From NCBI GenBank assembly GCA_022772675.1, contig JALEZW010000031.1:1-64000 (forward strand): a stretch of 64,000 bases of DNA, given 5' to 3'. This stretch comes from Agathobacter sp. GTDB lineage: Bacteria; Bacillota; Clostridia; Lachnospirales; Lachnospiraceae. A program made the position numbers and the translations under genes. Positions 1-64,000 of this stretch are shown here, one piece after another. Below the pieces are notes generated by a model. It did no database searches. It saw only the letters and a program-made list of their open reading frames with translations, and had not been told where the DNA came from. The first letter of the stretch is position 1. Every line of letters starts with the position of its first letter.

Positions 1-653
1 GGCATCACCAATAAGGGAAGACCTGTCCACAGAATCTTCCATCGAATGCAGCCATTCAAACAGTGCGTCCACAACGGGCCGGGACTGTTTCTGGCGTTCC
101 TCATACCGTTCTTCCGGTGTTTTGTTTCTGATCAGTTCCTCGACTTTGTACAGGATCCCGATCCGTGCCATTGCCTGGTATGCAACGGTCTCTTTCAGCT
201 GCTCCTTTGTGAAATCCTTTTTCAGTGCCGTGAGAGCTGCATCAAAACGGCGTCTTGCATGGGTGAAGCACCCGGTCACGGTGATGGAATCGTCCAGCCC
301 GTGGTATGCCTGGTAACCATCGCAGGTCAGGTATCCGTGAAAACGGCCGTCCAGGAACTCCACCGGATGGTATCCGGCCCGGGTCCTCTCATAATCGAAG
401 AGTGCCATCCGCGGGGATCCACTGTACTCGTCCGTAAGATATACCCACATCCAGTTCTGTGTGGAACCCTTCTGGTCCGGCTCACCGGTCACCTGTATCC
501 GGGTCTCGTCACAGTGGATGTACCGGCTTTTCAGGAATTCCTCTTTCATCCGGTCATACAGCAGTTTCAGGTAACGGTCCGCACAGCCTGCAGCAGAACT
601 CCTGGCGTACCACTTCCACACTGTCATTATCCATACTGATATCCCGGTTCATC
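1..653 (-). pseudogene. IS66-family transposase, broken and cut by the window edge
   Basis: The minus strand encodes the DDE catalytic part of an IS66 transposase. Visible hallmarks are the acidic-residue segment RYIHCDETRIQVTGEPD, then WMWVYLTDEY and a second segment with GYLTCDGYQAYH, with the reading frame open to base 1, so the C-terminus lies outside the window. Upstream of about base 630 the frame is lost: a segment reading NRDISMDND in another frame appears to be the continuation, and beyond about 655 no IS66 N-terminal sequence is visible. The copy is therefore 5' truncated and probably frameshifted, so it should be inactive by itself. It marks the left side of the accessory region. 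Family assignment is by remembered motif style. Confidence 0.75.
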
Positions 654-800
654 CCTTCCCTCCATATCTTCCATTAATTCCGAAACCAGCTTTTCCAGAT
701 CTGCAGTTATCTCTTCCCTTGAACGCATAGGGAAATCTGCCCCTTTCCCGACAATTCCGGAACTTCCTGCATTCCATACCTGTTTTACAGGATATAAACT

Positions 801-1151
801 ATGAAATGCGAAATTGACTTTAAAAAAATTGGAATGAGAATAAAAACTTTGCGGAATAACTGCAATATGACACAGGAAAAACTTGCTGAAAAAACAGGGC
901 TTTCCCTTTCCCATATATGTAATTTGGAAAACGGGCATTCCAAGATGAGCGTTGAATCACTGATCACCATTGCGGACACACTCTCTGTCTCCACGGACGC
1001 CATCCTGTTTGGTGAAATCTCTCACTGTCACGATGATGATCAGTATTATAAAGATTTTGTTGATGTGATGTTTGACTGTACTGACTTTGAAAAAGGGATA
1101 TTGATTGAAAATGCTATGTATGTGAAAGAAATCCTGCGAAAAAGACCCTAA
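801..1151 (+). CDS. XRE-family helix-turn-helix regulator
   Basis: A 116-residue protein with an N-terminal Cro/C1-type helix-turn-helix (about residues 8-62: IGMRIKTLRNN, MTQEKLAEKTGLS, ICNLENGHSKMS). The C-terminal half is short, acidic and rich in aromatic residues and has no recognisable enzyme domain, so it is probably a dimerisation or ligand region. It converges with the last gene of the neighbouring minus-strand cassette, sharing 4 bp at the stop codons. It could regulate that cassette or belong to the IS-flanked debris on its left; the sequence does not decide this. A modest AGGAT ribosome binding site precedes the ATG. Confidence 0.8.
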   Translation: MKCEIDFKKIGMRIKTLRNNCNMTQEKLAEKTGLSLSHICNLENGHSKMSVESLITIADTLSVSTDAILFGEISHCHDDDQYYKDFVDVMFDCTDFEKGILIENAMYVKEILRKRP

Positions 1152-2254
1152 TTGCAGCTTTTTAACATTTTTTCCAATTTTACTTTTCTTTCTTCATCCT
1201 TGTCCCAAAAATCCTCATATTTTCGAATAAGATCCAAAACACACTGAGCGCACTTATTTATTTCTTCATCTACCTGAATAATTTGACAACGCACCCCTAC
1301 AAAAAGGGTATAATAAATCTGTGTTATGTCATAAAAGAATATACTCATCATATTTGTGTATGATTTATACCAAGCATACATATCTTTGTTCAGTTCTTCT
1401 CCATATTTCAGGAAGTTCGATTTCCACTCTGTTTTATCATTCAATGTATATTGGAAAGCATCCAAAATTAAATTTGTATAACCTGTAATGAGAATTTTAT
1501 TTTGAAACTCCTTATCTCTCTTTTTCCCATTTATCAACATACACCATCGATTCCAGACAATACTACTAATATTCTTTAGTATATTAGTTTCATATGTATT
1601 CTGAATCTCCTGATACGCTTTTGTCAAGACTTCCAACTCTCCACGATTAATTGACATGTCTAAATTTATTGTCTCTGCAAATATAATCAATGCTTTCTCA
1701 TTTACGTGATCCAGAACATAAGGAATCATTGTCTGCCAAGCCATATTACGTTCATATCTACATATCCATCTTTTCCATAAGAATAAATCTGAATTTGCAA
1801 TCTTTATTACCGCGCATACTATGTCACCTTCACATTTCAATCCGTGTTGAAATTGCTTCAAAAGAATTCTGGCACACTCAAAATAAAAACGTGGATAAGG
1901 GACCTCTTGCCTGACAAAATTCTGTATCATCTCTGTATCACAGGCAGTTGTAAGAAAAAGCCAATAATCAATGATACTATTTCTCTTTGCCAAAACCTGA
2001 CATAACCGATGTGGACTTTCGTTATAAGCTTTTTGAAATAACTTACGAATACGTTCATCAGAACTGGGAGCCCTGCCTCTTTCAAAGGCATCTATAAACT
2101 CGTAAATTTTGTCCAGATCTTCGTTTTGAATTCCCTCTTGTAAATGCTGATAATACATCCGATCTGCTCTAGGTGCCCTTCTATCCAAATTTACTGTATA
2201 TGTCAATTTTTCCAGTGCTTCCCAAATATCCGTCGTTTTGTTAACATTTTCCAT
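1148..2254 (-). CDS. uncharacterised helical protein, last gene of defence-like cassette
   Basis: I do not recognise this protein. It is about 368 residues, predicted mostly alpha-helical, rich in Trp, Tyr and Lys, with no signal peptide, no clear membrane segment and no P-loop or nuclease motif that I can see. The start is placed at the ATG inside TGATG, where it overlaps the stop codon of the preceding PLD-like gene and has GAGG about 8 nt upstream; an in-frame ATG 27 nt further upstream is possible but lacks a good site. The one-base overlap implies translational coupling and a stoichiometric partner of the PLD-like protein. The role may be a scaffold or regulatory subunit, which is inference from position only. 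Confidence 0.8.
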   Translation of the reverse strand: MENVNKTTDIWEALEKLTYTVNLDRRAPRADRMYYQHLQEGIQNEDLDKIYEFIDAFERGRAPSSDERIRKLFQKAYNESPHRLCQVLAKRNSIIDYWLFLTTACDTEMIQNFVRQEVPYPRFYFECARILLKQFQHGLKCEGDIVCAVIKIANSDLFLWKRWICRYERNMAWQTMIPYVLDHVNEKALIIFAETINLDMSINRGELEVLTKAYQEIQNTYETNILKNISSIVWNRWCMLINGKKRDKEFQNKILITGYTNLILDAFQYTLNDKTEWKSNFLKYGEELNKDMYAWYKSYTNMMSIFFYDITQIYYTLFVGVRCQIIQVDEEINKCAQCVLDLIRKYEDFWDKDEERKVKLEKMLKSCN

Positions 2255-3999
2255 CAGCTTTTCCTCTTCCATACTAAACATTCCGGATCTGATAATTCAT
2301 CCCATAAAACTTCAAATGTATCTACAATCATCTGTGGATGTTCTACACATTGAATGATATGATGTTTCTTGCCAAGGCTATTAACCGATGAACCCAGTGA
2401 CCATACCTGTGGCTTATTTGATTCTTCAATCAACATCAGAAATCGATCATGAAAACGATAGCCGTGATTATTCCACTGACATCGTAATTCTGCCTGGATT
2501 CCGTAATGATTACTTCTCTCTCCAATAATTCTATTTTGCTCCTTTATCCACTTCTTTACAGAAATATGACTCCTTTGAGCAATTTCACCGGAAGTAATCG
2601 CGTATAAAGAGGCATTAAAGCTGGTAGTATAATACCAAGTATTTAAAATATCTTCCACAGTCAGATATGGATCCCATAAATACACTTTTCCTGTTCTTGC
2701 TCGGTTCATTAAAGAAATTAAATCCCTTCTGGCCTTGTCGGATTCCTGAACAATTCCATATTGTCTAAACTCTGCCCGTATGTATAATTCATCTACACGT
2801 CTACGATACTGACGATTCTTAACATAATCGTCACGCAAACGAATAACCGGAGGACCTACGTGAATATTATGTGCCGATTTTATCTCAAACTGATCCACTA
2901 CTTGACCATCTTTGTCATATATTACCCGTTGTTCTCCATACTGTGCCCCTAATTCCATCATGTTTGATATTTCTCTCATCATCGAAGTATCTTGTCGAGA
3001 TAATAATAGTTGATTTTTAAGATCTATGACTGTAGATTTACAAAGTCGTGATGCATCTCCAACAGAAAAAGTAACCTCTACACCTTCTTTTCCGAACAAT
3101 GTAGTTCCAAAAGCAACGATGGTATCATCTGAGCTTCCCTCGGAAAGTAATTGAAATTCACAAGAATCGCCCACTCTTTGATCTAATGACACATTATAGG
3201 TCAGTTTCGTCTCTATCTCATCAACACAATACGAAGTTCTAATATTCAATGATGGAAACTGAAAGACAAAATTTCCAATTCGATCAGAGACTGCAAATAA
3301 ATCTATCGGAAGGATTCTATATATTTCATCAGTCATCTTTCGAAATTCTGATGTCTTAAGAACATTTTTGACTTTTTTATCAACTTCAAAAAACTCCAAT
3401 AGGTAACTTCCATTTTTAAAATTATTCTTGAGTACCTTATTAAGAAGAACTTCTTTTGTGCTATTCTGCTGAACAAATACTTTGGGAACAGCTTCAAGCT
3501 TTCCTATCTTGAGTTTCCCATCTCCAATATCAATCTCCTGCTTATTCCGACTTCCACATAAAATCTTATAAATATTTCTAACGGTCTGAAGATTCAGAAC
3601 CTTCTTTTTTATCCCAAGTGAAAATTCTTCTGATATATAAAAAGGCTTATCCGTTAGATATGTTGACTCCTGCTCTACTTCTACTCGCTCATCAAAAACA
3701 AAAATGGTATAGACATTGCATACCTCTTTCGTCACATTATCCATCAGAAACACGGATACCATTTCACAACAATTATAAAAACCCAAACTGTCACAGGAAA
3801 TTAATTTATCATAATCATTCAACAAACATTCAAATGAAATATTTTCATTTTTTTTCATTCCCTTAAACACGATTTCTTCTGACGCCTCTACCATTCCATA
3901 TTCATCAAATCTGGAAATTCCCGTCTTTGCCACAAACACGCCGACTGCGTTGCTCTTTGTTGAAAATGTTCTGGATGTCTTTGACGAAAATTTTACCAA
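2254..3999 (-). CDS. PLD-like (HxDRF motif) protein of defence-like cassette
   Basis: A 581-residue protein whose C-terminal third resembles phospholipase D-like domains found in defence and restriction proteins: a WDPYLT strand near residue 450, then GYRFHDRFLMLI with His517-Asp518-Arg519, and WSLGSSVNSLGK around 533-544, the place of the second strand and Ser/Asn pocket in one PLD half. Only one HxD/K-type half is visible, so an active enzyme would need to dimerise. The N-terminal ~400 residues are unfamiliar; the layout recalls the VPA1262-type proteins, but I could not test that. The start is uncertain (apparent TTG at 3999, weak Shine-Dalgarno). It lies 53 nt after the OLD-type gene and overlaps the next gene by TGATG. 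Confidence 0.8.
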   Translation of the reverse strand: MVKFSSKTSRTFSTKSNAVGVFVAKTGISRFDEYGMVEASEEIVFKGMKKNENISFECLLNDYDKLISCDSLGFYNCCEMVSVFLMDNVTKEVCNVYTIFVFDERVEVEQESTYLTDKPFYISEEFSLGIKKKVLNLQTVRNIYKILCGSRNKQEIDIGDGKLKIGKLEAVPKVFVQQNSTKEVLLNKVLKNNFKNGSYLLEFFEVDKKVKNVLKTSEFRKMTDEIYRILPIDLFAVSDRIGNFVFQFPSLNIRTSYCVDEIETKLTYNVSLDQRVGDSCEFQLLSEGSSDDTIVAFGTTLFGKEGVEVTFSVGDASRLCKSTVIDLKNQLLLSRQDTSMMREISNMMELGAQYGEQRVIYDKDGQVVDQFEIKSAHNIHVGPPVIRLRDDYVKNRQYRRRVDELYIRAEFRQYGIVQESDKARRDLISLMNRARTGKVYLWDPYLTVEDILNTWYYTTSFNASLYAITSGEIAQRSHISVKKWIKEQNRIIGERSNHYGIQAELRCQWNNHGYRFHDRFLMLIEESNKPQVWSLGSSVNSLGKKHHIIQCVEHPQMIVDTFEVLWDELSDPECLVWKRKS

Positions 4000-4052
4000 C
4001 CGTTATTATGTTCGTATGGGCATAACAGCTCATTTTTTATAGCCCCTTGTTT

Positions 4053-5717
4053 TCATATCCCGTTCCACCGCTTTATCCTATCACATAACTTCATAATCTG
4101 TTTTTTAAGACCTAGCATATTTCCCATGTTTTCACATGTCATGTATTTCGTGGCAGCCCTGGCAAATGCAACCTTTTTACCAGTAAAGTTTGTATAATAT
4201 GAATCAATGTATTCTGGGAAAAGCTCATACTGTCCACATTGCATTGGAAGATGCGTATCCAGCATGGCTTCGATTACTGATTTCGGGATATAGTTCTCAA
4301 TTTCCTTTCCCTTTGTAACCCATGACATCATATGAAGCTGTGTAAATTCATCTATTATCCTGCGCTTTGTTCCATTCAGGTGTGCACGTTTACTGCGCTT
4401 ATCACTGTCCATCACTATCACTGCATTCCTATTGGTCTTAATTACATTTATAAGATCTGTTGTCTCCTGGGCAGAATACTGTGATAACAGGCGGCCGCCA
4501 TAATACAGAAACTGATAATGGACTCCCTCCTGGAACTTCCCCGGACAAAACAGTTCTATCCACTTCTGTATGTAAACTCTGTCCGAAGGTCCCTCCACCC
4601 AAATTATTCCATTGGACTGTAACAGATCACTGGCCTTTACATCCAGATCATCCAATATTTCTGTCTTGTCCAAATACGATTCTATTCTCTTGACATAAGC
4701 TTTACCATTCTGTTTATACACATGAAAAATACCAGCTTCGTCTCTGTCATAGAATGCATTAATTGCAACATGAGAATGTGATGTAATAAACATCTGAATA
4801 TCATGTTTCACTGCAAATTCATATATAAACTCAAATAGTTTTCTCTGCATAGCAGGATGCAGATTATTCTCCAATTCCTCAAACCCATATATGATTTTCT
4901 TATTTTTAAATTCCTTAAGCTTTGGAATGACCATCAAATTGAGCAATACCAAAATTATCGTCTTAAGACCGCTTCCCATCTGTGACAATGGGCATTTGTC
5001 CATGCCATTCTCCTTTAGGAAAACTTCCCACCGTACATTCCCATAAGAATCAGTAATCTGCTGAACCCTAATTTCTTCAAACTCAGCTTCTGGAGACATA
5101 ATCTTATTGACCGCACTTAAGAGATCTTTCTCAATAATTGATTCATCATAACTACTGTCATTTAAAAATACTCTGATGAGATTAGTTGCCCCTTCTCCTG
5201 TACAAGAAAGATCCTCCAAAGTCTTTCCAATCTCATACACCTCTTCGGGAAGTATGTTACGTTCGGCTGAAATACGTCTAAAAGCATAGTTTTTTCTCTC
5301 ATCTTGAAGCATATATTCAATATTTCCTGAATTTCTATTATCTAGAATAGGAATTCTTGCATCCCAAGGAACCATCTCTCCTTGTCGATTCTCAGACTTC
5401 ACCTTATATCCTACAAAATGTCCCTTTGATATTTGCCACATTGAATCCCTTGTTTCACCGTTGATTGTTGCATATCCCGAAAATAACCTACCACACATTT
5501 CCTCCGTCACCGGGACTTTCGCTACAATCTCATTTGCCTTTTGGGAATTATATTCAAAAAAATGACTATCATATGTCATCCCCACAACATCAAGAATACT
5601 AGATTTGCCACAGTTATTCTTCCCAATGATAACCGATACCCTTGGAAGATTATCCAATTCAGTATAGTTCTCTGCAGTAAAGGCCTTGTAGCCCTTAAAT
5701 CTTATTCCTGTGTACAT
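4053..5717 (-). CDS. OLD-family ATPase with C-terminal TOPRIM nuclease domain
   Basis: A 554-residue protein with ABC-type ATPase motifs: Walker A GKNNCGKS (32-39), signature-like LSQMGSGLKT (244-253), Walker B IIYGFEELENNLHP (275-288) and the switch histidine in TSHSH (312-316). A TOPRIM domain follows: VEGPSDR (374-380), VIVMDSDK (433-440) and KEIENYIPK (471-479), the usual E, DxD and EIENY elements. This is the architecture of OLD nucleases, which couple ATP-driven dimer changes to DNA cleavage and are recurrent in anti-phage systems. The start is the ATG at 5717 because AAGAGGG lies 7-8 nt upstream; an upstream in-frame ATG has no such site. Class 2 OLD proteins are often paired with UvrD (Gabija); no UvrD helicase is present here, and a PLD-like gene follows instead. 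Confidence 0.92.
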   Translation of the reverse strand: MYTGIRFKGYKAFTAENYTELDNLPRVSVIIGKNNCGKSSILDVVGMTYDSHFFEYNSQKANEIVAKVPVTEEMCGRLFSGYATINGETRDSMWQISKGHFVGYKVKSENRQGEMVPWDARIPILDNRNSGNIEYMLQDERKNYAFRRISAERNILPEEVYEIGKTLEDLSCTGEGATNLIRVFLNDSSYDESIIEKDLLSAVNKIMSPEAEFEEIRVQQITDSYGNVRWEVFLKENGMDKCPLSQMGSGLKTIILVLLNLMVIPKLKEFKNKKIIYGFEELENNLHPAMQRKLFEFIYEFAVKHDIQMFITSHSHVAINAFYDRDEAGIFHVYKQNGKAYVKRIESYLDKTEILDDLDVKASDLLQSNGIIWVEGPSDRVYIQKWIELFCPGKFQEGVHYQFLYYGGRLLSQYSAQETTDLINVIKTNRNAVIVMDSDKRSKRAHLNGTKRRIIDEFTQLHMMSWVTKGKEIENYIPKSVIEAMLDTHLPMQCGQYELFPEYIDSYYTNFTGKKVAFARAATKYMTCENMGNMLGLKKQIMKLCDRIKRWNGI

Positions 5718-5761
5718 TGGTTTTCCCTCTTCTTTGAATATGTGTTTTATCAAAAGCAATT

Positions 5762-6185
5762 TCATATACCATTATAGTCTGAATTTTCCATGCAATCAAC
5801 TGATTTTCTCAAGATCCATGCTGCTAACACTCTTACATACCACTCAACTTCCGCTTCTTTTTCCATACTATCGCCATATGCACCGGAAACTGGGTAAAAA
5901 TTTTCTCCTTTTTTTACTAATAACTCCACTATTATATTTAGCCTTGGCTCCTTTCAGTATTCCAACTTTATTATTATCTATTTCTTTCATATGATGATCT
6001 CCTGTTGTAATCTGTTCTAAATATCTTTTACAGATTGTTGCTGGATTTGAGGTCGGTGGTTGTTTAGGTGAATTAAATTCTGTTGTACACCAAACATAAT
6101 GGATATTCTTATAGTATCTTTTTGCTATTATGTATGCTAATTGTGTTCCAGCTGAATATAAAAATGGATTTTTTCTCACATTCAT
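5762..6185 (-). pseudogene. small cassette protein split by a +1 frameshift in an A7 run
   Basis: The first frame encodes a convincing protein start (NPFLYSAGTQLAYIIAKRYY, HYVWCTTEFN, NPATICKRYLEQITTGDHH) but stops shortly after VISKKRRKF. Removing one A from the A7 run near 5905-5911 joins it to a second, coding-looking frame that runs through EVEWYVRVLAAWILRK and ends at 5762, 44 nt before the ribosome binding site region of the OLD gene. The joined product would be about 140 residues. I do not know the family. The disruption may be a real mutation, a sequencing error in a homopolymer, or programmed slippage on the A-rich stretch. Start chosen at the second of two near ATGs, with GGAAG 6 nt upstream. 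Confidence 0.65.
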
Positions 6186-6233
6186 CCCCATCTTCCATCA
6201 TCCCCTTTTCATCATTTGAATTCCTCGTATATT

Positions 6234-6398
6234 TTATCTTTTCAGAAGCATTTCTTCACTGTAGTTCCCGCTCACCAGCTTCTTATTCCACCAGGCAATA
6301 AATATAGTGCCAATTAAGATGCCAATCAAATCCCACGTCATCCAGCGGACATGCCCTTCCATGTACAAAGTACTGATGAATCTAGTCCGATATTGCAT
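6234..6398 (-). CDS. short single-span membrane ORF at the head of the cassette
   Basis: A 54-codon reading frame whose product starts MQYRTRFISTLYMEG and carries one strong hydrophobic span (WDLIGILIGTIFIAWW, about residues 24-39) followed by a charged tail ending in EEMLLKR. The amino-acid pattern looks coding. It ends 48 nt upstream of the frameshifted small gene, on the same strand. No good ribosome binding site precedes the ATG and an in-frame stop lies just upstream, so it may be a 5'-truncated remnant of a longer membrane protein rather than a complete gene. Function unknown. Confidence 0.45.
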   Translation of the reverse strand: MQYRTRFISTLYMEGHVRWMTWDLIGILIGTIFIAWWNKKLVSGNYSEEMLLKR

Positions 6399-6782
6399 AC
6401 AACACGGCCGTCATAAAAGCAACGGTCATATTTTCTTAGAGTTAACACCATTATAAGGCAAAAGGACGAACGCATTTTAACAACCAAAAAATATCATTCT
6501 AATCCTCTTCATACCATACCTTGCAGAAGCTTTTGCGACAGCGAAGCTCTGTTAAAGTGCGCCATTTTTTCATCAATGATTCCTTACTCAAATCTCATCT
6601 GGCATTTTACTAGACTAAACAGACACACCTTCCCTTAAGTTGACGGTAAATTGACCACATAGCCGCCTGACTTTTCTTAAGCACTTCCATTTTTATCATC
6701 TTTGACATATATCAGCTCTAAGCAAGCCAATTATTCTTCATCCTCAAATCTTAGCGTTAACTCCCACTTATCGTTCGGACTA
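6399..6782. other. gap between cassette and ISLre2 remnant
   Basis: No convincing gene is seen in these 384 bases. On the minus strand a good -10 element (TATAAT, plus-strand 6450-6455) preceded by AT-rich sequence could be part of the promoter for the cassette to its left, but no well-spaced -35 was found. Next to 6783 a short minus-strand frame reading SPNDKWELTLRFEDEE followed by a stop may be the tail of another lost mobile-element protein. Confidence 0.4.
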
Positions 6783-6995
6783 TTACCAGTGTTTCTTCCG
6801 CACGACACTGTCATAAATCAGTTTGTCCGTATCTTCCAGACATTCCTTGATAATCTCCAGACCAAGCTTATGAACTTCGTCCGTGACTCCTCGGACCAGC
6901 TCCGCCATCTTCGTTGGATCTTTCATGAACTCTGTTTCAAGTTTTTCAAAAACACTGATGCTTTTTTCTTCAAAATAATTTATACTGTTAATCAT
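6783..6995 (-). pseudogene. ISLre2-family transposase, N-terminal stub
   Basis: About 70 residues resembling the N-terminus of ISLre2-type transposases (starts MINSINYFEEKSISVFEKLE and runs to SVVRKKHW). Two stop codons follow directly after the KKHW motif, where the full-length family of roughly 450 residues would continue. The start ATG has GGAAGGTG about 8 nt upstream, so the native 5' end is preserved. The element is dead and truncated. It shows that the region between the cassette and the recombinase is insertion-sequence debris. Confidence 0.65.
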
Positions 6996-7073
6996 AGAAG
7001 ACACCTTCCATTGTGTGTTTTGGTTTTGTCTCTAATACTTTATCACAAAGTGGTGCCCTCTACTTTTCTTTTT

Positions 7074-7544
7074 CTATTTTTCCGAGTAAAAATTTACGCT
7101 AGCCTCCGCCATATTTCTCTGGTTGTCCAGATAGCGGATATTGGTAGCGGAGAGTCCCAGCAGCTTTGCCTCCGGATAAGTATCCAGAAGCTTTCTGACA
7201 CTTCTGCCCCATTCTTTAGCCCCGCAGCGATGAAATTCATCCAGAATGATATAGTCCGGCTGCAAACTGTCAATGCTGTCCTCATTTTTCATCAGACGGC
7301 TGTATGACAGATACTGGATATTCGGAAATTCCATACCCAGATTTTCCAGCTGCGTCTGGTAGATGTATTCACTGGGGGAAAGCCAGAGGAACTTTTCCAT
7401 TGGATGATCCTCTGCCAGTTTGAAGGCAATCAGCGACTTTCCTGTCCCGGTGGGATGGATGACCGCTGCCTTTCCCTCCTGTTCCAGCATGGTGCTTGCT
7501 GCTTCATATGCTTCCTGGTTGTGTTTGAAAAGATGAATAGCCAT
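7074..7544 (-). pseudogene. SF2 DEAD/DEAH helicase, N-terminal stub
   Basis: A 156-residue fragment of a superfamily 2 helicase. It shows Walker A HPTGTGKSLIAF near residue 30, motif II LDEFHRCG and motif III GLSATN, and stops soon after NIRYLDNQRNMAE. Family members are several hundred residues longer with a second RecA-like domain, which is absent here, so this cannot be a working helicase. The native start is present (GGAGC upstream of the ATG). Such helicases are common cargo of mobile elements and restriction-like loci. It is probably a deletion remnant. Confidence 0.8.
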
Positions 7545-7959
7545 ATGTCTGCTCCAATCCGCTTCTTGTCTTCAGGACATACCACATGTTCCTGCCGCCT
7601 CCTGACATGCGTTCTGTACGGTCATGCCTATTCAGGTCTGATGGTCAGGCTATTTGCTACATAATCAATATTTTGTTGTTAATGTTGAGTGAAAAAGCAT
7701 ATAAAAAAACAACCCTGACACAGGCTGCTAAAAAGAGAACTTCATTATTATAAAGAAGTGCACGTCACTCAAGCCTGGCAAATATTCAAACAAAAAATTT
7801 GCCAGGCTTTTTGGGGGGCTTTCTTTTTTATACAATTTTTTCGGTTCAATCAGCAAAATATTAAAAATATAGACGTTTTAGCTTGCATTCCGCCGATAGA
7901 AGTGCTATTTTACTATATGAAACTAAAAAAAATAGCAAAATATGATAACATTATATTGA
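7545..7959. other. gap between helicase stub and recombinase
   Basis: No gene is supported here. It holds a strong plus-strand terminator-like hairpin (separate entry, 7772-7812), and then very AT-rich sequence up to the end of the recombinase gene. Because the recombinase ends at 7960, an attachment site could lie in this stretch, but no repeat of it was recognised elsewhere in the window. Confidence 0.4.
7772..7812 (+). terminator. Rho-independent terminator-like hairpin
   Basis: Perfect 12-bp arms AGCCTGGCAAAT / ATTTGCCAGGCT separated by 13 nt and followed by a run of T on the plus strand. No plus-strand gene lies just upstream, so it is either an orphan left by deletion or a barrier protecting the recombinase end. 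Confidence 0.6.
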
Positions 7960-8811
7960 TTATGTAGCTAACACCATCTCCATCTGGTCTAGCTGGCGTT
8001 TATGTTCCTCTCCTGTAGAGCGGATATAAATGCGTGTGGTTTCGATATTACTGTGTCCTAAGACATCCGCAAGCTTTGCGATGTTTTTTTTTATCTGGTA
8101 AAAGCACTTGGCAAACAAGTGTCTCAGATTATGCGGAAACACTTTCTCTTTATCCACACCTGCTTTTTCGCAGAGCTGCTTCATCATCCGCCATACTGTC
8201 GTGCGGTGCAGCGGCTTTCCGGTACGGGTACAGAATACAGCTCCGCTTTTGATGCCATGCTTTTTTGTATATTTCATCAGAACCCGGCACAGCTTGCTGG
8301 GATAGAGAATTCTCCGCACTTTTCCTTTGTTATAAATTTCTGCCATTCCCTGCCGCAGGGACTCCACCGTAATGTACTGTAATTCACTGACACGGATTCC
8401 GGTACTGCCGATGGTCTGCATGACAAGTGCCAGCTTTTCATTACCGGACTGCTCCGCCGTCCGAATGAGCTGCTGGTATTCTTTCTTTGACAGATCCTTG
8501 TTCTCCGGGCAGAAGGCCTCCTCCTGCACACGGATGGTCTTGATACGAAGTTCATCCCAGCCCATTTTTTCGCAGAAATGGTTCACTGCTGCCAGAAAGG
8601 AATTGATACTGCGGGTCTTGTAGCGTCCGCTGTCCTTTAAGTATGCTTTATAGAGTATGAGCATTTCCTTGTCCAGGTCCCGTCCCTGCAGAAACTCCTG
8701 CAGTTTGCGGATGTCACGGACATATTTCCGGATTGTGGAGCTCTGCTTCTCATCCTCATACATAGCCATACGAAACTGTTCTATTTTCTCGTCTGTAATT
8801 TGTCTTTCCAT
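7960..8811 (-). CDS. tyrosine recombinase / XerC-like integrase
   Basis: A 283-residue site-specific recombinase. The N-terminal half is a SAM-like core-binding domain (RQITDEKIEQFRMAM to about residue 100). The C-terminal catalytic half shows the tyrosine recombinase residues: Arg in GSTGIRVSEL, His-x-x-Arg in HNLRHLFAKC, and His plus nucleophile Tyr in LGHSNIETTRIYIRS. The size fits XerC-like or short element integrases, not long ICE integrases. A good AAGGAG site precedes the ATG. It sits in mobile debris, so it is more likely an element integrase than the housekeeping Xer. Its att sites were not identified. Confidence 0.9.
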   Translation of the reverse strand: MERQITDEKIEQFRMAMYEDEKQSSTIRKYVRDIRKLQEFLQGRDLDKEMLILYKAYLKDSGRYKTRSINSFLAAVNHFCEKMGWDELRIKTIRVQEEAFCPENKDLSKKEYQQLIRTAEQSGNEKLALVMQTIGSTGIRVSELQYITVESLRQGMAEIYNKGKVRRILYPSKLCRVLMKYTKKHGIKSGAVFCTRTGKPLHRTTVWRMMKQLCEKAGVDKEKVFPHNLRHLFAKCFYQIKKNIAKLADVLGHSNIETTRIYIRSTGEEHKRQLDQMEMVLAT

Positions 8812-8958
8812 GATATGTCGTACTGCTCCTTCTTTTATGTATCCTCTGATATGATAGCATACCCGGCAGAAGCTTTATCCGGCATAGCAATTTGAACCTG
8901 CCTGTGCTATACTGTATTTATCGAATAATGGGAGTCCCCCTCGAAAGGAGAAGATTTT

Positions 8959-9801
8959 ATGAAAAAATGGAAGAAAAAAGCAGCTGCCGTTCTTTGTCTG
9001 GTGTGTGCCGCAATCATGTGGCATACCGATACAGCGTCTGCACAGCCACTGGAAGCCGGCAAAACTTTTAAAATTGATTTAGACGGTAACGGAACAAAAG
9101 AAAGTATCAAATGGACGGAACAGAAAAAAAATGATAAAGTTACCGTTAAGCTCTATGTCAACGGGAAAAAACTTGCTACAATGTCCTCTGAATACGGAAT
9201 ATACTCTGAGGTTTCTGTGGTAGATATCAGCAAGAAAGATAAATACAAAGAAATCTATGTTCAGATTAACTCCGACAGTGATTGTTTTGCAAAAGGATTC
9301 GGCTATCGCTATCAGAGTAAAAAGCTGAAAAAGAGCTTTACCTTCGATACTCCGGCTGCCAGCCGGCTTTCCATTCTGGAAAAACAGCCGGGGGATGGAA
9401 ATGTATGGTTTAACAGTGAGTACGCTGATTCTTATGTAATGCAGGGCTATGCAAAGCAGGCATATAAAATTTCTTCCGGTAAACTGAAGCCAGTTAACAA
9501 AACGGTGATGAATACAACCGACGAATGGCGGAAAATGGGTTATAAATCAACAAAAACACTGGATGTGTATACCAATATTGGTGATGAAACTCCCGCTTTC
9601 ACGCTTTCCACAGATGATATCTTTCATATTTATAAAATCAAATCTGTAGACTATAAAACTCTGTATACAGGTATCTCTTATATCTATGTGAAGACCGATA
9701 GCAGGAAAACCGGCTGGATTAAAAATCCTAAGGAGGAGATCTTCCTGGGCAGATATGATAGTAATGATGAATGGATTCCTTCCGCATATTTCTGGGGATA
9801 A
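8959..9801 (+). CDS. secreted protein of unknown function
   Basis: A 280-residue exported protein. The N-terminus is a classical signal peptide (KKWKKKAAAVLCLVCAAIM, cleavage likely after TASA). The mature part begins with FKIDLDGNGTKESIKW, a calcium-binding-like DxDGNG strand motif seen in many Lachnospiraceae secreted proteins, and is beta-rich. Residues around 190-265 could form an SH3-like wall-binding domain (DVYTNIGDE, YIYVKTDSRKTGWIK). No catalytic motif was found. A strong GAAAGGAG site precedes the ATG and a terminator follows directly, so it is monocistronic. Confidence 0.75.
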   Translation: MKKWKKKAAAVLCLVCAAIMWHTDTASAQPLEAGKTFKIDLDGNGTKESIKWTEQKKNDKVTVKLYVNGKKLATMSSEYGIYSEVSVVDISKKDKYKEIYVQINSDSDCFAKGFGYRYQSKKLKKSFTFDTPAASRLSILEKQPGDGNVWFNSEYADSYVMQGYAKQAYKISSGKLKPVNKTVMNTTDEWRKMGYKSTKTLDVYTNIGDETPAFTLSTDDIFHIYKIKSVDYKTLYTGISYIYVKTDSRKTGWIKNPKEEIFLGRYDSNDEWIPSAYFWG

Positions 9802-9823
9802 ACTTACTCCTTGAAACCCACTC

Positions 9824-9858
9824 AAAAATGTCCTATATTTGTTATAGGACATTTTTTT
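9824..9858 (+). terminator. terminator of the secreted-protein gene
   Basis: Hairpin GTCCTATA / TATAGGAC with a five-base loop, flanked by A-rich left and T7 right, 22 nt after the stop codon of the secreted-protein gene. Confidence 0.85.
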
Positions 9859-9893
9859 CATTATTTTTGTAAGAACAGACGAGAAAGGACTCT

Positions 9894-10406
9894 ATGGAAA
9901 ACAAGAAACGATTACGGAAAAACCCTTCACGGGAAACCTGTGAAACCATTATCAAACGAATACTGATGACGGAGGTTCTGCAGCACGGCAGAAACCGGCA
10001 CTTTAAAAAAGCGGCTGATTTCATGGACTACTTTGAGTCCCTCTATCCGCCATCGGATGCCCTGTCCAAGCAGGTGCAGCGTGCTGTTTCGGCTCTCAAT
10101 ATGCCAAAAGATGATGACGGCTATCTGATTGCCAATAAAACTGCCGACCAGTTTGTCCAGGAACAGGAAATCTCCCATATGCTTGCGGATGTGTCCGCCA
10201 CAGTCAATCCCATGGAGGATGTCCAGACAGTCTTCCTGTCCGTTCCTGTGCCAATGCAGCCCCTTCTGATTCAACGGATTGAACAGTTGTCTGCTTTTGA
10301 GGGTAAATATATTACGATTGTTCCGTCCTCAAATGGTCTGTTATTTTATACGGATTGCAAAAATCAGTTGCTCATTTTGCTAAATAGTCTGATAAATCAA
10401 GGGTGA
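9894..10406 (+). CDS. possible ArgR-like regulator
   Basis: A 170-residue protein with a layout like arginine repressors. An N-terminal winged-helix-like part has LSKQVQRAVSALNMPKDDDGYLI around residues 58-80, which aligns by eye with the recognition helix and wing of ArgR (TQATVSRDI..L then a Lys and DGY). A C-terminal alpha/beta part starts DVQTVFLSVPVPMQP and includes FEGKYITIVPSSNGLLFYT, like the ArgR oligomerisation domain, but the typical GTIAGDDT signature is not preserved, so arginine binding is doubtful. It stands alone between terminators. The assignment is tentative; it could be an unrelated protein. Confidence 0.6.
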   Translation: MENKKRLRKNPSRETCETIIKRILMTEVLQHGRNRHFKKAADFMDYFESLYPPSDALSKQVQRAVSALNMPKDDDGYLIANKTADQFVQEQEISHMLADVSATVNPMEDVQTVFLSVPVPMQPLLIQRIEQLSAFEGKYITIVPSSNGLLFYTDCKNQLLILLNSLINQG

Positions 10407-10428
10407 TTTATATTTGTCGGTTATACCC

Positions 10429-10467
10429 AAAAACCGACTAAATATGTGGAATATTCAGTCGGTTTTT
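10429..10467. terminator. bidirectional terminator
   Basis: AAAAACCGACT paired with AGTCGGTTTTT across a short AT-rich loop, with A and T runs on the two sides so that it can work in both directions. It closes the ArgR-like gene. Confidence 0.85.
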
Positions 10468-10615
10468 ATGTTTCGAACGCGTTATGTTGTCTATTTATCC
10501 CATTGTTTTTCTTAACAGTAACAGAGTCAGAAAAACATTTTGATTTGCAACTCTTTTAAAGCCTTAGGCAATTCAAGTATTCACTAATTGGGAATATGAA
10601 GAAAATTGAGCTATA

Positions 10616-13312
10616 TTAATGCATTCCCATCCTCTGCAGTCCCAACCCTTTAATATAAATATCCGGAAAATGATAACGCAGGGGATCTGCCATGCGTCTC
10701 TGATATGGCTTAATAATCCCAATCGAAATTAATTTGGTAATCTCATCCCTGGGATTATCAAACCCTGCATTTTCCAATGCCATAATTAAATCTCTCTCAT
10801 CAACAGGAGTTCTCTGCACACTATCCTGCAGTGTATTGAAAAACTTCTCATATTCTCTGTATTCTTCTTTCAAGTCAATTACCCTTTTTATGGATACCTT
10901 TGGCAGCATATCCTCAAAGCATCTTGGCCGGATGATGCTTTTATAAACCTGATCATGCTCACGAGCCCGCAAATCCTTTTCTTCTTCAGCAGCACTTACA
11001 AAAATATCAATCATACTTCTTGGAACAATGATACCCTGTGTGTCTGCCAGGCGATTATGAAACCAATTATACGTAGAGGCCTTATTACCACTCCCCATCT
11101 TCATTCCTATAATTGCCGTCAACATATTCCGGTTTTCTGTTTTTCCCAAAACAGGTATATATCCCAGCCCATCGGATTCACTGACCTCCTGGCCAGTCAC
11201 TTTTTCATATAGTCTTTTCATTTCTACATTTTTGCTGATTGCCCTCTTCCAAACCATGGCAAACAGTTGATCATATTCCCACGAAATTGTCACAGAATAA
11301 TTTTTAAGCTTAACCTTATCCGGGACATTCACTTCCCGATCATAGATATCCTTTCGAAGAAAAATCTTGCTCTTAATGTTATGCATGGTATTTTCATTCA
11401 TATACCACATATAAACCAGTGCACTGACAAATCTTCCCCTGTCCTGAGCCGCAACAACACGATCCAATGCATCATAAATAATGGTAACAACCTTGTTCTG
11501 CTTCTCATAATATTCATTAATCCCATTCAGCAGTTCTTTTAAATCGAAAGCCATTTTCCCATTTAACATGCAAAATTTATCAGAAGTAAACCGACCACTA
11601 AGGAGTTTTCTTTGCATATCATTATCCATAAATGTCTCCAGCTTTGGTTCATTCTTTAATAATATCCTTATTGTTTCATAGTACAAAAACGCTCGAATCT
11701 GTTCTTCTGATTTCAGATTTCCAAATATATCAATATAGTCAGTCTCCTGAGACGTGCCAACAATCCACTCGCTATGCTCATACTGTTCTGAATCAATCTG
11801 CAAATATTTTGCCAAAGCCTTCGCATAATTATTATACTTTAAAGCTGTAAAAAGTGCTGTCTTCCCTACTCCCTTTTGACCTAAAACCAAAAATTTTTTT
11901 TGATCAAAAATAAAAGAATAACTTCTCAAGGGATAAAAATCGGCTTTCAATTGGCTTTCTGTTGTAAATTCATCTTCTGCAGCTCCTGTCTCATTTTTTC
12001 CAATCAATTGGCTAATAGAATCAATGATCAGACTCTGTGAAATATCTCCTTTATCGTATGAATGTTCATCCTCTTCTGTAAGAGCATCTTCAATTGCCAT
12101 CACCACTTTACCAATTTCATATTCCTGTTCATTACATACTTTGATCAGCTGATCCGTATTTTGAATTACTTCCAGACCCGCATAATATGATATATCAATC
12201 GGATAATGCTCGCCTGTTTCATCATCTATTGCTATCTCCCCATTTCGGTATTCTTCATTTGTAATACCTAATGCCTCATAGCTTCCTTCCAGATATACCT
12301 TTTTCTCCAGTTCTGCCAGTTCCGCATTTACCGGAACTTTAACATTCAATAATACAAAGGGCGTGTTCTCTTTCTTTAAAATTGGAATAGTCGTCTTCAT
12401 TCCCTGAACATTCTGGTTACTGCCATAGAAAAACAACATTGCCAGATCAGAATAACGTGACAATGTAATCCCACCGATCTGATGAATCCCAGACCTGGTA
12501 TCAATGAAAATATAATCTGGTTTCACAAAGTTATCAATTTTTGTTAATAAAACATCAATCGGAGTTTTTTTATCTTCGTATAAAGGGATATCTAAATCAA
12601 AGCGCATTAGACTTTTTCGATAAGTTTCTGTATCCTCCCTTGTGGCACTGCCGATTGCAGGCACAATATAAATCTCTCCCCCTGCCTGATTTACATGGCA
12701 ATACTCTCCTACCGGATACATATACTCATCGACATTTGCCTCGGTTTCATACACATGACTCTCTAAAAGAAAATCTAATAAACCATATCTTGACATAGCA
12801 TCTTCCGGAAATAAGCTTGCTACCCCGGGAGCCTCCAGATCAAAATCTAAAACAACAATCTTTTTTCCTTTCCTGGCCAGAGCTATTGCTGTCATAACCA
12901 TTGTAGTGGTTCTTCCAACACCGCCTTTAAAGGAATAAAAGCTGACCAGTTTGCTCGATAACTCCAGTTTCTTATCTGTCCTTTGCTTTCCATCCCAATA
13001 TGCGTTTGTGAGATATTTTTCAAACACCCAGATTCCTTTGCAGACTGGTTCACTATCCTTTTTCCATTCCTGAATTTGCTCTCCTACAAAAAAATTTTCT
13101 TCGCAATTCCCGCAATATCCCAGCCAGCTGTCAATCTCTTCTTTTACAGTTCTTTCCAATTGTTGCAGTATTTGATCATTGCCGTTCTCTAAATAAATGT
13201 TAATCTTCCCGTATACATCCTGAATAATATCAATTTCTAGTTGTTCCTCTTTTACAATAAATTGTTTGCTGACATTGATTGCTTTATCCAGCACTTCATT
13301 GTAATGTATCAT
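10616..13312 (-). CDS. dual P-loop ATPase: ParA-like KGGVGR domain plus second P-loop domain
   Basis: An 898-residue cytoplasmic protein. After an ~120-residue helical N-terminus comes a SIMIBI/ParA-like ATPase with deviant Walker A SFKGGVGRTTT (127-137), VVLDFDLEAPG (153-163) and FIDTRSG (269-275). A second P-loop, LVLGQKGVGKTA (475-486), opens a domain with IIYDALDRV as likely Walker B and a C-terminal winged-helix-like tail (DERDLIMALENAGF). The second part recalls the Sll1717-type P-loop ATPases. KGGVGR-type proteins are repeatedly linked to bacterial conflict systems, so a defence or signalling role is plausible but inferred. The start codon overlaps the stop of a truncated upstream gene (ATGA), so the original operon has lost its 5' part. 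Confidence 0.85.
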   Translation of the reverse strand: MIHYNEVLDKAINVSKQFIVKEEQLEIDIIQDVYGKINIYLENGNDQILQQLERTVKEEIDSWLGYCGNCEENFFVGEQIQEWKKDSEPVCKGIWVFEKYLTNAYWDGKQRTDKKLELSSKLVSFYSFKGGVGRTTTMVMTAIALARKGKKIVVLDFDLEAPGVASLFPEDAMSRYGLLDFLLESHVYETEANVDEYMYPVGEYCHVNQAGGEIYIVPAIGSATREDTETYRKSLMRFDLDIPLYEDKKTPIDVLLTKIDNFVKPDYIFIDTRSGIHQIGGITLSRYSDLAMLFFYGSNQNVQGMKTTIPILKKENTPFVLLNVKVPVNAELAELEKKVYLEGSYEALGITNEEYRNGEIAIDDETGEHYPIDISYYAGLEVIQNTDQLIKVCNEQEYEIGKVVMAIEDALTEEDEHSYDKGDISQSLIIDSISQLIGKNETGAAEDEFTTESQLKADFYPLRSYSFIFDQKKFLVLGQKGVGKTALFTALKYNNYAKALAKYLQIDSEQYEHSEWIVGTSQETDYIDIFGNLKSEEQIRAFLYYETIRILLKNEPKLETFMDNDMQRKLLSGRFTSDKFCMLNGKMAFDLKELLNGINEYYEKQNKVVTIIYDALDRVVAAQDRGRFVSALVYMWYMNENTMHNIKSKIFLRKDIYDREVNVPDKVKLKNYSVTISWEYDQLFAMVWKRAISKNVEMKRLYEKVTGQEVSESDGLGYIPVLGKTENRNMLTAIIGMKMGSGNKASTYNWFHNRLADTQGIIVPRSMIDIFVSAAEEEKDLRAREHDQVYKSIIRPRCFEDMLPKVSIKRVIDLKEEYREYEKFFNTLQDSVQRTPVDERDLIMALENAGFDNPRDEITKLISIGIIKPYQRRMADPLRYHFPDIYIKGLGLQRMGMH

Positions 13313-13482
13313 GCACTTGCACCTCCTGCAACGATTTCTGCGACAAAGCGAAACACCTTTTCGCTTTCCTTCACATACTGCTTACAATATTCTTCATCAT
13401 CCCATTTGGGATGTTCTCCATATCGGTATTCCGGACTCCAATGTGGGAACCCATGACGTCCTGTAAAAATATCCCTGCCGTT
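13309..13482 (-). pseudogene. 5'-truncated partner gene of the dual ATPase
   Basis: An open frame with coding character ending in HPKWDDEEYCKQYVKESEKV and FRFVAEIVAGGASA runs from the stop codon of the neighbouring carboxypeptidase to an ATGA overlap with the dual-ATPase gene. No ATG, GTG or TTG start is available at its 5' end, and an in-frame stop lies just beyond, so only about the last 58 codons of a longer gene remain. The family is unknown. The tight overlap shows it was translated together with the ATPase. The break lies exactly at the end of the core dac gene, marking the edge of the accessory region. Confidence 0.65.
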
Positions 13483-14885
13483 TATTTAAAAATCCGGTCT
13501 TTTTTCCGATAACGTTTCTTTCTCTTTGCTTCCTTGAATCGCTCCTTATTGAGTTTCTTCACTTCCATCCGATGCCGGATATAATAGAAATTGTCATACA
13601 TCTTCTTAATGAGCAGAATGAGAAGAATAGTGGTAACTACGATAAACAAAATCACCACAATCCACACCGGCTGGATCAAAATCACATTCTCTGCCTTATT
13701 ATCGGGCTCCGCTGCCTGTTCCGTAAAATAATTATCCTCCACCTTCGCACCGGTTTTTACAATGCTGACATGTCCTACTTCGCGATCCGCAAAGGTGTAC
13801 GTAAGCTGCGCTACCGTCCCTTTTTCGCCTGTACTCTCATCCCGTTTTACCGTGGCATCGGAAAACTGCGCCACCTTCGGCATGATAATATAGGCATCCT
13901 CATCCATTTTCACATAGGGCTCGTTATTGTTAAACAGCCCATAATTTTTCCCGGAATCCTGAGAAAACTCCTTGTCACTTTTTGCTATATTGAGTGCCTG
14001 GAAATTATCAAAACAGTAATCAAAGAGCTTTCTTGTATCCGTGTAATGGGACGGTGAATTTGCATCCAGTACCACACAGACCAGTGTAATCCCGTCCTTT
14101 TCTGCAAAAGAGACCAGCGTGCTGTTTGCCACCGTTGTATATCCGGTTTTTCCGCCGGTACAGTAATCATACAAATGTGCATCATCACCGCGGAACGGGT
14201 AGATCATTTTGTGGTGATTATGCATCGGATACTCTGATTTGCACTTATTGGTCTTCGGAAGTGTGTAGGCTGTCGTACCGGCAATCTTTTTAAATTCCTT
14301 ATTTTTATATGCTGCCGCTGAAATCAGTGCCATATCGTATGCACTTACCCAGTGATCCTCATCCGGCAGACCATTGCTGTTGTTGAAATGGGTATCGGTG
14401 CAGCCCAGTTCCTTCGCCCGCTGATTCATCAAATCGATAAAAGTCCGGTAATCGCCTCCAAGCTTTTCCCCTACATGCTCTGCTACCGCATAGGCACACT
14501 CATTTGCCGATTCCAGCATGACCGCATACAGGCACTGCTCCACCGTAAGCTCCTCATCGAGATTACGTGCAATGTTTGAAGTATCACCCTCATTTTTATA
14601 TACTGCATCTGCGGAAAAGGTGACAATCTCATTCATATCACAGTTTTCTATTGCCAAAAGCACCGTCATAATCTTGGTGATACTTGCCGGATAATGCTTG
14701 TCATGGATTTTCTTTTCATAAAGGATTGTTCCCGTATTTACTTCCATAACAATCGCACTCTTAGAGTCCGTCTTTATTCCCTCCGGCCAGTATTCCTCTG
14801 CCTTCACCTGCTGCGGAACTGCAGTCAGCAGAAACACTGCTGTAAGCAAAAATGAAATGACGCGCTTTCCTTTTATCTTCTTCAT
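13482..14885 (-). CDS. D-alanyl-D-alanine carboxypeptidase (peptidase S11)
   Basis: A 467-residue penicillin-binding carboxypeptidase that trims the terminal D-Ala of peptidoglycan stem peptides outside the membrane. It has a signal peptide (VISFLLTAVFLLTAVPQQVKA), the catalytic SxxK in YPASITKIM, SxN in ESANECA and KTG in CTGGKTGYT. Family DacA/DacF. Unusually, the C-terminus has a transmembrane helix (VWIVVILFIVVTTILLILL) followed by a basic cytoplasmic tail rich in Lys and Arg, instead of the usual amphipathic anchor. Transcribed divergently from trmB. Its stop codon coincides with the boundary of the accessory region. Confidence 0.93.
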   Translation of the reverse strand: MKKIKGKRVISFLLTAVFLLTAVPQQVKAEEYWPEGIKTDSKSAIVMEVNTGTILYEKKIHDKHYPASITKIMTVLLAIENCDMNEIVTFSADAVYKNEGDTSNIARNLDEELTVEQCLYAVMLESANECAYAVAEHVGEKLGGDYRTFIDLMNQRAKELGCTDTHFNNSNGLPDEDHWVSAYDMALISAAAYKNKEFKKIAGTTAYTLPKTNKCKSEYPMHNHHKMIYPFRGDDAHLYDYCTGGKTGYTTVANSTLVSFAEKDGITLVCVVLDANSPSHYTDTRKLFDYCFDNFQALNIAKSDKEFSQDSGKNYGLFNNNEPYVKMDEDAYIIMPKVAQFSDATVKRDESTGEKGTVAQLTYTFADREVGHVSIVKTGAKVEDNYFTEQAAEPDNKAENVILIQPVWIVVILFIVVTTILLILLIKKMYDNFYYIRHRMEVKKLNKERFKEAKRKKRYRKKDRIFK

Positions 14886-15023
14886 CTATCGTTACCTCTC
14901 CTGCCCAAACCTCGCCCAATATCTCTTTTTTCTATCAAAGATTATCAATACTTGTTCTTTTCTCCTTTAGTATAAGCGTTCCCGTAAAAACCTGCAAGGA
15001 AATTCTTGGGAAATAACCGCACC

Positions 15024-15052
15024 TTGATTGTTACAGGCAATCATGGTATAAC
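15024..15052 (+). promoter_or_regulatory. sigma-A promoter of trmB
   Basis: -35 TTGATT (15024-15029) and -10 TATAAC (15047-15052) with a 17-bp spacer, about 50 nt upstream of the trmB start. Confidence 0.6.
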
Positions 15053-15101
15053 TAGAAATATACTAGAAATGTACAAAAATAAAACAACAGGAGAACCCTC
15101 T

Positions 15102-15746
15102 ATGAGACTTCGCAATATCCCAGGTGCAGATGAAATTGTTGCATCCAGCCCATTCTGTATACAAAATCCGGCGGAACACCGGGGCCAGTGGAAAAAACTG
15201 CTTAACAGCCCGGCTCCCATCCACCTTGAAATCGGTATGGGAAAAGGCCGGTTTCTTATGGATATGGCTGCCCGGCATCCGGACATCCAGTATATCGGCG
15301 TGGAACGCTACACCAGTGTACTGCTGCGGGCCGTCCAGAAAATGGACGAGCTTAAACTTCCCAATGTCCATTTTATCTGTGAGGACGCCGCCAGACTTCC
15401 GGAAGTGTTCGCACAGGCAGAGATTGACCGGATCTATCTCAATTTCTCTGATCCGTGGCCGAAAGACCGCCATGCCAAAAGACGTCTGACTTCGCACCAG
15501 TTCTTAGAACGCTATGACCAGTTTCTTGCACCGGGCGGGCGGCTGGAATTTAAGACCGATAACCAGGATTTATTTACCTTCTCACTGGAAGAGATTGAAA
15601 ACTCTCCCATCTGGCATATTGATGCCAGCACGCGGGATCTGCACCATGATCCGGTCCTGAATCTGGGTAATATTATGACAGAGTACGAGGAGAAGTTCTC
15701 CTCCATGGGCAACCCGATCTGTAAGCTGATTGCATCCCGCTCATAA
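15102..15746 (+). CDS. trmB: tRNA (guanine-N7)-methyltransferase
   Basis: A 214-residue class I SAM methyltransferase that forms m7G46 in the variable loop of tRNAs. Visible motifs: LEIGMGKGRFL (SAM-binding motif I), YIGVERY, and the family signature NFSDPWPKDRHAKRRL followed by EFKTDN and a C-terminal TEYEEKF. The ATG at 15102 is chosen because AGGAGA lies 8 nt upstream and the protein then begins MRLRNIPGA, as is usual for this family; a longer frame starting at 15006 has no such support. It converges with the kinase gene one base after its stop. Confidence 0.95.
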   Translation: MRLRNIPGADEIVASSPFCIQNPAEHRGQWKKLLNSPAPIHLEIGMGKGRFLMDMAARHPDIQYIGVERYTSVLLRAVQKMDELKLPNVHFICEDAARLPEVFAQAEIDRIYLNFSDPWPKDRHAKRRLTSHQFLERYDQFLAPGGRLEFKTDNQDLFTFSLEEIENSPIWHIDASTRDLHHDPVLNLGNIMTEYEEKFSSMGNPICKLIASRS

Positions 15747-15747
15747 C

Positions 15748-17412
15748 TCAAAATTTTAACACAACCGCCGTATAATTATCGTTATCTGTATTCTTCGAAA
15801 TAGCTTTAAACATGGCCGGAACGGATTTCTCGCCCTTTTTTGAGAGAAATCTTTTCAGCCGGCTCTCTTCTAATTTTTTGGACACCCCATCGGAACAGAC
15901 CAGGAAAGTATCCCCCGCCTGCAGTTTTCCATAATGAAAAGCTGCCATCTGGCTTCCCGACACCCCTTTTCTCCCCAGAAACTGTGTCAATGTATTAAAA
16001 TCTCCTTTCTGTACCGGGCGCTGTGTCATGATATTCAGATCTGCCTTCGTCTGGGGTGTACTGATTCTTTTCAGCTTCCCCTTTCTCAATAGAAAAATAG
16101 GGCTGTCTCCAATATTTACCGCATAATAGCGGTTTCCCTGCCACATCAAAAGGGACAAGGTTGTGGCAGTCTGTCCGATTTTCTCACAGAGCTGCAGTAT
16201 TTTTGCATTGATCTGGTCTAAAAGATCCTCCAGCAGACGATCCGGCAGAACGTCTCCTTCCGGCTGCTGCTCCACAAAATGGATGACCGCCTGAATGGCC
16301 GCTTTAGAGGCAAGCTCTCCATAGTTGGCACCACCCACTCCGTCGCAGACAGCTGCCACATGAATTTCCTCCGGATGACAGGTGAGGGTTCCCGCCTGCT
16401 CACAATCCTCTCCCTTATAGTAAAACACCGTATCCACCATGAAATTGTCCTGATTAATCTTCCGGGATCCGATATCTGTCTTGGCGTGATAAAATACATT
16501 CCACTCTTTCGGAAGATTATCTGCAGTCAGAGCCTCCCCATAAAGCTCCGCATGCAATCCCTCAATATCAGCAAAACGGTAGTTGATATTGGGATTCAGC
16601 CCACGCATCAGCGCATTCTGCTGTCTGGAAGAAAGGGAGGTTTTCATCAGACGCTGGGGAAGCTCATCCAAAAGCATTCTCTCTTCTGCCTCCGCAATGC
16701 CCTCTCCGGTTATCAGATACACAATTGTTGCACACAGAGAAAAAATATCGGTCCACGGACCCTGCATATCCGGCCTGGAATGCTCCGGTGCCTGCAATCC
16801 CTTATGTTCAAAAACCTGTTCACTCTGGAATTCTTCTTTTCCATCAAAGGAAGTTGCCGAACCGAAATCAATCAGGTACAGTACCTGATCCTCTGAAATC
16901 ATCAGGTTTCCCGGACTGATATCCCTGTGGATAATTCCCATTCCATGGAGATATTTCAGTGTGTCAAAGGTATATTGTATGTAGGAAAGTGCCTCCGCTG
17001 CCGGAAGTTTCCCGCTCCGCTTTTTTACATAGTCCGACAGAGTTTCCCCCTGAACCAGACTTAATACGATATACTCCGTTTCATTCTCCGGAAAGTAATC
17101 CTTCAGTCTGGCAATATATGGCACGTCCTTGATTTTCTCCAGAATTTTCGCCTCATGCCGGAAATTATGAAGGCACTCTTCCACGATTTTTTTACTTTCG
17201 TCATCCTGATAAAATGCCACCCTGCGGGATTTCCCATTCTCCCTGGATGCCCATTTCTTTGGGAAAAATTCCTTTATGGCAACATAGCAGTCCAACAGCT
17301 GGTCCACAGCCCGGTAAGTAATGCCAAAACCACCGGTTCCAATGACGGAAATCACCTCATATCTGTTTTTTAATATCGTGCCCTGTGGCAGATAAGTCTC
17401 CTCTTTATTCAT
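15748..17412 (-). CDS. Ser/Thr protein kinase fused to PP2C phosphatase
   Basis: A 554-residue cytoplasmic fusion. The kinase domain (about 17-280) has the Gly-rich loop GTGGFG (25-30), the ATP lysine in VAIKEFF (Lys47), catalytic HRDISPGN (162-169) and DFGS (182-185). The PP2C domain (about 300-554) has NQDN, VCDGVGG, NIGDSP, CSDGVS and a final DNYTAVV, carrying the metal-binding aspartates. The catalytic loop has Ser where most kinases have Lys (HRDxKxxN). PrkC/Stp are normally separate proteins, and here both opposing activities are in one chain. No transmembrane or PASTA sensor domains are present, so the input is unknown. Good AGGAGA site. Confidence 0.92.
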   Translation of the reverse strand: MNKEETYLPQGTILKNRYEVISVIGTGGFGITYRAVDQLLDCYVAIKEFFPKKWASRENGKSRRVAFYQDDESKKIVEECLHNFRHEAKILEKIKDVPYIARLKDYFPENETEYIVLSLVQGETLSDYVKKRSGKLPAAEALSYIQYTFDTLKYLHGMGIIHRDISPGNLMISEDQVLYLIDFGSATSFDGKEEFQSEQVFEHKGLQAPEHSRPDMQGPWTDIFSLCATIVYLITGEGIAEAEERMLLDELPQRLMKTSLSSRQQNALMRGLNPNINYRFADIEGLHAELYGEALTADNLPKEWNVFYHAKTDIGSRKINQDNFMVDTVFYYKGEDCEQAGTLTCHPEEIHVAAVCDGVGGANYGELASKAAIQAVIHFVEQQPEGDVLPDRLLEDLLDQINAKILQLCEKIGQTATTLSLLMWQGNRYYAVNIGDSPIFLLRKGKLKRISTPQTKADLNIMTQRPVQKGDFNTLTQFLGRKGVSGSQMAAFHYGKLQAGDTFLVCSDGVSKKLEESRLKRFLSKKGEKSVPAMFKAISKNTDNDNYTAVVLKF

Positions 17413-17518
17413 AGATTTCTCCTGTTTTTTTCTATAGAAAGATAAATGTGGAGCAGTTCTCTACTCCACACTTTTTATTAATCATTTCATTTTCTAGCCG
17501 CAATATCTTTTATTGCAT

Positions 17519-17923
17519 TTACACGGAAATAACACATGGTTCCTGATAAAACGGAATTTTTGTATCATGAGTTACGAATCGGAATCCTTCTGCTTTTGCC
17601 TGACAAATCATTATACGATCAAACGGATCATTATGATCTTGTATTTCTTTATGATATCTCAATGTTTCCAATTGTCGGACATGATTATCAGAAATGGGCA
17701 CCATTCGAAAGCCAACCTGATTACATAACTCCGCCAACTTAGTTCCACTTATATGGATTTTATCAGGTTTTGACATAAACTTAATTGTCGTTTCCCATAT
17801 CGAAGCAGTACTATAATAAATTTCATTATCCGGATCTAATATCAGCTTCCTTGCTTCTTTAGATAATTTTGGATTATCGTTTAAAGTCCATAGTATGATA
17901 TGTGTATCCAACAATAACCTCAT
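17519..17923 (-). CDS. PIN-domain toxin (VapC-like)
   Basis: A 134-residue PIN-domain ribonuclease. It begins LLLDTHIILWTLND with the first metal-binding Asp, continues with STASIWETTIK (conserved Glu region) and ends with DPFDRIMICQAKAEG and VTHDTKI carrying the C-terminal acidic residues. This is the DTHxxLW subgroup of VapC toxins, which cleave tRNA or rRNA when free. Its ATG overlaps the antitoxin stop codon by 4 bp (ATGA), the usual TA coupling. All acidic positions look intact. Confidence 0.88.
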   Translation of the reverse strand: MRLLLDTHIILWTLNDNPKLSKEARKLILDPDNEIYYSTASIWETTIKFMSKPDKIHISGTKLAELCNQVGFRMVPISDNHVRQLETLRYHKEIQDHNDPFDRIMICQAKAEGFRFVTHDTKIPFYQEPCVISV

Positions 17924-18150
17924 TCCATCACCCCAAACATTTTTGCAATTTCATCATTCATTTCATCAAAATCATAGTCTTCATCATACAAATCTTCTCC
18001 TTTAACAATTCCAATTCTATTTACAGACAATTCCTTATTTTCCACTTTTACAGGTTGCATAAAACGATCTATCAGTTCTAAGATAAACAATACATTATCA
18101 TCTGAAAGACTTGATATTTTTTTTACTACTTCTTCCTGTAATATTGACAT
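17920..18150 (-). CDS. antitoxin partner of the PIN toxin
   Basis: A 76-residue acidic protein (MSILQEEVVKKISSLSDDN start; ends MNDEIAKMFGVME) directly upstream of and overlapping the PIN toxin. It lacks an obvious AbrB or ribbon-helix-helix signature and resembles the small helical antitoxin-like proteins (DUF2281-style) paired with DTHxxLW PIN toxins. The start at 18150 follows GTGAGGGACGG; an upstream extension to 18219 is possible but has no such site. Confidence 0.75.
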   Translation of the reverse strand: MSILQEEVVKKISSLSDDNVLFILELIDRFMQPVKVENKELSVNRIGIVKGEDLYDEDYDFDEMNDEIAKMFGVME

Positions 18151-18219
18151 AAAATCACCGTCCCTCACCTTTACTTTCCAATGTTCCACATATATATTAT
18201 ACACAAAATCGCACGCCAA

Positions 18220-18551
18220 ACAATCTTTTTTAGCATGATGATACTTCCAAACCTCATTACTGTCGATGGATTTAACATTTCCTCCCTCTGGTTATTTTAT
18301 ATCTACAGTTCCAACCTCATATATACAAGCTCTTGATAATATCTCATAGGCACTCCTTCCTCTCCGTTTTCACTTTCCCTGTAAGTTAGAAATCATCATT
18401 TTTACGATTATAAACTCCTATAATCAAAATTCTTTGTATATTTTTTTCCTTGTATTATTTATTTCAAAGTAGTAATATTAAACCCAACAAGTAGTTTTCA
18501 ATACCACGTAGCACAGTATTTTTTAATACACTATGTAGAAAGGAGTTCAAT
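18220..18551. other. gap between TA pair and hemolysin III gene
   Basis: No gene is supported in these 332 bases. The right end is AT-rich and carries the ribosome binding site GAAAGGAG of the hemolysin III gene; a promoter for it is expected here, but no convincing -35/-10 pair was singled out. Confidence 0.4.
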
Positions 18552-19199
18552 ATGAATAAACATATTAAAGAGCCCGGCAGCGCAATCACACATTTTATCG
18601 GAATGATTATGGCAATTTTTGCCGCCTTTCCCCTACTGATAAGAGCCTCCAGAGAACCTCACCCGGTATATCTGATATCCCTTGCAATATTTGCAGTCAG
18701 TATGATTCTATTATATGCTGCAAGCACCATTTACCATACACTGGATTTATCCCCACAGATTAATACCATTCTTAAAAAGCTTGACCACATGATGATTTTT
18801 ATTCTGATTGCGGGAACTTATACTCCAATCTGCCTTTTGGTACTCGACAGGCGAACCGGTCTTACTCTGCTCTCCCTCGTCTGGGGAATCGCACTGGTGG
18901 GAATTATTATAAAAGCTTTTTGGGTATTTTGTCCAAAATGGGTTTCTTCCTTACTATACATAGGAATGGGCTGGACCTGTGTGCTTGCTTTCGGAAAAAT
19001 AATCGGCGGTCTGACCCACGCAGAGTTCGGATGGCTTCTGGCAGGAGGGATTATTTATACCGTTGGGGGAATCATTTACGCATTAAAGCTCCCGCTTTTC
19101 AACAAAAAACATAAGAATTTTGGCTCTCATGAAATATTTCATCTGTTTGTAATGGGCGGAAGCTTCTGCCATTTTATTGTAATGTTTTCACTTCTGTAG
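18552..19199 (+). CDS. hemolysin III family membrane protein
   Basis: A 215-residue integral membrane protein with seven hydrophobic spans, related to hemolysin III/YqfA and to the PAQR family. It shows the family pattern of conserved His and Asp residues: EPGSAITHFIGM in the first helix region, STIYHTL, KKLDHMMIFILIAGTYTP and the C-terminal SHEIFHLFVMGGSFCHF, which together form the presumed metal site. True haemolytic activity is not implied; members are thought to act on membrane lipids. It ends in a 26-bp convergent overlap with the nucleotidyltransferase gene. Confidence 0.92.
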   Translation: MNKHIKEPGSAITHFIGMIMAIFAAFPLLIRASREPHPVYLISLAIFAVSMILLYAASTIYHTLDLSPQINTILKKLDHMMIFILIAGTYTPICLLVLDRRTGLTLLSLVWGIALVGIIIKAFWVFCPKWVSSLLYIGMGWTCVLAFGKIIGGLTHAEFGWLLAGGIIYTVGGIIYALKLPLFNKKHKNFGSHEIFHLFVMGGSFCHFIVMFSLL

Positions 19200-19992
19200 A
19201 AACCTGACTCTGACTGGAAACAGATTTTTGTAATTCACTAATTATATTTTGCAGAATATCCGGCACTGCATCCGGCATTACATACAAACTCTTTAACAAA
19301 GAATTGATATTTTCTTCAAAATGTGCCGGAAGCTTTTGGGCATGCCCCTGTGCATACTGTACCATCCTCTTTTCGCCGGGATGGGTCAGCTTATTCAGTG
19401 CAAAAATAATATCGAAATAAGACTCCAGAAAAGCTGCTGTTCTATGGTTCACACTGACTAAGTCCTCACGTTTCAAAGCTTTTTTGATCTGTGAATCATA
19501 GGAAGGCAGATTTCCGGTCAGAAGTCTCATATTCTGTCCTATAATATTCTTCTGCAGCTCATCCGGATATGCCACATCAAAACGCTTCTGCATGGCAGAA
19601 AACTTTCCCTTTCCGTCATAGAGAATTTTACTGTGAAGTACATTATGCCACATACATGTTGTATAGCCATTATGCGCAATATGTTTTTCCACTACGGATG
19701 CCACTTCCTCTGTAAAACTATCCAGATTCCTGTACAAAATATCGATATCCACGCCATCCTTTAAGGTACAGTCATCCTCCAGTTCCCAGAAATGATTGCC
19801 CATTTCCACATACTGACAGCACTGCTCCAAAATATGTGCTCTTACTTTCTCATCCGGAATCTCTGTACAATAGATATAGAGATCATAATCCGACTTTTCA
19901 TCGTAATTGCTGCCCGCACGGGAGCCTCCTAACGCAATTGCCTCTACCTCTTCCAGCTGTGCAAATGCTTTCCATAAATTCTCAAAATACAT
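19174..19992 (-). CDS. nucleotidyltransferase-fold protein (DUF4037-like)
   Basis: A 272-residue protein with a minimal nucleotidyltransferase active site: LGGSRAGSNYDEKSDYDLYIY (GS plus DxD) near residues 22-42 and a third acidic strand in GVDIDILYRN. The C-terminal half is helical and ends in Ser/Gln-rich sequence. Members resemble aminoglycoside nucleotidyltransferases and DUF4037 proteins; the substrate is unknown, and a resistance role should not be assumed. It is monocistronic, with its own promoter and a palindrome upstream. Confidence 0.8.
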   Translation of the reverse strand: MYFENLWKAFAQLEEVEAIALGGSRAGSNYDEKSDYDLYIYCTEIPDEKVRAHILEQCCQYVEMGNHFWELEDDCTLKDGVDIDILYRNLDSFTEEVASVVEKHIAHNGYTTCMWHNVLHSKILYDGKGKFSAMQKRFDVAYPDELQKNIIGQNMRLLTGNLPSYDSQIKKALKREDLVSVNHRTAAFLESYFDIIFALNKLTHPGEKRMVQYAQGHAQKLPAHFEENINSLLKSLYVMPDAVPDILQNIISELQKSVSSQSQVSTEVKTLQ

Positions 19993-20018
19993 ATTCTTCT
20001 CCTCCCATAATGCACTTT

Positions 20019-20072
20019 TTCCGCTATACTGCCTAATGGCTATAGTATAGCGGAATATCCTGGGGAATACAA
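20019..20072 (-). promoter_or_regulatory. promoter with overlapping 12-bp inverted repeat
   Basis: On the minus strand -35 TTGTAT (20067-20072) and -10 TATACT (20044-20049) have a 17-bp spacer. A perfect inverted repeat TTCCGCTATACT / AGTATAGCGGAA (20019-20030 and 20044-20055, 13 nt apart) covers the -10 and the start of the transcript, so it could be an operator or a 5' hairpin of the nucleotidyltransferase mRNA. Confidence 0.5.
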
Positions 20073-20099
20073 TGAAAAACTTCTTCTCAACTGCAAAGA

Positions 20100-22115
20100 C
20101 TATTTTACAATTTTATAGTATGTCCGGGCCGTCAGCACATAAACGATTCCATATCCGATCACATAGATTACCACCGTGGCAATAAGACAGCCCACCATTA
20201 ACGGAATATTCACAAGGCCCAACATCCGGAAAATACGTTTGATTGCCGGAAATGCAAAGGCAATATGCATGCAGGCAAGTATAATCGGAAGGAAAAATAC
20301 TAACAGAATCTGGCTATGGATGGTTCCCTTGACCTCCCGCTCACTCATGCCTACTTTCTGCATAATGACAAACCGCTCTCTGTCATCATATCCTTCGGAA
20401 ATCTGCTTGTAGTAAATAATCATGACGGTAGCTGCCATGAAAAGCAGACCAACAAAAATGCCAATAAAAAGCAGGCTTCCGTACAGGTTCATATAGGACT
20501 GACGCTCAGAATAAATATCCGTAATTGTCCGGTTATCATCGAAGCCCGCGTCCTTAATTTTTTCGTCCAGTTGCCTGCAGAAAGCAACAATGTCCTCTTT
20601 ATCACCGGTCAGGTTAAAATCATAGACATAATCCACACTTCCAAAGGAGATTTGCGTATCAATTGCACGAATTTCATCCATATCCCTGACCACAACTGTA
20701 ACAAAATCATCCATCATATACTGAAGATTACTCATGGCATCCATGGCCGGGAGCATCCCTACCACTGACAAACTCTTATCTCCAAAATGCAGCTGTTTTC
20801 CTGAATAGGACTTATTTTTTGTGGAGTAAATCATCGCTTCTCCCGGCTTAAGATTCACCTTTTTCCCACTATGTGTCTCATAATCCTTTTCCGTCATGAG
20901 AAATACCATGGACATACTGCTACTCATGGAATTGTCATCCGATACCACAAACTGCTCTCCCTTTATCAGCCCCGTCGCAATATAGACATAATATCGATCC
21001 CTGTCTGTAATTTCTACCTTCTTATCTGCCGCAAAATTATCCAGAAACCGATCAAACTTTTCCCCTGCATAGTCACTTTCCTTCAGTGTAAAATGGTGAT
21101 TCTCATCATACTCCATCTCCGGAAATGCTTCAATGGATACATCCGTCGGGCACATAGTCCGAATGCAGTCCTCCGTCCCTGTATACAATGCCACCGTAGA
21201 GAAAATCGTTACCAGTACCATCGTAGACAGGATACAGATGCTGGCAAGACCTGCTGCATTCTGCTTCATCCGGTACATAAGCCCTGACACCGTCACAAAA
21301 TGGTTTTTCTGATAATAAAAATGCTTATTATTTTTCAACATTTTCAGTAATGCGATGCTGCCGCTGATAAACAGCAGATAGGTTCCTGCTATGACAAAAA
21401 GCACTGCAATAAAAAAGGTGCCTAATGCCTTTACCGGATTCGTCACACTAAGACTCAGATAATATCCAAATCCCAGACTTAAAACGCCAAGAATTGCCAA
21501 CAGCCATCTTGCCTTCGGCTCCTTTTCCCCGGTTTTTGTGCTGCGCATCAGGTCAATCGGCTTTAATCTTGCAATCCTTATCACATTGCCCAAAATTGTA
21601 GCCATAAAAAACAGAACAAATACCGAAAGCGTAGTTCCAATTGCACCAACAGATATTGTGAAACCTATGTTTGTAGGAATTCCCACCAGTTTTGCCAGAA
21701 ACAGGAATATCAGCCGAGAAAAAAGCATTCCGATTACCAGTCCCCCGAGAATAGAAGTGCCTCCTACTATCGCCATCTCCCAGAATACGATTCTGCTGAT
21801 ATGGCGCTTTTCCATCCCAAGCATACTATAAAGACCAAACTCCTTAGAACGCCTCTTCATCAGAAAACTGTTGGTATATAAAATCACAAAAAATGCGAAA
21901 ATACCGGTAACCCACACTCCAAAGTTTAACAACATAATAAGAGATTCATCCCCATAAAAATGGCTTTTTCCAGTCATGTCACTGATTGCACAAAACATAT
22001 AAAACATGGTAGTCATGGCAATGCTGCAGATGCCAAAGGGGAGAAACGTGTCCTTATTATTTCTGATATTCTGCCATGCCAGTTTTCGATATAAATTCTT
22101 ATTCATGCTGATCAC
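20100..22115 (-). CDS. bceB: BceB-type ABC transporter permease (FtsX-like)
   Basis: A 671-residue permease of the peptide-7-exporter (Bce) family. It has ten predicted membrane spans, two FtsX-like permease units and, between spans seven and eight, a large extracellular domain of roughly 200 residues (from about TEDCIRTMCP to FDDNRTITDIY) that in this family contacts the antimicrobial peptide or its lipid II-cycle target. It works with the overlapping ATPase (17-bp overlap) and the adjacent BceRS pair in sensing and detoxifying cell-wall-active peptides such as bacitracin-like compounds. The actual ligand cannot be predicted. Confidence 0.93.
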   Translation of the reverse strand: MISMNKNLYRKLAWQNIRNNKDTFLPFGICSIAMTTMFYMFCAISDMTGKSHFYGDESLIMLLNFGVWVTGIFAFFVILYTNSFLMKRRSKEFGLYSMLGMEKRHISRIVFWEMAIVGGTSILGGLVIGMLFSRLIFLFLAKLVGIPTNIGFTISVGAIGTTLSVFVLFFMATILGNVIRIARLKPIDLMRSTKTGEKEPKARWLLAILGVLSLGFGYYLSLSVTNPVKALGTFFIAVLFVIAGTYLLFISGSIALLKMLKNNKHFYYQKNHFVTVSGLMYRMKQNAAGLASICILSTMVLVTIFSTVALYTGTEDCIRTMCPTDVSIEAFPEMEYDENHHFTLKESDYAGEKFDRFLDNFAADKKVEITDRDRYYVYIATGLIKGEQFVVSDDNSMSSSMSMVFLMTEKDYETHSGKKVNLKPGEAMIYSTKNKSYSGKQLHFGDKSLSVVGMLPAMDAMSNLQYMMDDFVTVVVRDMDEIRAIDTQISFGSVDYVYDFNLTGDKEDIVAFCRQLDEKIKDAGFDDNRTITDIYSERQSYMNLYGSLLFIGIFVGLLFMAATVMIIYYKQISEGYDDRERFVIMQKVGMSEREVKGTIHSQILLVFFLPIILACMHIAFAFPAIKRIFRMLGLVNIPLMVGCLIATVVIYVIGYGIVYVLTARTYYKIVK

Positions 22116-22866
22116 CGCCTACCAAAAGAACTGTCAGAGTATCGGAAATCTTTTTGTACATTTCCTCATTGTTCATGTCCCCCTTATAAATCTGGTGGAA
22201 AATCTCCCCATCCTTGATAAAGAGCACACGGTTTGCATAAGCTGCTGCCTTCACGCTATGGGTTACCATAAGGATGGTCTGCCCATTGGCATGAAGCCCC
22301 TCAAAAATGTGAAGAAGCTCCGTAGCTGACCGGGAATCCAGAGCACCTGTCGGCTCATCTGCCAGTACGATCTCCGGATTGGTAATCATGGCCCGGGCCA
22401 CCGCCGTCCGCTGCTTCTGTCCACCGGACACCTCATAAGGATATTTCTTTAACAGCTGCTTAATCCCAAGCTGTCCCGCCAGTGCCTCCAGCCGCCCGGA
22501 CATTTCCTTATAATTCCTGCCTGCCAGCACCAGAGGAAGGTAGATGTTATCTTCCAGAGAAAAATTATCCAGCAGATTAAAATCCTGAAAGACAAAACCG
22601 AGATGCTCCCTCCGGAATTTTGCCAGATTCTTTTCCTTAATGGTGCCGATATCCTGCCCCTTTAAAAATACCTGGCCGTTCGTAGGGCGGTCCACTGTTG
22701 CTAAAATATTGAGAAGCGTGGTTTTTCCGGATCCGGATTCGCCCATGATGGCCACATACTCTCCTTCCTCTACTTCAAAATTGATATCCTTTAAGGCCTC
22801 CACCTTGTTTCCTCCAAGGCGGGTGGTATACACCTTTTGTAAATGCGTTACCTTTAATAGTGACAT
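22099..22866 (-). CDS. bceA: BceA-type ABC transporter ATPase
   Basis: A 255-residue ATPase with Walker [13 protein letters not shown]-loop FVFQDFNLL, signature VSGGQKQR, Walker [12 protein letters not shown] and switch His in VTHS. It belongs to the MacB/LolD/BceA branch. It overlaps bceB by 17 bp. A GGAGG site precedes the ATG. It is separated from bceS by a terminator, so it has its own promoter in the 22,867-22,927 interval, with a perfect BceR-type box upstream (separate entry). Confidence 0.95.
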
Positions 22867-22927
22867 TTTCGTTCCTCCTTGTCATTTTGTTGACGCTTAA
22901 CAAATTCTTACAATATCATCATACCGT

Positions 22928-22956
22928 AAAAAAAGACAGAGTGCCTTAACTCTGCC
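22928..22956 (-). terminator. terminator between bceRS and bceAB
   Basis: Stem GGCAGAGT / ACTCTGTC with a six-base loop followed by T7 on the minus strand. It separates the regulator operon from the transporter operon. Confidence 0.85.
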
Positions 22957-22976
22957 TTACAGTTTACAGGGGTAAC

Positions 22977-22992
22977 CTTACAGAATTGTAAG
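22977..22992. promoter_or_regulatory. putative BceR-type binding box upstream of bceAB
   Basis: CTTACA-GAAT-TGTAAG is a perfect inverted repeat matching the TnACA-N4-TGTAA consensus described for BceR-like regulators. It overlaps the stop codon of bceS and lies 111 nt upstream of the bceA start. Family knowledge plus visible match; binding is not tested. Confidence 0.6.
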
Positions 22993-23949
22993 ATACACCT
23001 GCGTTCCCACTCCAAGCTCGGAGGTAATTTTCACAGAACCCCCCAGCTTCTTCATGATGGTGTCTACCAGAAACAACCCGATTCCTGTTGCTTTTTTATC
23101 CATTCTCCCATTGTAACCGGTAAAGCCCCGCTCCGTGATCCGGGGCAGATCCTCTTTACTGATGCCAATTCCCGTATCTGCGATACAGATGGTATCGAGC
23201 TTTGGCATGCTTATGGTAATACCTCCCTCTTTGGTATATTTCAAGGCATTGGAGAGCACCTGCTTGATCACAAAAACCATCCATTTTTCATCAGTCACAA
23301 GTTTCTGTCCCTCTGGCAGATCAATGGAAACCGACAGCCCTTTTCCGATAAAGGAGCGGGCAAAATATTTCACCGCCTGATTCACCATTGGTTTCACCGG
23401 ATATTCTTCCAGCAGAAGATCAGTGCCCTCCCCTTCCATCCGCAGATACTGCAAAATAATATCGCAGTACTGTTCAATCTCAAACAACCGGTCTGCATAC
23501 TCTGCTTTTTCCTCCAGCCCCGATTCTTTCACTGCCAGCGTCAGCGCAGTAAGGGGTGTCTTTACCTGGTGGGTCCACAGGGTAACAAACTCTGTCAACT
23601 CGTGCATTTTACTCTTCTGCTGCTGAGCTTCCGTCTGCTTTGCACTAAGAATAATGTTCAACAGTTCCTGATAATCCTGCTCCACCACTGCCTTCGTCTC
23701 CGGCAGATTTTCCACCGTGATATCAATGTTCTGTTTTACTTCCTGCAGGGTCCGGTCCTTTTTCCATATCCGGCAGAAATCCCAGAGGAAGTATGCAGGG
23801 ATTACCGCTGCCGACAGAACCATAGGATACCACAGTTTGTCCGCCGGTACGTCCTCCAGAAATAATACAATATACAGAATCGCCTGCCACAACGCACATG
23901 TGGAAAGCGCAGTCCAACGGCTTCTCAAATATTTTTTTACAAATTCCAT
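22978..23949 (-). CDS. bceS: intramembrane-sensing histidine kinase (BceS-type)
   Basis: About 323 residues from the ATG at 23949, which has AAGGAAAG upstream; a longer frame to 23991 lacks a site. Two N-terminal membrane helices are joined by only a short outside loop (EDVPADKLW), typical of intramembrane-sensing kinases that depend on their transporter for input. The phospho-acceptor is in LWTHQVKTPLTAL, and the ATPase part has VIKQVLSNALKYT (N box), ADTGIGIS and GIGLFL (G boxes). It phosphorylates the response regulator 40 bases upstream. Confidence 0.92.
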   Translation of the reverse strand: MEFVKKYLRSRWTALSTCALWQAILYIVLFLEDVPADKLWYPMVLSAAVIPAYFLWDFCRIWKKDRTLQEVKQNIDITVENLPETKAVVEQDYQELLNIILSAKQTEAQQQKSKMHELTEFVTLWTHQVKTPLTALTLAVKESGLEEKAEYADRLFEIEQYCDIILQYLRMEGEGTDLLLEEYPVKPMVNQAVKYFARSFIGKGLSVSIDLPEGQKLVTDEKWMVFVIKQVLSNALKYTKEGGITISMPKLDTICIADTGIGISKEDLPRITERGFTGYNGRMDKKATGIGLFLVDTIMKKLGGSVKITSELGVGTQVYLTIL

Positions 23950-24031
23950 GTTTTCTTTCCTTATATATCTCAGTAGGTACAACCCGGACATCTAATCATT
24001 CTACCTACCCTCGTATCTGTATGAACAGTGC

Positions 24032-24703
24032 CTACTCTACAATATATCCACTGCCCTTCCTGGTTCTGATAAAATCCTCCAGTCCAATCTCCTTTAATTT
24101 CTTTCTGATTCGCGTGATATTCACCGTAAGTGTATTGTCATCTATAAAGTTCTCACTGTCCCAAAGCTGCATCATGATCATATCCCGGCTCACGATACTG
24201 CCTGCGTTTTCCATAAGAAGCGTCATAATCTGGGCTTCGTTCTTGGAAAGCTCTGCACGTTTTCCCTGATAAGTGATACTGTTATCCACCAGATTTAGGA
24301 TGGCATCCCTGTGATTAATCACATTCATCTGCCCGGAAAAAGAATAGCTTCTTCGAAGCATTGCCCCGATTTTCGCAGTCAGCACAGCCATATCAAAGGG
24401 CTTCGCAATGAAATCGTCTCCTCCCATATCCATGGCCATGACAATGTTCATATTATCCGACGCCGAAGACAGGAAAATAATCGGCATTTTAAAAAGCTTT
24501 CGGATTTCCCTGCACCAGTAAAATCCGTTGTAGGAAGGCAGGGTGATATCTAAAAGAATCAGATCCGGCGCAGAAGCCGTAACATCTTCTAAGATGTTTT
24601 GAAAATGTTCTGCGATTACCGCTTCATATCCCCAGGTCTCAAGATGATTTTTCACGCTTTCTGCTATCATCCGGTCATCTTCCACAATTAAAATTTTGCT
24701 CAT
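24032..24703 (-). CDS. bceR: OmpR-family response regulator (BceR-type)
   Basis: A 223-residue regulator with a receiver domain (VEDDRMIAESV acidic pocket, LILLDITLP phospho-acceptor Asp, FLSSASD and IAKPFDM switch residues) and an OmpR/PhoB winged helix (ISKNE-type helix ELSKNEAQIMTLL, NTLTVNITRIRKKL recognition helix, TRKGSGYIVE wing). It is expected to activate bceAB. Two perfect copies of the presumed recognition box lie in this locus. Confidence 0.95.
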   Translation of the reverse strand: MSKILIVEDDRMIAESVKNHLETWGYEAVIAEHFQNILEDVTASAPDLILLDITLPSYNGFYWCREIRKLFKMPIIFLSSASDNMNIVMAMDMGGDDFIAKPFDMAVLTAKIGAMLRRSYSFSGQMNVINHRDAILNLVDNSITYQGKRAELSKNEAQIMTLLMENAGSIVSRDMIMMQLWDSENFIDDNTLTVNITRIRKKLKEIGLEDFIRTRKGSGYIVE

Positions 24704-24799
24704 GTCTGCTGTTCCTTTTATATTGTTTCCCTAATTTGTTCTATCCCCATATGTCAAAAGGTATTTTGCCCCTTGTATCATTATATTAGTATAAACGTC

Positions 24800-25441
24800 T
24801 TACCGGACAAGTGCAACCTTGGTTTTTGCTGCATGAAAATCAAATGTCCGGATTTCCGGAAGAAAATGACACACCTCAACAATTACATATCCAATCAGTC
24901 CACCAAGGGTATTTGCCATCAGATCATCCACATCACACAGACGATAAGAGCCGGAATACATAAAGAACATTCCGGTAAGCTGACCGATTTCAATAAACAG
25001 GCTTAAAAGAAAAGAACATACAACCACCTTCTTTCCGGAACAGCCAAAGTAATACCGAAGCAGCATTCCAAAAGGAATGGTCATCATCACATTAAAAACC
25101 ACCTGCAAAACGGCACGGTTAAATACCGCTGGAAGATAGGTGTGAAGATCTGTAATCACCAAAGGTGACTCCCTTACAATGTCTGCTATAAAGTGGAACG
25201 GAATCAGCTGTATTTCGTATCCGCTTAGCTGTGCAGCCTCCGCCATATCCGGAATTGGGAAAAATACCAGTGCGAACAGGCACAGAAAATAGAGAATTGC
25301 TGTATAATTCAATAAAATTCTTACCGGGTTAAATGTTTTATACTTAACCAGCTGCACCGCAAAAATCGGCAGTGTAAAAAGAACTGCAAAAAACGGAAAA
25401 TTCCCAAATCCGATCATAATGTTCTGTAAAATGTTATTCAT
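24800..25441 (-). CDS. VanZ-family membrane protein
   Basis: A 213-residue integral membrane protein with five predicted spans and the VanZ-like core (FFPIPDMAE, VVFNVMMTIPFGMLLRYYF, FLLSLFIEIGQLTG, RLCDVDDLMANTLGGLIGY). VanZ was first linked to low-level teicoplanin resistance; most chromosomal homologues have unknown roles in the envelope. It lies between bceR and a second perfect BceR-type box, which suggests it may be part of the peptide-stress response, but this is inference. Confidence 0.9.
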   Translation of the reverse strand: MNNILQNIMIGFGNFPFFAVLFTLPIFAVQLVKYKTFNPVRILLNYTAILYFLCLFALVFFPIPDMAEAAQLSGYEIQLIPFHFIADIVRESPLVITDLHTYLPAVFNRAVLQVVFNVMMTIPFGMLLRYYFGCSGKKVVVCSFLLSLFIEIGQLTGMFFMYSGSYRLCDVDDLMANTLGGLIGYVIVEVCHFLPEIRTFDFHAAKTKVALVR

Positions 25442-25555
25442 AATGTTTCCTCCCTGATATAATCATCAACTTGTGTTTTCTTAACTTGTTGAGTAAATTT
25501 TATCAAATCCGTTATGAACCAGCCATCGATTCAGCTTACAAATCTGGCAGTTTCT

Positions 25556-25571
25556 CTTACACTTTTGTAAG
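25556..25571. promoter_or_regulatory. second putative BceR-type box, vanZ-livK intergenic region
   Basis: CTTACA-CTTT-TGTAAG, again a perfect TnACA-N4-TGTAA inverted repeat. It sits 8 bp upstream of a plus-strand -35 element leading to livK and about 115 nt upstream of vanZ on the other strand, so either or both genes could be targets. Confidence 0.5.
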
Positions 25572-25579
25572 GTATCTCC

Positions 25580-25608
25580 TTGATTTTTGCTTTTTTGTGT
25601 AGTAAGAT
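25580..25608 (+). promoter_or_regulatory. sigma-A promoter of livK
   Basis: -35 TTGATT (25580-25585) and -10 TAAGAT (25603-25608), 17-bp spacer, 40 nt before the livK start, which has a TAGGAGG site. Confidence 0.55.
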
Positions 25609-25648
25609 AGGTCACGTAAAAAAAGGGACATGAATAGGAGGAATCACT

Positions 25649-26800
25649 ATGAAGAAGAAGTTAGTTAGTGTATTACTTACCGCAGTGATGGCAATTGGAT
25701 GTTTCGCCGGCTGTGGTACAAAAGAAGCAAAGAACAACGATGCCTTTTATATCGGTGGTATCGGGCCTGTTACCGGCGATTCTGCAATTTACGGATCAGC
25801 CGTTCAGAACGGCGCACAGATTGCAGTAGATGAAATCAATGCAGCAGGCGGAATTAATGGTCACAAGATTGAGTATAATTTTCAGGATGATCAGGGAGAT
25901 CCGGAGAAATCTGCAAATGCATACAACACATTAAAAGACTGGGGTATGCAGCTGTTAATGGGAACTGTTACGACTGCTCCGTGTGTAGCCGTTGCTGATC
26001 TGACTGCAGCAGACAATATGTTTCAGATTACACCTTCCGCATCTTCTACAGATGTTATCAAGAACGACAACGTATTCCAGGTATGCTTTACCGACCCGGC
26101 ACAGGGAACCAAATCCGCACAGTATATCGGTCAGAACAAACTGGCTCAGAAGGTAGCTATCATCTACAACAGTTCCGATATCTACTCTTCCGGAATTGAG
26201 TCAACTTTCGTTGATGAGGCGGCTAATCAGGATTTTGAGGTAGTTGCTGAGGAAGCATTTACCGCCGATTCCAAGACCGACTTTTCTACACAGTTACAAA
26301 AAGCCAAGGAAGCAGGTGCCGATCTGGTATTCCTTCCAATCTACTATACAGAGGCATCTATCATTTTAACTCAGGCAAATGCAATGGGCTATGATCCAAC
26401 CTTCTTCGGTTGTGATGGTATGGACGGAATCTTAGGCGTTAAGAATTTCGATACCTCTTTAGCAGAGGGCTTAATGCTTCTGACACCTTTTGCAGCGGAT
26501 GCACAGGATGATCTTACCAAGAAATTTGTTACCACATATAAAGAGAAGTATAAGGATGTTCCAAACCAGTTTGCAGCAGATGCTTACGATGCCATCTACG
26601 CACTGAAAGCTGCTTTAGAGTCTGCAAAGGCAACTCCGGATATGAGTGCTTCGGATTTATGTGATGCATTAAAACCGGTAATGACATCAACCACAATTGA
26701 TGGTCTGACAGGAACCGGAATGTCCTGGTCTGAGTCTGGTGAAGTAAATAAAGATCCAAAGGCTGTTGTGATTAAAAATGGTGAATATGTGGGCATGTAG
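25649..26800 (+). CDS. livK: branched-chain amino acid ABC transporter substrate-binding lipoprotein
   Basis: A 383-residue periplasmic-binding-like lipoprotein, type I fold. The signal peptide ends in a lipobox-like CFAG before Cys22, so it is anchored outside the membrane. It contains the family pattern IGGIGPVTGDSAIYGSA at the N-terminus and GINGHKIEYNFQDDQGDP, typical of Leu/Ile/Val-binding proteins. A terminator-like hairpin separates it from the permease genes, a usual way to make more binding protein than transporter. The exact amino acid preference is not readable. Confidence 0.95.
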   Translation: MKKKLVSVLLTAVMAIGCFAGCGTKEAKNNDAFYIGGIGPVTGDSAIYGSAVQNGAQIAVDEINAAGGINGHKIEYNFQDDQGDPEKSANAYNTLKDWGMQLLMGTVTTAPCVAVADLTAADNMFQITPSASSTDVIKNDNVFQVCFTDPAQGTKSAQYIGQNKLAQKVAIIYNSSDIYSSGIESTFVDEAANQDFEVVAEEAFTADSKTDFSTQLQKAKEAGADLVFLPIYYTEASIILTQANAMGYDPTFFGCDGMDGILGVKNFDTSLAEGLMLLTPFAADAQDDLTKKFVTTYKEKYKDVPNQFAADAYDAIYALKAALESAKATPDMSASDLCDALKPVMTSTTIDGLTGTGMSWSESGEVNKDPKAVVIKNGEYVGM

Positions 26801-26884
26801 TTCACAGTCAAGACCATTTATGGAGCAGGATAGTATGTAAAACAGATGGGATTTCAAAATATTGGGGTTGTTTAATTATGTATA

Positions 26885-26913
26885 AAAAGGGGTTGCCAAT
26901 GGCAGCCCCTTTT
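26885..26913 (+). terminator. attenuating terminator between livK and livH
   Basis: AAAAGGGGTTGCC pairs with GGCAGCCCCTTTT (one G-T pair) across a three-base loop. It probably reduces transcription of livHMGF relative to livK. Confidence 0.8.
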
Positions 26914-26959
26914 GTGTATGATAGAACTAATATTATAAAAGAAAGTAAGAGGTGTTGTT

Positions 26960-27835
26960 ATGAGATTTATCACGTATCTTATTAACGGGATCAGTCTTGG
27001 CAGCATCTATGCAATCATCGCCCTTGGCTATACCATGGTCTATGGAATTGCAAAGATGCTGAATTTCGCCCATGGTGATGTCATCATGATTGGCTGCTAT
27101 GTAGTCTTTACCTGTATGAGCGGCATGGGGCTGAATCCATTTGTGAGTGTAGCACTGGCAGTGATTGTCTGCACGGTCCTGGGTATGGTCATTGAGAAGG
27201 TGGCATATAAGCCACTGCGTAAGGCAACCCCGTTAGCTGTATTGATTACAGCCATCGGTGTCAGCTATTTGCTGCAGAACATTGCACTGTTGGTATTTGG
27301 AGCTGATACCAAGTCCTTCACTTCCGTTGTTCCGATTCCAAACATTTCCATAGGCGATATTACCGTGACCGGTGTTACATTAGTGGCTGTTGCCGCCTGT
27401 ATCATCATCATGGCTGTCCTGATGCTCTTTATTAAGAAGACAAAGGCCGGACAGGCAATGCTGGCGGTGTCCGAGGACAAAGACGCAGCCCAGCTGATGG
27501 GAGTTAATGTAAACGGTACCATCTCCCTTACCTTTGCCATTGGTTCCGGACTTGCTGCAATCGCCGGTGTACTGCTTTGCTCCGCCTATCCGACACTGAC
27601 TCCATATACCGGCTCTATGCCTGGTATCAAGGCTTTCACTGCGGCTGTATTTGGTGGAATCGGTTCCATCCCGGGAGCATTTATCGGAGGAATCCTGCTG
27701 GGTATTATCGAGATTCTTTCAAAAGCGTACATATCATCCCAGCTTGCAGATGCAATTGTCTTTGCGGTACTTATCATTGTATTATTAGTGAAGCCTACCG
27801 GTATTCTGGGTAAGCCAATCCATGAGAAAGTGTAG
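26960..27835 (+). CDS. livH: branched-chain amino acid ABC transporter permease LivH
   Basis: A 291-residue permease with about eight membrane spans. It shows the LivH family features GISLGSIYAIIALGYTMVYG at the start, MLNFAHGDVIMIG, and the cytoplasmic coupling segment ASEDKDAAQLMGVN-like (VSEDKDAAQLMGVNV), followed by AFTAAVFGGIGSIPGAF. It forms the heterodimeric channel with LivM. Stop and next start are adjacent. Confidence 0.95.
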   Translation: MRFITYLINGISLGSIYAIIALGYTMVYGIAKMLNFAHGDVIMIGCYVVFTCMSGMGLNPFVSVALAVIVCTVLGMVIEKVAYKPLRKATPLAVLITAIGVSYLLQNIALLVFGADTKSFTSVVPIPNISIGDITVTGVTLVAVAACIIIMAVLMLFIKKTKAGQAMLAVSEDKDAAQLMGVNVNGTISLTFAIGSGLAAIAGVLLCSAYPTLTPYTGSMPGIKAFTAAVFGGIGSIPGAFIGGILLGIIEILSKAYISSQLADAIVFAVLIIVLLVKPTGILGKPIHEKV

Positions 27836-27844
27836 GTGTCCAAA

Positions 27845-28924
27845 ATGAGCAAACTGAATTTAAAAACAATCAATAAAACAACCAAAAGTAATTTGATTAC
27901 CTATGCCATGGTGATTGGCATTTTTGCAGTGGTCCAGATTCTGGTAGCCACAGGCAGCATGTCCAGCCTGATGCAGGGACTTCTGGTTCCCCTTTGTACC
28001 TATTCCATTGTAGCAATCGGTCTGAACCTGTGCGTAGGTTATCTGGGTGAATTAAGTCTGGGACATGCCGGTTTTATGTGTGTAGGGGCCTTTTCCAGTG
28101 CATTCTTTACTAAATGCATGGAGGATTCAGCCATGAATCCCACTCTGCGTTTTGTCATCGCCCTGTTGATCGGAACCTGTGTGGCAGCGCTCTTTGGCTT
28201 TCTTATCGGTATTCCGGTACTTCGGTTAAGAGGCGATTATCTGGCAATCGTAACCCTTGCCTTTGGGGAAATCATTAAAAATGTTATCAATGTTCTCTAC
28301 GTGGGAAAAGATGAGAAAGGGCTGCATTTTGCAATCAATGATGCAAAGAATCTTAATATGTCTAAGGATGGTCAGATGATCATTGATGGTGCAAAGGGAA
28401 TTACCGGAACCCCAAGACAGGCCACTTTCCTGATCGGTGTTATTTTGATTCTGATTGCGTTGTTTGTTGTATTTAATCTGGTTAATTCCAGAAGCGGCCG
28501 TGCTATCATGGCAATTCGTGATAACCGTATTGCAGCAGAATCTGTCGGTATCAATATTACAAAGTTTAAGCTTATGGCCTTTACCATATCCGCTGCGATT
28601 GCGGGAGCCGGTGGTGTTTTGTATGCGCACAATCTTTCCAGTCTGATTGCACAGCCGGCAAACTTCGGCTACAACATGTCCATCATGATACTGGTATTTG
28701 TTGTTCTGGGCGGAATGAGTAACTTCCGGGGTTCCATTATTGCAGCAGTAGTACTGACCATGCTTCCGGAAGTACTTCGTGAATTAAGCGATTACCGTAT
28801 GCTGATCTATGCTATCGTACTGATTGCTATGATGCTCTTCAACTGGGCTCCTGCAGCAATCAACTGGAGACAGACACATTCTTTAAAAACGTTACTGGCA
28901 AAGAGAAAGAAGGAGGCAGAATAA
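27845..28924 (+). CDS. livM: branched-chain amino acid ABC transporter permease LivM
   Basis: About 359 residues, some ten membrane spans. Family signs: IAIGLNLCVGYLGELSLGHAGFMC, LRLRGDYLAIVTLAFGEI and the coupling helix AIRDNRIAAESVGINI. The start is taken as the ATG at 27845, 6 nt after an AGGTG; a GTG at 27836 directly after the livH stop is an alternative. It ends 1 nt before livG. Confidence 0.95.
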   Translation: MSKLNLKTINKTTKSNLITYAMVIGIFAVVQILVATGSMSSLMQGLLVPLCTYSIVAIGLNLCVGYLGELSLGHAGFMCVGAFSSAFFTKCMEDSAMNPTLRFVIALLIGTCVAALFGFLIGIPVLRLRGDYLAIVTLAFGEIIKNVINVLYVGKDEKGLHFAINDAKNLNMSKDGQMIIDGAKGITGTPRQATFLIGVILILIALFVVFNLVNSRSGRAIMAIRDNRIAAESVGINITKFKLMAFTISAAIAGAGGVLYAHNLSSLIAQPANFGYNMSIMILVFVVLGGMSNFRGSIIAAVVLTMLPEVLRELSDYRMLIYAIVLIAMMLFNWAPAAINWRQTHSLKTLLAKRKKEAE

Positions 28925-28925
28925 G

Positions 28926-29684
28926 ATGGCAATGTTAGAAGTTAAAAATCTTGGTATTTCCTTCGGTGGTCTCCGTGCTGTAGACGGATTTGAGTTAAAC
29001 ATCGAAAAAGGCCAGTTATACGGACTCATCGGACCGAACGGTGCCGGAAAGACAACCGTATTCAATATGCTTACCGGTGTCTATAAACCGGATGACGGAA
29101 GCATTGTACTGGACGGACAAGATATTACCGGAAAGAAGACGATTGATATTAATAAAGCCGGTATCGCAAGAACCTTCCAGAATATCCGGCTTTTCAATGA
29201 CCAGTCGGTATTGGATAACGTTAAAGTTGGTCTGCATAATCATCATACCTATTCTACTCTTACAGGAATCTTAAGGCTTCCGAAATACTATAAAGTAGAA
29301 AAAGAAATGAATGAGAAAGCAATGGAACTTTTGAAGGTATTTGGGCTTCAGGATGAAGCAGATTACCTTGCCTCCAATCTCCCTTACGGAAAACAGCGAA
29401 AGCTGGAGATCGCAAGAGCACTGGCAACAGAACCGAAACTTTTACTTTTGGATGAACCGGCAGCCGGTATGAATCCAAATGAGACGAAGGAACTGATGGA
29501 TACCATTCATTTTGTACGGGATAAATTTGATATGACCATTCTTCTGATTGAGCATGACATGAAACTGGTATCCGGTATCTGTGAAAAATTAACGGTGCTT
29601 AATTTCGGTCAGGTACTTGCAAGTGGAAAGACCGGGGACGTATTAAATGATCCTCAGGTAATTAAGGCATATCTGGGAGAATAG
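28926..29684 (+). CDS. livG: branched-chain amino acid ABC transporter ATPase LivG
   Basis: A 252-residue ATPase with Walker A GPNGAGKTTVFN, Q-loop ARTFQNIRLF, the LivG-type signature region LPYGKQRKLEIARAL, Walker B LLLDEPAAGMNP and switch His in IEHDM. AAGGAGG lies upstream of the ATG, inside the 3' end of livM. It pairs with LivF to power uptake. Confidence 0.95.
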   Translation: MAMLEVKNLGISFGGLRAVDGFELNIEKGQLYGLIGPNGAGKTTVFNMLTGVYKPDDGSIVLDGQDITGKKTIDINKAGIARTFQNIRLFNDQSVLDNVKVGLHNHHTYSTLTGILRLPKYYKVEKEMNEKAMELLKVFGLQDEADYLASNLPYGKQRKLEIARALATEPKLLLLDEPAAGMNPNETKELMDTIHFVRDKFDMTILLIEHDMKLVSGICEKLTVLNFGQVLASGKTGDVLNDPQVIKAYLGE

Positions 29685-29697
29685 GAGGAATAAGGCA

Positions 29698-30408
29698 ATG
29701 TCAATGCTTGAAATAAAAGATTTGGAAGTATACTACGGCATGATTCAGGCAATTAAGGGAATCTCCTTTACCGTCAATGAAGGAGAAGTCATTGCATTGA
29801 TCGGAGCTAACGGTGCCGGCAAAACAACAACCCTGCAGACAATCACCGGAATGCTGAGTCCCAAGAAGGGAAGCATCCTCTTCGAGGGTACGGATATTAC
29901 CAAGATACCGGGACATAAAATTGTATCTATGGGGATGGCCCATGTACCGGAGGGACGGCGCGTATTCGCAGAGCTTTCGGTTCTGGCGAACTTAAAGCTT
30001 GGTGCCTATACCAGAAAAGATAAAAAGGAAATAGCCGACTCTCTGGAACGTGTTTATGCCAGCTTTCCCCGGCTGAAGGAGCGTCAGAACCAGCTGGCCG
30101 GAACCTTAAGCGGTGGAGAACAGCAGATGCTGGCTATGGGCCGGGCACTGATGAGCAAACCGAGAATTATTCTCATGGACGAGCCATCCATGGGACTCTC
30201 ACCGATTTTTGTTGAAGAGATTTTCCGCATTATACAGGAGATTTCCGCTTCCGGAACCACCGTACTTCTGGTTGAGCAGAATGCAAAAAAAGCATTATCC
30301 ATCGCTGACCGTGCATATGTACTGGAAACCGGAAAAATTGTATTAAGCGGGGACGCGAAAGAGCTGATGAATAACGAATCCATTAAAAAAGCATATTTAG
30401 GAGAGTAG
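29698..30408 (+). CDS. livF: branched-chain amino acid ABC transporter ATPase LivF
   Basis: A 236-residue ATPase. Walker A GANGAGKTTTLQ, Q-loop region MAHVPEGRRVF (characteristic of LivF), signature LSGGEQQML, Walker B ILMDEPSMGLSP and switch region LVEQNA. It is preceded by TAGGAGG. It completes the KHMGF transporter. Confidence 0.95.
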   Translation: MSMLEIKDLEVYYGMIQAIKGISFTVNEGEVIALIGANGAGKTTTLQTITGMLSPKKGSILFEGTDITKIPGHKIVSMGMAHVPEGRRVFAELSVLANLKLGAYTRKDKKEIADSLERVYASFPRLKERQNQLAGTLSGGEQQMLAMGRALMSKPRIILMDEPSMGLSPIFVEEIFRIIQEISASGTTVLLVEQNAKKALSIADRAYVLETGKIVLSGDAKELMNNESIKKAYLGE

Positions 30409-30417
30409 GTGTTGTAA

Positions 30418-31038
30418 ATGGAGCATACGGTAATTACAATTGCAAGAAGCTATGGAAGCGGCGGTAGAACTCTTGGGAAAAAACTTGCAGAGGAGCTTGG
30501 CATTGACTGCTATGACCGGGAGTTAATCCGGATGGCATCCGATGAAAGCGGTATCAATGAAGCACTGTTTGGCAAGGCAGATGAAAAACTGCAGAAAATG
30601 CCACTGTTTCATATCGCCAAAAAACATTACAACGGAGAGGTTCTTACACCGGACAGTGATGAGTTTGTATCAAACGACAATCTCTTCAATTATCAGGCAA
30701 AGATCATTCAGGAAGTTGCAAAGGAAGAATCCTGTATCATCATCGGCCGCTGCGCCGATTACCTGCTGCGGGATAAGGATTATGTGAAGCGTCTGTTTTT
30801 CTATGCACCAAAAAAGGACTGTATTGCCCGGGTAAAAGAACAGAATGGCGGCACAGAGAAAGAGATTGAAAAGAAAATTGAAAGAATTGATAAATACCGG
30901 GCTGACTACTATAAGTACTACACCGGGAACGAATGGAATGATGTAAGAAATTATGATTTCTGCCTGGATACTTCATCTTTAAGCTATGATAAACTGATTC
31001 AGGTTGTGAAAGCATATTTACAAATCTGTGAAAACTAA
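30418..31038 (+). CDS. cytidylate kinase-like protein
   Basis: A 206-residue P-loop kinase-like protein of the Cmk-like (AAA_17) family: TIARSYGSGGRTLGKKLAEE forms the N-terminal nucleotide-binding loop, followed by CYDRELIRMAS and IIIGRCADYLL. It is not the housekeeping Cmk, being shorter and with a different loop; substrate unknown. It is 9 nt after livF and before a strong terminator, so it is the last gene of the liv operon in this organism. The functional link to transport is not known. Confidence 0.85.
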   Translation: MEHTVITIARSYGSGGRTLGKKLAEELGIDCYDRELIRMASDESGINEALFGKADEKLQKMPLFHIAKKHYNGEVLTPDSDEFVSNDNLFNYQAKIIQEVAKEESCIIIGRCADYLLRDKDYVKRLFFYAPKKDCIARVKEQNGGTEKEIEKKIERIDKYRADYYKYYTGNEWNDVRNYDFCLDTSSLSYDKLIQVVKAYLQICEN

Positions 31039-31050
31039 AAATTATTTAAT

Positions 31051-31101
31051 AAAAAGCAGCTGCCCCTTGCAATATAAAATCTGCAAGAGGCAGCTGCTTT
31101 T
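31051..31101. terminator. bidirectional terminator after the liv operon
   Basis: Long stem AAAAGCAGCTGCC...TTGCA with TGCAAG...GGCAGCTGCTTTT, with A and T runs on both sides, serving the liv operon and the convergent transporter gene. Confidence 0.9.
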
Positions 31102-31105
31102 CCTA

Positions 31106-31810
31106 TTATTGCTCAGTGATTTCCTTATCGTGTATCTTTCTTGCAAGATACACAAAAGGTGTATCCGCAAGGCTTGTTACGATAAATATTACATAGCTGG
31201 ATAAAGCAATGCTCACTAATGTTGCAGGCTTGTACATTCCCCAAAATGCTCCAAATGTATATAAAACCGTATTCACCATCTGGGAAAGCAGGGTGGAACC
31301 ATTGTTTCTAAGCCATAAGGCCTTTCTGGAATCCCCTTTAAAATGTTTCTTGGTGATTGCCCACCATTTATGATATGCCCACACGTCAAACCGCTGGCAG
31401 ATGGCATACACCAGTACACTTACGATCATAAGACGTGGTGTATTGGAAAAAATAGTCTTCATTGCAGGCTGCGCCCAGTCGCTTGCGCTTGGTACATATA
31501 AAAGCCATGACTGTGACACGATAATAAAGAAAATAGATGTAAAAATTCCGATATTTACCGCTTTCTGGGAAGCCTTTTTCCCCTCCACCTCACTTATAAT
31601 ATCTGTTACCAGGAATGTGGAGGCAAATAAAATATTTCCCAGTGTCTGCTCCAGTCCAAATGCCTTTACCATAATCAATACTTCGATATTTGCAGTGATT
31701 GTTGCAATCCCCGTAAAACAGTATAACCCATTCAATCCAAAAATCTTATATGCAAGCAGTACGCTTCCATAGATTACAAATAAGCTTACAATTAATAATA
31801 ATTCGTTCAT
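31106..31810 (-). CDS. queuosine precursor transporter (YhhQ/QPTR family)
   Basis: About 234 residues from the ATG at 31810, which has AAAGGA upstream (a longer frame to 31864 is less likely). Six membrane spans. Features of the YhhQ/DUF165 family: FLVTDIISEVEGKKASQKAVNIG, the central VYAICQRFDVWAYH and NNGSTLLSQMVNTVLYT. Members import preQ0/preQ1 or queuine. The assignment is strengthened by the radical SAM gene directly upstream and the preQ1-I riboswitch ahead of both. The exact substrate (base or queuine) is inference. Confidence 0.88.
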   Translation of the reverse strand: MNELLLIVSLFVIYGSVLLAYKIFGLNGLYCFTGIATITANIEVLIMVKAFGLEQTLGNILFASTFLVTDIISEVEGKKASQKAVNIGIFTSIFFIIVSQSWLLYVPSASDWAQPAMKTIFSNTPRLMIVSVLVYAICQRFDVWAYHKWWAITKKHFKGDSRKALWLRNNGSTLLSQMVNTVLYTFGAFWGMYKPATLVSIALSSYVIFIVTSLADTPFVYLARKIHDKEITEQ

Positions 31811-31875
31811 TTTTTCCTTTCCGGCTATCTTACCACCATAACTTCCTTTTTTTGCTCCCAGCAATCCTGCGCTCT

Positions 31876-32592
31876 CTAACCTACACCAAAATCAGTATTA
31901 TGAAGTAAAATATCCACCCGCGGATTATCTATGTACTTCGGATAAAGATTTTTCATAAACATTTCTATCACATTGTTGTCCGGATGAATCTCCGTAGAAT
32001 TTTCCACCATGATATTGATACAGATACGTTCAAATAGGTTAAGACCGGTCTCAATATCTTCTGTCATGGATTCCAGCGTCTGGCCGGTAACTCCAAAAAG
32101 GAGACACACTTCATCGGCCACACTGGCTATCTCTTCCGGCGAAACATGTTCCATTCCTTTGTCAAAAACATCTTTTCTGAAGGCTTCATCAAATGTTTCC
32201 ACCCCCATTTTTATTTTCAGGGTAATCCCCTTTTCTTTGAAATGCTCTTTCCATTTCTTCACATGCTTATGATACATCCAGTGTACTTCAAAACGGAGCT
32301 GAGTGATTCCCTTTCGGACACAGACATTTTCTATTTCTTTCATTGTTTCAATGTCAAGCTCCGGAAAACTACCGGAATTGATAACCTCAAGACTTTGATA
32401 AATCCCTGTGACCTTTGAAAGTATACCTTTGTTCAGTTCAAAATTTTCCTTTTCATTTCTTGAAAAATCCAGATGATAATCACAAAACCGGCATTTCTTA
32501 TACCGGCACCCACTGCCTCGCAGCAACACGATTTCCCGCGGATTTTTGTCCGTAATAACACTATATCGGACGAGGACATCTTCCAGTTCCAT
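31876..32592 (-). CDS. queL: radical SAM enzyme, probable queuine lyase (QueL-like)
   Basis: A 238-residue radical SAM protein with cluster cysteines in GSGCRYKKCRFCDYH (C29, C34, C37: spacing CX4CX2C, not the canonical CX3CX2C). The rest fits a partial TIM barrel (INSGSFPELD, LRFEVHWMYH, KMGVETFDEAFR). It is first in an operon with a YhhQ-type transporter and lies behind a preQ1-I riboswitch. Radical SAM queuine lyases (QueL) are known to cleave queuine to the preQ1 base for salvage in Clostridia, which matches this context. The symbol is given on context and not on a direct comparison. AAGGAGG precedes the ATG. Confidence 0.65.
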   Translation of the reverse strand: MELEDVLVRYSVITDKNPREIVLLRGSGCRYKKCRFCDYHLDFSRNEKENFELNKGILSKVTGIYQSLEVINSGSFPELDIETMKEIENVCVRKGITQLRFEVHWMYHKHVKKWKEHFKEKGITLKIKMGVETFDEAFRKDVFDKGMEHVSPEEIASVADEVCLLFGVTGQTLESMTEDIETGLNLFERICINIMVENSTEIHPDNNVIEMFMKNLYPKYIDNPRVDILLHNTDFGVG

Positions 32593-32618
32593 GCTGCCTC
32601 CTTTCCTAGTTCACCGCA

Positions 32619-32682
32619 CATGGCATTATAATTATAGATGTTTTCTCTTTAATCCTGAATGATAGTCTCAAATAATGCCATG
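32619..32682 (-). repeat. 11-bp inverted repeat in the leader of the queuosine operon
   Basis: CATGGCATTAT and ATAATGCCATG (32672-32682 and 32619-32629) are perfectly complementary, 42 nt apart, lying between the riboswitch terminator and the ribosome binding site of the radical SAM gene. It could form a long hairpin in the leader RNA close to the AAGGAGG. Confidence 0.5.
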
Positions 32683-32694
32683 AATACATATAAC

Positions 32695-32802
32695 AAAAAA
32701 GAGATGTCAGAATAGTCTTCGACCATCTAAACATCTCTCACAAAATCTTTTGCTGAAAAAATCCCCTAGTTTTGTTTATAGACAGGATGGTCTCGAACTG
32801 TC
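32695..32802 (-). promoter_or_regulatory. preQ1-I riboswitch with terminator
   Basis: The aptamer (32763-32802, minus strand) has P1 arms GACAG / CTGTC, the loop TTCGAGACCATC and the A-rich tail TATAAACAAAACTAGG, matching the small preQ1-I class (loop starting UUC, P1, then A-rich strand ending CUA/AGG). A hairpin GAGATGT / ACATCTC (32701-32737) with T6 follows at the right distance to be the expression platform. It should switch off the radical SAM and transporter genes when preQ1 is bound. Confidence 0.85.
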
Positions 32803-32830
32803 TTATTAAGTTTTCCTCAAATCCGTTTGT

Positions 32831-32859
32831 ACTATAACAGATTCTGTTTTCTTTTTCAA
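32831..32859 (-). promoter_or_regulatory. sigma-A promoter of the preQ1 riboswitch transcript
   Basis: -35 TTGAAA (32854-32859) and -10 TATAGT (32831-32836) with a 17-bp spacer; transcription would start about 20 nt before the aptamer. Confidence 0.75.
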
Positions 32860-32885
32860 CCCTAAATTACTCTTTTTTCCGGATT

Positions 32886-33587
32886 TTAACACAGCTTATT
32901 TCCATTTACCAGAAACTTAAACCGGCATCCCAGCACCTCTGCTGCTCTTTTACACATCAGCATGCGCTGCAAAAAAATTTCAAAATAATCCATAACGGTA
33001 CACATGGAATCGTCCATTTCCAACTCCATCTGAATGACCTTTTTTTCTTTTTTAATTTCCAGATGGGATGCTAATGCTGCATAATTTACCCTGTCATGGG
33101 AATCAAAATTGGCAATTACCTGATTCCGGACACGGTTTCTCCGGACATCCGTCTTATCCGCCAGAATCAGTGCAGCAGATACCGCATCAACCGCTGTTCC
33201 AGTAGCTTCATCGTGGTTTCCGATTGCTGTCGCTACGGTAATGGCATCCGCAAGGGGCATGCCTTTCTCCTTTAAAATCTGGTATGCCATAATTGCACCG
33301 CTGTGAGCATGGTCGTTACGGTTGATACTGTTTCCTATATCGTGCATATATCCGGCAACCCTGCTCAGTTCAATGACATGCTCCTCATATCCCAGCTCCT
33401 TTAAAATACGCGCTGCCTCCTGGGCAACCTTTGAGGCATGCTTTGCCGAATGTTCTGTATAGCCCAGTTCCCCCAGCACCTCATTTCCCTTTGTGATCAG
33501 CAGATTAATTTCCTCATCTTTATGAATATTTTCATAGGAAAAAGCACAGCTTTCATTTTTTCCTTTTTTCTTCTCTCCCATTTCCAT
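32886..33587 (-). CDS. HD-domain phosphohydrolase
   Basis: About 233 residues from the ATG at 33587 (GAAAGGACG upstream). Metal-dependent HD domain: EHSAKHASKVAQE supplies the first His, GYMHDIGNSINR the HD pair, followed by DHAHSGAIMAYQIL, IGNHDE and LILADKTD. Family members hydrolyse nucleotides or phosphoester bonds; the substrate cannot be read. The first ~35 residues are charged and low-complexity. It ends just before the promoter of the queuosine operon and has no close terminator of its own. Confidence 0.85.
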   Translation of the reverse strand: MEMGEKKKGKNESCAFSYENIHKDEEINLLITKGNEVLGELGYTEHSAKHASKVAQEAARILKELGYEEHVIELSRVAGYMHDIGNSINRNDHAHSGAIMAYQILKEKGMPLADAITVATAIGNHDEATGTAVDAVSAALILADKTDVRRNRVRNQVIANFDSHDRVNYAALASHLEIKKEKKVIQMELEMDDSMCTVMDYFEIFLQRMLMCKRAAEVLGCRFKFLVNGNKLC

Positions 33588-33676
33588 CGTCCTTTCTATA
33601 TGACACTCCAAAATTGACAGATGTAAGTGTCAAAAGTTCATTTGCCCAGCCTTTCGCCATAGTTAACTTTATGTCA

Positions 33677-35050
33677 TTACATCCTTAATATTGCATCTGC
33701 GGCAAGTACAGATCTCTCACACTCCTCAGCGGAAAGCGTAATCTGCCAGCATAACGGGCTGCCCTTCATATGCTCCGATGCATAGCTCAGCCCGTTTGTC
33801 CGCTCATCCAGAAACGGCCGGTCAATCTGATTCGGATCTCCAAGAAGAATAATCTTTGTATCTTTTCCCGCCCTCGTAATCAGCCCCTTCATCTGATTGG
33901 GGGTCATATTCTGAGCCTCATCAATGATCAGATAAGTCTTTACTATGGAGCGGCCTCTGATGTAATTTAGAGCCTCTGTCTGAATAATACCCCGGTCAAA
34001 CACCTCCTGCACCTTATCCTGCAGTTCTGCTTCATTTTCATACCGGCTCTCCTCATTTGAATCAATGAGCTGCTCTAAGTTGTCAATAATCGGTCGCATA
34101 AGGGGACCAATCTTCTCCTGCTCATCTCCCGGCAGAAAGCCGATATCCTCATCAAACTGGGCATTTGGTCTGCAGATCATAATCCTCCGGTATTCATTTG
34201 TTGGATTATTCAGCATCTTTTCCAGTCCTACCGCAAGGGAATAAAAAGTTTTACTGGTTCCCGCCATTCCCTTAACAATCACAAGGGGAGCCTTATCTGC
34301 CGGCTGCATCAATGCCTCCTGCAAAAAATACTGCCCTGCATTCCGCGGACTGACACCATATGGCGTTGCTTTCCGGTAATCCAGCTTTTTTATACAATCA
34401 CGCTCCACCCGTCCGAGATGGGTTTTCTTTCTGGACTGGTCACTCTGTATGATTACAAATTCATTTTCATACAGCTGCGGCGCAAAGGATGTCCCGTTTT
34501 CATCCACACAATACACCTCGTCCACAGGAATTCCCTTCTTTTTAAAATCTTTAAAGTACTCATCCGGCGCATAAACACTGATTCGTCCCTTGTACTGCTC
34601 TTCACGCCCCAGTACCTGCTCCGTCTGAAAATCCTCTGCACGAATACCGGTAATCTGTGCCTTTATCCGCAGCAAAATGTCTTTTGTGACCAAAACGACC
34701 TGTTCTTTTTTCTCTTTTGATAACCCGAGACATACTTTTAAAATTCGATTGTCGCTTTTTGTCTCCGGAAGATCCGGCGGCAGCTCCACATCACAGTAAT
34801 TTGTCTCCACCCTTAGTGTTCCCCCTCCGGAAAGGGGTACCCCCGTAAGCAGATCTCCCTTTAAACGCAGTTCCTCCAGCATTCGGATTGCTTTGCGGAC
34901 ATTTGCCCCAATCTCGCCCTCCGCCTTCTTCAGATTGTCCAGCTCCTCCAATACTACAACAGGAAGAATAACCTGATTATCCTCAAAACAGTTCAGTCCA
35001 TACGGCGCCTGAATCAGGACATTTGTATCCACAACATAAATTTTTACCAT
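33677..35050 (-). CDS. PIN-PhoH protein (PhoH2/YlaK-type)
   Basis: About 457 residues: an N-terminal PIN ribonuclease domain (KIYVVDTNVLIQAPYG, VVLEELDNLK, SDNRILKV, LVTKD) and a C-terminal PhoH ATPase/helicase domain with IVKGMAGTSKTFYSL as P-loop, MICRPNAQFDEDIGFLPGD, TYLIIDEAQNMTPNQMK as Walker B and LLGDPNQID. PhoH2 proteins are RNA helicases/ribonucleases. The P-loop has Ser in place of the usual second Gly (GTSKT, not GTGKT). The start at 35050 has AAGGAG 8 nt upstream; a GTG nine bases earlier is too close to that site. Confidence 0.92.
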   Translation of the reverse strand: MVKIYVVDTNVLIQAPYGLNCFEDNQVILPVVVLEELDNLKKAEGEIGANVRKAIRMLEELRLKGDLLTGVPLSGGGTLRVETNYCDVELPPDLPETKSDNRILKVCLGLSKEKKEQVVLVTKDILLRIKAQITGIRAEDFQTEQVLGREEQYKGRISVYAPDEYFKDFKKKGIPVDEVYCVDENGTSFAPQLYENEFVIIQSDQSRKKTHLGRVERDCIKKLDYRKATPYGVSPRNAGQYFLQEALMQPADKAPLVIVKGMAGTSKTFYSLAVGLEKMLNNPTNEYRRIMICRPNAQFDEDIGFLPGDEQEKIGPLMRPIIDNLEQLIDSNEESRYENEAELQDKVQEVFDRGIIQTEALNYIRGRSIVKTYLIIDEAQNMTPNQMKGLITRAGKDTKIILLGDPNQIDRPFLDERTNGLSYASEHMKGSPLCWQITLSAEECERSVLAADAILRM

Positions 35051-35238
35051 GCAAAGCACTCCTTTTCTTTTGATACTTTAATTGTATCCTTTTTAGGAGT
35101 CTGCTGTTATCATGCTTTTGTAAAAGATTGAAAAAATTATGTAAAACTGCCTGCTATGATTTCTTTTCTATTCATTTTTGTCTTTCCCCTCACTTTCCCT
35201 TACACCACCGTAAACTCCGTCCATTCCACATGATTATA

Positions 35239-35394
35239 CTACGAAAGAAAAATCCACGGAGAATTCTGCCCCGCCAACAGCGGCAAGCCTAACAAAATAA
35301 ACACAATTCCGAATACACTGAACAGCTTTCCCACTGCTGCATTGTATTTCTTACGATCCTTCACTTCAAACATCTGCGCATTTGCCCAGAACCT
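35239..35394 (-). pseudogene. remnant of a small membrane protein, in frame after surE
   Basis: Directly after the TAG of surE, and in the same reading frame, about 51 codons read like the C-terminal end of a membrane protein (FWANAQMFEVKDRKKYNAAV, VGKLFSVFGIVFILLGLPLL), ending in a stop at 35239. An ATG (35373) could start a 44-residue product, but there is no good ribosome binding site. It looks like a 5'-truncated DUF3784-like gene joined to the end of surE. Function unknown. Confidence 0.45.
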
Positions 35395-36108
35395 CTATGA
35401 AATATTCGTAGCTATTCCAACAGAAACATAGCCATCAAAAATGGCTTTCAGATCCGTACCTTCCAAAGCATCGTAATTGCGGATTCCCTCTACCATATAA
35501 GAAATCCGCCCTTCCGAAACTTTGGTTTCATTATACCGATCCACATAATAAGCCTCTGCGGATACCTGCCTGTCCCGGAGGATTCCTTTGCACTCTGCCA
35601 ATCTGCAGCCGGGAAAATTCACATTCCAGATCTGGTTGATACCAAGTGGTTTGTCCAATAACTCAGCCATGATTTCATTCAAATACCGGTCTGTCACCTC
35701 ATGAACCTCACAGGCCTCCTCCGAAAAAGCAATGGTATGTATTTTCTGAAAGGCTGCCTCAAATGCTGCACCCGCAGTGGCGGAATACTGTAAATCTGAG
35801 GCTGTATTATATCCATAATTGATTCCGGAAAAAACATGATCCGGTTTTCCCGGTACTATATTCAATGCACCGATTCTTACACAATCCGCCGGTTTCCCGT
35901 CACAGGCAAATGCGTGTACTCCCGGCACCGGAAAATCCACTTTCCAGGCTTCTATGCTATGTCTTAATGTTACACTGTGAGACATTGCACTTCTCTGACT
36001 GTCCGGAGCAACTACCCATACTTCACCGAATTCTACTGCTGCCCTCGCAAGACGGATCAAGCCATCTGCTTCTATTCCATCATCATTTGTGATTAATATC
36101 TTTCTCAT
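35395..36108 (-). CDS. surE: 5'/3'-nucleotidase SurE
   Basis: A 237-residue metal-dependent nucleotidase/polyphosphatase. The N-terminal ILITNDDGIEADGL carries the conserved NDDG metal site; further family motifs are VVAPDSQRSAMSHSVT, ACDGKPADCVR, SGINYGYNTASDLQYSATAGAAFEA (with GxNxG) and VNFPGC. Dephosphorylates nucleoside monophosphates. A strong AAGGAGGA site precedes the ATG. The C-terminus abuts a gene remnant in the same frame, so a few native C-terminal residues may have been replaced. Confidence 0.93.
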   Translation of the reverse strand: MRKILITNDDGIEADGLIRLARAAVEFGEVWVVAPDSQRSAMSHSVTLRHSIEAWKVDFPVPGVHAFACDGKPADCVRIGALNIVPGKPDHVFSGINYGYNTASDLQYSATAGAAFEAAFQKIHTIAFSEEACEVHEVTDRYLNEIMAELLDKPLGINQIWNVNFPGCRLAECKGILRDRQVSAEAYYVDRYNETKVSEGRISYMVEGIRNYDALEGTDLKAIFDGYVSVGIATNIS

Positions 36109-36227
36109 TTGAATTATCCTCCTTGAAAATAATTCCTCTTACAGAAGGTCTGCGAAATACACGATCGTTCTTTGACAGTCCTTATTGATACCCATTTATG
36201 ATATGAGTGCTAAAAGTACTTTTGGCA

Positions 36228-36623
36228 CTATAATCTTTCCCTCAATTCAAAAATTCGCTTTTCTATCTCTTTTATAACGATTTTAAACTCTTCATCCGAT
36301 TTTCCTGTTGGATCTTCAAGTCCCCAGTTGTCATCAAATGCTCTCCCGATAAACGGGCAGCCAACATTACATCCCATGGAAATTGCAATATCAACCTCCG
36401 GAATCTCTGAAATTAGTTTACTATGCTGTCCGTTTTTTTCCATATCAATACCATAGATTTCCTTCATCAGCCTGACGGCATCCTGATTAATCTGTGGTTT
36501 TGTTTCTGTTCCTGCTGAATAACTCTCAAATACATCTCCTGCCAGATGTTTACCGAGTGCTTCCGCCATCTGACTTCTGCAGGAATTATGAACACAGATA
36601 AATGCCACTTTTTTCTTTCCCAT
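36228..36623 (-). CDS. arsC: arsenate reductase, low-molecular-weight phosphatase type
   Basis: A 131-residue thioredoxin-type arsenate reductase: P-loop ICVHNSCRSQMAEAL with the catalytic Cys, and MGCNVGCPFIG supplying the second and third redox cysteines, then EDPTGKSDEEF with the catalytic Asp. It reduces arsenate to arsenite, which must then be exported. The start is the ATG at 36623 that overlaps the stop of the ACR3 pseudogene (TAATG), with AAGGGGGTGG upstream. Because the exporter next to it is broken, the local pathway is incomplete. Confidence 0.93.
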   Translation of the reverse strand: MGKKKVAFICVHNSCRSQMAEALGKHLAGDVFESYSAGTETKPQINQDAVRLMKEIYGIDMEKNGQHSKLISEIPEVDIAISMGCNVGCPFIGRAFDDNWGLEDPTGKSDEEFKIVIKEIEKRIFELRERL

Positions 36624-37035
36624 TACTGAAACCACCCCCTTGTTTTATTAGCAAGCCAGCAAAGTGCCAGCATTACCGGAACCTCCGTCAAAACACCTAC
36701 GGTGGTAGCAAGTGCTGCCGGGCTTGTTGTTCCAAATAATGCAATTGCCACGGCTACAGCCAGTTCACAATCCACGTTATAAACAGACCTTTCGGGTTCT
36801 TTCCGACCTGCTTTACACTTTGAAAATCCACCTTCAGCATCATGGGATAAATCATGATCCAAATAAGAATGGCAATGGGAATAGAAATTCCTGCAATAGA
36901 GAGCCTGTCCAGGAATGCGGGGATTGCCGGAAGAAACTTTCTAATCAGTATACCCATCACCATACATAGCAATACCCATACACTTAAATATTTTTGAAAA
37001 AAAATTATGCCCTCTGATTTTGATTCTTTATTCAT
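36623..37035 (-). pseudogene. acr3: ACR3 arsenite exporter with large internal deletion
   Basis: The N-terminal ~92 residues of an ACR3 permease ([64 protein letters not shown]) run straight into a stop, and in the next frame the last ~45 residues ([33 protein letters not shown]) continue to the TAA at the arsC start. About 200 central codons, and most membrane spans, are missing. At the joint the bases GAACTGGCTG fit both the upstream VNWL and the downstream ELA coding, which points to deletion between a 10-bp direct repeat. Not functional as an exporter. Confidence 0.85.
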
Positions 37036-37041
37036 ATATAC

Positions 37042-37698
37042 CTACAAATCTAATGCCATTCCATCCTCCCAGTCCTGGCAGTAACGCAGCATTTCCGCTT
37101 CAGAATTCAGGAAATTCTCTGCATTCTTCGGCAGTACAATGGGCTCAATCGTATTGGAAGTGTAGTTACAGACATAAATCGTCTTTACACAGTTTAGAAA
37201 CACCCAGTCGAAGCGCTTTGGATGATTCTCCTGGGTAAAACGCATATACTCAAACAGCGCTCCGGCATCAATATCATTCTCATCCGTTGGATGCAAAAAA
37301 AGATACAGCCCATTATAGCGCTTATGGGTGTAATTGCTATTCAGCTTTTCCAGTTTCCTGTCAAAACGGTATTTCGCCTTGGAAAGATAATCCTGCTGAA
37401 CTGCCGGGTCCGGCAGAATCGCCCAGAAACGCCCGTTGTAAAAATTCAGACGGTCCCCATATTTCTCAAATGACGAAAGCGGAAGCTCCTCCTTCCGACA
37501 TCCCAGATAATGCTCAATAAAGCTCTCCTCCTGCCCGTCATCCGGGAGAAGCGCCTGACTGACCTCCAGACCAAAATCCATCTGTTCATTAATCCAGTCC
37601 GGGGATTCGCTCTTGATAAAATAAGGCCGGTATTCCTTCCACAAATATTTCAGTGACACTGCCGCATAAATTTCATTTAATAATTTTTCATAAGCCAT
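37042..37698 (-). CDS. uncharacterised protein
   Basis: About 218 residues, not recognised. Cytoplasmic, acidic, rich in Tyr and Phe (KYLWKEYRPYF, FNGRFWAILPDP-like NFYNGRFWAILPDP, YNGLYLFLHPTDEND, CVKTIYVCNYTSNTIEP). No catalytic motif is seen. The start at 37698 has AAGGTGA upstream and follows 6 bases after the stop of a HigA-like antitoxin gene, so it may be transcribed with it. It ends just before the broken acr3. Confidence 0.75.
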   Translation of the reverse strand: MAYEKLLNEIYAAVSLKYLWKEYRPYFIKSESPDWINEQMDFGLEVSQALLPDDGQEESFIEHYLGCRKEELPLSSFEKYGDRLNFYNGRFWAILPDPAVQQDYLSKAKYRFDRKLEKLNSNYTHKRYNGLYLFLHPTDENDIDAGALFEYMRFTQENHPKRFDWVFLNCVKTIYVCNYTSNTIEPIVLPKNAENFLNSEAEMLRYCQDWEDGMALDL

Positions 37699-37703
37699 TG
37701 CAT

Positions 37704-37994
37704 TCACCTTTTTGAAGGAGCCTTAACAAACTCTAGTTTCAACTGCATCCCCAATCCACGTGCCAATTTTTTTACCATGCTCAGACTTGGGTTTCTCGTT
37801 CCATTTTCAATTCGACTTATATCAGCCTGAGTAATACCAGTTCTTGCAGATAACTCTTTTTGTGTAATATTTTGATCAACTCTTGCATTAATCATGGCTT
37901 GAATGATGTCGTATTCTGGTTGTAATGCATCGTATTCACTTTTTACATCAGGATTTTGTAATGCTTTTTCTTTATAATCTTTGTAACTACTCAT
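37704..37994 (-). CDS. higA: HigA-type antitoxin (XRE)
   Basis: A 96-residue XRE protein with a C-terminal helix-turn-helix (NITQKELSARTGITQADISR, IENGTRNPSLSMVKKLARGL) and a helical N-terminus (YKDYKEKALQNPDVKSEYDA) as in HigA antitoxins. The ATG at 37994 has GGAGG 7 nt upstream; the ATG two codons earlier is too close to it. It overlaps the end of the defective toxin gene. It probably still represses the promoter through the palindrome upstream of higB. Confidence 0.85.
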   Translation of the reverse strand: MSSYKDYKEKALQNPDVKSEYDALQPEYDIIQAMINARVDQNITQKELSARTGITQADISRIENGTRNPSLSMVKKLARGLGMQLKLEFVKAPSKR

Positions 37995-38205
37995 TGCCAT
38001 ACCTCCGTTCGTAATCAGCTTTATATTTCTTTGCCAAATCTTTCTGTGCTTTTACGGTTTTCTGTGTCTTTTTAACAAATCCATTTGTCTCCAATAAGTC
38101 AATGGTTCTAAGTGTCTTAGCTAACAACTTTGGTGCCAAAGAGTCCATAAACTCTTGTACAGGACATTTCCCATCTTCTGTGTCATAAAAAGTAATTTCG
38201 TACAT
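37987..38205 (-). CDS. higB: HigB/RelE-like toxin with in-frame internal deletion
   Basis: Only 72 residues: the N-terminal strand-helix part typical of HigB (MYEITFYDTEDGKCPVQEF, LAKTLRTIDLLETNG) is fused directly to the C-terminal end (FVKKTQKTVKAQKDLAKKYK). Intact relatives are about 110 residues, and the missing ~45 residues are the beta-sheet core with the basic catalytic residues. The reading frame is kept. The sequence ACAAATGGA at the joint can code both the end of the first part and the start of the second, suggesting deletion at a short repeat. The product should be non-toxic. Confidence 0.75.
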   Translation of the reverse strand: MYEITFYDTEDGKCPVQEFMDSLAPKLLAKTLRTIDLLETNGFVKKTQKTVKAQKDLAKKYKADYERRYGNE

Positions 38206-38230
38206 TAGTTTTCCTCTTCCTGTTACTTTT

Positions 38231-38259
38231 ATAATATGTTGTATTCAACATATTGTCAA
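38231..38259 (-). promoter_or_regulatory. higBA promoter with palindromic operator
   Basis: -35 TTGACA (38254-38259) and -10 TATTAT (38231-38236) with 17-bp spacer. The spacer is filled by the inverted repeat AATATGTTG / CAACATATT (38233-38241 and 38246-38254), positioned so that HigA binding would block RNA polymerase. Confidence 0.75.
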
Positions 38260-38297
38260 CTAATATTTCATATTTGTTTTAACATACCATAGCCTAT

Positions 38298-38323
38298 AAA
38301 AAAGGGCAATCACAAAGATTGCC
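38298..38323 (-). terminator. terminator of the HTH-membrane protein gene
   Basis: GGCAATC / GATTGCC stem with a short loop followed by T6 on the minus strand, 9 nt after the stop codon at 38332. Confidence 0.85.
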
Positions 38324-38331
38324 TTTTTCCC

Positions 38332-38766
38332 TCATTTTTTACTTTGTGCCTTCTTTAATACGACAACTGCAATAATAGAAATTACAGCTTCAATAATAAC
38401 AACCATTGTTCCACCTTTCAAACCACAGCATCCAATGACAGCACTGTACAGTAAAAGGATAATTCCAACAGCACAACGAAGAATCTTTTTCCGTGTCACC
38501 ATTTTCTGAAGCTTTGCCAGCCTCACAATTTCGGTCAATGCAGTCTCATGATCCGCCTGAATCTCTCCCACTACAATATCCTGTATTTTAATTTCAAGAA
38601 TTTCCGATAAGCGTTCTAAGACTCCGATATCCGGGAAGCTTTCTCCATTTTCCCAGCGTGATACCGCCTTATTGGTAACACCAATCAAATCTCCTAATTC
38701 TGTCTGCGTGTACTTTTTTCCTGCTCGCGCCTGCCTGATTAATTCCCCTGTTTTCTTTTTATCCAT
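38332..38766 (-). CDS. XRE regulator with C-terminal membrane anchor
   Basis: A 144-residue protein: an N-terminal helix-turn-helix (TGELIRQARAGKKYTQTEL, GDLIGVTNKAVSRWENGESF PDIG-type repressor) followed by a linker and two hydrophobic spans (RCAVGIILLLYSAVIGCC, MVVIIEAVISIIAVVVL). This architecture is common in Firmicutes, where it is thought to couple membrane state to repression. The ATG at 38766 has AGGAGG upstream. Target unknown; a repeated intergenic element lies just upstream. Confidence 0.85.
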   Translation of the reverse strand: MDKKKTGELIRQARAGKKYTQTELGDLIGVTNKAVSRWENGESFPDIGVLERLSEILEIKIQDIVVGEIQADHETALTEIVRLAKLQKMVTRKKILRCAVGIILLLYSAVIGCCGLKGGTMVVIIEAVISIIAVVVLKKAQSKK

Positions 38767-38821
38767 GTGCACCGCCTCCTGTTTTGTTCTGTATTGTTGG
38801 TGCTTTCATGGTATCATCCAT

Positions 38822-38860
38822 CTGCAGGAATAACAATCCACTGTAGCGAGAATGCCGAAT
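38822..38860. repeat. repeated segment A (left-half type)
   Basis: Starts CAGGAATAACAATCCA and ends GAATGCCGAATT; nearly the same sequence is found at 43041-43079. In the second copy it is followed closely by the right-half segment that here lies 1.8 kb away (40654-40699). Confidence 0.6.
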
Positions 38861-38876
38861 TGTCAGGACAAATCTA

Positions 38877-39269
38877 TTGACAAGGAGGGATGCTCCCATT
38901 ATACTGACTGTAAAAATTCCAAAGGGAACCTTTTACCTGTTCTATCAGTCCAAAGAGATGTTACTGTTTGAGGTAATATTAGAACAACATAATCTGATGG
39001 ATCAGAAAATATTGGATGAAATCAGCAATATTGATAAAAATGACTTTACGGTTGAAAAACTTACAGAAGTGATAGTTCATTTTTATCAATTGATAGATGA
39101 AATTCCAGTTTTTAAAATATTAAATTCCGATGAAATTGACACCCAATCACTTAGTGCTGCTTTTCGTGCAATTTATTTCACAACTCTACATAAAGACAAA
39201 ATTGGAGAAGAAAATTTTGGAAAAGCATTATATTTACTGGTTTATGGATTGGTGAATCAGCTTATATAA
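38877..39269 (+). pseudogene. TetR-family regulator, truncated and internally deleted
   Basis: A 130-codon frame starting at a TTG. It begins in the middle of a TetR DNA-binding domain (IPKGTFYLFYQSKEMLLFEV is the end of the helix-turn-helix and helix 4), so the first ~30 residues are lost, and the C-terminal domain appears shortened: NSDEIDT joins directly to SLSAAFRAIYFTTLHKDKIG, where relatives have about 50 more residues. It should not bind DNA properly. Read by eye against remembered relatives; the size of the internal loss is uncertain. Confidence 0.6.
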
Positions 39270-39690
39270 ATTAAATCCGGCAGTTTCATGTCGGACTTAT
39301 TACGGGCTCTTATTTGACCAAACCGTCGCAAACAGTCATACAGTATTACACAGATAAGAGGAATATCATTTATGCTTTCTTCTTATGGGCAGGAATACTG
39401 GTAAAAGCAATGTGTGTCGCCCCCGAGGTCATTGAGCGCAGCGCGTTGCTTGTCCCCTCTGCAATAAAAAATGCCCCACTATATAAAAGTATCAATATGG
39501 CATTTCCTATGCTGATGTATTGGATCACCCATAAAGAAAAGTGGCTTCTTCTTTAAATATTGTACCCTTACCGTAAGGCACTTGAGAAGGGGATTGCATT
39601 GTCCTACGGCTACAATCGCAGCTGTCATGCTTGCAATTGAAATTGTGTTTGCGCTTTGCCTGATTGCGGAGAATAAGTCCATACCATAAA
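39270..39690 (+). other. mosaic of membrane-protein fragments
   Basis: This stretch has open frames but no complete gene. One frame (39314-39556) reads FFLWAGILVKAMCVAPEVI and INMAFPMLMYWITHKEKW; another (about 39598-39690) reads CPTATIAAVMLAIEIVFALC and LIAENKSIP then stop. They look like the ends of different membrane proteins joined by deletions, without starts or ribosome binding sites of quality. Confidence 0.4.
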
Positions 39691-39700
39691 GGAGAATAAC

Positions 39701-40606
39701 ATGAAGAAAATTTTGATTACCGGTGGAACAACTTTTGTCAGCAAGTATGCTGCACATTATTTTTCAGAGCATGAATATGAGGTATATGTTCTTAACAGAA
39801 ATACAAAACCACAGATTCAGGGTGTTACCTTAATTGAGGGGGATAGACATAAGTTAGGTGATAAGCTTAAAGATTTTCATTTTGATGTTGTTGCTGATAT
39901 CACAGCATATACAGGGGATGATATCATTGATTTATATGAGGCACTTGGTTCATTTGACCAATACATCATGATAAGCTCAAGTGCAGTGTATCCGGAAGAT
40001 GGTGCACAACCTTTTAAAGAAGATTCCACGAGAGCTGTGAATAAGTTCTGGGGAACATATGGAACGAACAAGATTAATGCCGAAAATTGTTTGCTTAAGA
40101 GAGTTCCGGATGCATATATACTAAGACCGCCATATTTATATGGTCCGATGGATAATGTATATAGAGAGGCATTTGTATTTGACTGCGCAAAAGCTGGCAG
40201 GAAGTTTTATCTGCCGAAAGATGGCGGCATGAAACTGCAGTTTTTTCATGTGGAAGATTTGTGCAGGCTTATGGAAGTGATTATTAAAACAAAGCCGGAA
40301 GATCATATTTTTAATGTTGGAAACGTTACGGCTGTATCAATAAAAGACTGGGTTACAATGTGTTATGCCTGCTTTGATAAGATACCTGACTTTGTCAATG
40401 TTTACGAAGATACAGAACAGAGAAATTATTTCAGTTTTTACAATTATGAGTATTATTTAGATGTAAAGAAACAGCAGGAAATATACCCGGATACAATCCC
40501 TTTGGCACAAGGGTTAAAAGAGTCCGCTAATTGGTATGTTTCAAATGAGGCAGAGGTTAATAAGAAGCCATACCTGAAATATATTGATGAAAATTTGAGA
40601 AAATGA
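39701..40606 (+). CDS. NAD(P)-dependent epimerase/dehydratase-like protein (extended SDR)
   Basis: A 301-residue Rossmann-fold protein: ILITGGTTFVSKYAAHYF at the N-terminus, GDR at the strand-3 end, YIMISSSAVY and the YxxxK active-site pair in WGTYGTNKINAE, followed by ILRPPYLYGP. The dinucleotide loop is GGTTFVS, with Ser where the third Gly of GxxGxxG stands. It resembles the SDR group related to RNA-binding CSP41 and sugar epimerases. A strong AAAGGAG site precedes the ATG. It is intact in an otherwise decayed stretch. Substrate unknown. Confidence 0.85.
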   Translation: MKKILITGGTTFVSKYAAHYFSEHEYEVYVLNRNTKPQIQGVTLIEGDRHKLGDKLKDFHFDVVADITAYTGDDIIDLYEALGSFDQYIMISSSAVYPEDGAQPFKEDSTRAVNKFWGTYGTNKINAENCLLKRVPDAYILRPPYLYGPMDNVYREAFVFDCAKAGRKFYLPKDGGMKLQFFHVEDLCRLMEVIIKTKPEDHIFNVGNVTAVSIKDWVTMCYACFDKIPDFVNVYEDTEQRNYFSFYNYEYYLDVKKQQEIYPDTIPLAQGLKESANWYVSNEAEVNKKPYLKYIDENLRK

Positions 40607-40653
40607 ATTTTCTGATACGATTCTACCTACCTCTCATGGGCAAAGGAGATAAT

Positions 40654-40722
40654 CAAGCTGTTTTTATAAGGTTTTAAGCGTTGTCAAAACCTTTTGACAC
40701 TGTGTTTTCCGCAAAGTAAAAC
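40654..40722 (+). promoter_or_regulatory. repeated segment C with palindrome and possible promoter
   Basis: CAAGCTGTTTTTATAAGG and its continuation (40654-40677) are also present at 43121-43144. They are followed by the palindrome TGTCAAAA-CC-TTTTGACA (40682-40699), whose right arm contains a -35 TTGACA; with a 17-bp spacer TAAAAC (40717-40722) may be the -10 of the downstream XRE gene. Confidence 0.5.
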
Positions 40723-40806
40723 AGGTTTGATAGACAGAAATGCAAAAAGTGATTATTCTCAGAGCAGGTCAAGAGAACAAATCATCGGCAAAGGAGGAAA
40801 ATTTTT

Positions 40807-41391
40807 ATGGAGCTGAATGCACAGATAAAAAAATACCGAACAGAGTTAAATCTTTCCCAAGAGGAATTGGCTGAAAAGGTATATGTGACAAGACAGACGA
40901 TTTCAAATTGGGAAAATGAAAAAAGCTATCCGGATATTCACAGTCTTCTGCTTCTCAGTTCATTGTTTAATGTATCTCTCGACCAACTAATCAAAGGAGA
41001 TATAGAGACAATGAAAGAAATAATTAACGAACAGGAGATAAAGGAATTTAATCACTATGGTAGTATTTTCAGTCTTCATTTTTTGATTTTGATTTTGTCA
41101 GCAGCGCCGTTGTTTATGTGGTTGAAATTGTATGCGTTGTTGCCCCTTGGTGTGATGTTTGCCATCACAATGTTCTGGGCATTGAAAGTTGAAAAGATCA
41201 AGAAAAAAAATGATGTACAGACTTATAAGGAAATTGTAGCGTTTTGCGAAGGCAAAAAATTAGATGAAATTCATAAGATGGTTGAAGCAGGAAAACGCCC
41301 GTATCAAAACGTCTTAAAGGTAGTCATTAGTGCTGTTGTTACGGCGGCAGTTTGTTTTTTGATAGGATTGTTAATACAGTGGGTATTTTAG
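40807..41391 (+). CDS. XRE regulator with three membrane spans
   Basis: A 194-residue protein: N-terminal helix-turn-helix (LNAQIKKYRTELNLSQEELA, VTRQTISNWENEKSYPDIHS) and, from about residue 85, hydrophobic spans (FLILILSAAPLFMWLKLYAL, ALLPLGVMFAITMFWALKV, VVISAVVTAAVCFLIGLLI). The type is widespread next to ABC transporter and toxin genes in Clostridia. AAAGGAGG precedes the ATG. It lies downstream of the palindrome and possible promoter described separately, which may be its own operator. Confidence 0.87.
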   Translation: MELNAQIKKYRTELNLSQEELAEKVYVTRQTISNWENEKSYPDIHSLLLLSSLFNVSLDQLIKGDIETMKEIINEQEIKEFNHYGSIFSLHFLILILSAAPLFMWLKLYALLPLGVMFAITMFWALKVEKIKKKNDVQTYKEIVAFCEGKKLDEIHKMVEAGKRPYQNVLKVVISAVVTAAVCFLIGLLIQWVF

Positions 41392-41414
41392 CCAATGTCC
41401 CTTTTGAAATACCC

Positions 41415-41450
41415 GGGGCGGCTGAGAGATCAGCCGTCCCACTTCTTTTA
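41415..41450 (+). terminator. terminator after the XRE/membrane gene
   Basis: GGGGCGGCTGA / TCAGCCGTCCC stem with a four-base loop followed by ACTTCTTTTAG. Confidence 0.7.
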
Positions 41451-41454
41451 GATT

Positions 41455-41892
41455 TTAGTTTGCTTTGCTCTCATTCATCACCGCTTTACTTTCTTCCTGT
41501 TCTATCTCTTCAAGCTTTCCTGTACAGTGATTATACTGATAAATTGCCCTCATAATAGCAGCAAGATCCTGATGTGAAAACATTCCGGCGGCTCTCGAGA
41601 TATCACCGAAATTGTTAATGTTAATTTTAAGGCACCCACCGCTGGGAAGGTTCACATTTAATACCTTCTTGGGGTCACTCATATCTCCCAGACAGATAGA
41701 GTTTGTGTCAGGATCACACCTAAAAGTAACCCCGTTATACTGGATGATCCCGTCTTTCGCAAGATATCCATACGGACATTTTACCTGCTTATCTGATAGA
41801 ATTTGAGCAAAAGACGAACCCACATCATTTTCTCTCCCTGCTGTCATTATCGTCTCCATAGCAGACGCGCTTTTTAAGTTATGTACTAACAT
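41455..41892 (-). CDS. uncharacterised small protein
   Basis: About 145 residues from the ATG at 41892, which has GGAGGA upstream. Not recognised. The product begins LVHNLKSASAMETIMTAGRE, continues QVKCPYGYLAKDGIIQYNGV and FRCDPDTNSICLGDMSDPKK, and has a charged Glu/Ser-rich C-terminus. It contains several cysteines (KCPYG, FRCD, ICLG, GGCLK) but not in a clear metal-binding pattern. No signal peptide or membrane segment. Monocistronic between terminators. Confidence 0.7.
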   Translation of the reverse strand: MLVHNLKSASAMETIMTAGRENDVGSSFAQILSDKQVKCPYGYLAKDGIIQYNGVTFRCDPDTNSICLGDMSDPKKVLNVNLPSGGCLKININNFGDISRAAGMFSHQDLAAIMRAIYQYNHCTGKLEEIEQEESKAVMNESKAN

Positions 41893-41966
41893 GATTCCTC
41901 CTCTCCGCAGGTGATCTGTCAATCACGACTGCACCCTTCTCCCGGAAATGACGGGCGGCTATAAAT

Positions 41967-42011
41967 AAAAAAGACACCTTATTTCATATCAGCCCATTGA
42001 AATAAAGTGCC
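41967..42011 (-). terminator. terminator of the mntA-hepT operon
   Basis: GGCACTTTATTTCA paired with TGAAATAAGGTGTC, followed by T6 on the minus strand, 40 nt downstream of the HepT stop. Confidence 0.85.
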
Positions 42012-42051
42012 ATCCTTGCATTTTATATTTCGTCATTTGTAATCAATTTCT

Positions 42052-42390
42052 TTAGTCCCTGTTTTCCGAAAACATTTCCAATAACTGTGGTATATCATTT
42101 TTTAATGTTTCAAAAACAATATTTAAATCCACGTTGCCATAATCATGCACAATTCGATTTCTTAATCCATACATTGCATTCCATGGAATATTGCTGTGCG
42201 TCTGCTTGTATTGGTCCGTTAACTTCTTTGCATTCTCTGAAAGCTGTATCATACGAAAGAGCATAGAATCCAGTAATATTTCATTTTCATTTAGTTCTTC
42301 TATGTCCACATCCTTCATATGTATTACTATAAACTCTAAATCCTGTCTGATTTTTTGTATATAGTAATTGTCATTTTTCACATTATCCAT
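42052..42390 (-). CDS. hepT: HepT-like toxin (HEPN)
   Basis: A 112-residue HEPN ribonuclease-type toxin. The catalytic motif Rx4-6H appears as GLRNRIVHDYG near the C-terminal third; the RxxxxHxY form contains the Tyr that is AMPylated by the cognate MntA in studied systems. The protein overlaps the upstream MntA-like gene by 8 bp, so the pair is translationally coupled. All motif residues are intact, so the toxin is expected to be active. Confidence 0.9.
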   Translation of the reverse strand: MDNVKNDNYYIQKIRQDLEFIVIHMKDVDIEELNENEILLDSMLFRMIQLSENAKKLTDQYKQTHSNIPWNAMYGLRNRIVHDYGNVDLNIVFETLKNDIPQLLEMFSENRD

Positions 42391-42856
42391 ATATCTTTAT
42401 TCCATCCTTTAGTATTTCCTGTATCAGTTCCATGTTATTCTTAAGCTGGTTAATGTCCAAAACATCTACTTTTTTGTGTAGCGCAGTTCTTAATTCTTCA
42501 ACCAGTCCATAAAATTTCAAACCCTTCACATTTACAGAAATCAAAAGGTCCACATCACTGGTTGGTTTTGCTTTTTCCTTTGCGTAAGAACCAAAAAGAT
42601 AGCAGAATTTCACATCGTATTTTTCAAACACTTCTTCACATTTTTGCTTTATATATTCTACATCAATAACTCCGTGTTCTTCATCAATCGGGTTTATCTC
42701 TGCTAACTTTTGCATCATATAATTATATTTTAAAGTTCCAACCTTTTTTTCATCATTTTCGTATGACTTATATGAGCGCAAAGAAATTCCTACCAGATCG
42801 GCAACTTGTTGCTGTGTTAACTTCTTTTCTGTTCTTAAATCTTTCAGCTTACACAT
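42383..42856 (-). CDS. mntA: MntA-like antitoxin fused to an N-terminal HTH
   Basis: A 157-residue fusion. Residues 1-60 form a helix-turn-helix of the XRE type (LRTEKKLTQQQVADLVGISL, RSYKSYENDEKKVG); residues ~75-157 form a minimal nucleotidyltransferase with the GSx10DxD motif (LFGSYAKEKAKPTSDVDLLI) and a third Asp in KKVDVLDI. MNT enzymes AMPylate the HEPN partner to neutralise it. The fused DNA-binding domain would also give autoregulation, and a large inverted repeat covers the promoter directly upstream. Confidence 0.9.
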   Translation of the reverse strand: MCKLKDLRTEKKLTQQQVADLVGISLRSYKSYENDEKKVGTLKYNYMMQKLAEINPIDEEHGVIDVEYIKQKCEEVFEKYDVKFCYLFGSYAKEKAKPTSDVDLLISVNVKGLKFYGLVEELRTALHKKVDVLDINQLKNNMELIQEILKDGIKIYG

Positions 42857-42873
42857 TTTGCACCTCCGTTTAT

Positions 42874-42923
42874 ATTATAATGCAATATTTGCACCCTGTC
42901 AATTTTAAGGTGTAAATATTGCA
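42874..42923 (-). promoter_or_regulatory. mntA-hepT promoter with 15-bp inverted-repeat operator
   Basis: Consensus -35 TTGACA (42897-42902) and -10 TATAAT (42874-42879) with 17-bp spacer. Arms TGCAATATTTGCACC (42881-42895) and GGTGTAAATATTGCA (42909-42923) form an inverted repeat with one mismatch; one arm fills the promoter spacer and the other lies just upstream of -35. Likely binding site of the HTH of the MntA-like protein. Confidence 0.8.
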
Positions 42924-43040
42924 CTTTCATATAACTAACAATACAATATGCATAGTATCCTCATATATACAGTTATTATTCAAATGTTATTCTACACTTT
43001 TGAAGCAGATTCTCAAGATGCTCCTTTTTCAAGGTCAATA

Positions 43041-43172
43041 ACCCTATCTACAGGAATAACAATCCAACGTAGCAAGAATGCCGAATTTTTCTTAAGAAAA
43101 ATTTGCATAGGTGCAATTGCAAGCTGTTTTTATAAGGTTTTAATTGCTGTCAAATGCTTTTGACACCATCAA
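43041..43172. repeat. repeated segment B, left and right halves together
   Basis: About 130 bp containing close copies of segment A (38822-38860) at its left and segment C (40654-40699) at its right, only ~40 bp apart. The right end contains a weaker palindrome TGTCAAA-TGC-TTTTGACA. No gene is visible inside. The rest of the 42,924-43,290 interval is AT-rich and without support for a gene. Confidence 0.55.
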
Positions 43173-43290
43173 GATTATAATACTCATAAAATTTACATTT
43201 TTTTTACTGATAAATAATTTTAATTTTACATGATTTTATTACACTAAATAATAAATATTATAATCTGAAAATGTACACGAAAGGATAGTA

Positions 43291-43617
43291 ATGATAGTTA
43301 TAACTCTTCAGCAATTTTTTATATTATTATGGATTTTTTGTATAGTTAAAGTGATATTACATGGGTTTAGAATTAATATTATCGGAATATCCATGGATAA
43401 ATATTTTTATAAGTATAATTTATCTGATAAAAATACGATTAAAGAATATCATAAGGGAAGATGTATTAGATCTTTTATTATTTTAATTCTTGATACAATA
43501 ACTCTAATAATATCATATAATTGTAGTGTAGACATAGCAACCGGATTTATGATAATATCAACAATAATAGCTGTGATAATTCAATTTATTTTTCAAACTC
43601 ATCCTCGTGCTTCTTGA
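43291..43617 (+). CDS. small membrane protein of unknown function
   Basis: A 108-residue protein with three likely membrane spans (FFILLWIFCIVKVILHGF, SFIILILDTITLIISY, IATGFMIISTIIAVIIQFIF) separated by a Lys/Tyr-rich cytoplasmic-type loop (MDKYFYKYNLSDKNTIKEY). It is markedly more AT-rich than the neighbouring core genes. AAAGGA precedes the ATG. Its 3' end overlaps the His-rich frame on the other strand by 32 bp. Not recognised; could be a recent acquisition. Confidence 0.55.
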   Translation: MIVITLQQFFILLWIFCIVKVILHGFRINIIGISMDKYFYKYNLSDKNTIKEYHKGRCIRSFIILILDTITLIISYNCSVDIATGFMIISTIIAVIIQFIFQTHPRAS

Positions 43618-43858
43618 AAAAGCCATAAAAATATCTCACATGCCTATGTTCTTCTGTTTTCACGAAATGATTATGCTCATGTTCGTGCGTTATTATATGA
43701 GTATGTGTGGTACCATCATGGGTATGTCTAATCGTATGAACATGTTTATGAGAATGACGCTTCACCATCAATGTCATTAACTTAAGCAGATTCTCGTGAA
43801 AAATCGGGGTTCTGCTTTTTTCTACCCCTAACAAAAATTTTTCAAAAGTACTTGACAA
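43586..43858 (-). pseudogene. His-rich protein, probably 5' truncated at a group II intron end
   Basis: A 90-codon frame from a TTG whose C-terminal half is strikingly histidine-rich (RHSHKHVHTIRHTHDGTTHT, HIITHEHEHNHF, EEHRHVRYFYGFF). Such HxH strings bind Ni, Co, Cu or Zn and occur in metal chaperones and transporters. The frame starts exactly where the group II intron 3' sequence ends and lacks a ribosome binding site, so the native start is probably lost. Function unknown. Confidence 0.45.
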
Positions 43859-43952
43859 GCCGCGCCAAATCGGGTAGGAGGCTAACCATTAGTTGATTAG
43901 CCGACCTCTCACACCACCGTGCGTACGGTTCCGTACACGGCGGTTCCTTAGT
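43859..43952 (-). mobile_element. group II intron, 3' end fragment
   Basis: On the minus strand the sequence GAACCGCCGTGTACGGAACC, then CGTACGCACGGTGGTGTGAG, then AGGTCGGCTAATC...GATTAGCC-type hairpin and CCTCCTACCCGATT has the typical look of domains IV-VI of a bacterial group II intron. No maturase (LtrA) gene is present; at most a short tail (GYTSMLDYYLIVYE) lies upstream. The copy is therefore a non-mobile 3' remnant. Confidence 0.65.
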
Positions 43953-43976
43953 TTTCATAAACTATCAGATAGTAGT

Positions 43977-44116
43977 CAAGCATGGAGGTATATCCTGGCT
44001 TGGCTATTATTTTGTTTGATAAGACTTGGTTTAAGGCTTTCGCCCTTCTCATATCCTTTATCTTTCCAAGCCTCAACAAATGCTTTTGCTGCTGCTTTTT
44101 GTTCATTAACAGTCAT
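43977..44116 (-). pseudogene. N-terminal stub of a type IIG / MmeI-like DNA methyltransferase
   Basis: A 46-codon frame starting MTVNEQKAAAKAFVEAWKDK then GYEKGES, the usual opening of large class I SAM-dependent DNA methyltransferase/restriction proteins of the MmeI kind; the similarity stops after KGES, and the frame ends soon in unrelated sequence that leads into the group II intron fragment. More than 800 residues are missing. A second short frame just upstream (44220 to about 44134, starting MKQEGIIVMPPKAVLD) may be another remnant. Confidence 0.5.
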
Positions 44117-44317
44117 TTACCCTTTTCCCATTCCTATATTTCATTATATGTCTCTGCTGGAGCCTTCGTTGTATCTAAAACAGCCTTAGGCGGCATTACA
44201 ATAATCCCTTCTTGCTTCATAATTTTCTCACTTTATTATAGCAGAAACACTCTAATATTACATACCCGTTTTCTGCAATGCATTTCATGCGTTAATCAAT
44301 CCGTCCCTTTTGCTACT

Positions 44318-44355
44318 AAAAAAGTACAGAACAAAATCAAACTTTTGTTCTGTAC
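44318..44355 (-). terminator. terminator of the polysaccharide deacetylase gene
   Basis: Perfect stem GTACAGAACAAAA / TTTTGTTCTGTAC, six-base loop, followed by T6 on the minus strand. Confidence 0.9.
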
Positions 44356-44365
44356 CCACGTTTTA

Positions 44366-45772
44366 TTATTTCGTAAATTTAAAGTAGGATTGATTTTTCT
44401 TCATCCCGCCCCGGCACTCCGCCAGTTCACTGACCGTAACAAGCTGATAGCCTCTGTCAATCAATGTGGGAACAATGGTCGCTGCCGCATCGCAGGCGGC
44501 ACTGTGAAGATCATGCATCAAAATGATATCCCCATCATGAACATGATTTAATACTGCACTGGTGGTCTGGGAAGAGCTTCTCGTCTTCCAGTCCAGGGTA
44601 TCCACTGACCAGATTATTGCCGGCATACCAAGGTTAGATTTGGAAGTACTGTTAATTCCTCCTCCCGGTGGACGCATGACCACCGGATTCCCACCCGTGA
44701 CCTTCTTCACTGCTGCATTTGTTTTGGAAATCTGTTTTTTCAGTTCACTGCTGCTTATTCTTGTGATTGTCTTGTGATCATAGGTATGGTTTCCAATCTC
44801 ACACCCTAAATTAAATTCACGTTTAATGGTTCCCGAATACTGGGAAACACGGCTTCCCACCACAAAGAAAGTCGCCACTGCATCATACTTTTCCAGTGTA
44901 TCCAACAGCTTCGGTGTATAGATTGAGGGTCCATCATCATAGGTAAGTGCAACCATCTTTTTATTCTTGTCGATTTTTCTCTCCAGTACGCCCTTTTCGT
45001 TGAATTTACACAGATAATGAGAAATATTCTGTTTTCCCGTAACCATTTTCCCACTCTTTTGGGAAAAATAAAACTGTTTTTTCTCTATGGTTTTCCAGCC
45101 TGTTTCCATTTTTCCGTTTGAAGCAAAATAATAATAACTGTCCTTTACTTTCTTTTTTCCGGTATATGCCTTTCCACTCTTCTCAGAAAAATAATATTTT
45201 CTGCCACCGATTTTCTTCCACCCAGTCTGCATTTCTCCTGTCTTTGAAAAATAATAATATCCATTTTTTATCTTTTTCTTTCCGGTATAGGCCTGACCTG
45301 TTTTAGGTGAAAAATAGCATTTTCTTTTCCCTATCTTTTTCCATCCTGTCTGCATCTTTCCATCTTTCGAAAAATAGAAATAGTTATTCTTTATTTTCTG
45401 AAGTCCCGTATAAGCATTTCCGTTTTTAGCAAAATAATACTTATTCCCTTTTATCGTTTTCCAACTGTTTTTCAATTTTATACCATCTATGTAATAGGAA
45501 TAAGTTCCATCCGAATTTTTCTCAAGTCCCTGCTGGGCAGGTTTTGGCTTATTTTCAGGCTTCTCTGTTGGTTTCTCCCCTGGTTCCTCTGGAATTTCTG
45601 TCCCCGGCTGCTCCGTGCTTTCTGTTTCTGTCACTTCTGTTTCATCAATTTTCGTTTCCGAAGAACCAGGCATAATATCTGTCTGCTGCGCATGCAGCAA
45701 TCCAGCTCCCTCTGATGTAACTACCAGAGTACATACAGATAATACTGCAAGCCATCGTAATCCCTTTTTCAT
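44366..45772 (-). CDS. secreted polysaccharide deacetylase with cell-wall-binding repeats
   Basis: A 468-residue exported protein: signal peptide (WLAVLSVCTLVVTSEGAGLL, then HAQ), a Thr/Glu/Pro-rich linker, about eight cell-wall-binding half repeats of the form GWKKIGxRKYYF / GYYYFSKTGEMQTGWK (residues ~90-265), then a NodB deacetylase domain with VALTYDDGPS, GNHTYDH, VMRPPGGG, WSVDTLDWK and ILMHDLH. The metal-binding Asp and two His of CE4 enzymes are visible. It likely deacetylates peptidoglycan or a similar glycan on the cell surface. The TYDDGP form replaces the common TFDDGP. Confidence 0.93.
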   Translation of the reverse strand: MKKGLRWLAVLSVCTLVVTSEGAGLLHAQQTDIMPGSSETKIDETEVTETESTEQPGTEIPEEPGEKPTEKPENKPKPAQQGLEKNSDGTYSYYIDGIKLKNSWKTIKGNKYYFAKNGNAYTGLQKIKNNYFYFSKDGKMQTGWKKIGKRKCYFSPKTGQAYTGKKKIKNGYYYFSKTGEMQTGWKKIGGRKYYFSEKSGKAYTGKKKVKDSYYYFASNGKMETGWKTIEKKQFYFSQKSGKMVTGKQNISHYLCKFNEKGVLERKIDKNKKMVALTYDDGPSIYTPKLLDTLEKYDAVATFFVVGSRVSQYSGTIKREFNLGCEIGNHTYDHKTITRISSSELKKQISKTNAAVKKVTGGNPVVMRPPGGGINSTSKSNLGMPAIIWSVDTLDWKTRSSSQTTSAVLNHVHDGDIILMHDLHSAACDAAATIVPTLIDRGYQLVTVSELAECRGGMKKNQSYFKFTK

Positions 45773-45841
45773 TTTCTCCTTTAAATAAACTGTATATTAA
45801 TCATATGTTCTCTTATTGTAACTATTTAGAACCTCTTATGT

Positions 45842-45886
45842 AAAACAACAACAAGAGGCTAAGCATATCTGCCACACCTCTTGTTG
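45842..45886 (-). terminator. terminator of secA
   Basis: CAACAAGAGG / CCTCTTGTTG stem with an 18-base loop, then TGTTTTA on the minus strand, 39 nt past the secA stop. Confidence 0.75.
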
Positions 45887-45924
45887 CTATGTCATCCGTA
45901 CAGCGCATCGCTGTTATATCTTCA

Positions 45925-48495
45925 TTAAATTTTTCTTCCACAGCACTGTTTATATTTCTTTCCGCTTCCGCATGGACATGGATCATTCGGATAAATTTTT
46001 GCATGTTCACGTCTCTTCGGTGCATTCGGCTCGCTGGCATCCTTATTGGTTCCCGTCACCTGAGCCACCTGCTCACGCTCTACCTTCTGCTCTACCTGAA
46101 CATGGAAGAGAAGACGAACGGTATCCTCCTGAATTGCAGCTATCATCTCATCAAACATATCAAAGCCGGCCATCTTGTACTCCACCAGCGGATCCCTCTG
46201 GCCATATGCCTGAAGTCCAATACCCTGACGAAGCTGGTCCATATCATCAATATGATCCATCCACTTACGGTCAATGACTTTAAGAAGGACCACCCGCTCC
46301 AGTTCACGGAACTGTTCAATCTCAGGGAACTCTGTTTCCTTTGCCTCATATAAAAGCACTGCCTGTTCTTTTAAATGCTGTTTTAATTCTTTTGCATTCT
46401 TGATATCCGAAATATTTTCCTCTGTCACAGGCTCCAGTGGAATAATCGGAAGAAGCAGCTCATTTAACTCATTTAAATCCCACTCTTCCCGCGGAATCTC
46501 GCCGGAAATACAGGTATCCACTGCCTTCTCCACTTGTTCCTGAATCATCTTGAAAATTGCATCCCGCATACTTTCTCCATTCAATACGGACATACGCTCT
46601 TTGTAGATGATTTCTCTCTGGTCATTGTTTACCTGATCGTACTCTAACAGATTTTTACGAATACCATAGTTGTTGTACTCAATCTTCTCCTGTGCCTTCT
46701 GGATGGCGGAAGTGAGCATCTTGTGCTGGATCTGCTCGCCTTCCGGAACTCCCAGTGCCGTAAATACGGACATTAACTTCTCAGAACCAAACAGACGCAT
46801 CAGGTCATCTTCCAGAGAAATAAAGAACTGGGACTCACCCGGATCTCCCTGTCTTCCGGCACGTCCGCGCAGCTGGTTGTCAATTCGTCTGGACTCATGA
46901 CGCTCGGTACCGATAATTTTAAGTCCGCCGGCCTCCCGCGCAGCCTCATCCAGTTTAATATCAGTTCCTCGTCCGGCCATGTTTGTGGCAATGGTAACAG
47001 CACCATGCTGTCCGGCCTGCGCAACAATCTCGGCTTCCTGCTCATGAAATTTCGCATTCAGTACCGTATGCTTGATTCCCTCACGCTTTAACATTCCGCT
47101 GATCAACTCGGAAGTTTCAATCGTAATGGTACCTACCAGTACCGGCTGTCCCTTTTCGTTGGCAGCTTTTACTTCATCCACAACAGCCTTAAACTTTTCT
47201 TTCTTTGTCTTATAAACTGCATCCTGGTGATCCACACGGGCAATAGGACGGTTTGTAGGAATCTCGATTACGTCCATTCCGTAGATATCGCGGAACTCCT
47301 TCTCCTCCGTAAGAGCGGTACCGGTCATACCTGCTTTCTTTTCAAATTTATTAAAGAAATTCTGGAAAGTAATTGTCGCTAATGTCTTGCTCTCTCTCTT
47401 TACCTTGACATGTTCCTTCGCCTCAATAGCCTGATGCAGTCCATCGGAATAACGGCGCCCCGGCATGATACGTCCGGTAAACTCGTCAACAATGAGAACC
47501 TGATCATCCTTTACTACATAATCCTGATCACGGAACATAAGGTAATGGGCACGCAGCGCAAGAATCACATTATGCTGAATCTCAAGGTTCTCCGGATCCG
47601 CAAGGTTATCAATATGGAAGAACTTCTCAACCCGCTCCACACCCTGCTGGGTAAGATTGATTACCTTATCCTTCTCGTTTACGATAAAGTCTCCGGTCTC
47701 CTCCTGCTCGACACCCATGATGGCATCCATCTTGGAATACTCCGGAACATCCTCACCTCTGGTCAGCTGCTGTGCCAGAATATCACAGGCCTCATACAGT
47801 TTGGTGGACTTGCCGCTCTGTCCGGAAATAATAAGAGGAGTACGTGCCTCATCAATTAAAACAGAGTCAACCTCATCAATAATGGCATAGTGCAGACCGC
47901 GCTGTACCAGCTGTTCCTTATAGATAACCATGTTATCCCGCAGATAATCAAATCCAAGTTCATTATTTGTGATATATGTAATATCACAGTTATAGGCATC
48001 ACGTCGCTCGTCATTGCTCATATCATTAAGCACAACGCCGACTGTCAATCCAAGAAATTCATGGACCTGTCCCATCCACTCGGAGTCACGCTTTGCCAGG
48101 TAATCATTTACCGTAACGATACAGACACCCTTTCCTTCCAGGGCATTTAAATAAGCCGGAAGTGTGGAAACCAGTGTTTTTCCTTCGCCTGTTTTCATCT
48201 CGGCAATACGTCCCTGATGCAGGATAATACCACCGATAATCTGTACTCTGTAATGTTCCATTCCAAGGACTCTTCTCGCTGCCTCACGTACCGTGGCATA
48301 TGCCTCCGGAAGCAGATCGTCTAATGTCTCACCCTTCTCCAGTCTGTCCTTGTACTCTTTAGTCTTTCCCTTTAACTCATCATCGGAGAGAGCCACCATG
48401 GCATCGCGGTAAGACTCCACCTTATCCACGATGGGCATAATTCTTTTCAGCTCCCTCTCGCTGTGTGTACCAAAAATTTTTGTCAATGCACTCAT
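45925..48495 (-). CDS. secA: preprotein translocase ATPase SecA
   Basis: A 856-residue SecA motor. Start at 48495, where TTAGGAGC lies upstream and the protein begins [18 protein letters not shown]; a longer frame to 48564 has no site. Motifs: [20 protein letters not shown] (Walker A), [18 protein letters not shown] (Walker B), [11 protein letters not shown] and [11 protein letters not shown] (motifs V/VI), and the C-terminal zinc-binding tail [13 protein letters not shown]. It drives Sec-dependent protein export. Single secA in this window. Confidence 0.98.
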
Positions 48496-48530
48496 ACTAT
48501 TTTTGCTCCTAACTCGCATAGAATATAGGT

Positions 48531-48559
48531 ATTGTAACACTTTCTCTTTTTTTACACAA
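48531..48559 (-). promoter_or_regulatory. sigma-A promoter of secA
   Basis: -35 TTGTGT (48554-48559) and -10 TACAAT (48531-48536), 17-bp spacer. Confidence 0.6.
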
Positions 48560-48602
48560 CTCAAAGCCGTAAATGTTTTATAAACTTTTTATGAACATAC
48601 TG

Positions 48603-48631
48603 TTGAAAAAACCGAAATCTGTTGTTAAGAT
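48603..48631 (+). promoter_or_regulatory. sigma-A promoter of the TSCPD protein gene
   Basis: -35 TTGAAA (48603-48608) and -10 TAAGAT (48626-48631), 17-bp spacer, divergent from the secA promoter. Confidence 0.6.
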
Positions 48632-48729
48632 AGGAAATAAGAGTCCCATTGATGCCTGTTTTTCCGGCTCAAATCCCGGGCACCCATAGGGATAAATCAA
48701 CAGATATCACAAAAAGGAGAAATAAAAGC

Positions 48730-48990
48730 ATGTCATATCTTTATAAAACCAAAGGAACCTGTTCCACCCAGATTGAAGTGGATCTGGATGGAAACATCAT
48801 CAAAAATGTCCGTTTTACCGGCGGCTGTGACGGAAACTTAAAGGCAATCCCCCGTCTGGTAGAAGGCATGACTGTGGAGGAAGTGGAAAAACGTATCTCC
48901 GGTATCCACTGTGGTATGAAGAACACATCCTGTGGTGACCAGCTGGCAAAAGCCCTCCGTGCCGCATATGAGGCAGAGTGTAAAAATTAA
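48730..48990 (+). CDS. TSCPD domain protein (TIGR03905-like)
   Basis: An 86-residue protein with the TSCPD signature region NVRFTGGCDGNLKAIPRLVE, GIHCGMKNTSCGDQLAKAL. The cysteines resemble the C-terminal metal-binding part found in some ribonucleotide reductases; stand-alone versions are small uncharacterised proteins common in Clostridia. The ATG at 48730 has AAAAGGAG upstream; a longer frame from 48649 is less likely. Confidence 0.88.
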   Translation: MSYLYKTKGTCSTQIEVDLDGNIIKNVRFTGGCDGNLKAIPRLVEGMTVEEVEKRISGIHCGMKNTSCGDQLAKALRAAYEAECKN

Positions 48991-49094
48991 ATATTGGTTT
49001 ACTTAATCCAGCCATGTTTTCAGCTGTCTGCCCCGTTTTTGTTCCCACATATTTCTGAACATCAAAATTCCGGGTAACTAAATAACTAAATCAG

Positions 49095-49141
49095 AAAGAA
49101 GAGGAATATACGGTTTTCCCAGTATATCCCTCTTCTTTATT
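49095..49141. terminator. bidirectional terminator between TSCPD gene and dpaB
   Basis: AAAGAAGAGGAATATAC pairs with GTATATCCCTCTTCTTT (one mismatch) across a ten-base loop. Confidence 0.85.
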
Positions 49142-49167
49142 TATATCAGGAAATCCGCAGTACTCAT

Positions 49168-49746
49168 TTACAAAATAACCGGCTGAAGCTGTTTCCCATC
49201 CAGTGCCGCCTCAATGGTTTCCGGCAGAAGCTCCATCTTCGCCACCATGGAGTTTGGTTTCTTTTCAAAATTATCCTGGGAAAATGGCACAAAATAAATA
49301 TTCTTCATGTTCATCAACATCCCAATTGTCTTAAAATTAGCTCCCAATGCATCATTCGTGGAAATTGCAATGACAAGGGGTTTCAAATTTCTAAGATGGG
49401 CTTTCGCAGCCATTAAAACCGGCGTGTCAACGATTCCGTTTGCAAGCTTTGCCGCAGAATTCCCGGTACAGGGTGCAATCACCATAATATCCAGACAGCT
49501 TTTCGGACCAATGGGTTCTGCTTCCGGAATTGTTTTAATCCCCGGATTCCCTGTGATTTCACAGATTTCTTTTACAAACTCATCTGCCTTCCCAAATCTG
49601 GTATCACAGGTCTGTGCCTGATAAGAAAAGATGGGAACAATGTTCGCCCCCATCTCAGTCAGACGTATCACTTCTTTCTTTGTTTTTTCGAATGTGCAAA
49701 AGGAGCCCGTAATTCCATATCCTATATTACGATTTGATAAACCCAT
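49168..49746 (-). CDS. dpaB: dipicolinate synthase subunit B
   Basis: A 192-residue flavoprotein-like subunit (SpoVFB family): YGITGSFCTFEKTKKEVIRL, GANIVPIFSYQAQTCDTRFG, DIMVIAPCTGNSAAKLANGI and NDALGANFKTIG are characteristic. With DpaA it converts dihydrodipicolinate into dipicolinic acid in the mother cell, which is loaded into the spore core. It overlaps dpaA by 25 bp, with AGGAGAAGG upstream of the ATG. Its presence indicates an endospore-forming organism. Confidence 0.95.
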   Translation of the reverse strand: MGLSNRNIGYGITGSFCTFEKTKKEVIRLTEMGANIVPIFSYQAQTCDTRFGKADEFVKEICEITGNPGIKTIPEAEPIGPKSCLDIMVIAPCTGNSAAKLANGIVDTPVLMAAKAHLRNLKPLVIAISTNDALGANFKTIGMLMNMKNIYFVPFSQDNFEKKPNSMVAKMELLPETIEAALDGKQLQPVIL

Positions 49747-50588
49747 TCCTTCTCCTCTTTTCTTTCCCTACCGATTTTTCCATGTTCCAATATCGCATCT
49801 GCAAGAACCTTTGCACTGCTTTTCGTTGTGTAGATTCCCGGCAGCCCCAGTGCCGCCACAACTTTAATTCCATATGCCTCTGCCGCTATAAGATCAGTTC
49901 CTCCCGGTCTTGAAGCAATATCTATAATGACCGTATCCGGATGCATCTCTTTGATCATGGGTTCCCGGATTACCAGTGCCGGAACTGTATTCACCACAAT
50001 TCTTGCTCCGTATGCCTCATCCGGCCCATAAGAAAAATCCACCGCCTCGTGGCCTTCTGTCCTTGCCAGCCGCCTTGCTTCCACGCTTCTCGCCAGAACC
50101 GTCACCTTTGCCCCCATGGCCAGAAGTAAATTCGAGATTTCTCTTCCACATTTTCCATAGCCGCAGACTATGATTTTCTGTTCCCGGATTACATAGTCAC
50201 TGTACTTCAATATTTCCGCAACTGTCGCCTCTGCGGTAATGCATGCATTCCGGTGTACCACCGTGGCATCTTTCATCAAATCATAATATTCTACCTCCGC
50301 ATCCTCGCAGCGCTGCCTCCACTCCGGTCCGAAAATCCCCCCATAGAGTGTCCAGTTCTTCCCACATCCTTTTGTTAAATACTCTTTCAACAATTCATCT
50401 ACATCTTGGTTTTTTCCAATCTTTGTAACAGGAATTGGTAATACAAGATACCTGCTGTCCATCAGTACCCCAGCTTCTTCCTGTCTGATGCCGCGCCTCC
50501 AGTCCAGTGTCTGTTTCTTTCCCGGAAGGAAGGCAGCCAGATTGCTTTGTCTTTTATCCGTGACAAAAATTACGGTATTTCCGGTCAT
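49722..50588 (-). CDS. dpaA: dipicolinate synthase subunit A
   Basis: A 288-residue NAD(P)-binding subunit (SpoVFA family): N-terminal MTGNTVIFVTDKRQSNLAAF, the Rossmann motif KIIVCGYGKCGREISNLL and DIASRPGGTDLIAAEAYGIK. The ATG at 50588 with GGGAGCG upstream is preferred; the frame is open 50 codons further up but without similarity. Cotranscription with lysC is likely: both lie on the same strand 76 nt apart. Confidence 0.95.
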   Translation of the reverse strand: MTGNTVIFVTDKRQSNLAAFLPGKKQTLDWRRGIRQEEAGVLMDSRYLVLPIPVTKIGKNQDVDELLKEYLTKGCGKNWTLYGGIFGPEWRQRCEDAEVEYYDLMKDATVVHRNACITAEATVAEILKYSDYVIREQKIIVCGYGKCGREISNLLLAMGAKVTVLARSVEARRLARTEGHEAVDFSYGPDEAYGARIVVNTVPALVIREPMIKEMHPDTVIIDIASRPGGTDLIAAEAYGIKVVAALGLPGIYTTKSSAKVLADAILEHGKIGRERKEEKEWVYQIVI

Positions 50589-50664
50589 ATAAAAACGCTC
50601 CCTTCCATATAAGATATGAAAGAAAGCGTTTCTGTGTTCGTCTATCTCTGTATAATTCCTGTTT

Positions 50665-51984
50665 TTATAAGCGTGTTTCAACAAAAATATCATAGATTGC
50701 CTTAATGGCATTTTCAAAATCATCATTGCTGACACCAATAATGATGTTAAGCTCGGATGAGCCCTGATCGATCATTTTTACATTGATATTGGCATGTGCC
50801 AGTGCAGAAAAAATTCTTCCCGCAGTACCACGGTTGGACTTCATTCCACGTCCTACCACCGCAATCAGTCCCAGGTCCGCTTCCAGTTCTATCACATCCG
50901 GATGGGTCAGGCGGCGGATAGAACTGATTACCTGCTGTTCCTTCCCCTCAAATTCCTCCTGATGCACAAACACAGTCATGGTATCAATACCGGACGGCAT
51001 ATGCTCGATGGAAATCCCATTTTCCTCAAAGGCCTGTAATGCCTTGCGGCAGAATCCCACCTCTGAATTCATCATATCCTTATCAATGCTGACGGCAACA
51101 AAGCCCTTCTTGCCTGCAATTCCTGTAATGGTATATTCCGGTTTCTGGCAGGTACTCTCTACGATTAAGGTACCCTCAGCCTCCGGATCATTGGTGTTAC
51201 GGATATTAATGGGAATACCGGCCTTACGAACCGGAAATACAGCATCCTCATGAAGGACAGATGCTCCCATGTAGGAAAGCTCACGCAGTTCGCGGTAGGT
51301 AATGACACGAATTGGCTCCGGATTCTCAATAATCCGCGGATCAGCTACAAGGCAGCCGGATACATCGGTCCAGTTCTCATATAAACTTGCGTGGCATGCC
51401 TTTGCAACAATAGAACCTGTAATATCTGATCCTCCACGGGAAAATGTCTTGACATTTCCCTCCGGGTCAGATCCGTAAAATCCCGGAATGACAGCCTTTT
51501 CACATTTTTCCAGTTTCTTTGAAAGGATCTTGTCCGTTTTATCCGGATCAAAATTTCCCTCTTCATCAAAGAAAATAACTGTTGCAGAATCAATAAATTC
51601 ATAGCCGAGATAGTTAGCCATGATCATGCCATTTAAATATTCTCCACGGGAAGCGGCATAATCCACTCCGATTTTCTTCTTAAAATTCTCGGAAATTTTT
51701 TTAAATTCCTCATCTAATGACATCTTAAGTCCCAGACCGTTAATAATAGAATCATAACGATCCTTTATCTTCATCAGCGGTACACGGAACTCCTCTCCTG
51801 CCTCTGCCTTTGCGTAGCAGCTGTATAACATATCTGTAACCTTAGTGTCCTTGGAATTTCGCTTTCCCGGCGCACTGGGTACCACATACTTTCTGGATTC
51901 ATCCGCTCTGATAATATCTCCTACCTTGGCAAATTGCTCAGCACTTGCAAGAGAACTTCCGCCAAATTTCACTACCTTAACCAT
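50665..51984 (-). CDS. lysC: aspartate kinase
   Basis: A 439-residue aspartokinase, first step of the Lys/Thr/Met/DAP pathway. N-terminal VVKFGGSSLASAEQF, central SRGEYLNG, IPGFYGSDPEGNVKTFSRGG and SDITGS form the kinase; two ACT-like regulatory modules follow (GFVAVSIDKDMMNSEVGF, LIAVVGRGMKSNRGTAG, ANINVKMIDQGSSELN). AAGGAG precedes the ATG. Its position ahead of dpaA-dpaB ties flux into the pathway to dipicolinate formation during sporulation; this is inference from order. Confidence 0.96.
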   Translation of the reverse strand: MVKVVKFGGSSLASAEQFAKVGDIIRADESRKYVVPSAPGKRNSKDTKVTDMLYSCYAKAEAGEEFRVPLMKIKDRYDSIINGLGLKMSLDEEFKKISENFKKKIGVDYAASRGEYLNGMIMANYLGYEFIDSATVIFFDEEGNFDPDKTDKILSKKLEKCEKAVIPGFYGSDPEGNVKTFSRGGSDITGSIVAKACHASLYENWTDVSGCLVADPRIIENPEPIRVITYRELRELSYMGASVLHEDAVFPVRKAGIPINIRNTNDPEAEGTLIVESTCQKPEYTITGIAGKKGFVAVSIDKDMMNSEVGFCRKALQAFEENGISIEHMPSGIDTMTVFVHQEEFEGKEQQVISSIRRLTHPDVIELEADLGLIAVVGRGMKSNRGTAGRIFSALAHANINVKMIDQGSSELNIIIGVSNDDFENAIKAIYDIFVETRL

Positions 51985-52069
51985 TTTTAACTTACTCCTT
52001 CAAATGTAATAACTTTTGTTATTATACTTCCACAGCCTGCTTTCGTCAATTAAATTTCTCAATGTGCGG

Positions 52070-52552
52070 TTATTCCAGATAAAAAACATCGGTCAGAATC
52101 CTGCCTGTAATGCCGTCCACTTCCAAAACTCCATAAGAGGGCGGTATTCCAAGGGGCGGGGCCCCGATACTGCCCGGATTTAAATAGGAAATCCCATTAT
52201 GGTTATCATAGAAAACACAATGGGTATGTCCAAACAGTGCCGCATCCACTTCTCTCTCCTCTGCAGTATATTTTAAATTCATATAACCGGCTTTCACATT
52301 CAGGGTATGTCCGTGACAGATCAAAATTTTCTTTCCCTCCACGAGAAGTATCCTCTCCTGGAATTCCTGCCTGCAGTCACAGTTTCCCGGCACCTGTTCC
52401 ATGGGAATGAATGGAAATTTTCTATGGAGAAGGTCAGCATCCCCCCAGCAGTCCCCCAGATGAATGATCATCTCCGGTGAAGTGTTCCGGACTGCGGTAA
52501 CCATATTATTCAGATTTCCATGCGAATCGCTGAGTACCAGAATTTTTTTCAT
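52070..52552 (-). CDS. YfcE-type metallophosphoesterase
   Basis: About 160 residues from the ATG at 52552 (GGGAG upstream). Calcineurin-like phosphoesterase of the YfcE/MJ0936 family: KILVLSDSHGNLNN, IIHLGDCWGDADLL, VPGNCD, ILICHGHTLNV and GHTHCVFYD, NPGSIGAP carry the metal ligands. Members hydrolyse phosphodiesters such as cyclic nucleotides in vitro; physiological substrate unknown. Transcription from the small Cys-rich gene upstream is probably limited by the terminator between them. Confidence 0.92.
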   Translation of the reverse strand: MKKILVLSDSHGNLNNMVTAVRNTSPEMIIHLGDCWGDADLLHRKFPFIPMEQVPGNCDCRQEFQERILLVEGKKILICHGHTLNVKAGYMNLKYTAEEREVDAALFGHTHCVFYDNHNGISYLNPGSIGAPPLGIPPSYGVLEVDGITGRILTDVFYLE

Positions 52553-52584
52553 GCTTAACTCCCATGTTTTGAACATCGGTCTAT

Positions 52585-52633
52585 AAAAGGAAAAGACTTC
52601 TGCCTGGCATTTTTGCCCCTGCAAAAGTCTTTT
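52585..52633 (-). terminator. terminator between the Cys-rich gene and the phosphoesterase
   Basis: AAAAGACTT / AAGTCTTTT stem with further internal pairing, then CCTTTTA on the minus strand. Confidence 0.7.
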
Positions 52634-52655
52634 CACCTCGCTCATAACAGTGTGC

Positions 52656-52832
52656 TTATCCAAGACGCTTCCACTGCTTACTGCATTTATAATAAGAATA
52701 AAACATACAGTGTTCTGCCTGATCGCACCGGCTGGGTGCCGTCTCAATGCTGCACTGACATTTCACAACAGCATCCGCCTTTCCCTTACAGTTTCCCTTC
52801 ATAATAACATCATCTAAAACTTCGTCTGACAT
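52656..52832 (-). CDS. 58-residue Cys-rich small protein
   Basis: A small gene with strong signals: ATG at 52832 preceded by AAGGAG at a good distance, 58 codons, stop before a terminator. The product starts MSDEVLDDVIMKGNCKGKAD and contains six cysteines (NCKGK, KCQCS, SRCDQ, EHCMF, YKCSK), enough for one or two metal sites or a redox role. I do not recognise the family. It is monocistronic. Confidence 0.75.
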   Translation of the reverse strand: MSDEVLDDVIMKGNCKGKADAVVKCQCSIETAPSRCDQAEHCMFYSYYKCSKQWKRLG

Positions 52833-52987
52833 ATTTTCTCAAGCTCCTTATTACTACTATGTTTTGTCGCCGACGGTGTCTATTATACAATATCTGGTAG
52901 AGAAAGACCATATGTCAATTCTTACAAATTGTGACGGTTCTTTTAGCAAAATTTCCACTTGACGAAAATATGGAAATGGGCTAGCGG

Positions 52988-53764
52988 CTATTTAATTTTA
53001 AGTTCATCCAGTAAATGAATGTGGTATTTCTCCACAAGTTCCATGCATTTCTTATAGGCATCCTCATTTTTTATATGTTCAACACAGTGGGCATCCTCAC
53101 CAATGACGGCATAGTTTCCAACTTCTCCCGCTATCTTCCAGAACCGTTCTGCCGGATAATGCTTGGCATTCTCCGCCCTACCCAGCATATTGATTTCCAG
53201 CGGAATGTCCATCTCTTTCAGTGCCTTACACAGTCTGGTCATCTCCCATTCATATACAGAGTCCAGTCCCCGGTAATTCATGATATCCGGATGTGCCAGA
53301 TACAAAAAATCTCCGGTTTTCATACCCTCAATTACAGCGTCAACATAGTCGCGAATCCTGCTCTCATCCTCCGTCTCCGTTCCCGTATAGGGACCATACT
53401 GTTCCGACTCCAGAAAATGCTGTCCCATGATCATGTAATCGCAGCCAAGATTTCGAAACATCCTCATCTGTTCCTCGTGAAATTCCGGAATGTATTCTGC
53501 CTCAAACCCTACATAAATCGTAATTTCATTTTTGTACTCTTCCGCCAGTCTGCGGATAGTTTCCACATACTCAGGTGTCTGCTTCATGGTCATGCGTATT
53601 CCGGACACATATCCATCCTTAAAGGGACAGGGAACATGATCCGAAAAACCGAATTCTTTCATCCCCATTTCAATTGCCGCTTCAATATACTCCCGCTCTG
53701 TTCCATACGCATGCTGGCATCTTACGGTATGTGCATGATAATTTGCCTTTAAAAAATCCTGCAT
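52988..53764 (-). CDS. PHP-domain phosphatase, histidinol-phosphatase HisK-like
   Basis: About 258 residues from the ATG at 53764. PHP metal motifs: NYHAHTVRCQHAYGT (HxH), FGFSDHVPCPF, GFEAEYIPE, DYMIMGQHFL, AHPDI and IGEDAHC. The layout fits HisJ/HisK histidinol-phosphatases, but no his genes are nearby, so the substrate could differ. The longer frame to 53824 has no ribosome binding site. Confidence 0.85.
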   Translation of the reverse strand: MQDFLKANYHAHTVRCQHAYGTEREYIEAAIEMGMKEFGFSDHVPCPFKDGYVSGIRMTMKQTPEYVETIRRLAEEYKNEITIYVGFEAEYIPEFHEEQMRMFRNLGCDYMIMGQHFLESEQYGPYTGTETEDESRIRDYVDAVIEGMKTGDFLYLAHPDIMNYRGLDSVYEWEMTRLCKALKEMDIPLEINMLGRAENAKHYPAERFWKIAGEVGNYAVIGEDAHCVEHIKNEDAYKKCMELVEKYHIHLLDELKIK

Positions 53765-53841
53765 TTTGCTGCCCTTCTTCGTTTGTAATGCATTTATTTT
53801 AACACATAACGGAAAAAGAGACAACTATCCTAAATCTCTCA

Positions 53842-53912
53842 TTTACTTTTTGAAATCACCGCTATATAATGGGAAGATATATAAGCTGCGATTTCCTGTG
53901 AAATCGCAGCTT
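53842..53912 (+). promoter_or_regulatory. promoter and perfect leader hairpin of the CDF gene
   Basis: -35 TTTACT (53842-53847) and -10 TATAAT (53865-53870), 17-bp spacer. From about +6 the transcript would form a perfect 13-bp hairpin AAGCTGCGATTTC / GAAATCGCAGCTT (53883-53912) followed by GGATTTTA. No plus-strand gene lies upstream, so this may be an attenuator or an RNA stabiliser in the leader of the cation-efflux gene. Confidence 0.5.
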
Positions 53913-53955
53913 GGATTTTATGATATAAAAGATTTACATTAGGGGGAATTATATT

Positions 53956-55122
53956 ATGATTACATTATTATCAAGGTTCTTTGTGTTAAACAAACCCGAA
54001 AAAGAACAACGCCGTGCCTATGGAACCCTTTGCAGCATTGTGGGTATCTGCTTAAATATCCTGCTGTTCGCCGGAAAATATTTTGCAGGACTGATCTCCG
54101 GCTCCGTAGCCATCACGGCGGATGCCTTCAACAACCTTTCCGATGCCGGTTCTTCTTTCATCACTCTGGTGGGCTTTCTGTTTGCCGGAAAAAAGCCGGA
54201 TCCGGAGCACCCCTTCGGACATGGGCGTTTTGAATACGTCTCCGGTTTTATAGTTGCCATAGCCATCCTTTTGATGGGCTTCGAACTGCTGAAATCCTCT
54301 GTTGCAAAGATTATCCATCCGGTTGCCGTGGACACGAGCAATCTGGCAATCATCATCCTGCTCTGCTCCATCCTGGTAAAAATTTATATGGCATTTTATA
54401 ACCGCAGTATCGGAAAAAAGCTGGACTCTGATGCCATGAAAGCCACTGCCATGGATTCTCTTTCCGACACAATCGCTACCTCAGTAGTTCTTCTGTCACT
54501 GCTTGTTATGCGTCTGACTTCCGTGAACATTGATGGTATCTGCGGTCTTCTGGTGGCAGTATTCATCCTCTATGCCGGTATTCAGGCTGCAAAGGATACC
54601 ATTGATCCCCTTCTGGGAAAGGCTCCGGATCCATCCTTTGTCCGCCAGATCAAGGACATAGTCATGGAACATCCTACTGTACAGGGAATCCACGACCTGG
54701 TTGTCCACGACTATGGTCCGGGACGCTGCATGATATCTCTCCATGTGGAGGTTCCGGGAAATGAAAATGTATTTCTGCTCCACGATATGATTGATAATAT
54801 CGAACGGGAACTAGATTCCCAACTGGGCTGCGAGGCTGTCATTCATATGGATCCCATTGAAACGGACAATGCCGAGATCAAACGGATGCACGATCTGGTG
54901 GAACAGAAGGTAAAGGAAATCAATGAGAAAATAACCATACACGACTTTCGCATGGTAACCGGTGACACCCATACCAACCTGATTTTTGATGCCGTAATTC
55001 CTTACAAAACAAAAGGTACACCCGAAGCATTACAGGATCAGATCAAACAGAAAGTAAAAGAAATCGGAGACCAGTACATAGCTGTCGTCCAGCTTGACCA
55101 AAGCTACGTCCCCATCGACTGA
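53956..55122 (+). CDS. cation diffusion facilitator (CDF) metal-efflux protein
   Basis: A 388-residue membrane antiporter for divalent metals (Zn/Fe/Mn type). The transmembrane part holds metal-site motifs ITADAFNNLSDAGSSF and ATAMDSLSDTIATS, plus PDPEHPFGHGRFEY. The cytoplasmic C-terminal domain (GIHDLVVHDYGPGRCMISLH) is followed by an additional ~90-residue segment (NAEIKRMHDLVEQKVKEINE to the end) that makes this one longer than the standard ~300 residues. Metal specificity cannot be decided. AGGGGG precedes the ATG. Confidence 0.93.
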   Translation: MITLLSRFFVLNKPEKEQRRAYGTLCSIVGICLNILLFAGKYFAGLISGSVAITADAFNNLSDAGSSFITLVGFLFAGKKPDPEHPFGHGRFEYVSGFIVAIAILLMGFELLKSSVAKIIHPVAVDTSNLAIIILLCSILVKIYMAFYNRSIGKKLDSDAMKATAMDSLSDTIATSVVLLSLLVMRLTSVNIDGICGLLVAVFILYAGIQAAKDTIDPLLGKAPDPSFVRQIKDIVMEHPTVQGIHDLVVHDYGPGRCMISLHVEVPGNENVFLLHDMIDNIERELDSQLGCEAVIHMDPIETDNAEIKRMHDLVEQKVKEINEKITIHDFRMVTGDTHTNLIFDAVIPYKTKGTPEALQDQIKQKVKEIGDQYIAVVQLDQSYVPID

Positions 55123-55293
55123 TCCCGGTACACCGGGTAAAAAAACGGAACTTATAAGTTGGCTGTGAACAATCCACATGACTTTTTTATTGTCAGATAT
55201 CTCTTCAACGGTTAGAATATATACAGAGGGAAAAACACCTTTAAATCATCATATAATGATACAAAGGAAAATATTATTTAGAAAGGGAAAATT

Positions 55294-56694
55294 ATGCTAA
55301 CATGTCCAAACTGCGGAGGGAATCTGAGATTTGATATTCCCTCCCAACAACTTGCCTGTAAGCAGTGCCAGTCTCAGTTTGACCCCTATGCATTCGACGA
55401 AAAGACCAGTGATGCAAAGGAGGAAACTGCATCTGACGACAGCTTTGAGGCCACTATTTTCACCTGCCCCCAGTGCGGTGGCGAAATCTTAAGCACTGAC
55501 AACGCAGCTACAGGATTCTGCAGCTTCTGTGGTGCATCCACAATTCTTTACAGCCGCCTCACCCGGGAAAAGCGGCCTGCTTACATTATTCCATTTAAAA
55601 AGACAAAGGAAGAATGTAAGCAGGCTTATGCCGCCCGCATGAAAAAAGCCTGGTTTGCGCCAAAAGAATTAAAAGATCCTGCATATATCGACAGCTTTCG
55701 CGGCATCTATATGCCCTATTGGGCTTTTTACATCACCCAGAAAGGAGACTTGTCTCTTCCGGGAAAAAAATCCTATCGAAAGGGTGACTATATTTATACC
55801 GACCACTATTCTCTCACCGGAAATCTAAATGCATACTATAAGGGGCTTTCCTATGATGCCTCTTCCTCATTTGCAGATAATATCAGTGAGGCTCTGGCTC
55901 CCTATGATGTTAAGGGAATGAAAGCCTTTACTCCGGCATATTTAAGCGGCTTCTATGCAGATACTGCAGATGTGGATTATAAAATTTACCAGAATGATGC
56001 CGAAGCCTCTGCTGTCCATGAGACAGTTGATACAATAAAGAAAACAAAACCGTTTTCATCCTATACTTTAGGGAACATCAGCAACAATATGCTAAATACC
56101 CACACAGAGACTGTGGACCGTACTATGTTTCCGGTCTGGTTTCTCTCCTACCGGAAAAATGACCGTGTCGCCTATGCCACGGTAAACGGCCAGACCGGAA
56201 AGGTCGTTGCGGATATCCCGGTTGATGCCAGAAAATATGTGCTCTCCACGCTGCTTTTAGCTGTTCCGATTTTCCTGATTTTAGCTTTATGCGTGACACT
56301 GCTTCCCTCGTGGCTTTTGTTGGCCTGTGCAATCCTCTCTGTTATTTCCGCAGTCACCTGTGGCATAGAACACAGTTCCATACGGCGGAAGGATGAGAAT
56401 CTTGATGACAGGGGCAAACAATATCAGGAACTGCACGGCGGTCAAAACAGGATTCCCGTAAAAATTCCCAAGCCAAAGGCTCCTGTGGGAACGGTGCTGT
56501 CCCTGATTGCCACTGCTCTTTCGATGCTGATTTGGTTCCTTCATCCGGTGTCCGATCTGTGGTATTACATAACTGCGGTTTTTACCCTGGTTATTATTCT
56601 TGTAACCTTTATTGACATTATAAAAGCCTATAATCAGTTATCCACCCGCAGGCTTCCACAGTTTGACAGACAGGGAGGTGATGACCGTGCATAA
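55294..56694 (+). CDS. membrane protein with two N-terminal zinc ribbons
   Basis: A 466-residue protein. The N-terminus has zinc ribbon pairs CPNCGGNLRFD...CKQCQSQF and CPQCGGEILS...CSFCGAST. A middle domain of ~250 residues (FRGIYMPYWAFYITQKGDL, TVDRTMFPVWFLSYRKNDRV, ATVNGQTGKV) is followed by two pairs of membrane spans (VLSTLLLAVPIFLILALCV, WLLLACAILSVISAVTC, VLSLIATALSMLIWFL, YYITAVFTLVIILVTF). This is a conserved but functionally unknown Firmicute family often next to TPM proteins. It overlaps the next gene by 14 bp. Confidence 0.85.
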   Translation: MLTCPNCGGNLRFDIPSQQLACKQCQSQFDPYAFDEKTSDAKEETASDDSFEATIFTCPQCGGEILSTDNAATGFCSFCGASTILYSRLTREKRPAYIIPFKKTKEECKQAYAARMKKAWFAPKELKDPAYIDSFRGIYMPYWAFYITQKGDLSLPGKKSYRKGDYIYTDHYSLTGNLNAYYKGLSYDASSSFADNISEALAPYDVKGMKAFTPAYLSGFYADTADVDYKIYQNDAEASAVHETVDTIKKTKPFSSYTLGNISNNMLNTHTETVDRTMFPVWFLSYRKNDRVAYATVNGQTGKVVADIPVDARKYVLSTLLLAVPIFLILALCVTLLPSWLLLACAILSVISAVTCGIEHSSIRRKDENLDDRGKQYQELHGGQNRIPVKIPKPKAPVGTVLSLIATALSMLIWFLHPVSDLWYYITAVFTLVIILVTFIDIIKAYNQLSTRRLPQFDRQGGDDRA

Positions 56695-57484
56695 GATATT
56701 GAATAAATTAAATTATTTTTTTATTATTGTATTTTCTATTATAATAATGGGAGGGTCTGTCATTTCTGTTCAGGCAGAAGTAACGACTGTAAAAAATGAA
56801 GACACGGGATATCGTCTGATTCTCGATGACGAGGCTGATTTTCTGGATGACGCACAGGAGTCTGCCCTGAAAGAAAAAATGTCTGAAATCACGGAATACT
56901 GTAATGTTGCCCTTGTTACCACCACCTGGCACACAGAGTCCTCTACCAAAAACTTTGCTGCCAACTATTTTGATGATGCATTCGGCCCCCATAAAAGTGG
57001 AACCATCTTTGTCATCGACAGGGATTTAAACGAGATTTATCTTTACAGTGATGGAAATGCCCATAAAACCATCACCAACTCCCGAGCCTATTCCATCACG
57101 GATAATACTTATGTTTACGCAACCAGTGACCATGACTACGATTATTACACCTGTGCATACAAAACCTTTGAGCAGGTTCTTGCACTCCTGCAGGGGAAAA
57201 GAATCGCAGAACCCATGAGATACCTTTGCAGCGCACTGCTTGCTATTATCCTGGCAGCTTTCATTAACTTTTTCCTCATCATGTTCAGCTCCGGCTCCCG
57301 GAAGCCGGATATGGACCAGGTACTGGCGGGAACCTACACCAATGTAGACATCCAGAATGCTAATGCCCATTTCGTAAACCAGACCCGTGTTTACGATCCT
57401 CCATCCTCTTCTTCCTCCAGCGGAGGACATTCCGGTGGCGGCGGTGGTGGTCACTCCGGTGGCGGCGGTGGTCACTCCATTTAG
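56681..57484 (+). CDS. TPM-domain membrane protein
   Basis: About 267 residues: signal/anchor helix (NYFFIIVFSIIIMGGSVISV), an extracellular TPM domain (LDDEADFLDDAQESALKEKM, VALVTTTWHTE, YFDDAFGPHKSGTIFVIDRD), a second membrane helix (LCSALLAIILAAFINFFLIM) and a Ser/Gly/His-rich tail ending in repeated GGHSGGGGG. TPM proteins are linked to envelope quality control and photosystem repair; bacterial roles are poorly known. ATG at 56681 is very close to GGGAGG, so the GTG at 56687 (8-nt spacing) may be the true start. Confidence 0.87.
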   Translation: MTVHKILNKLNYFFIIVFSIIIMGGSVISVQAEVTTVKNEDTGYRLILDDEADFLDDAQESALKEKMSEITEYCNVALVTTTWHTESSTKNFAANYFDDAFGPHKSGTIFVIDRDLNEIYLYSDGNAHKTITNSRAYSITDNTYVYATSDHDYDYYTCAYKTFEQVLALLQGKRIAEPMRYLCSALLAIILAAFINFFLIMFSSGSRKPDMDQVLAGTYTNVDIQNANAHFVNQTRVYDPPSSSSSSGGHSGGGGGGHSGGGGGHSI

Positions 57485-57525
57485 TCTTCCATTTTGTTTC
57501 TATTCAGTACTCCGTTATTAATCAA

Positions 57526-57575
57526 AAAATCTCAGTGCGGGATTGCCAAACGCAGCGGTCCTGCACTGAGATTTT
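57526..57575. terminator. bidirectional terminator
   Basis: AAAATCTCAGTGC / GCACTGAGATTTT with further pairing inside (GGGATTGCC / GGTCCT region). It closes the TPM gene and the convergent methyltransferase gene. Confidence 0.85.
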
Positions 57576-57609
57576 AATTATCATTTAACTTAGCTTTATT
57601 TTACTTTAT

Positions 57610-59049
57610 CTACTGGTTCCAGTTTTTTCTAAGTCCCTTCGGATAATGATTTTTCATGACTGCTCCTGCCAGTTTTCCCCAGCCGATACTATAACCATCC
57701 ACTGTGATCAGATACCAGCCCTTTTCCCCCTCTGCGGGAAAGGTCTGTCCGCTTAAATAAGCCCGGATTTCCGGTCCCTCTGATTTTAGATCAAAGGAAT
57801 GTTTCACCTGCTTTTTTTTCATGGCAAGTGCCAGGGCATGGGCAGGCTCCAGCCTGTTTTTCTTAATGGTTCCCAGATGAAGTCCCGGTCGCAGCACATG
57901 CAGTCCCTGAATGGATGGCATATCTTCCGGCACCAGGTAAAGCTGCTCCCCAAACCTTATCATTCTCTGGGGCAGCTTGATGGACAAGATTTCTGAAAGT
58001 TCTCTTTCAAACTCTTTTCCCTCATTTCCTGTAATGGTTTTTTGGATTCCTCCGGAACAGTATCCTCTGTAATTTTCCGAAACAACACCCTCTTTTTCCA
58101 GAACCGCCACAAAATGCCCTTCGCCCCTGATCCGGTGTGGAAATAAGCGGATTGTATCTCTGATTTCATTCTGTATCTGCTCTGAAGCCGAATTATTTCT
58201 CCCCTCACCACTTACAGCAGTCCCGTCCGTACCTTCCGGTATCCATTCCGGCCGTCCGGCTGTCATTCCCTCATACCGTTTTACCGGAACAACATGAAAC
58301 TCCGGATGCCGGTGCAGGAACCTGCTGATAGTTCCCTCATTTTCCTCCGGGGAAAAGGTACAGGTGGAATACACCATGCGCCCGCCCGGTCGAAGCATGT
58401 CCGCTGCACACTCCAGAATTTCCAGCTGCCTTTTCGCACATAATGCAACATTTTCTAAGCTCCACTCCTCACAGGCATTCTCATTTTTCCGAAACATCCC
58501 CTCTCCGGAACAGGGAGCATCTACCATAATACGGTCAAAAAATTCTATGAAAAATTTAGCGAGTGTCTGCGGGTTCTCATTGGTTACCAGAGCGTTCATT
58601 ATTCCCATCCGTTCAATATTCTCTGAAAGTATCTTCGCCCGTGCCGGATGAATCTCATTACTCACTAAAAGCCCTTCTCCCTCCATGGCAGCAGCAATCT
58701 GCGTACTCTTTCCTCCCGGAGCCGCACACAGATCCAGCACCTTTTCTCCGGGTTTCGCTCCCAGATAGGCTGCCGGTGCCATAGCACTTGGCTCCTGAAT
58801 ATAGTAAACCCCTGCCTCGTGATAAGGATGTTTTCCCGGATAATCCTCCTTTTCATAATAAAATCCATTGTTTTCCCACAATATTTCCTTTAAATGAAAT
58901 GGAAATTTTATAAAAGTATCTTCCCGGTCCGCTTTCAGTGTATTCACCCTAAGCGCCTGATAACGCTCTTTCTCATAACTATCCAAAAATGCCGGATATT
59001 CATCTTTCAGCATTCTGTTCATCCGTTCCTGAAATAATTGTGGCAGCAT
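57610..59049 (-). CDS. 16S rRNA m5C methyltransferase (RsmF/NOL1-NOP2-Sun family)
   Basis: A 479-residue SAM-dependent RNA cytosine-C5 methyltransferase. Motifs: YIQEPSAMAPAAYLGAKPGE, VLDLCAAPGGKSTQIAA (motif I), IMVDAPCSGEGMFRK (PC catalytic motif), YSTCTFSPEENEG (TC nucleophile). The C-terminal ~150 residues form an RNA-binding PUA-like extension (LHLGTIKKNRLEPAHALALA, YSIGWGKLAGAVMKNHYPKG), as in RsmF/YebU. Single gene, no obvious operon. Confidence 0.92.
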   Translation of the reverse strand: MLPQLFQERMNRMLKDEYPAFLDSYEKERYQALRVNTLKADREDTFIKFPFHLKEILWENNGFYYEKEDYPGKHPYHEAGVYYIQEPSAMAPAAYLGAKPGEKVLDLCAAPGGKSTQIAAAMEGEGLLVSNEIHPARAKILSENIERMGIMNALVTNENPQTLAKFFIEFFDRIMVDAPCSGEGMFRKNENACEEWSLENVALCAKRQLEILECAADMLRPGGRMVYSTCTFSPEENEGTISRFLHRHPEFHVVPVKRYEGMTAGRPEWIPEGTDGTAVSGEGRNNSASEQIQNEIRDTIRLFPHRIRGEGHFVAVLEKEGVVSENYRGYCSGGIQKTITGNEGKEFERELSEILSIKLPQRMIRFGEQLYLVPEDMPSIQGLHVLRPGLHLGTIKKNRLEPAHALALAMKKKQVKHSFDLKSEGPEIRAYLSGQTFPAEGEKGWYLITVDGYSIGWGKLAGAVMKNHYPKGLRKNWNQ

Positions 59050-59173
59050 TCCATTCTCCTATTCCTGTATTTTCCCATGTTTTGATTACCATGAAAGGTA
59101 TGTTTCTGATCACACGGCATTTCCTGCAATGTGAAAAATAAAAATTTTTATTTCAAAATAGTAATAATCATAT

Positions 59174-59185
59174 TATAATAGATAT
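59174..59185 (+). promoter_or_regulatory. -10 element immediately before the HD-GYP gene
   Basis: TATAAT at 59174-59179 places the expected transcription start at or within a base or two of the ATG (59186). No Shine-Dalgarno sequence is seen before the ATG or before the next in-frame ATG, so the mRNA may be leaderless. Confidence 0.4.
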
Positions 59186-60283
59186 ATGATTAAACGTAAA
59201 TATATGCGAACAAGACAATTAAAACCCGGTATGAAGCTTGACCACCCGGTAGTAGACCGTTTAGGACGTAATCTGGTTGCACGTGGTGTCCCTCTTGACG
59301 ACTATCTCATTGATTCTCTGATAAAGCTGGGAATCATGTCCGTCTATATCCAGATTGGAGAGGATGCCGAGGAAAAGGAAGCACTTCCTGTTTCCGAGAA
59401 GGCAAAAGAAAATATCGAAAAACTACGGACGGAGGACCGCTCAAAAGTTACCCTTTCCGCCAGCGTCCGGGAACGTGTTTCCACTGGAATCCAGTTCATC
59501 TACAACAATGCAGATTCTGAAGAGATGACTGCTGCCACCGAAACCATTGCTGATGATCTCATGAATGCAATCAACAATAATGATGCGATTGCAATTGATA
59601 TTTCTGCGCTCAAAACCAGTGATGAATACACTTTCAAGCACAGTGTGGATGTGGCAACCATTGCGATGATCGTAGCAAAACAGCAGGGGCTTTCTTCCAA
59701 AGAGATTCACGAGATCGGAGTCACTGGTCTTTTACATGACATCGGAAAGACCAGGATTCCCCTCTCTGTTCTGAACAAACCCGGAAAACTGAACGATGAG
59801 GAATTTGCCATCATGCGTCAGCACTCCACCTACAGCTATCAGATGATCAAAGACAAGCCCGAATTTACACCAGGCATCTGTCTTGGAGTTCTTCAGCACC
59901 ACGAGAAGATCAATGGCAAAGGCTACCCCCTTGGCGTAACGGAAGAAAAAATATGTCCTTACGCACGCATTCTTGCTGTGGCAGATATTTATGATGCCCT
60001 GGTTACCGAACGTCCCTACAAGAAGGCTTACTCCCAGCGTGACGCCATAGAAATGATTATGTCCATGACTATGGAACTTGATATCACAGCCATGAAAAGC
60101 TTCATGGAAAGTATGATACTTTATCCGGTAGACAGCATTGTAGAACTCAGTAATGGGGAAAAAGCTCGTGTGGTAAAGAACATTCCCCATTATATTCTGC
60201 GCCCGACAGTTGTAGGCCTGACCAGCGGAAAAGTCTATGAACTCGGGGAAGACTTAAGCTGCGCCAATATTATCATTCTGTAG
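59186..60283 (+). CDS. HD-GYP domain phosphodiesterase
   Basis: A 365-residue protein: N-terminal ~100-residue DUF3391-like part (RTRQLKPGMKLDHPVVDRLG) and an HD-GYP domain with HSVDVATIAMIVAKQ, GLLHDIGKTRIP (HD), LQHHEKINGKGYPLG (HHE and GYP) and ILAVADIYDAL, ERPYKKAY. HD-GYP proteins usually hydrolyse cyclic di-GMP or related dinucleotides. All metal-site and GYP residues are preserved. Its 3' end overlaps the convergent carboxypeptidase gene by 11 bp. The start lacks a ribosome binding site. Confidence 0.92.
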   Translation: MIKRKYMRTRQLKPGMKLDHPVVDRLGRNLVARGVPLDDYLIDSLIKLGIMSVYIQIGEDAEEKEALPVSEKAKENIEKLRTEDRSKVTLSASVRERVSTGIQFIYNNADSEEMTAATETIADDLMNAINNNDAIAIDISALKTSDEYTFKHSVDVATIAMIVAKQQGLSSKEIHEIGVTGLLHDIGKTRIPLSVLNKPGKLNDEEFAIMRQHSTYSYQMIKDKPEFTPGICLGVLQHHEKINGKGYPLGVTEEKICPYARILAVADIYDALVTERPYKKAYSQRDAIEMIMSMTMELDITAMKSFMESMILYPVDSIVELSNGEKARVVKNIPHYILRPTVVGLTSGKVYELGEDLSCANIIIL

Positions 60284-61295
60284 TTTCTGTCGTTTTTGGA
60301 AGGAATGCATCATAGATATCAACATGGTCATAAATACAGCGCCAGCTGCTGGTGGAGCCACCAGTGACACAGATGTATTCCTCTCCGTTTTTATCCTTTG
60401 CCAGACTTGCGGCACAGCTTCCGGACTGTGCCACGAATCCGGTTTTTGCACAAAGGACTTCCCCATGGGTATCTTTGTCCTCAATTCTCCGTAAAAACCA
60501 GTTGGAAACTGTAAGTCCCTCCGGATGCTCTTTTGTCTTTGTAGTGGTATAAATGTGTTCCCCCAGAACCTGTCTTAAGAACTCGTCATCCGATGCCGCC
60601 TTTAATATCATCGCCATGTCATAGGCGGTACTATAGTGGTCCTCATTATAAATCCCCACGCAATTTGTAAAATGTGTTGTTTTTGACAACCCCATTTCTT
60701 CCAGTTCATGATTCATCATATCGACAAATGCCTCATGGGAGCCTGCCACGTAGCATGCCAGGGAATAGGCCGAGTCTGCACCGGAGGGAAGAATTGTCCC
60801 GTAAAAGAGATCCCGTACCGTTACCTCCTCATCCACCTCGTATCCGGTATTACTGCAGTCATTTCTGTAGCTGTAATCCGTGGCATCAATACTGATTTTC
60901 ACCGTATCATCCAGCTGTTCCGGCGTGATATTCTTCGATGCAACATAAACCGTAAAAATTTTTGTCATAGAAGCCGGATACATTTTTTTAAATGCATCCT
61001 TATCTGCAAGAATTTTTCCTGTTCCCACGTCGATTAATATTCCATGGCTGCTAACCACCGACTCCGGCAGCCCTTTTGTATCCTCTGTTTCCTCTGCAGA
61101 ATAGGAAAAGACCTCCTGTGTCTCTGTGGGAATTTCCTGTTCAGTTGGCTGCACTGCCTGCTGAGTGGGTTCGATATACTTCGGATCCTTTTTCTCCCTG
61201 CCAGGTTTCAGCAGGAGCACCGCAAGAGCAATCAACCCCGCCAATAAAATCACTGCTGTAATTCCCAATACATAATTATTTTTCTTTCTTTTCAT
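60273..61295 (-). CDS. D-alanyl-D-alanine carboxypeptidase-like protein (S11)
   Basis: A 340-residue membrane-anchored penicillin-binding protein: basic start and one N-terminal helix (YVLGITAVILLAGLIALAVL), a Thr/Glu/Pro-rich linker, then the serine peptidase fold with SxxK in YPASMTKIF, a second motif SGADSAY (SGA in place of the usual SxN) and KTG in CAKTGFVAQS. The change in the second motif may affect activity or simply mark the subfamily. It is the second S11 enzyme in the window; unlike the one at 13482 it is anchored by its N-terminus. Confidence 0.9.
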   Translation of the reverse strand: MKRKKNNYVLGITAVILLAGLIALAVLLLKPGREKKDPKYIEPTQQAVQPTEQEIPTETQEVFSYSAEETEDTKGLPESVVSSHGILIDVGTGKILADKDAFKKMYPASMTKIFTVYVASKNITPEQLDDTVKISIDATDYSYRNDCSNTGYEVDEEVTVRDLFYGTILPSGADSAYSLACYVAGSHEAFVDMMNHELEEMGLSKTTHFTNCVGIYNEDHYSTAYDMAMILKAASDDEFLRQVLGEHIYTTTKTKEHPEGLTVSNWFLRRIEDKDTHGEVLCAKTGFVAQSGSCAASLAKDKNGEEYICVTGGSTSSWRCIYDHVDIYDAFLPKTTETTE

Positions 61296-61401
61296 CTGTG
61301 CTGTATCCCCTTATTTTAATTATTATGATATGAGCGTCAAAAGGTATTTTTTCCTCATTTGATACACGAATTGCTCCGTTTCTACGCTTCGCTCCGGTCG
61401 G

Positions 61402-61488
61402 CGGTTTCGAGAGTGCAGGTCAAAAAACGAAGGCGTAGATGGCTACGTCAAGGCTTTTTGACCTGTGCTATCGGAATCGCAAACCGTT
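61402..61488. repeat. long imperfect palindromic element
   Basis: Nested inverted repeats: CGGTTT / AAACCG outside, GTGCAGGTCAAAAA with TTTTTGACCTGTGC in the middle and GGCGTAG / CTACGTC near the loop. The RNA would fold into a hairpin of about 85 nt. It lies downstream of the C69 peptidase gene, between it and the carboxypeptidase promoter region. It may be a terminator of the C69 gene or a small repetitive palindrome. Confidence 0.55.
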
Positions 61489-61518
61489 CATATTCACTAG
61501 AAACTTTTTATTCGGTGT

Positions 61519-63003
61519 TTAGTTATCCGACATGGAATATGCATTCCGCATTTTATTAGAAAGTTCAAACAACACTTTATTTAATGTATCGGTTGTCTCC
61601 TCCTTTAACATATCCGCAATTTTCTGATTGGCTTCCTGCTTTAAAGCCATCCGTTTCTCCTCATCACTTTCTGTCTTCAGCAAATCGTCATAGCGGTTAA
61701 TCAGCTCATGTCCTTTTGACATCACATGCTCCTGATATCGCTCTGCATGAACCAGAGATTTCTGATAGGAAGCATCCGTCATTGCAACCATCATCCTGCT
61801 GGCCCAGTAAAAATTGTCGGTAGAAACATCACCGGTTGTATTAGACAGATACTCCGGGGTCTCCTCCACATCTGCGTAAAAGGGCACCAGTGTGTTAAAG
61901 GCATTGGATGCGAAGGCAATCCACTCGATTGTCCCATAATCCTCTTTCTGATCCGGTCTCATCTGAATTAATGCCAGCACATCATTTCTATTCACTCCGA
62001 TAGAACGGTAAGCACCGTGCATGGATTTGTCCCCGCGGGATGTATAGGGATCAAAAGGTGTTCCCTGAAAATGCGATGAAAGAACATATTTGATATCTTC
62101 CACCGTAATCTTTTTCTCCGGAACCATACACCAGGGCAGATCATCCGATTCCGGCGTAAAGTCTGCATTTGGTCCATCCCAAACCTTAGTACGAGGATTC
62201 AGATACCGCTCCATAAACCATGCCCGGGGGGTATTATAAATATGGTCTGCATCGTCATGGCTTCCAAATGCATGTCTCGGATTCATATTTCCATCAAAAG
62301 ATAAGTCCAAATGATATTTTTCAATAAACTCTTTCATATCCGGAGAACACATATACTCTTTTTGTCCTGAAAGCGCATCCTCTAAATCAAATTCATCCAG
62401 TCCCAGCTGGTTTGGCATCACGACATATACATCATCCGGAACCCGTCTTGCAATCCAGTGGTGTCCTCCAATGGTCTCCAGCCACCAGATTTCATCCGTA
62501 TCCTGAAATGCAATTCCGTTCATCTCATAGGTCCCGTACTGCTCCAACAGACTTCCCAGCCTCTTCACCCCTTCACGGGCACTGTGAATATAAGGAAGAA
62601 CCAGACATACAATATCTTCTTCTCCGATTCCACCTGGGATCTCCTGTTTTTCTCCCTCTGCCGGCTGATAGACAACCAGAGGATCTGCCCCAAGGACCCG
62701 AGGATTGGAAGTGATGGTCTCAGTTGCCGTCATGGCTACATGCGCAGAGTTTACTCCGCTGGCTGCCCAGATACCCTTTCCCTCTACTGCGTTGGGAATA
62801 GCTGTATAACGCATGGGATTTTCCGGCAGTGGAACCTCTACATGGGAAAGTACCGATTTATAAAGCTTTGGCTGTTCCTCAGGGTGTATCACCACAAACT
62901 TCTTGGGCGTGAAATGTCCTGAACCGGAATCATCGTTTCTGGCAATCATTGTTGAACCATCATAAGATGCATTTTTTCCTACTAATATTGTTGTACAAGG
63001 CAT
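61519..63003 (-). CDS. C69-family dipeptidase
   Basis: A 494-residue N-terminal nucleophile hydrolase of peptidase family C69 (PepD-like). Start at 63003, giving MPCTTILVGKNASYDGSTMI with the catalytic Cys at position 3 and RNDDSG following, as is usual; an ATG two codons earlier is too close to AAAGGAG. Other motifs: GVNSAHVAMTATETI, GTYEMNGIAFQDTDEIWWLE, HHWIARRVPDD, SRGDKSMHGAYRSIGVNRND. No propeptide precedes the Cys. Cytoplasmic dipeptidase role is expected; substrate preference unknown. Confidence 0.92.
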   Translation of the reverse strand: MPCTTILVGKNASYDGSTMIARNDDSGSGHFTPKKFVVIHPEEQPKLYKSVLSHVEVPLPENPMRYTAIPNAVEGKGIWAASGVNSAHVAMTATETITSNPRVLGADPLVVYQPAEGEKQEIPGGIGEEDIVCLVLPYIHSAREGVKRLGSLLEQYGTYEMNGIAFQDTDEIWWLETIGGHHWIARRVPDDVYVVMPNQLGLDEFDLEDALSGQKEYMCSPDMKEFIEKYHLDLSFDGNMNPRHAFGSHDDADHIYNTPRAWFMERYLNPRTKVWDGPNADFTPESDDLPWCMVPEKKITVEDIKYVLSSHFQGTPFDPYTSRGDKSMHGAYRSIGVNRNDVLALIQMRPDQKEDYGTIEWIAFASNAFNTLVPFYADVEETPEYLSNTTGDVSTDNFYWASRMMVAMTDASYQKSLVHAERYQEHVMSKGHELINRYDDLLKTESDEEKRMALKQEANQKIADMLKEETTDTLNKVLFELSNKMRNAYSMSDN

Positions 63004-63116
63004 AAACATAATCTCCTTTAAATATTTTACAAATTAAATTTTCAATTCTCAAAAGTGTTTCCTATATACGTATATGTAATGTGTAGAATTGTGGGCGTTG
63101 CTTCCTATGTATAAAT

Positions 63117-64000
63117 TTAAACATTTCCCTTCGAATGTTCGTGCACCCTTCTGCGCACGAAATACAGGCATATCAACTGCAGCACAATGGTAAGCATCCA
63201 GGATACCGGATAGGAAATAAACAAAAATGAGAGGGATCTGTGCTTTGGGAATAATCCGTAAATCCACACAATTCTGGTTCCAACCGTTCCGACCACCGAT
63301 AAAATCATCGGAACTGCAGAGAATCCCATCCCCCGCAGTGCTCCCGGAAGTAAATCCATGATGCCGCATATAAAATAAGTCACGGTTGTATATAATAATA
63401 TTTCCATGCCACACTGTACTACTTCAGAGTCTGCCGTATAAATATGTAAAAGGTTCGGCCCGAAAAAATATACCAGGCTTCCACAGCAAAACGTAACCGT
63501 AACAGATAAGATCACGCAGTCCACCAGAACACGGTCCATACGCTTCCATTTTCCCACTCCATAATTCTGGCTGGTAAAGCTCATGCAGGCCTGTGTAAAG
63601 GAATTGACGATAACATACAGAAAACCGAATATGTTATCTGCGGCAGTATATCCCGCCATGGCGGTCTTTCCAAAGGAGTTGACAGATGACTGCAGCAAAA
63701 CATTAGAAAAATTTATCACAGTACTCTGTATTCCTGCCGGAATTCCCACTTGAAAAATCTGCTTTAAATATTTTCCTTTCATTGAAAGTTTAGAAAAACG
63801 AAGCTGATAGCTCCCTTCTGAACAATACAGACACCTCAGAACCAGAATACAGGAAATCAGCTGGGAAATCACAGTCGCGATAGCAACTCCTGCCACCCCC
63901 ATATGAAACACAATCACCAGTAACAAATTCAATCCTATGTTAATCACACCGGAGATAAACAGAAAAAAAAGAGGTCGTTTCGTATCTCCAACAGCTCTCA
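63117..64000 (-). CDS. MATE family efflux transporter, C-terminal part
   Basis: An open frame to the right window edge encodes about 294 residues of a multidrug and toxin extrusion transporter: GDTKRPLFFLFISGVINIGL near the cut, GVAGVAIATVISQLISCIL, GIPAGIQSTVINFSNVLLQS, GKTAMAGYTAADNIFGFLYV, AFTQACMSF-type NSFTQACMSFTSQNYGVGKW, and LPGALRGMGFSAVPMILSV. These match the second half of the 12-span family; the N-terminal half is outside the window. It ends with a basic, His-containing tail. Confidence 0.93.
   Translation of the reverse strand, partial: RAVGDTKRPLFFLFISGVINIGLNLLLVIVFHMGVAGVAIATVISQLISCILVLRCLYCSEGSYQLRFSKLSMKGKYLKQIFQVGIPAGIQSTVINFSNVLLQSSVNSFGKTAMAGYTAADNIFGFLYVIVNSFTQACMSFTSQNYGVGKWKRMDRVLVDCVILSVTVTFCCGSLVYFFGPNLLHIYTADSEVVQCGMEILLYTTVTYFICGIMDLLPGALRGMGFSAVPMILSVVGTVGTRIVWIYGLFPKHRSLSFLFISYPVSWMLTIVLQLICLYFVRRRVHEHSKGNV

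Follow-up and report, generated by a model that had tools for sequence, protein, structure and literature searches.

Five open reading frames follow one another on the minus strand of the window (the 64,000-nucleotide stretch of Agathobacter sp. DNA analysed here) between positions 6398 and 1148, and an earlier note had read them as one candidate defence system, in which small leading proteins precede an OLD-type nuclease, a PLD-like protein and a helical partner. The question is whether these neighbours belong together. As set out below, the supposed five-gene cassette is a juxtaposition of gene remnants, an OLD-type enzyme that stands alone, and a PLD/helical unit of two genes.

Gene content of the locus

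Frame reading of the minus strand between 5720 and 1148 gave three intact genes. The OLD-type ATPase-TOPRIM gene lies at 5720-4053 and encodes 555 amino acids from an ATG at 5720. It is followed by the PLD-fold gene at 3858-2254 (534 amino acids from ATG 3858), for which we relied on NCBIfam family NF040700, an AlphaFold model, PDB comparison and the N-termini of relatives, and by the all-helical partner gene at 2254-1148 (368 amino acids), whose start codon overlaps the PLD stop codon in the sequence TGATG. The minus-strand gene order and this overlap are real, the leading frames are debris, and treating the five frames as a single unit is unjustified.

The leading frames coincide with minus-strand remnants of a VanZ-like region. 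An intact VanZ-like gene is present on two other contigs of the same genome, C50 and C51, and on C51 a small gene follows it; overall, the remnants are 75-84% identical to these copies. The 3' end of the VanZ-like gene is found at 6268-6422 (77% DNA identity over 172 aligned columns with C50 and C51) and overlaps the 54-amino-acid ORF at 6398-6234. This remnant, together with a TAG that interrupts the VanZ-frame match at 6325-6426, led us to reject the ORF as a gene. The supposed 140-residue protein, when read from stop to stop, turned out to be two different frames, one of 109 codons at 6197-5868 and one of 63 codons at 5953-5762, neither of them 140 codons long, and it holds a remnant of the small gene from C51 (5828-5909, 84% identity). 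It was discarded as well, and with these frames no longer counted as genes the reported intergenic distances of 48 and 44 nt lose their meaning.

A third remnant, from the middle of the VanZ-like gene, lies at 3900-3993 (75-76% DNA identity to C51 and C50), between the OLD-type and PLD-fold genes. The open frame of the PLD-fold gene extends to a TTG at 3999, giving a frame of 581 amino acids within which this remnant falls, and the reported OLD-PLD gap of 53 nt rests on that start. TTG 3999 was rejected because it sits in front of the remnant and because the N-termini of the nearest relatives, when aligned, fit ATG 3858; from this ATG the gap is 194 nt, with the VanZ remnant inside it. A promoter scan of 3600-6700 found 8 promoter-like sites, compared to a mean of 12.8 in shuffled sequences. 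Since the VanZ-like pieces stand in changed order, the 3' part before the OLD-type gene and the middle part before the PLD-fold gene, we read this as a rearranged region into which the OLD-type gene and the PLD pair may have been brought by separate events. The remnants mark a boundary between same-strand neighbours that had passed for one system.

The PLD-fold protein

The PLD-fold protein matches NF040700 (VPA1262_N_dom) with an E-value of 4.6e-49 and 167.4 bits, against a curated cut-off of 80, and the match covers residues 124-568 of the 581-amino-acid frame. The AlphaFold model (pLDDT 92) contains a C-terminal PLD fold at residues of about 354-534. Comparison with the PDB gave the SauUSI N-domain, NucT, Nuc and BfiI as fold matches of the protein, and a beta-sandwich match at residues of about 150-295. 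The pocket motifs that had been reported were indeed read, as FHDRF and GxSxN. The canonical motif of the PLD superfamily is HxK(x)4D(x)6GSxxN. Relatives were compared in alignments of 73 PLD and 68 partner sequences, from which incomplete or duplicate entries had been removed. The aligned PLD relatives are 23-62% identical to the window protein, that of L042 at 62%, and all 73 sequences have the same pocket residues H470, D471, R472, S491 and N493. The canonical HKD motif is absent: the lysine is replaced by arginine in all 73, and the position of the motif aspartate is a proline in 66 of them. By its predicted fold the protein is therefore a member of the PLD superfamily, and it is not a canonical HKD enzyme.

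A helical partner accompanies the PLD-fold gene

The 368-residue protein had been described as a helical partner, in agreement with its own AlphaFold model, which predicts an all-helical, repeat-like structure. At E 0.001 nothing in Pfam, NCBIfam, PADLOC or PHROGs matched it. When 102 loci (L025-L126) were searched with a PLD profile, 97 matched; the other five are of a longer NF040700 type and stand outside the 97. Directly behind the PLD gene a same-strand ORF is present at 90 of the 97 loci, and a partner profile based on the window's helical protein plus seven of its close relatives recognises 84 of these 90. At five further loci the partner is displaced or cut, by an IS630 insertion (L026), by a broken PLD gene (L096), by a split (L067) or by the contig end (L039 and L047). 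One partner family is thus found at 89/97 PLD loci, in many phyla. The eight loci to which no partner was assigned comprise four at which the contig ends close behind the PLD gene (L031, L122, L126 and L088), two with an ORF of the right size that the partner profile does not match (L059 and L061), one with a divergent ORF (L041), and L095, at which none was found. Partners in the clade of the window protein (L042-L046, L048 and L049) are 363-395 codons long and thus shorter than usual, the median length of the 90 ORFs being 485 codons.

Pairwise distances of PLD and partner proteins correlate with r 0.90 over 67 loci, a value reached in 0 of 1000 permutations; part of this correlation comes from shared descent, so that it shows co-inheritance and not contact. 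When 963 flanking ORFs from 88 loci were clustered by BLAST, every other gene family was confined to 7 loci or fewer. Many of these flanks stop at contig ends, and the 97 loci are not all independent: the gene pair has the same DNA sequence in L030 and L081, in L090 and L091, and in L120 and L125, and L037/L050 and L039/L047 seem to be the same places. For the census of 88 loci, L035, L037, L038, L039, L041, L081, L091, L106 and L125 were dropped by hand, among which L035, L038 and L041 are not proven repeats and L106 differs from L105. The data support the PLD-fold protein and its helical partner as one unit that recurs in unrelated genomes. This is the part of the proposed system, and of its gene order, that held up; the OLD-type gene is not a member.

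The OLD-type gene stands apart

The OLD-type protein matches Pfam AAA_15 (E 1.7e-23). Alignment with five plasmid relatives displays Walker A (GKNNCGKS), Walker B and the TOPRIM motifs VEGPSDR and DSD, so that the claimed ATPase and TOPRIM motifs could be read. In the PADLOC scan of six proteins its best GajA match had an E-value of 2.1e-19, and the match to the NsnB ATPase model (2.7e-22) was slightly weaker than that to AriA. The absence of the classical OLD partner was borne out, as its contig, C48, has neither a UvrD-helicase nor an RVT_1 match; those in the genome (4 and 1, respectively) are all on other contigs. A review describes Class 1 OLD proteins as single genes without a UvrD-like helicase or reverse-transcriptase partner (PMC10568477). 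Judged by its sequence, the window gene, alone and with ATPase and TOPRIM motifs, fits this class.

The earlier note had named a lack of adjacency between OLD and PLD genes in other genomes as refuting its proposal, and in none of the relatives examined and loci searched are the two neighbours. BLAST of the window protein against the PLD flanks gave no clear relative, only a single 48-residue match (E 0.002, L071). A profile of six OLD proteins, used on 88 flanks with a threshold of 1e-3, found five ORFs in 4 of the 88, none adjoining the PLD gene. The best of these, in L069, is the GajA of a complete Gabija system, the GajB of which stops at 7912, leaving 22 nt up to the earliest possible PLD start; in L097 the OLD-like ORF is separated from the PLD gene by two other ORFs, and the remaining OLD-like ORFs are farther away. 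The phylum sample gave three partial OLD matches only, at 25-28% identity. Five plasmid relatives of the OLD-type gene, out of 13 records, were viewed, and no PLD or UvrD gene is annotated beside any of them. One (L131) adjoins another AAA ATPase, and in a second, from Rhodococcus (L133), AAA and SMC ATPases are encoded close by. Because the OLD-type gene never neighbours a PLD gene in the relatives examined, and because a VanZ scar lies between the two, we do not count it as a member of the unit; we judge it a lone gene, separate from the PLD pair and probably likewise defensive.

Distribution and neighbourhoods of the pair

The PLD-fold protein is rare among close relatives of its host: among 60 genomes from the genus and 196 from the order, each search matched a single genome, both times the window's own. 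In the phylum, NF040700 was found in 14 of 398 genomes, including this one, and 11 matches were above the cut-off. A profile scan of a collection of 84,980 species genomes found 100 relatives, of which the best 80 were retained, so that the sample leans to closer relatives. Other relatives came from seven plasmid records, one phage record and five viral contigs. Going by record titles and genera, the hosts presumably belong to Bacillota, Pseudomonadota, Bacteroidota, Campylobacterota, Spirochaetota, Fibrobacterota, Acidobacteriota, Chloroflexota and Bdellovibrionota, and, among archaea, to Methanobrevibacter (two genomes, both metagenome-assembled).

Several plasmid copies lie near defence genes: L025 close to genes for a reverse transcriptase and the S subunit of a restriction system, L028 beside restriction endonucleases, and L029 beside a CBASS cyclase with its effector. 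The context is less clear for L026 (mobile mystery proteins and IS630) and L027 (an antitoxin gene and a large DEAD/DEAH helicase). In L125 the pair is inside a prophage, adjoining tail genes, and the DNA is identical to that of Acinetobacter L120. From the 138 nearest neighbours selected, 130 were scanned with PADLOC and Pfam. At E <= 1e-15 PADLOC gave 207 families among these 130, compared to 78 among 130 control ORFs, a tally that counts families, so that one protein may count many times; the controls were taken from five genomes belonging to the window's phylum, 20 stretches in all, whereas the neighbours come from many phyla. The kinds differed between the two sets: among the 25 families listed for each were ThsB, HamA, PD-T4-6, a phospholipase effector, mad6, Orf5, PDC-S01 and reverse transcriptases for the neighbours, and dGTPase, DndA, SspA, a methyltransferase, PDC-M03 and reverse transcriptases for the controls. 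Phage integrases were found with Pfam in 4 of the 130 neighbours. Against a defence association, eight neighbour proteins (from L025, L029, L042, L043, L045 and L048) had no PADLOC match at 1e-5. The excess among neighbours weakly favours an association with defence.

Proposed function and alternatives

By its context and by analogy, the pair is probably an anti-phage module made up of a PLD-fold effector and a helical protein that acts as sensor or scaffold. Sensing or binding of an infection cue would fall to this partner together with the N-terminal portions of the PLD-fold protein, which would also restrain the PLD domain until triggered. The triggered domain might then act as a dimer, as each PLD chain has just one half-site, and would cleave nucleic acid or another phosphodiester, protecting cells from phages or plasmids. 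A two-gene module working in this manner, with the OLD-type gene separate, is the reading to which we lean slightly. For the broader proposal, an undescribed immune module of many bacterial phyla and some methanogens, in which a helical-repeat partner would control an effector with an HxR/GxSxN half-site, the chances seem even. A defence role is favoured by the Gabija, CBASS and restriction genes that lie next to the pair in some relatives.

Rather than cleaving, the PLD-fold domain might be a non-catalytic binding module, as are the PLD-like domains of FAM83 and TrmB type, and the pair a sensor or regulatory complex. We consider this unlikely, as invariance of the pocket H, R, S and N in 73/73 sequences at 23-62% identity would be unusual for a dead site, and the nucleases NucT, Nuc and SauUSI are among the fold matches. 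We hold it equally improbable that the module is non-defensive and serves surface-glycan or envelope work, or that it is a toxin-antitoxin pair on mobile elements. The pairs of L043 and L048 do lie among apparent sialic-acid and polysaccharide genes (ORF starts read by eye), and carriage on plasmids and in a prophage would be consistent with an addiction pair; the neighbours are, however, highly variable, with defence or mobile genes at several loci, and usual toxin-antitoxin pairs are far smaller than the PLD and partner proteins. That the OLD-type, PLD-fold and helical proteins work as one system appears very improbable. Same strand and short gaps speak for it in the window genome alone, and four PLD loci do have OLD-like ORFs somewhere in their wider flanks; none of these adjoins the PLD gene, however, the one in L069 belongs to Gabija, the VanZ scar separates the two genes here, and no PLD gene neighbours the OLD relatives on the five plasmids viewed. 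Moreover, in the phylum sample PLD is found in 13 other genomes and OLD in three others, with no genome shared.

In a search outside which most subscription journals and supplements lie, we found no published function for the NF040700 family. VPA1262 is named in PMC1464126, where tables list primers and the distribution of a Vibrio genomic island, and also in PMC3656152; no paper in the literature searched mentions NF040700. In the anti-phage PLD literature searched, supplements apart, no description of a PLD/helical pair was found, nor did a term search of the DefensePredictor main text (PMC13092281) find it. NF040700 is a named domain for which this search gave no function, with a near-constant partner that the family databases do not match. 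If the proposal is true, it adds a PLD half-site variant, HxR, the activity of which is not obvious. The two genes span about 2.7 kb and can be cloned as a single piece.

Comparison with known systems

The window PLD protein scores above the curated cut-off of NF040700, which is a domain name only, with neither partner nor function attached. Neither the PLD-fold nor the helical protein has a PADLOC match better than E 0.006, which agrees with the view that the unit lies outside the named systems. Menshen (NsnABC) has NsnA and NsnC beside NsnB; the OLD-type protein matches the NsnB ATPase model, but the PLD-fold and helical proteins match no Nsn model, and identity with Menshen was rejected as the NsnA and NsnC partners were not matched among the six proteins scanned. 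The OLD-type protein resembles GajA, but C48 lacks the GajB-type UvrD-like helicase of Gabija, and unlike in the window, a true Gabija adjoins the relative of the PLD pair in L069. With Class 1 OLD proteins such as P2 Old and TsOLD it shares the ATPase and TOPRIM motifs and a contig free of UvrD and reverse transcriptase; it differs in adjoining another system in a debris-rich region. Compared with the PLD-fold nucleases SauUSI (N-domain), NucT, Nuc and BfiI, the window PLD protein has HxR instead of HxK and lacks the motif aspartate. PLD-fold nucleases of defence systems, among which DrmC of DISARM is counted, pair with helicase or DNA-recognition parts, whereas the PLD-fold protein of the window has an all-helical partner in their place.

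Genes around the cluster in the window

Upstream of the minus-strand cluster formed by the OLD gene, the PLD-like gene and the gene for its helical partner (1148-5720), the window carries a weak UPF0236 match (6783-7004), a truncated fragment of a ResIII-type helicase gene (7074-7544) and a gene for a tyrosine recombinase (7960-8811). Remnants of a VanZ-like gene and of the small gene following it are scattered, in changed order, at 3900-3993, 5828-5909 and 6268-6422. Two intact copies of the VanZ-like gene are present in the same genome, one on each of the contigs C50 and C51, and when 60 genomes of the genus were searched at the DNA level, the VanZ-like and small-gene DNA was matched in only one, which was this same genome.

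Relatives of the pair in other genomes

Five loci (L032, L033, L034, L036 and L040) have longer NF040700 proteins, of 976-1117 aa, and no relation between their C-terminal halves and the helical partner could be detected. The pair itself lies within a prophage at locus L125 (7989-11010), with a replication-initiation-like gene on one side and tail genes on the other, and the DNA of this locus is identical to that of L120 (Acinetobacter). On a single Rhizobium contig the pair was seen at two places with identical DNA, approximately 280 kb apart (L090 and L091). At L043 and L048, the ORFs around the pair, as read by eye, resemble genes for sialic-acid and polysaccharide synthesis.

At L097 (3220-7999), an OLD-like ORF and then two more ORFs on the same strand lead up to the PLD gene. 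In a Fibrobacter genome (L069, 4305-11041), the pair is adjoined by a complete Gabija system, comprising both GajA and GajB, the end of which is separated from the first possible PLD start by 22 nt.
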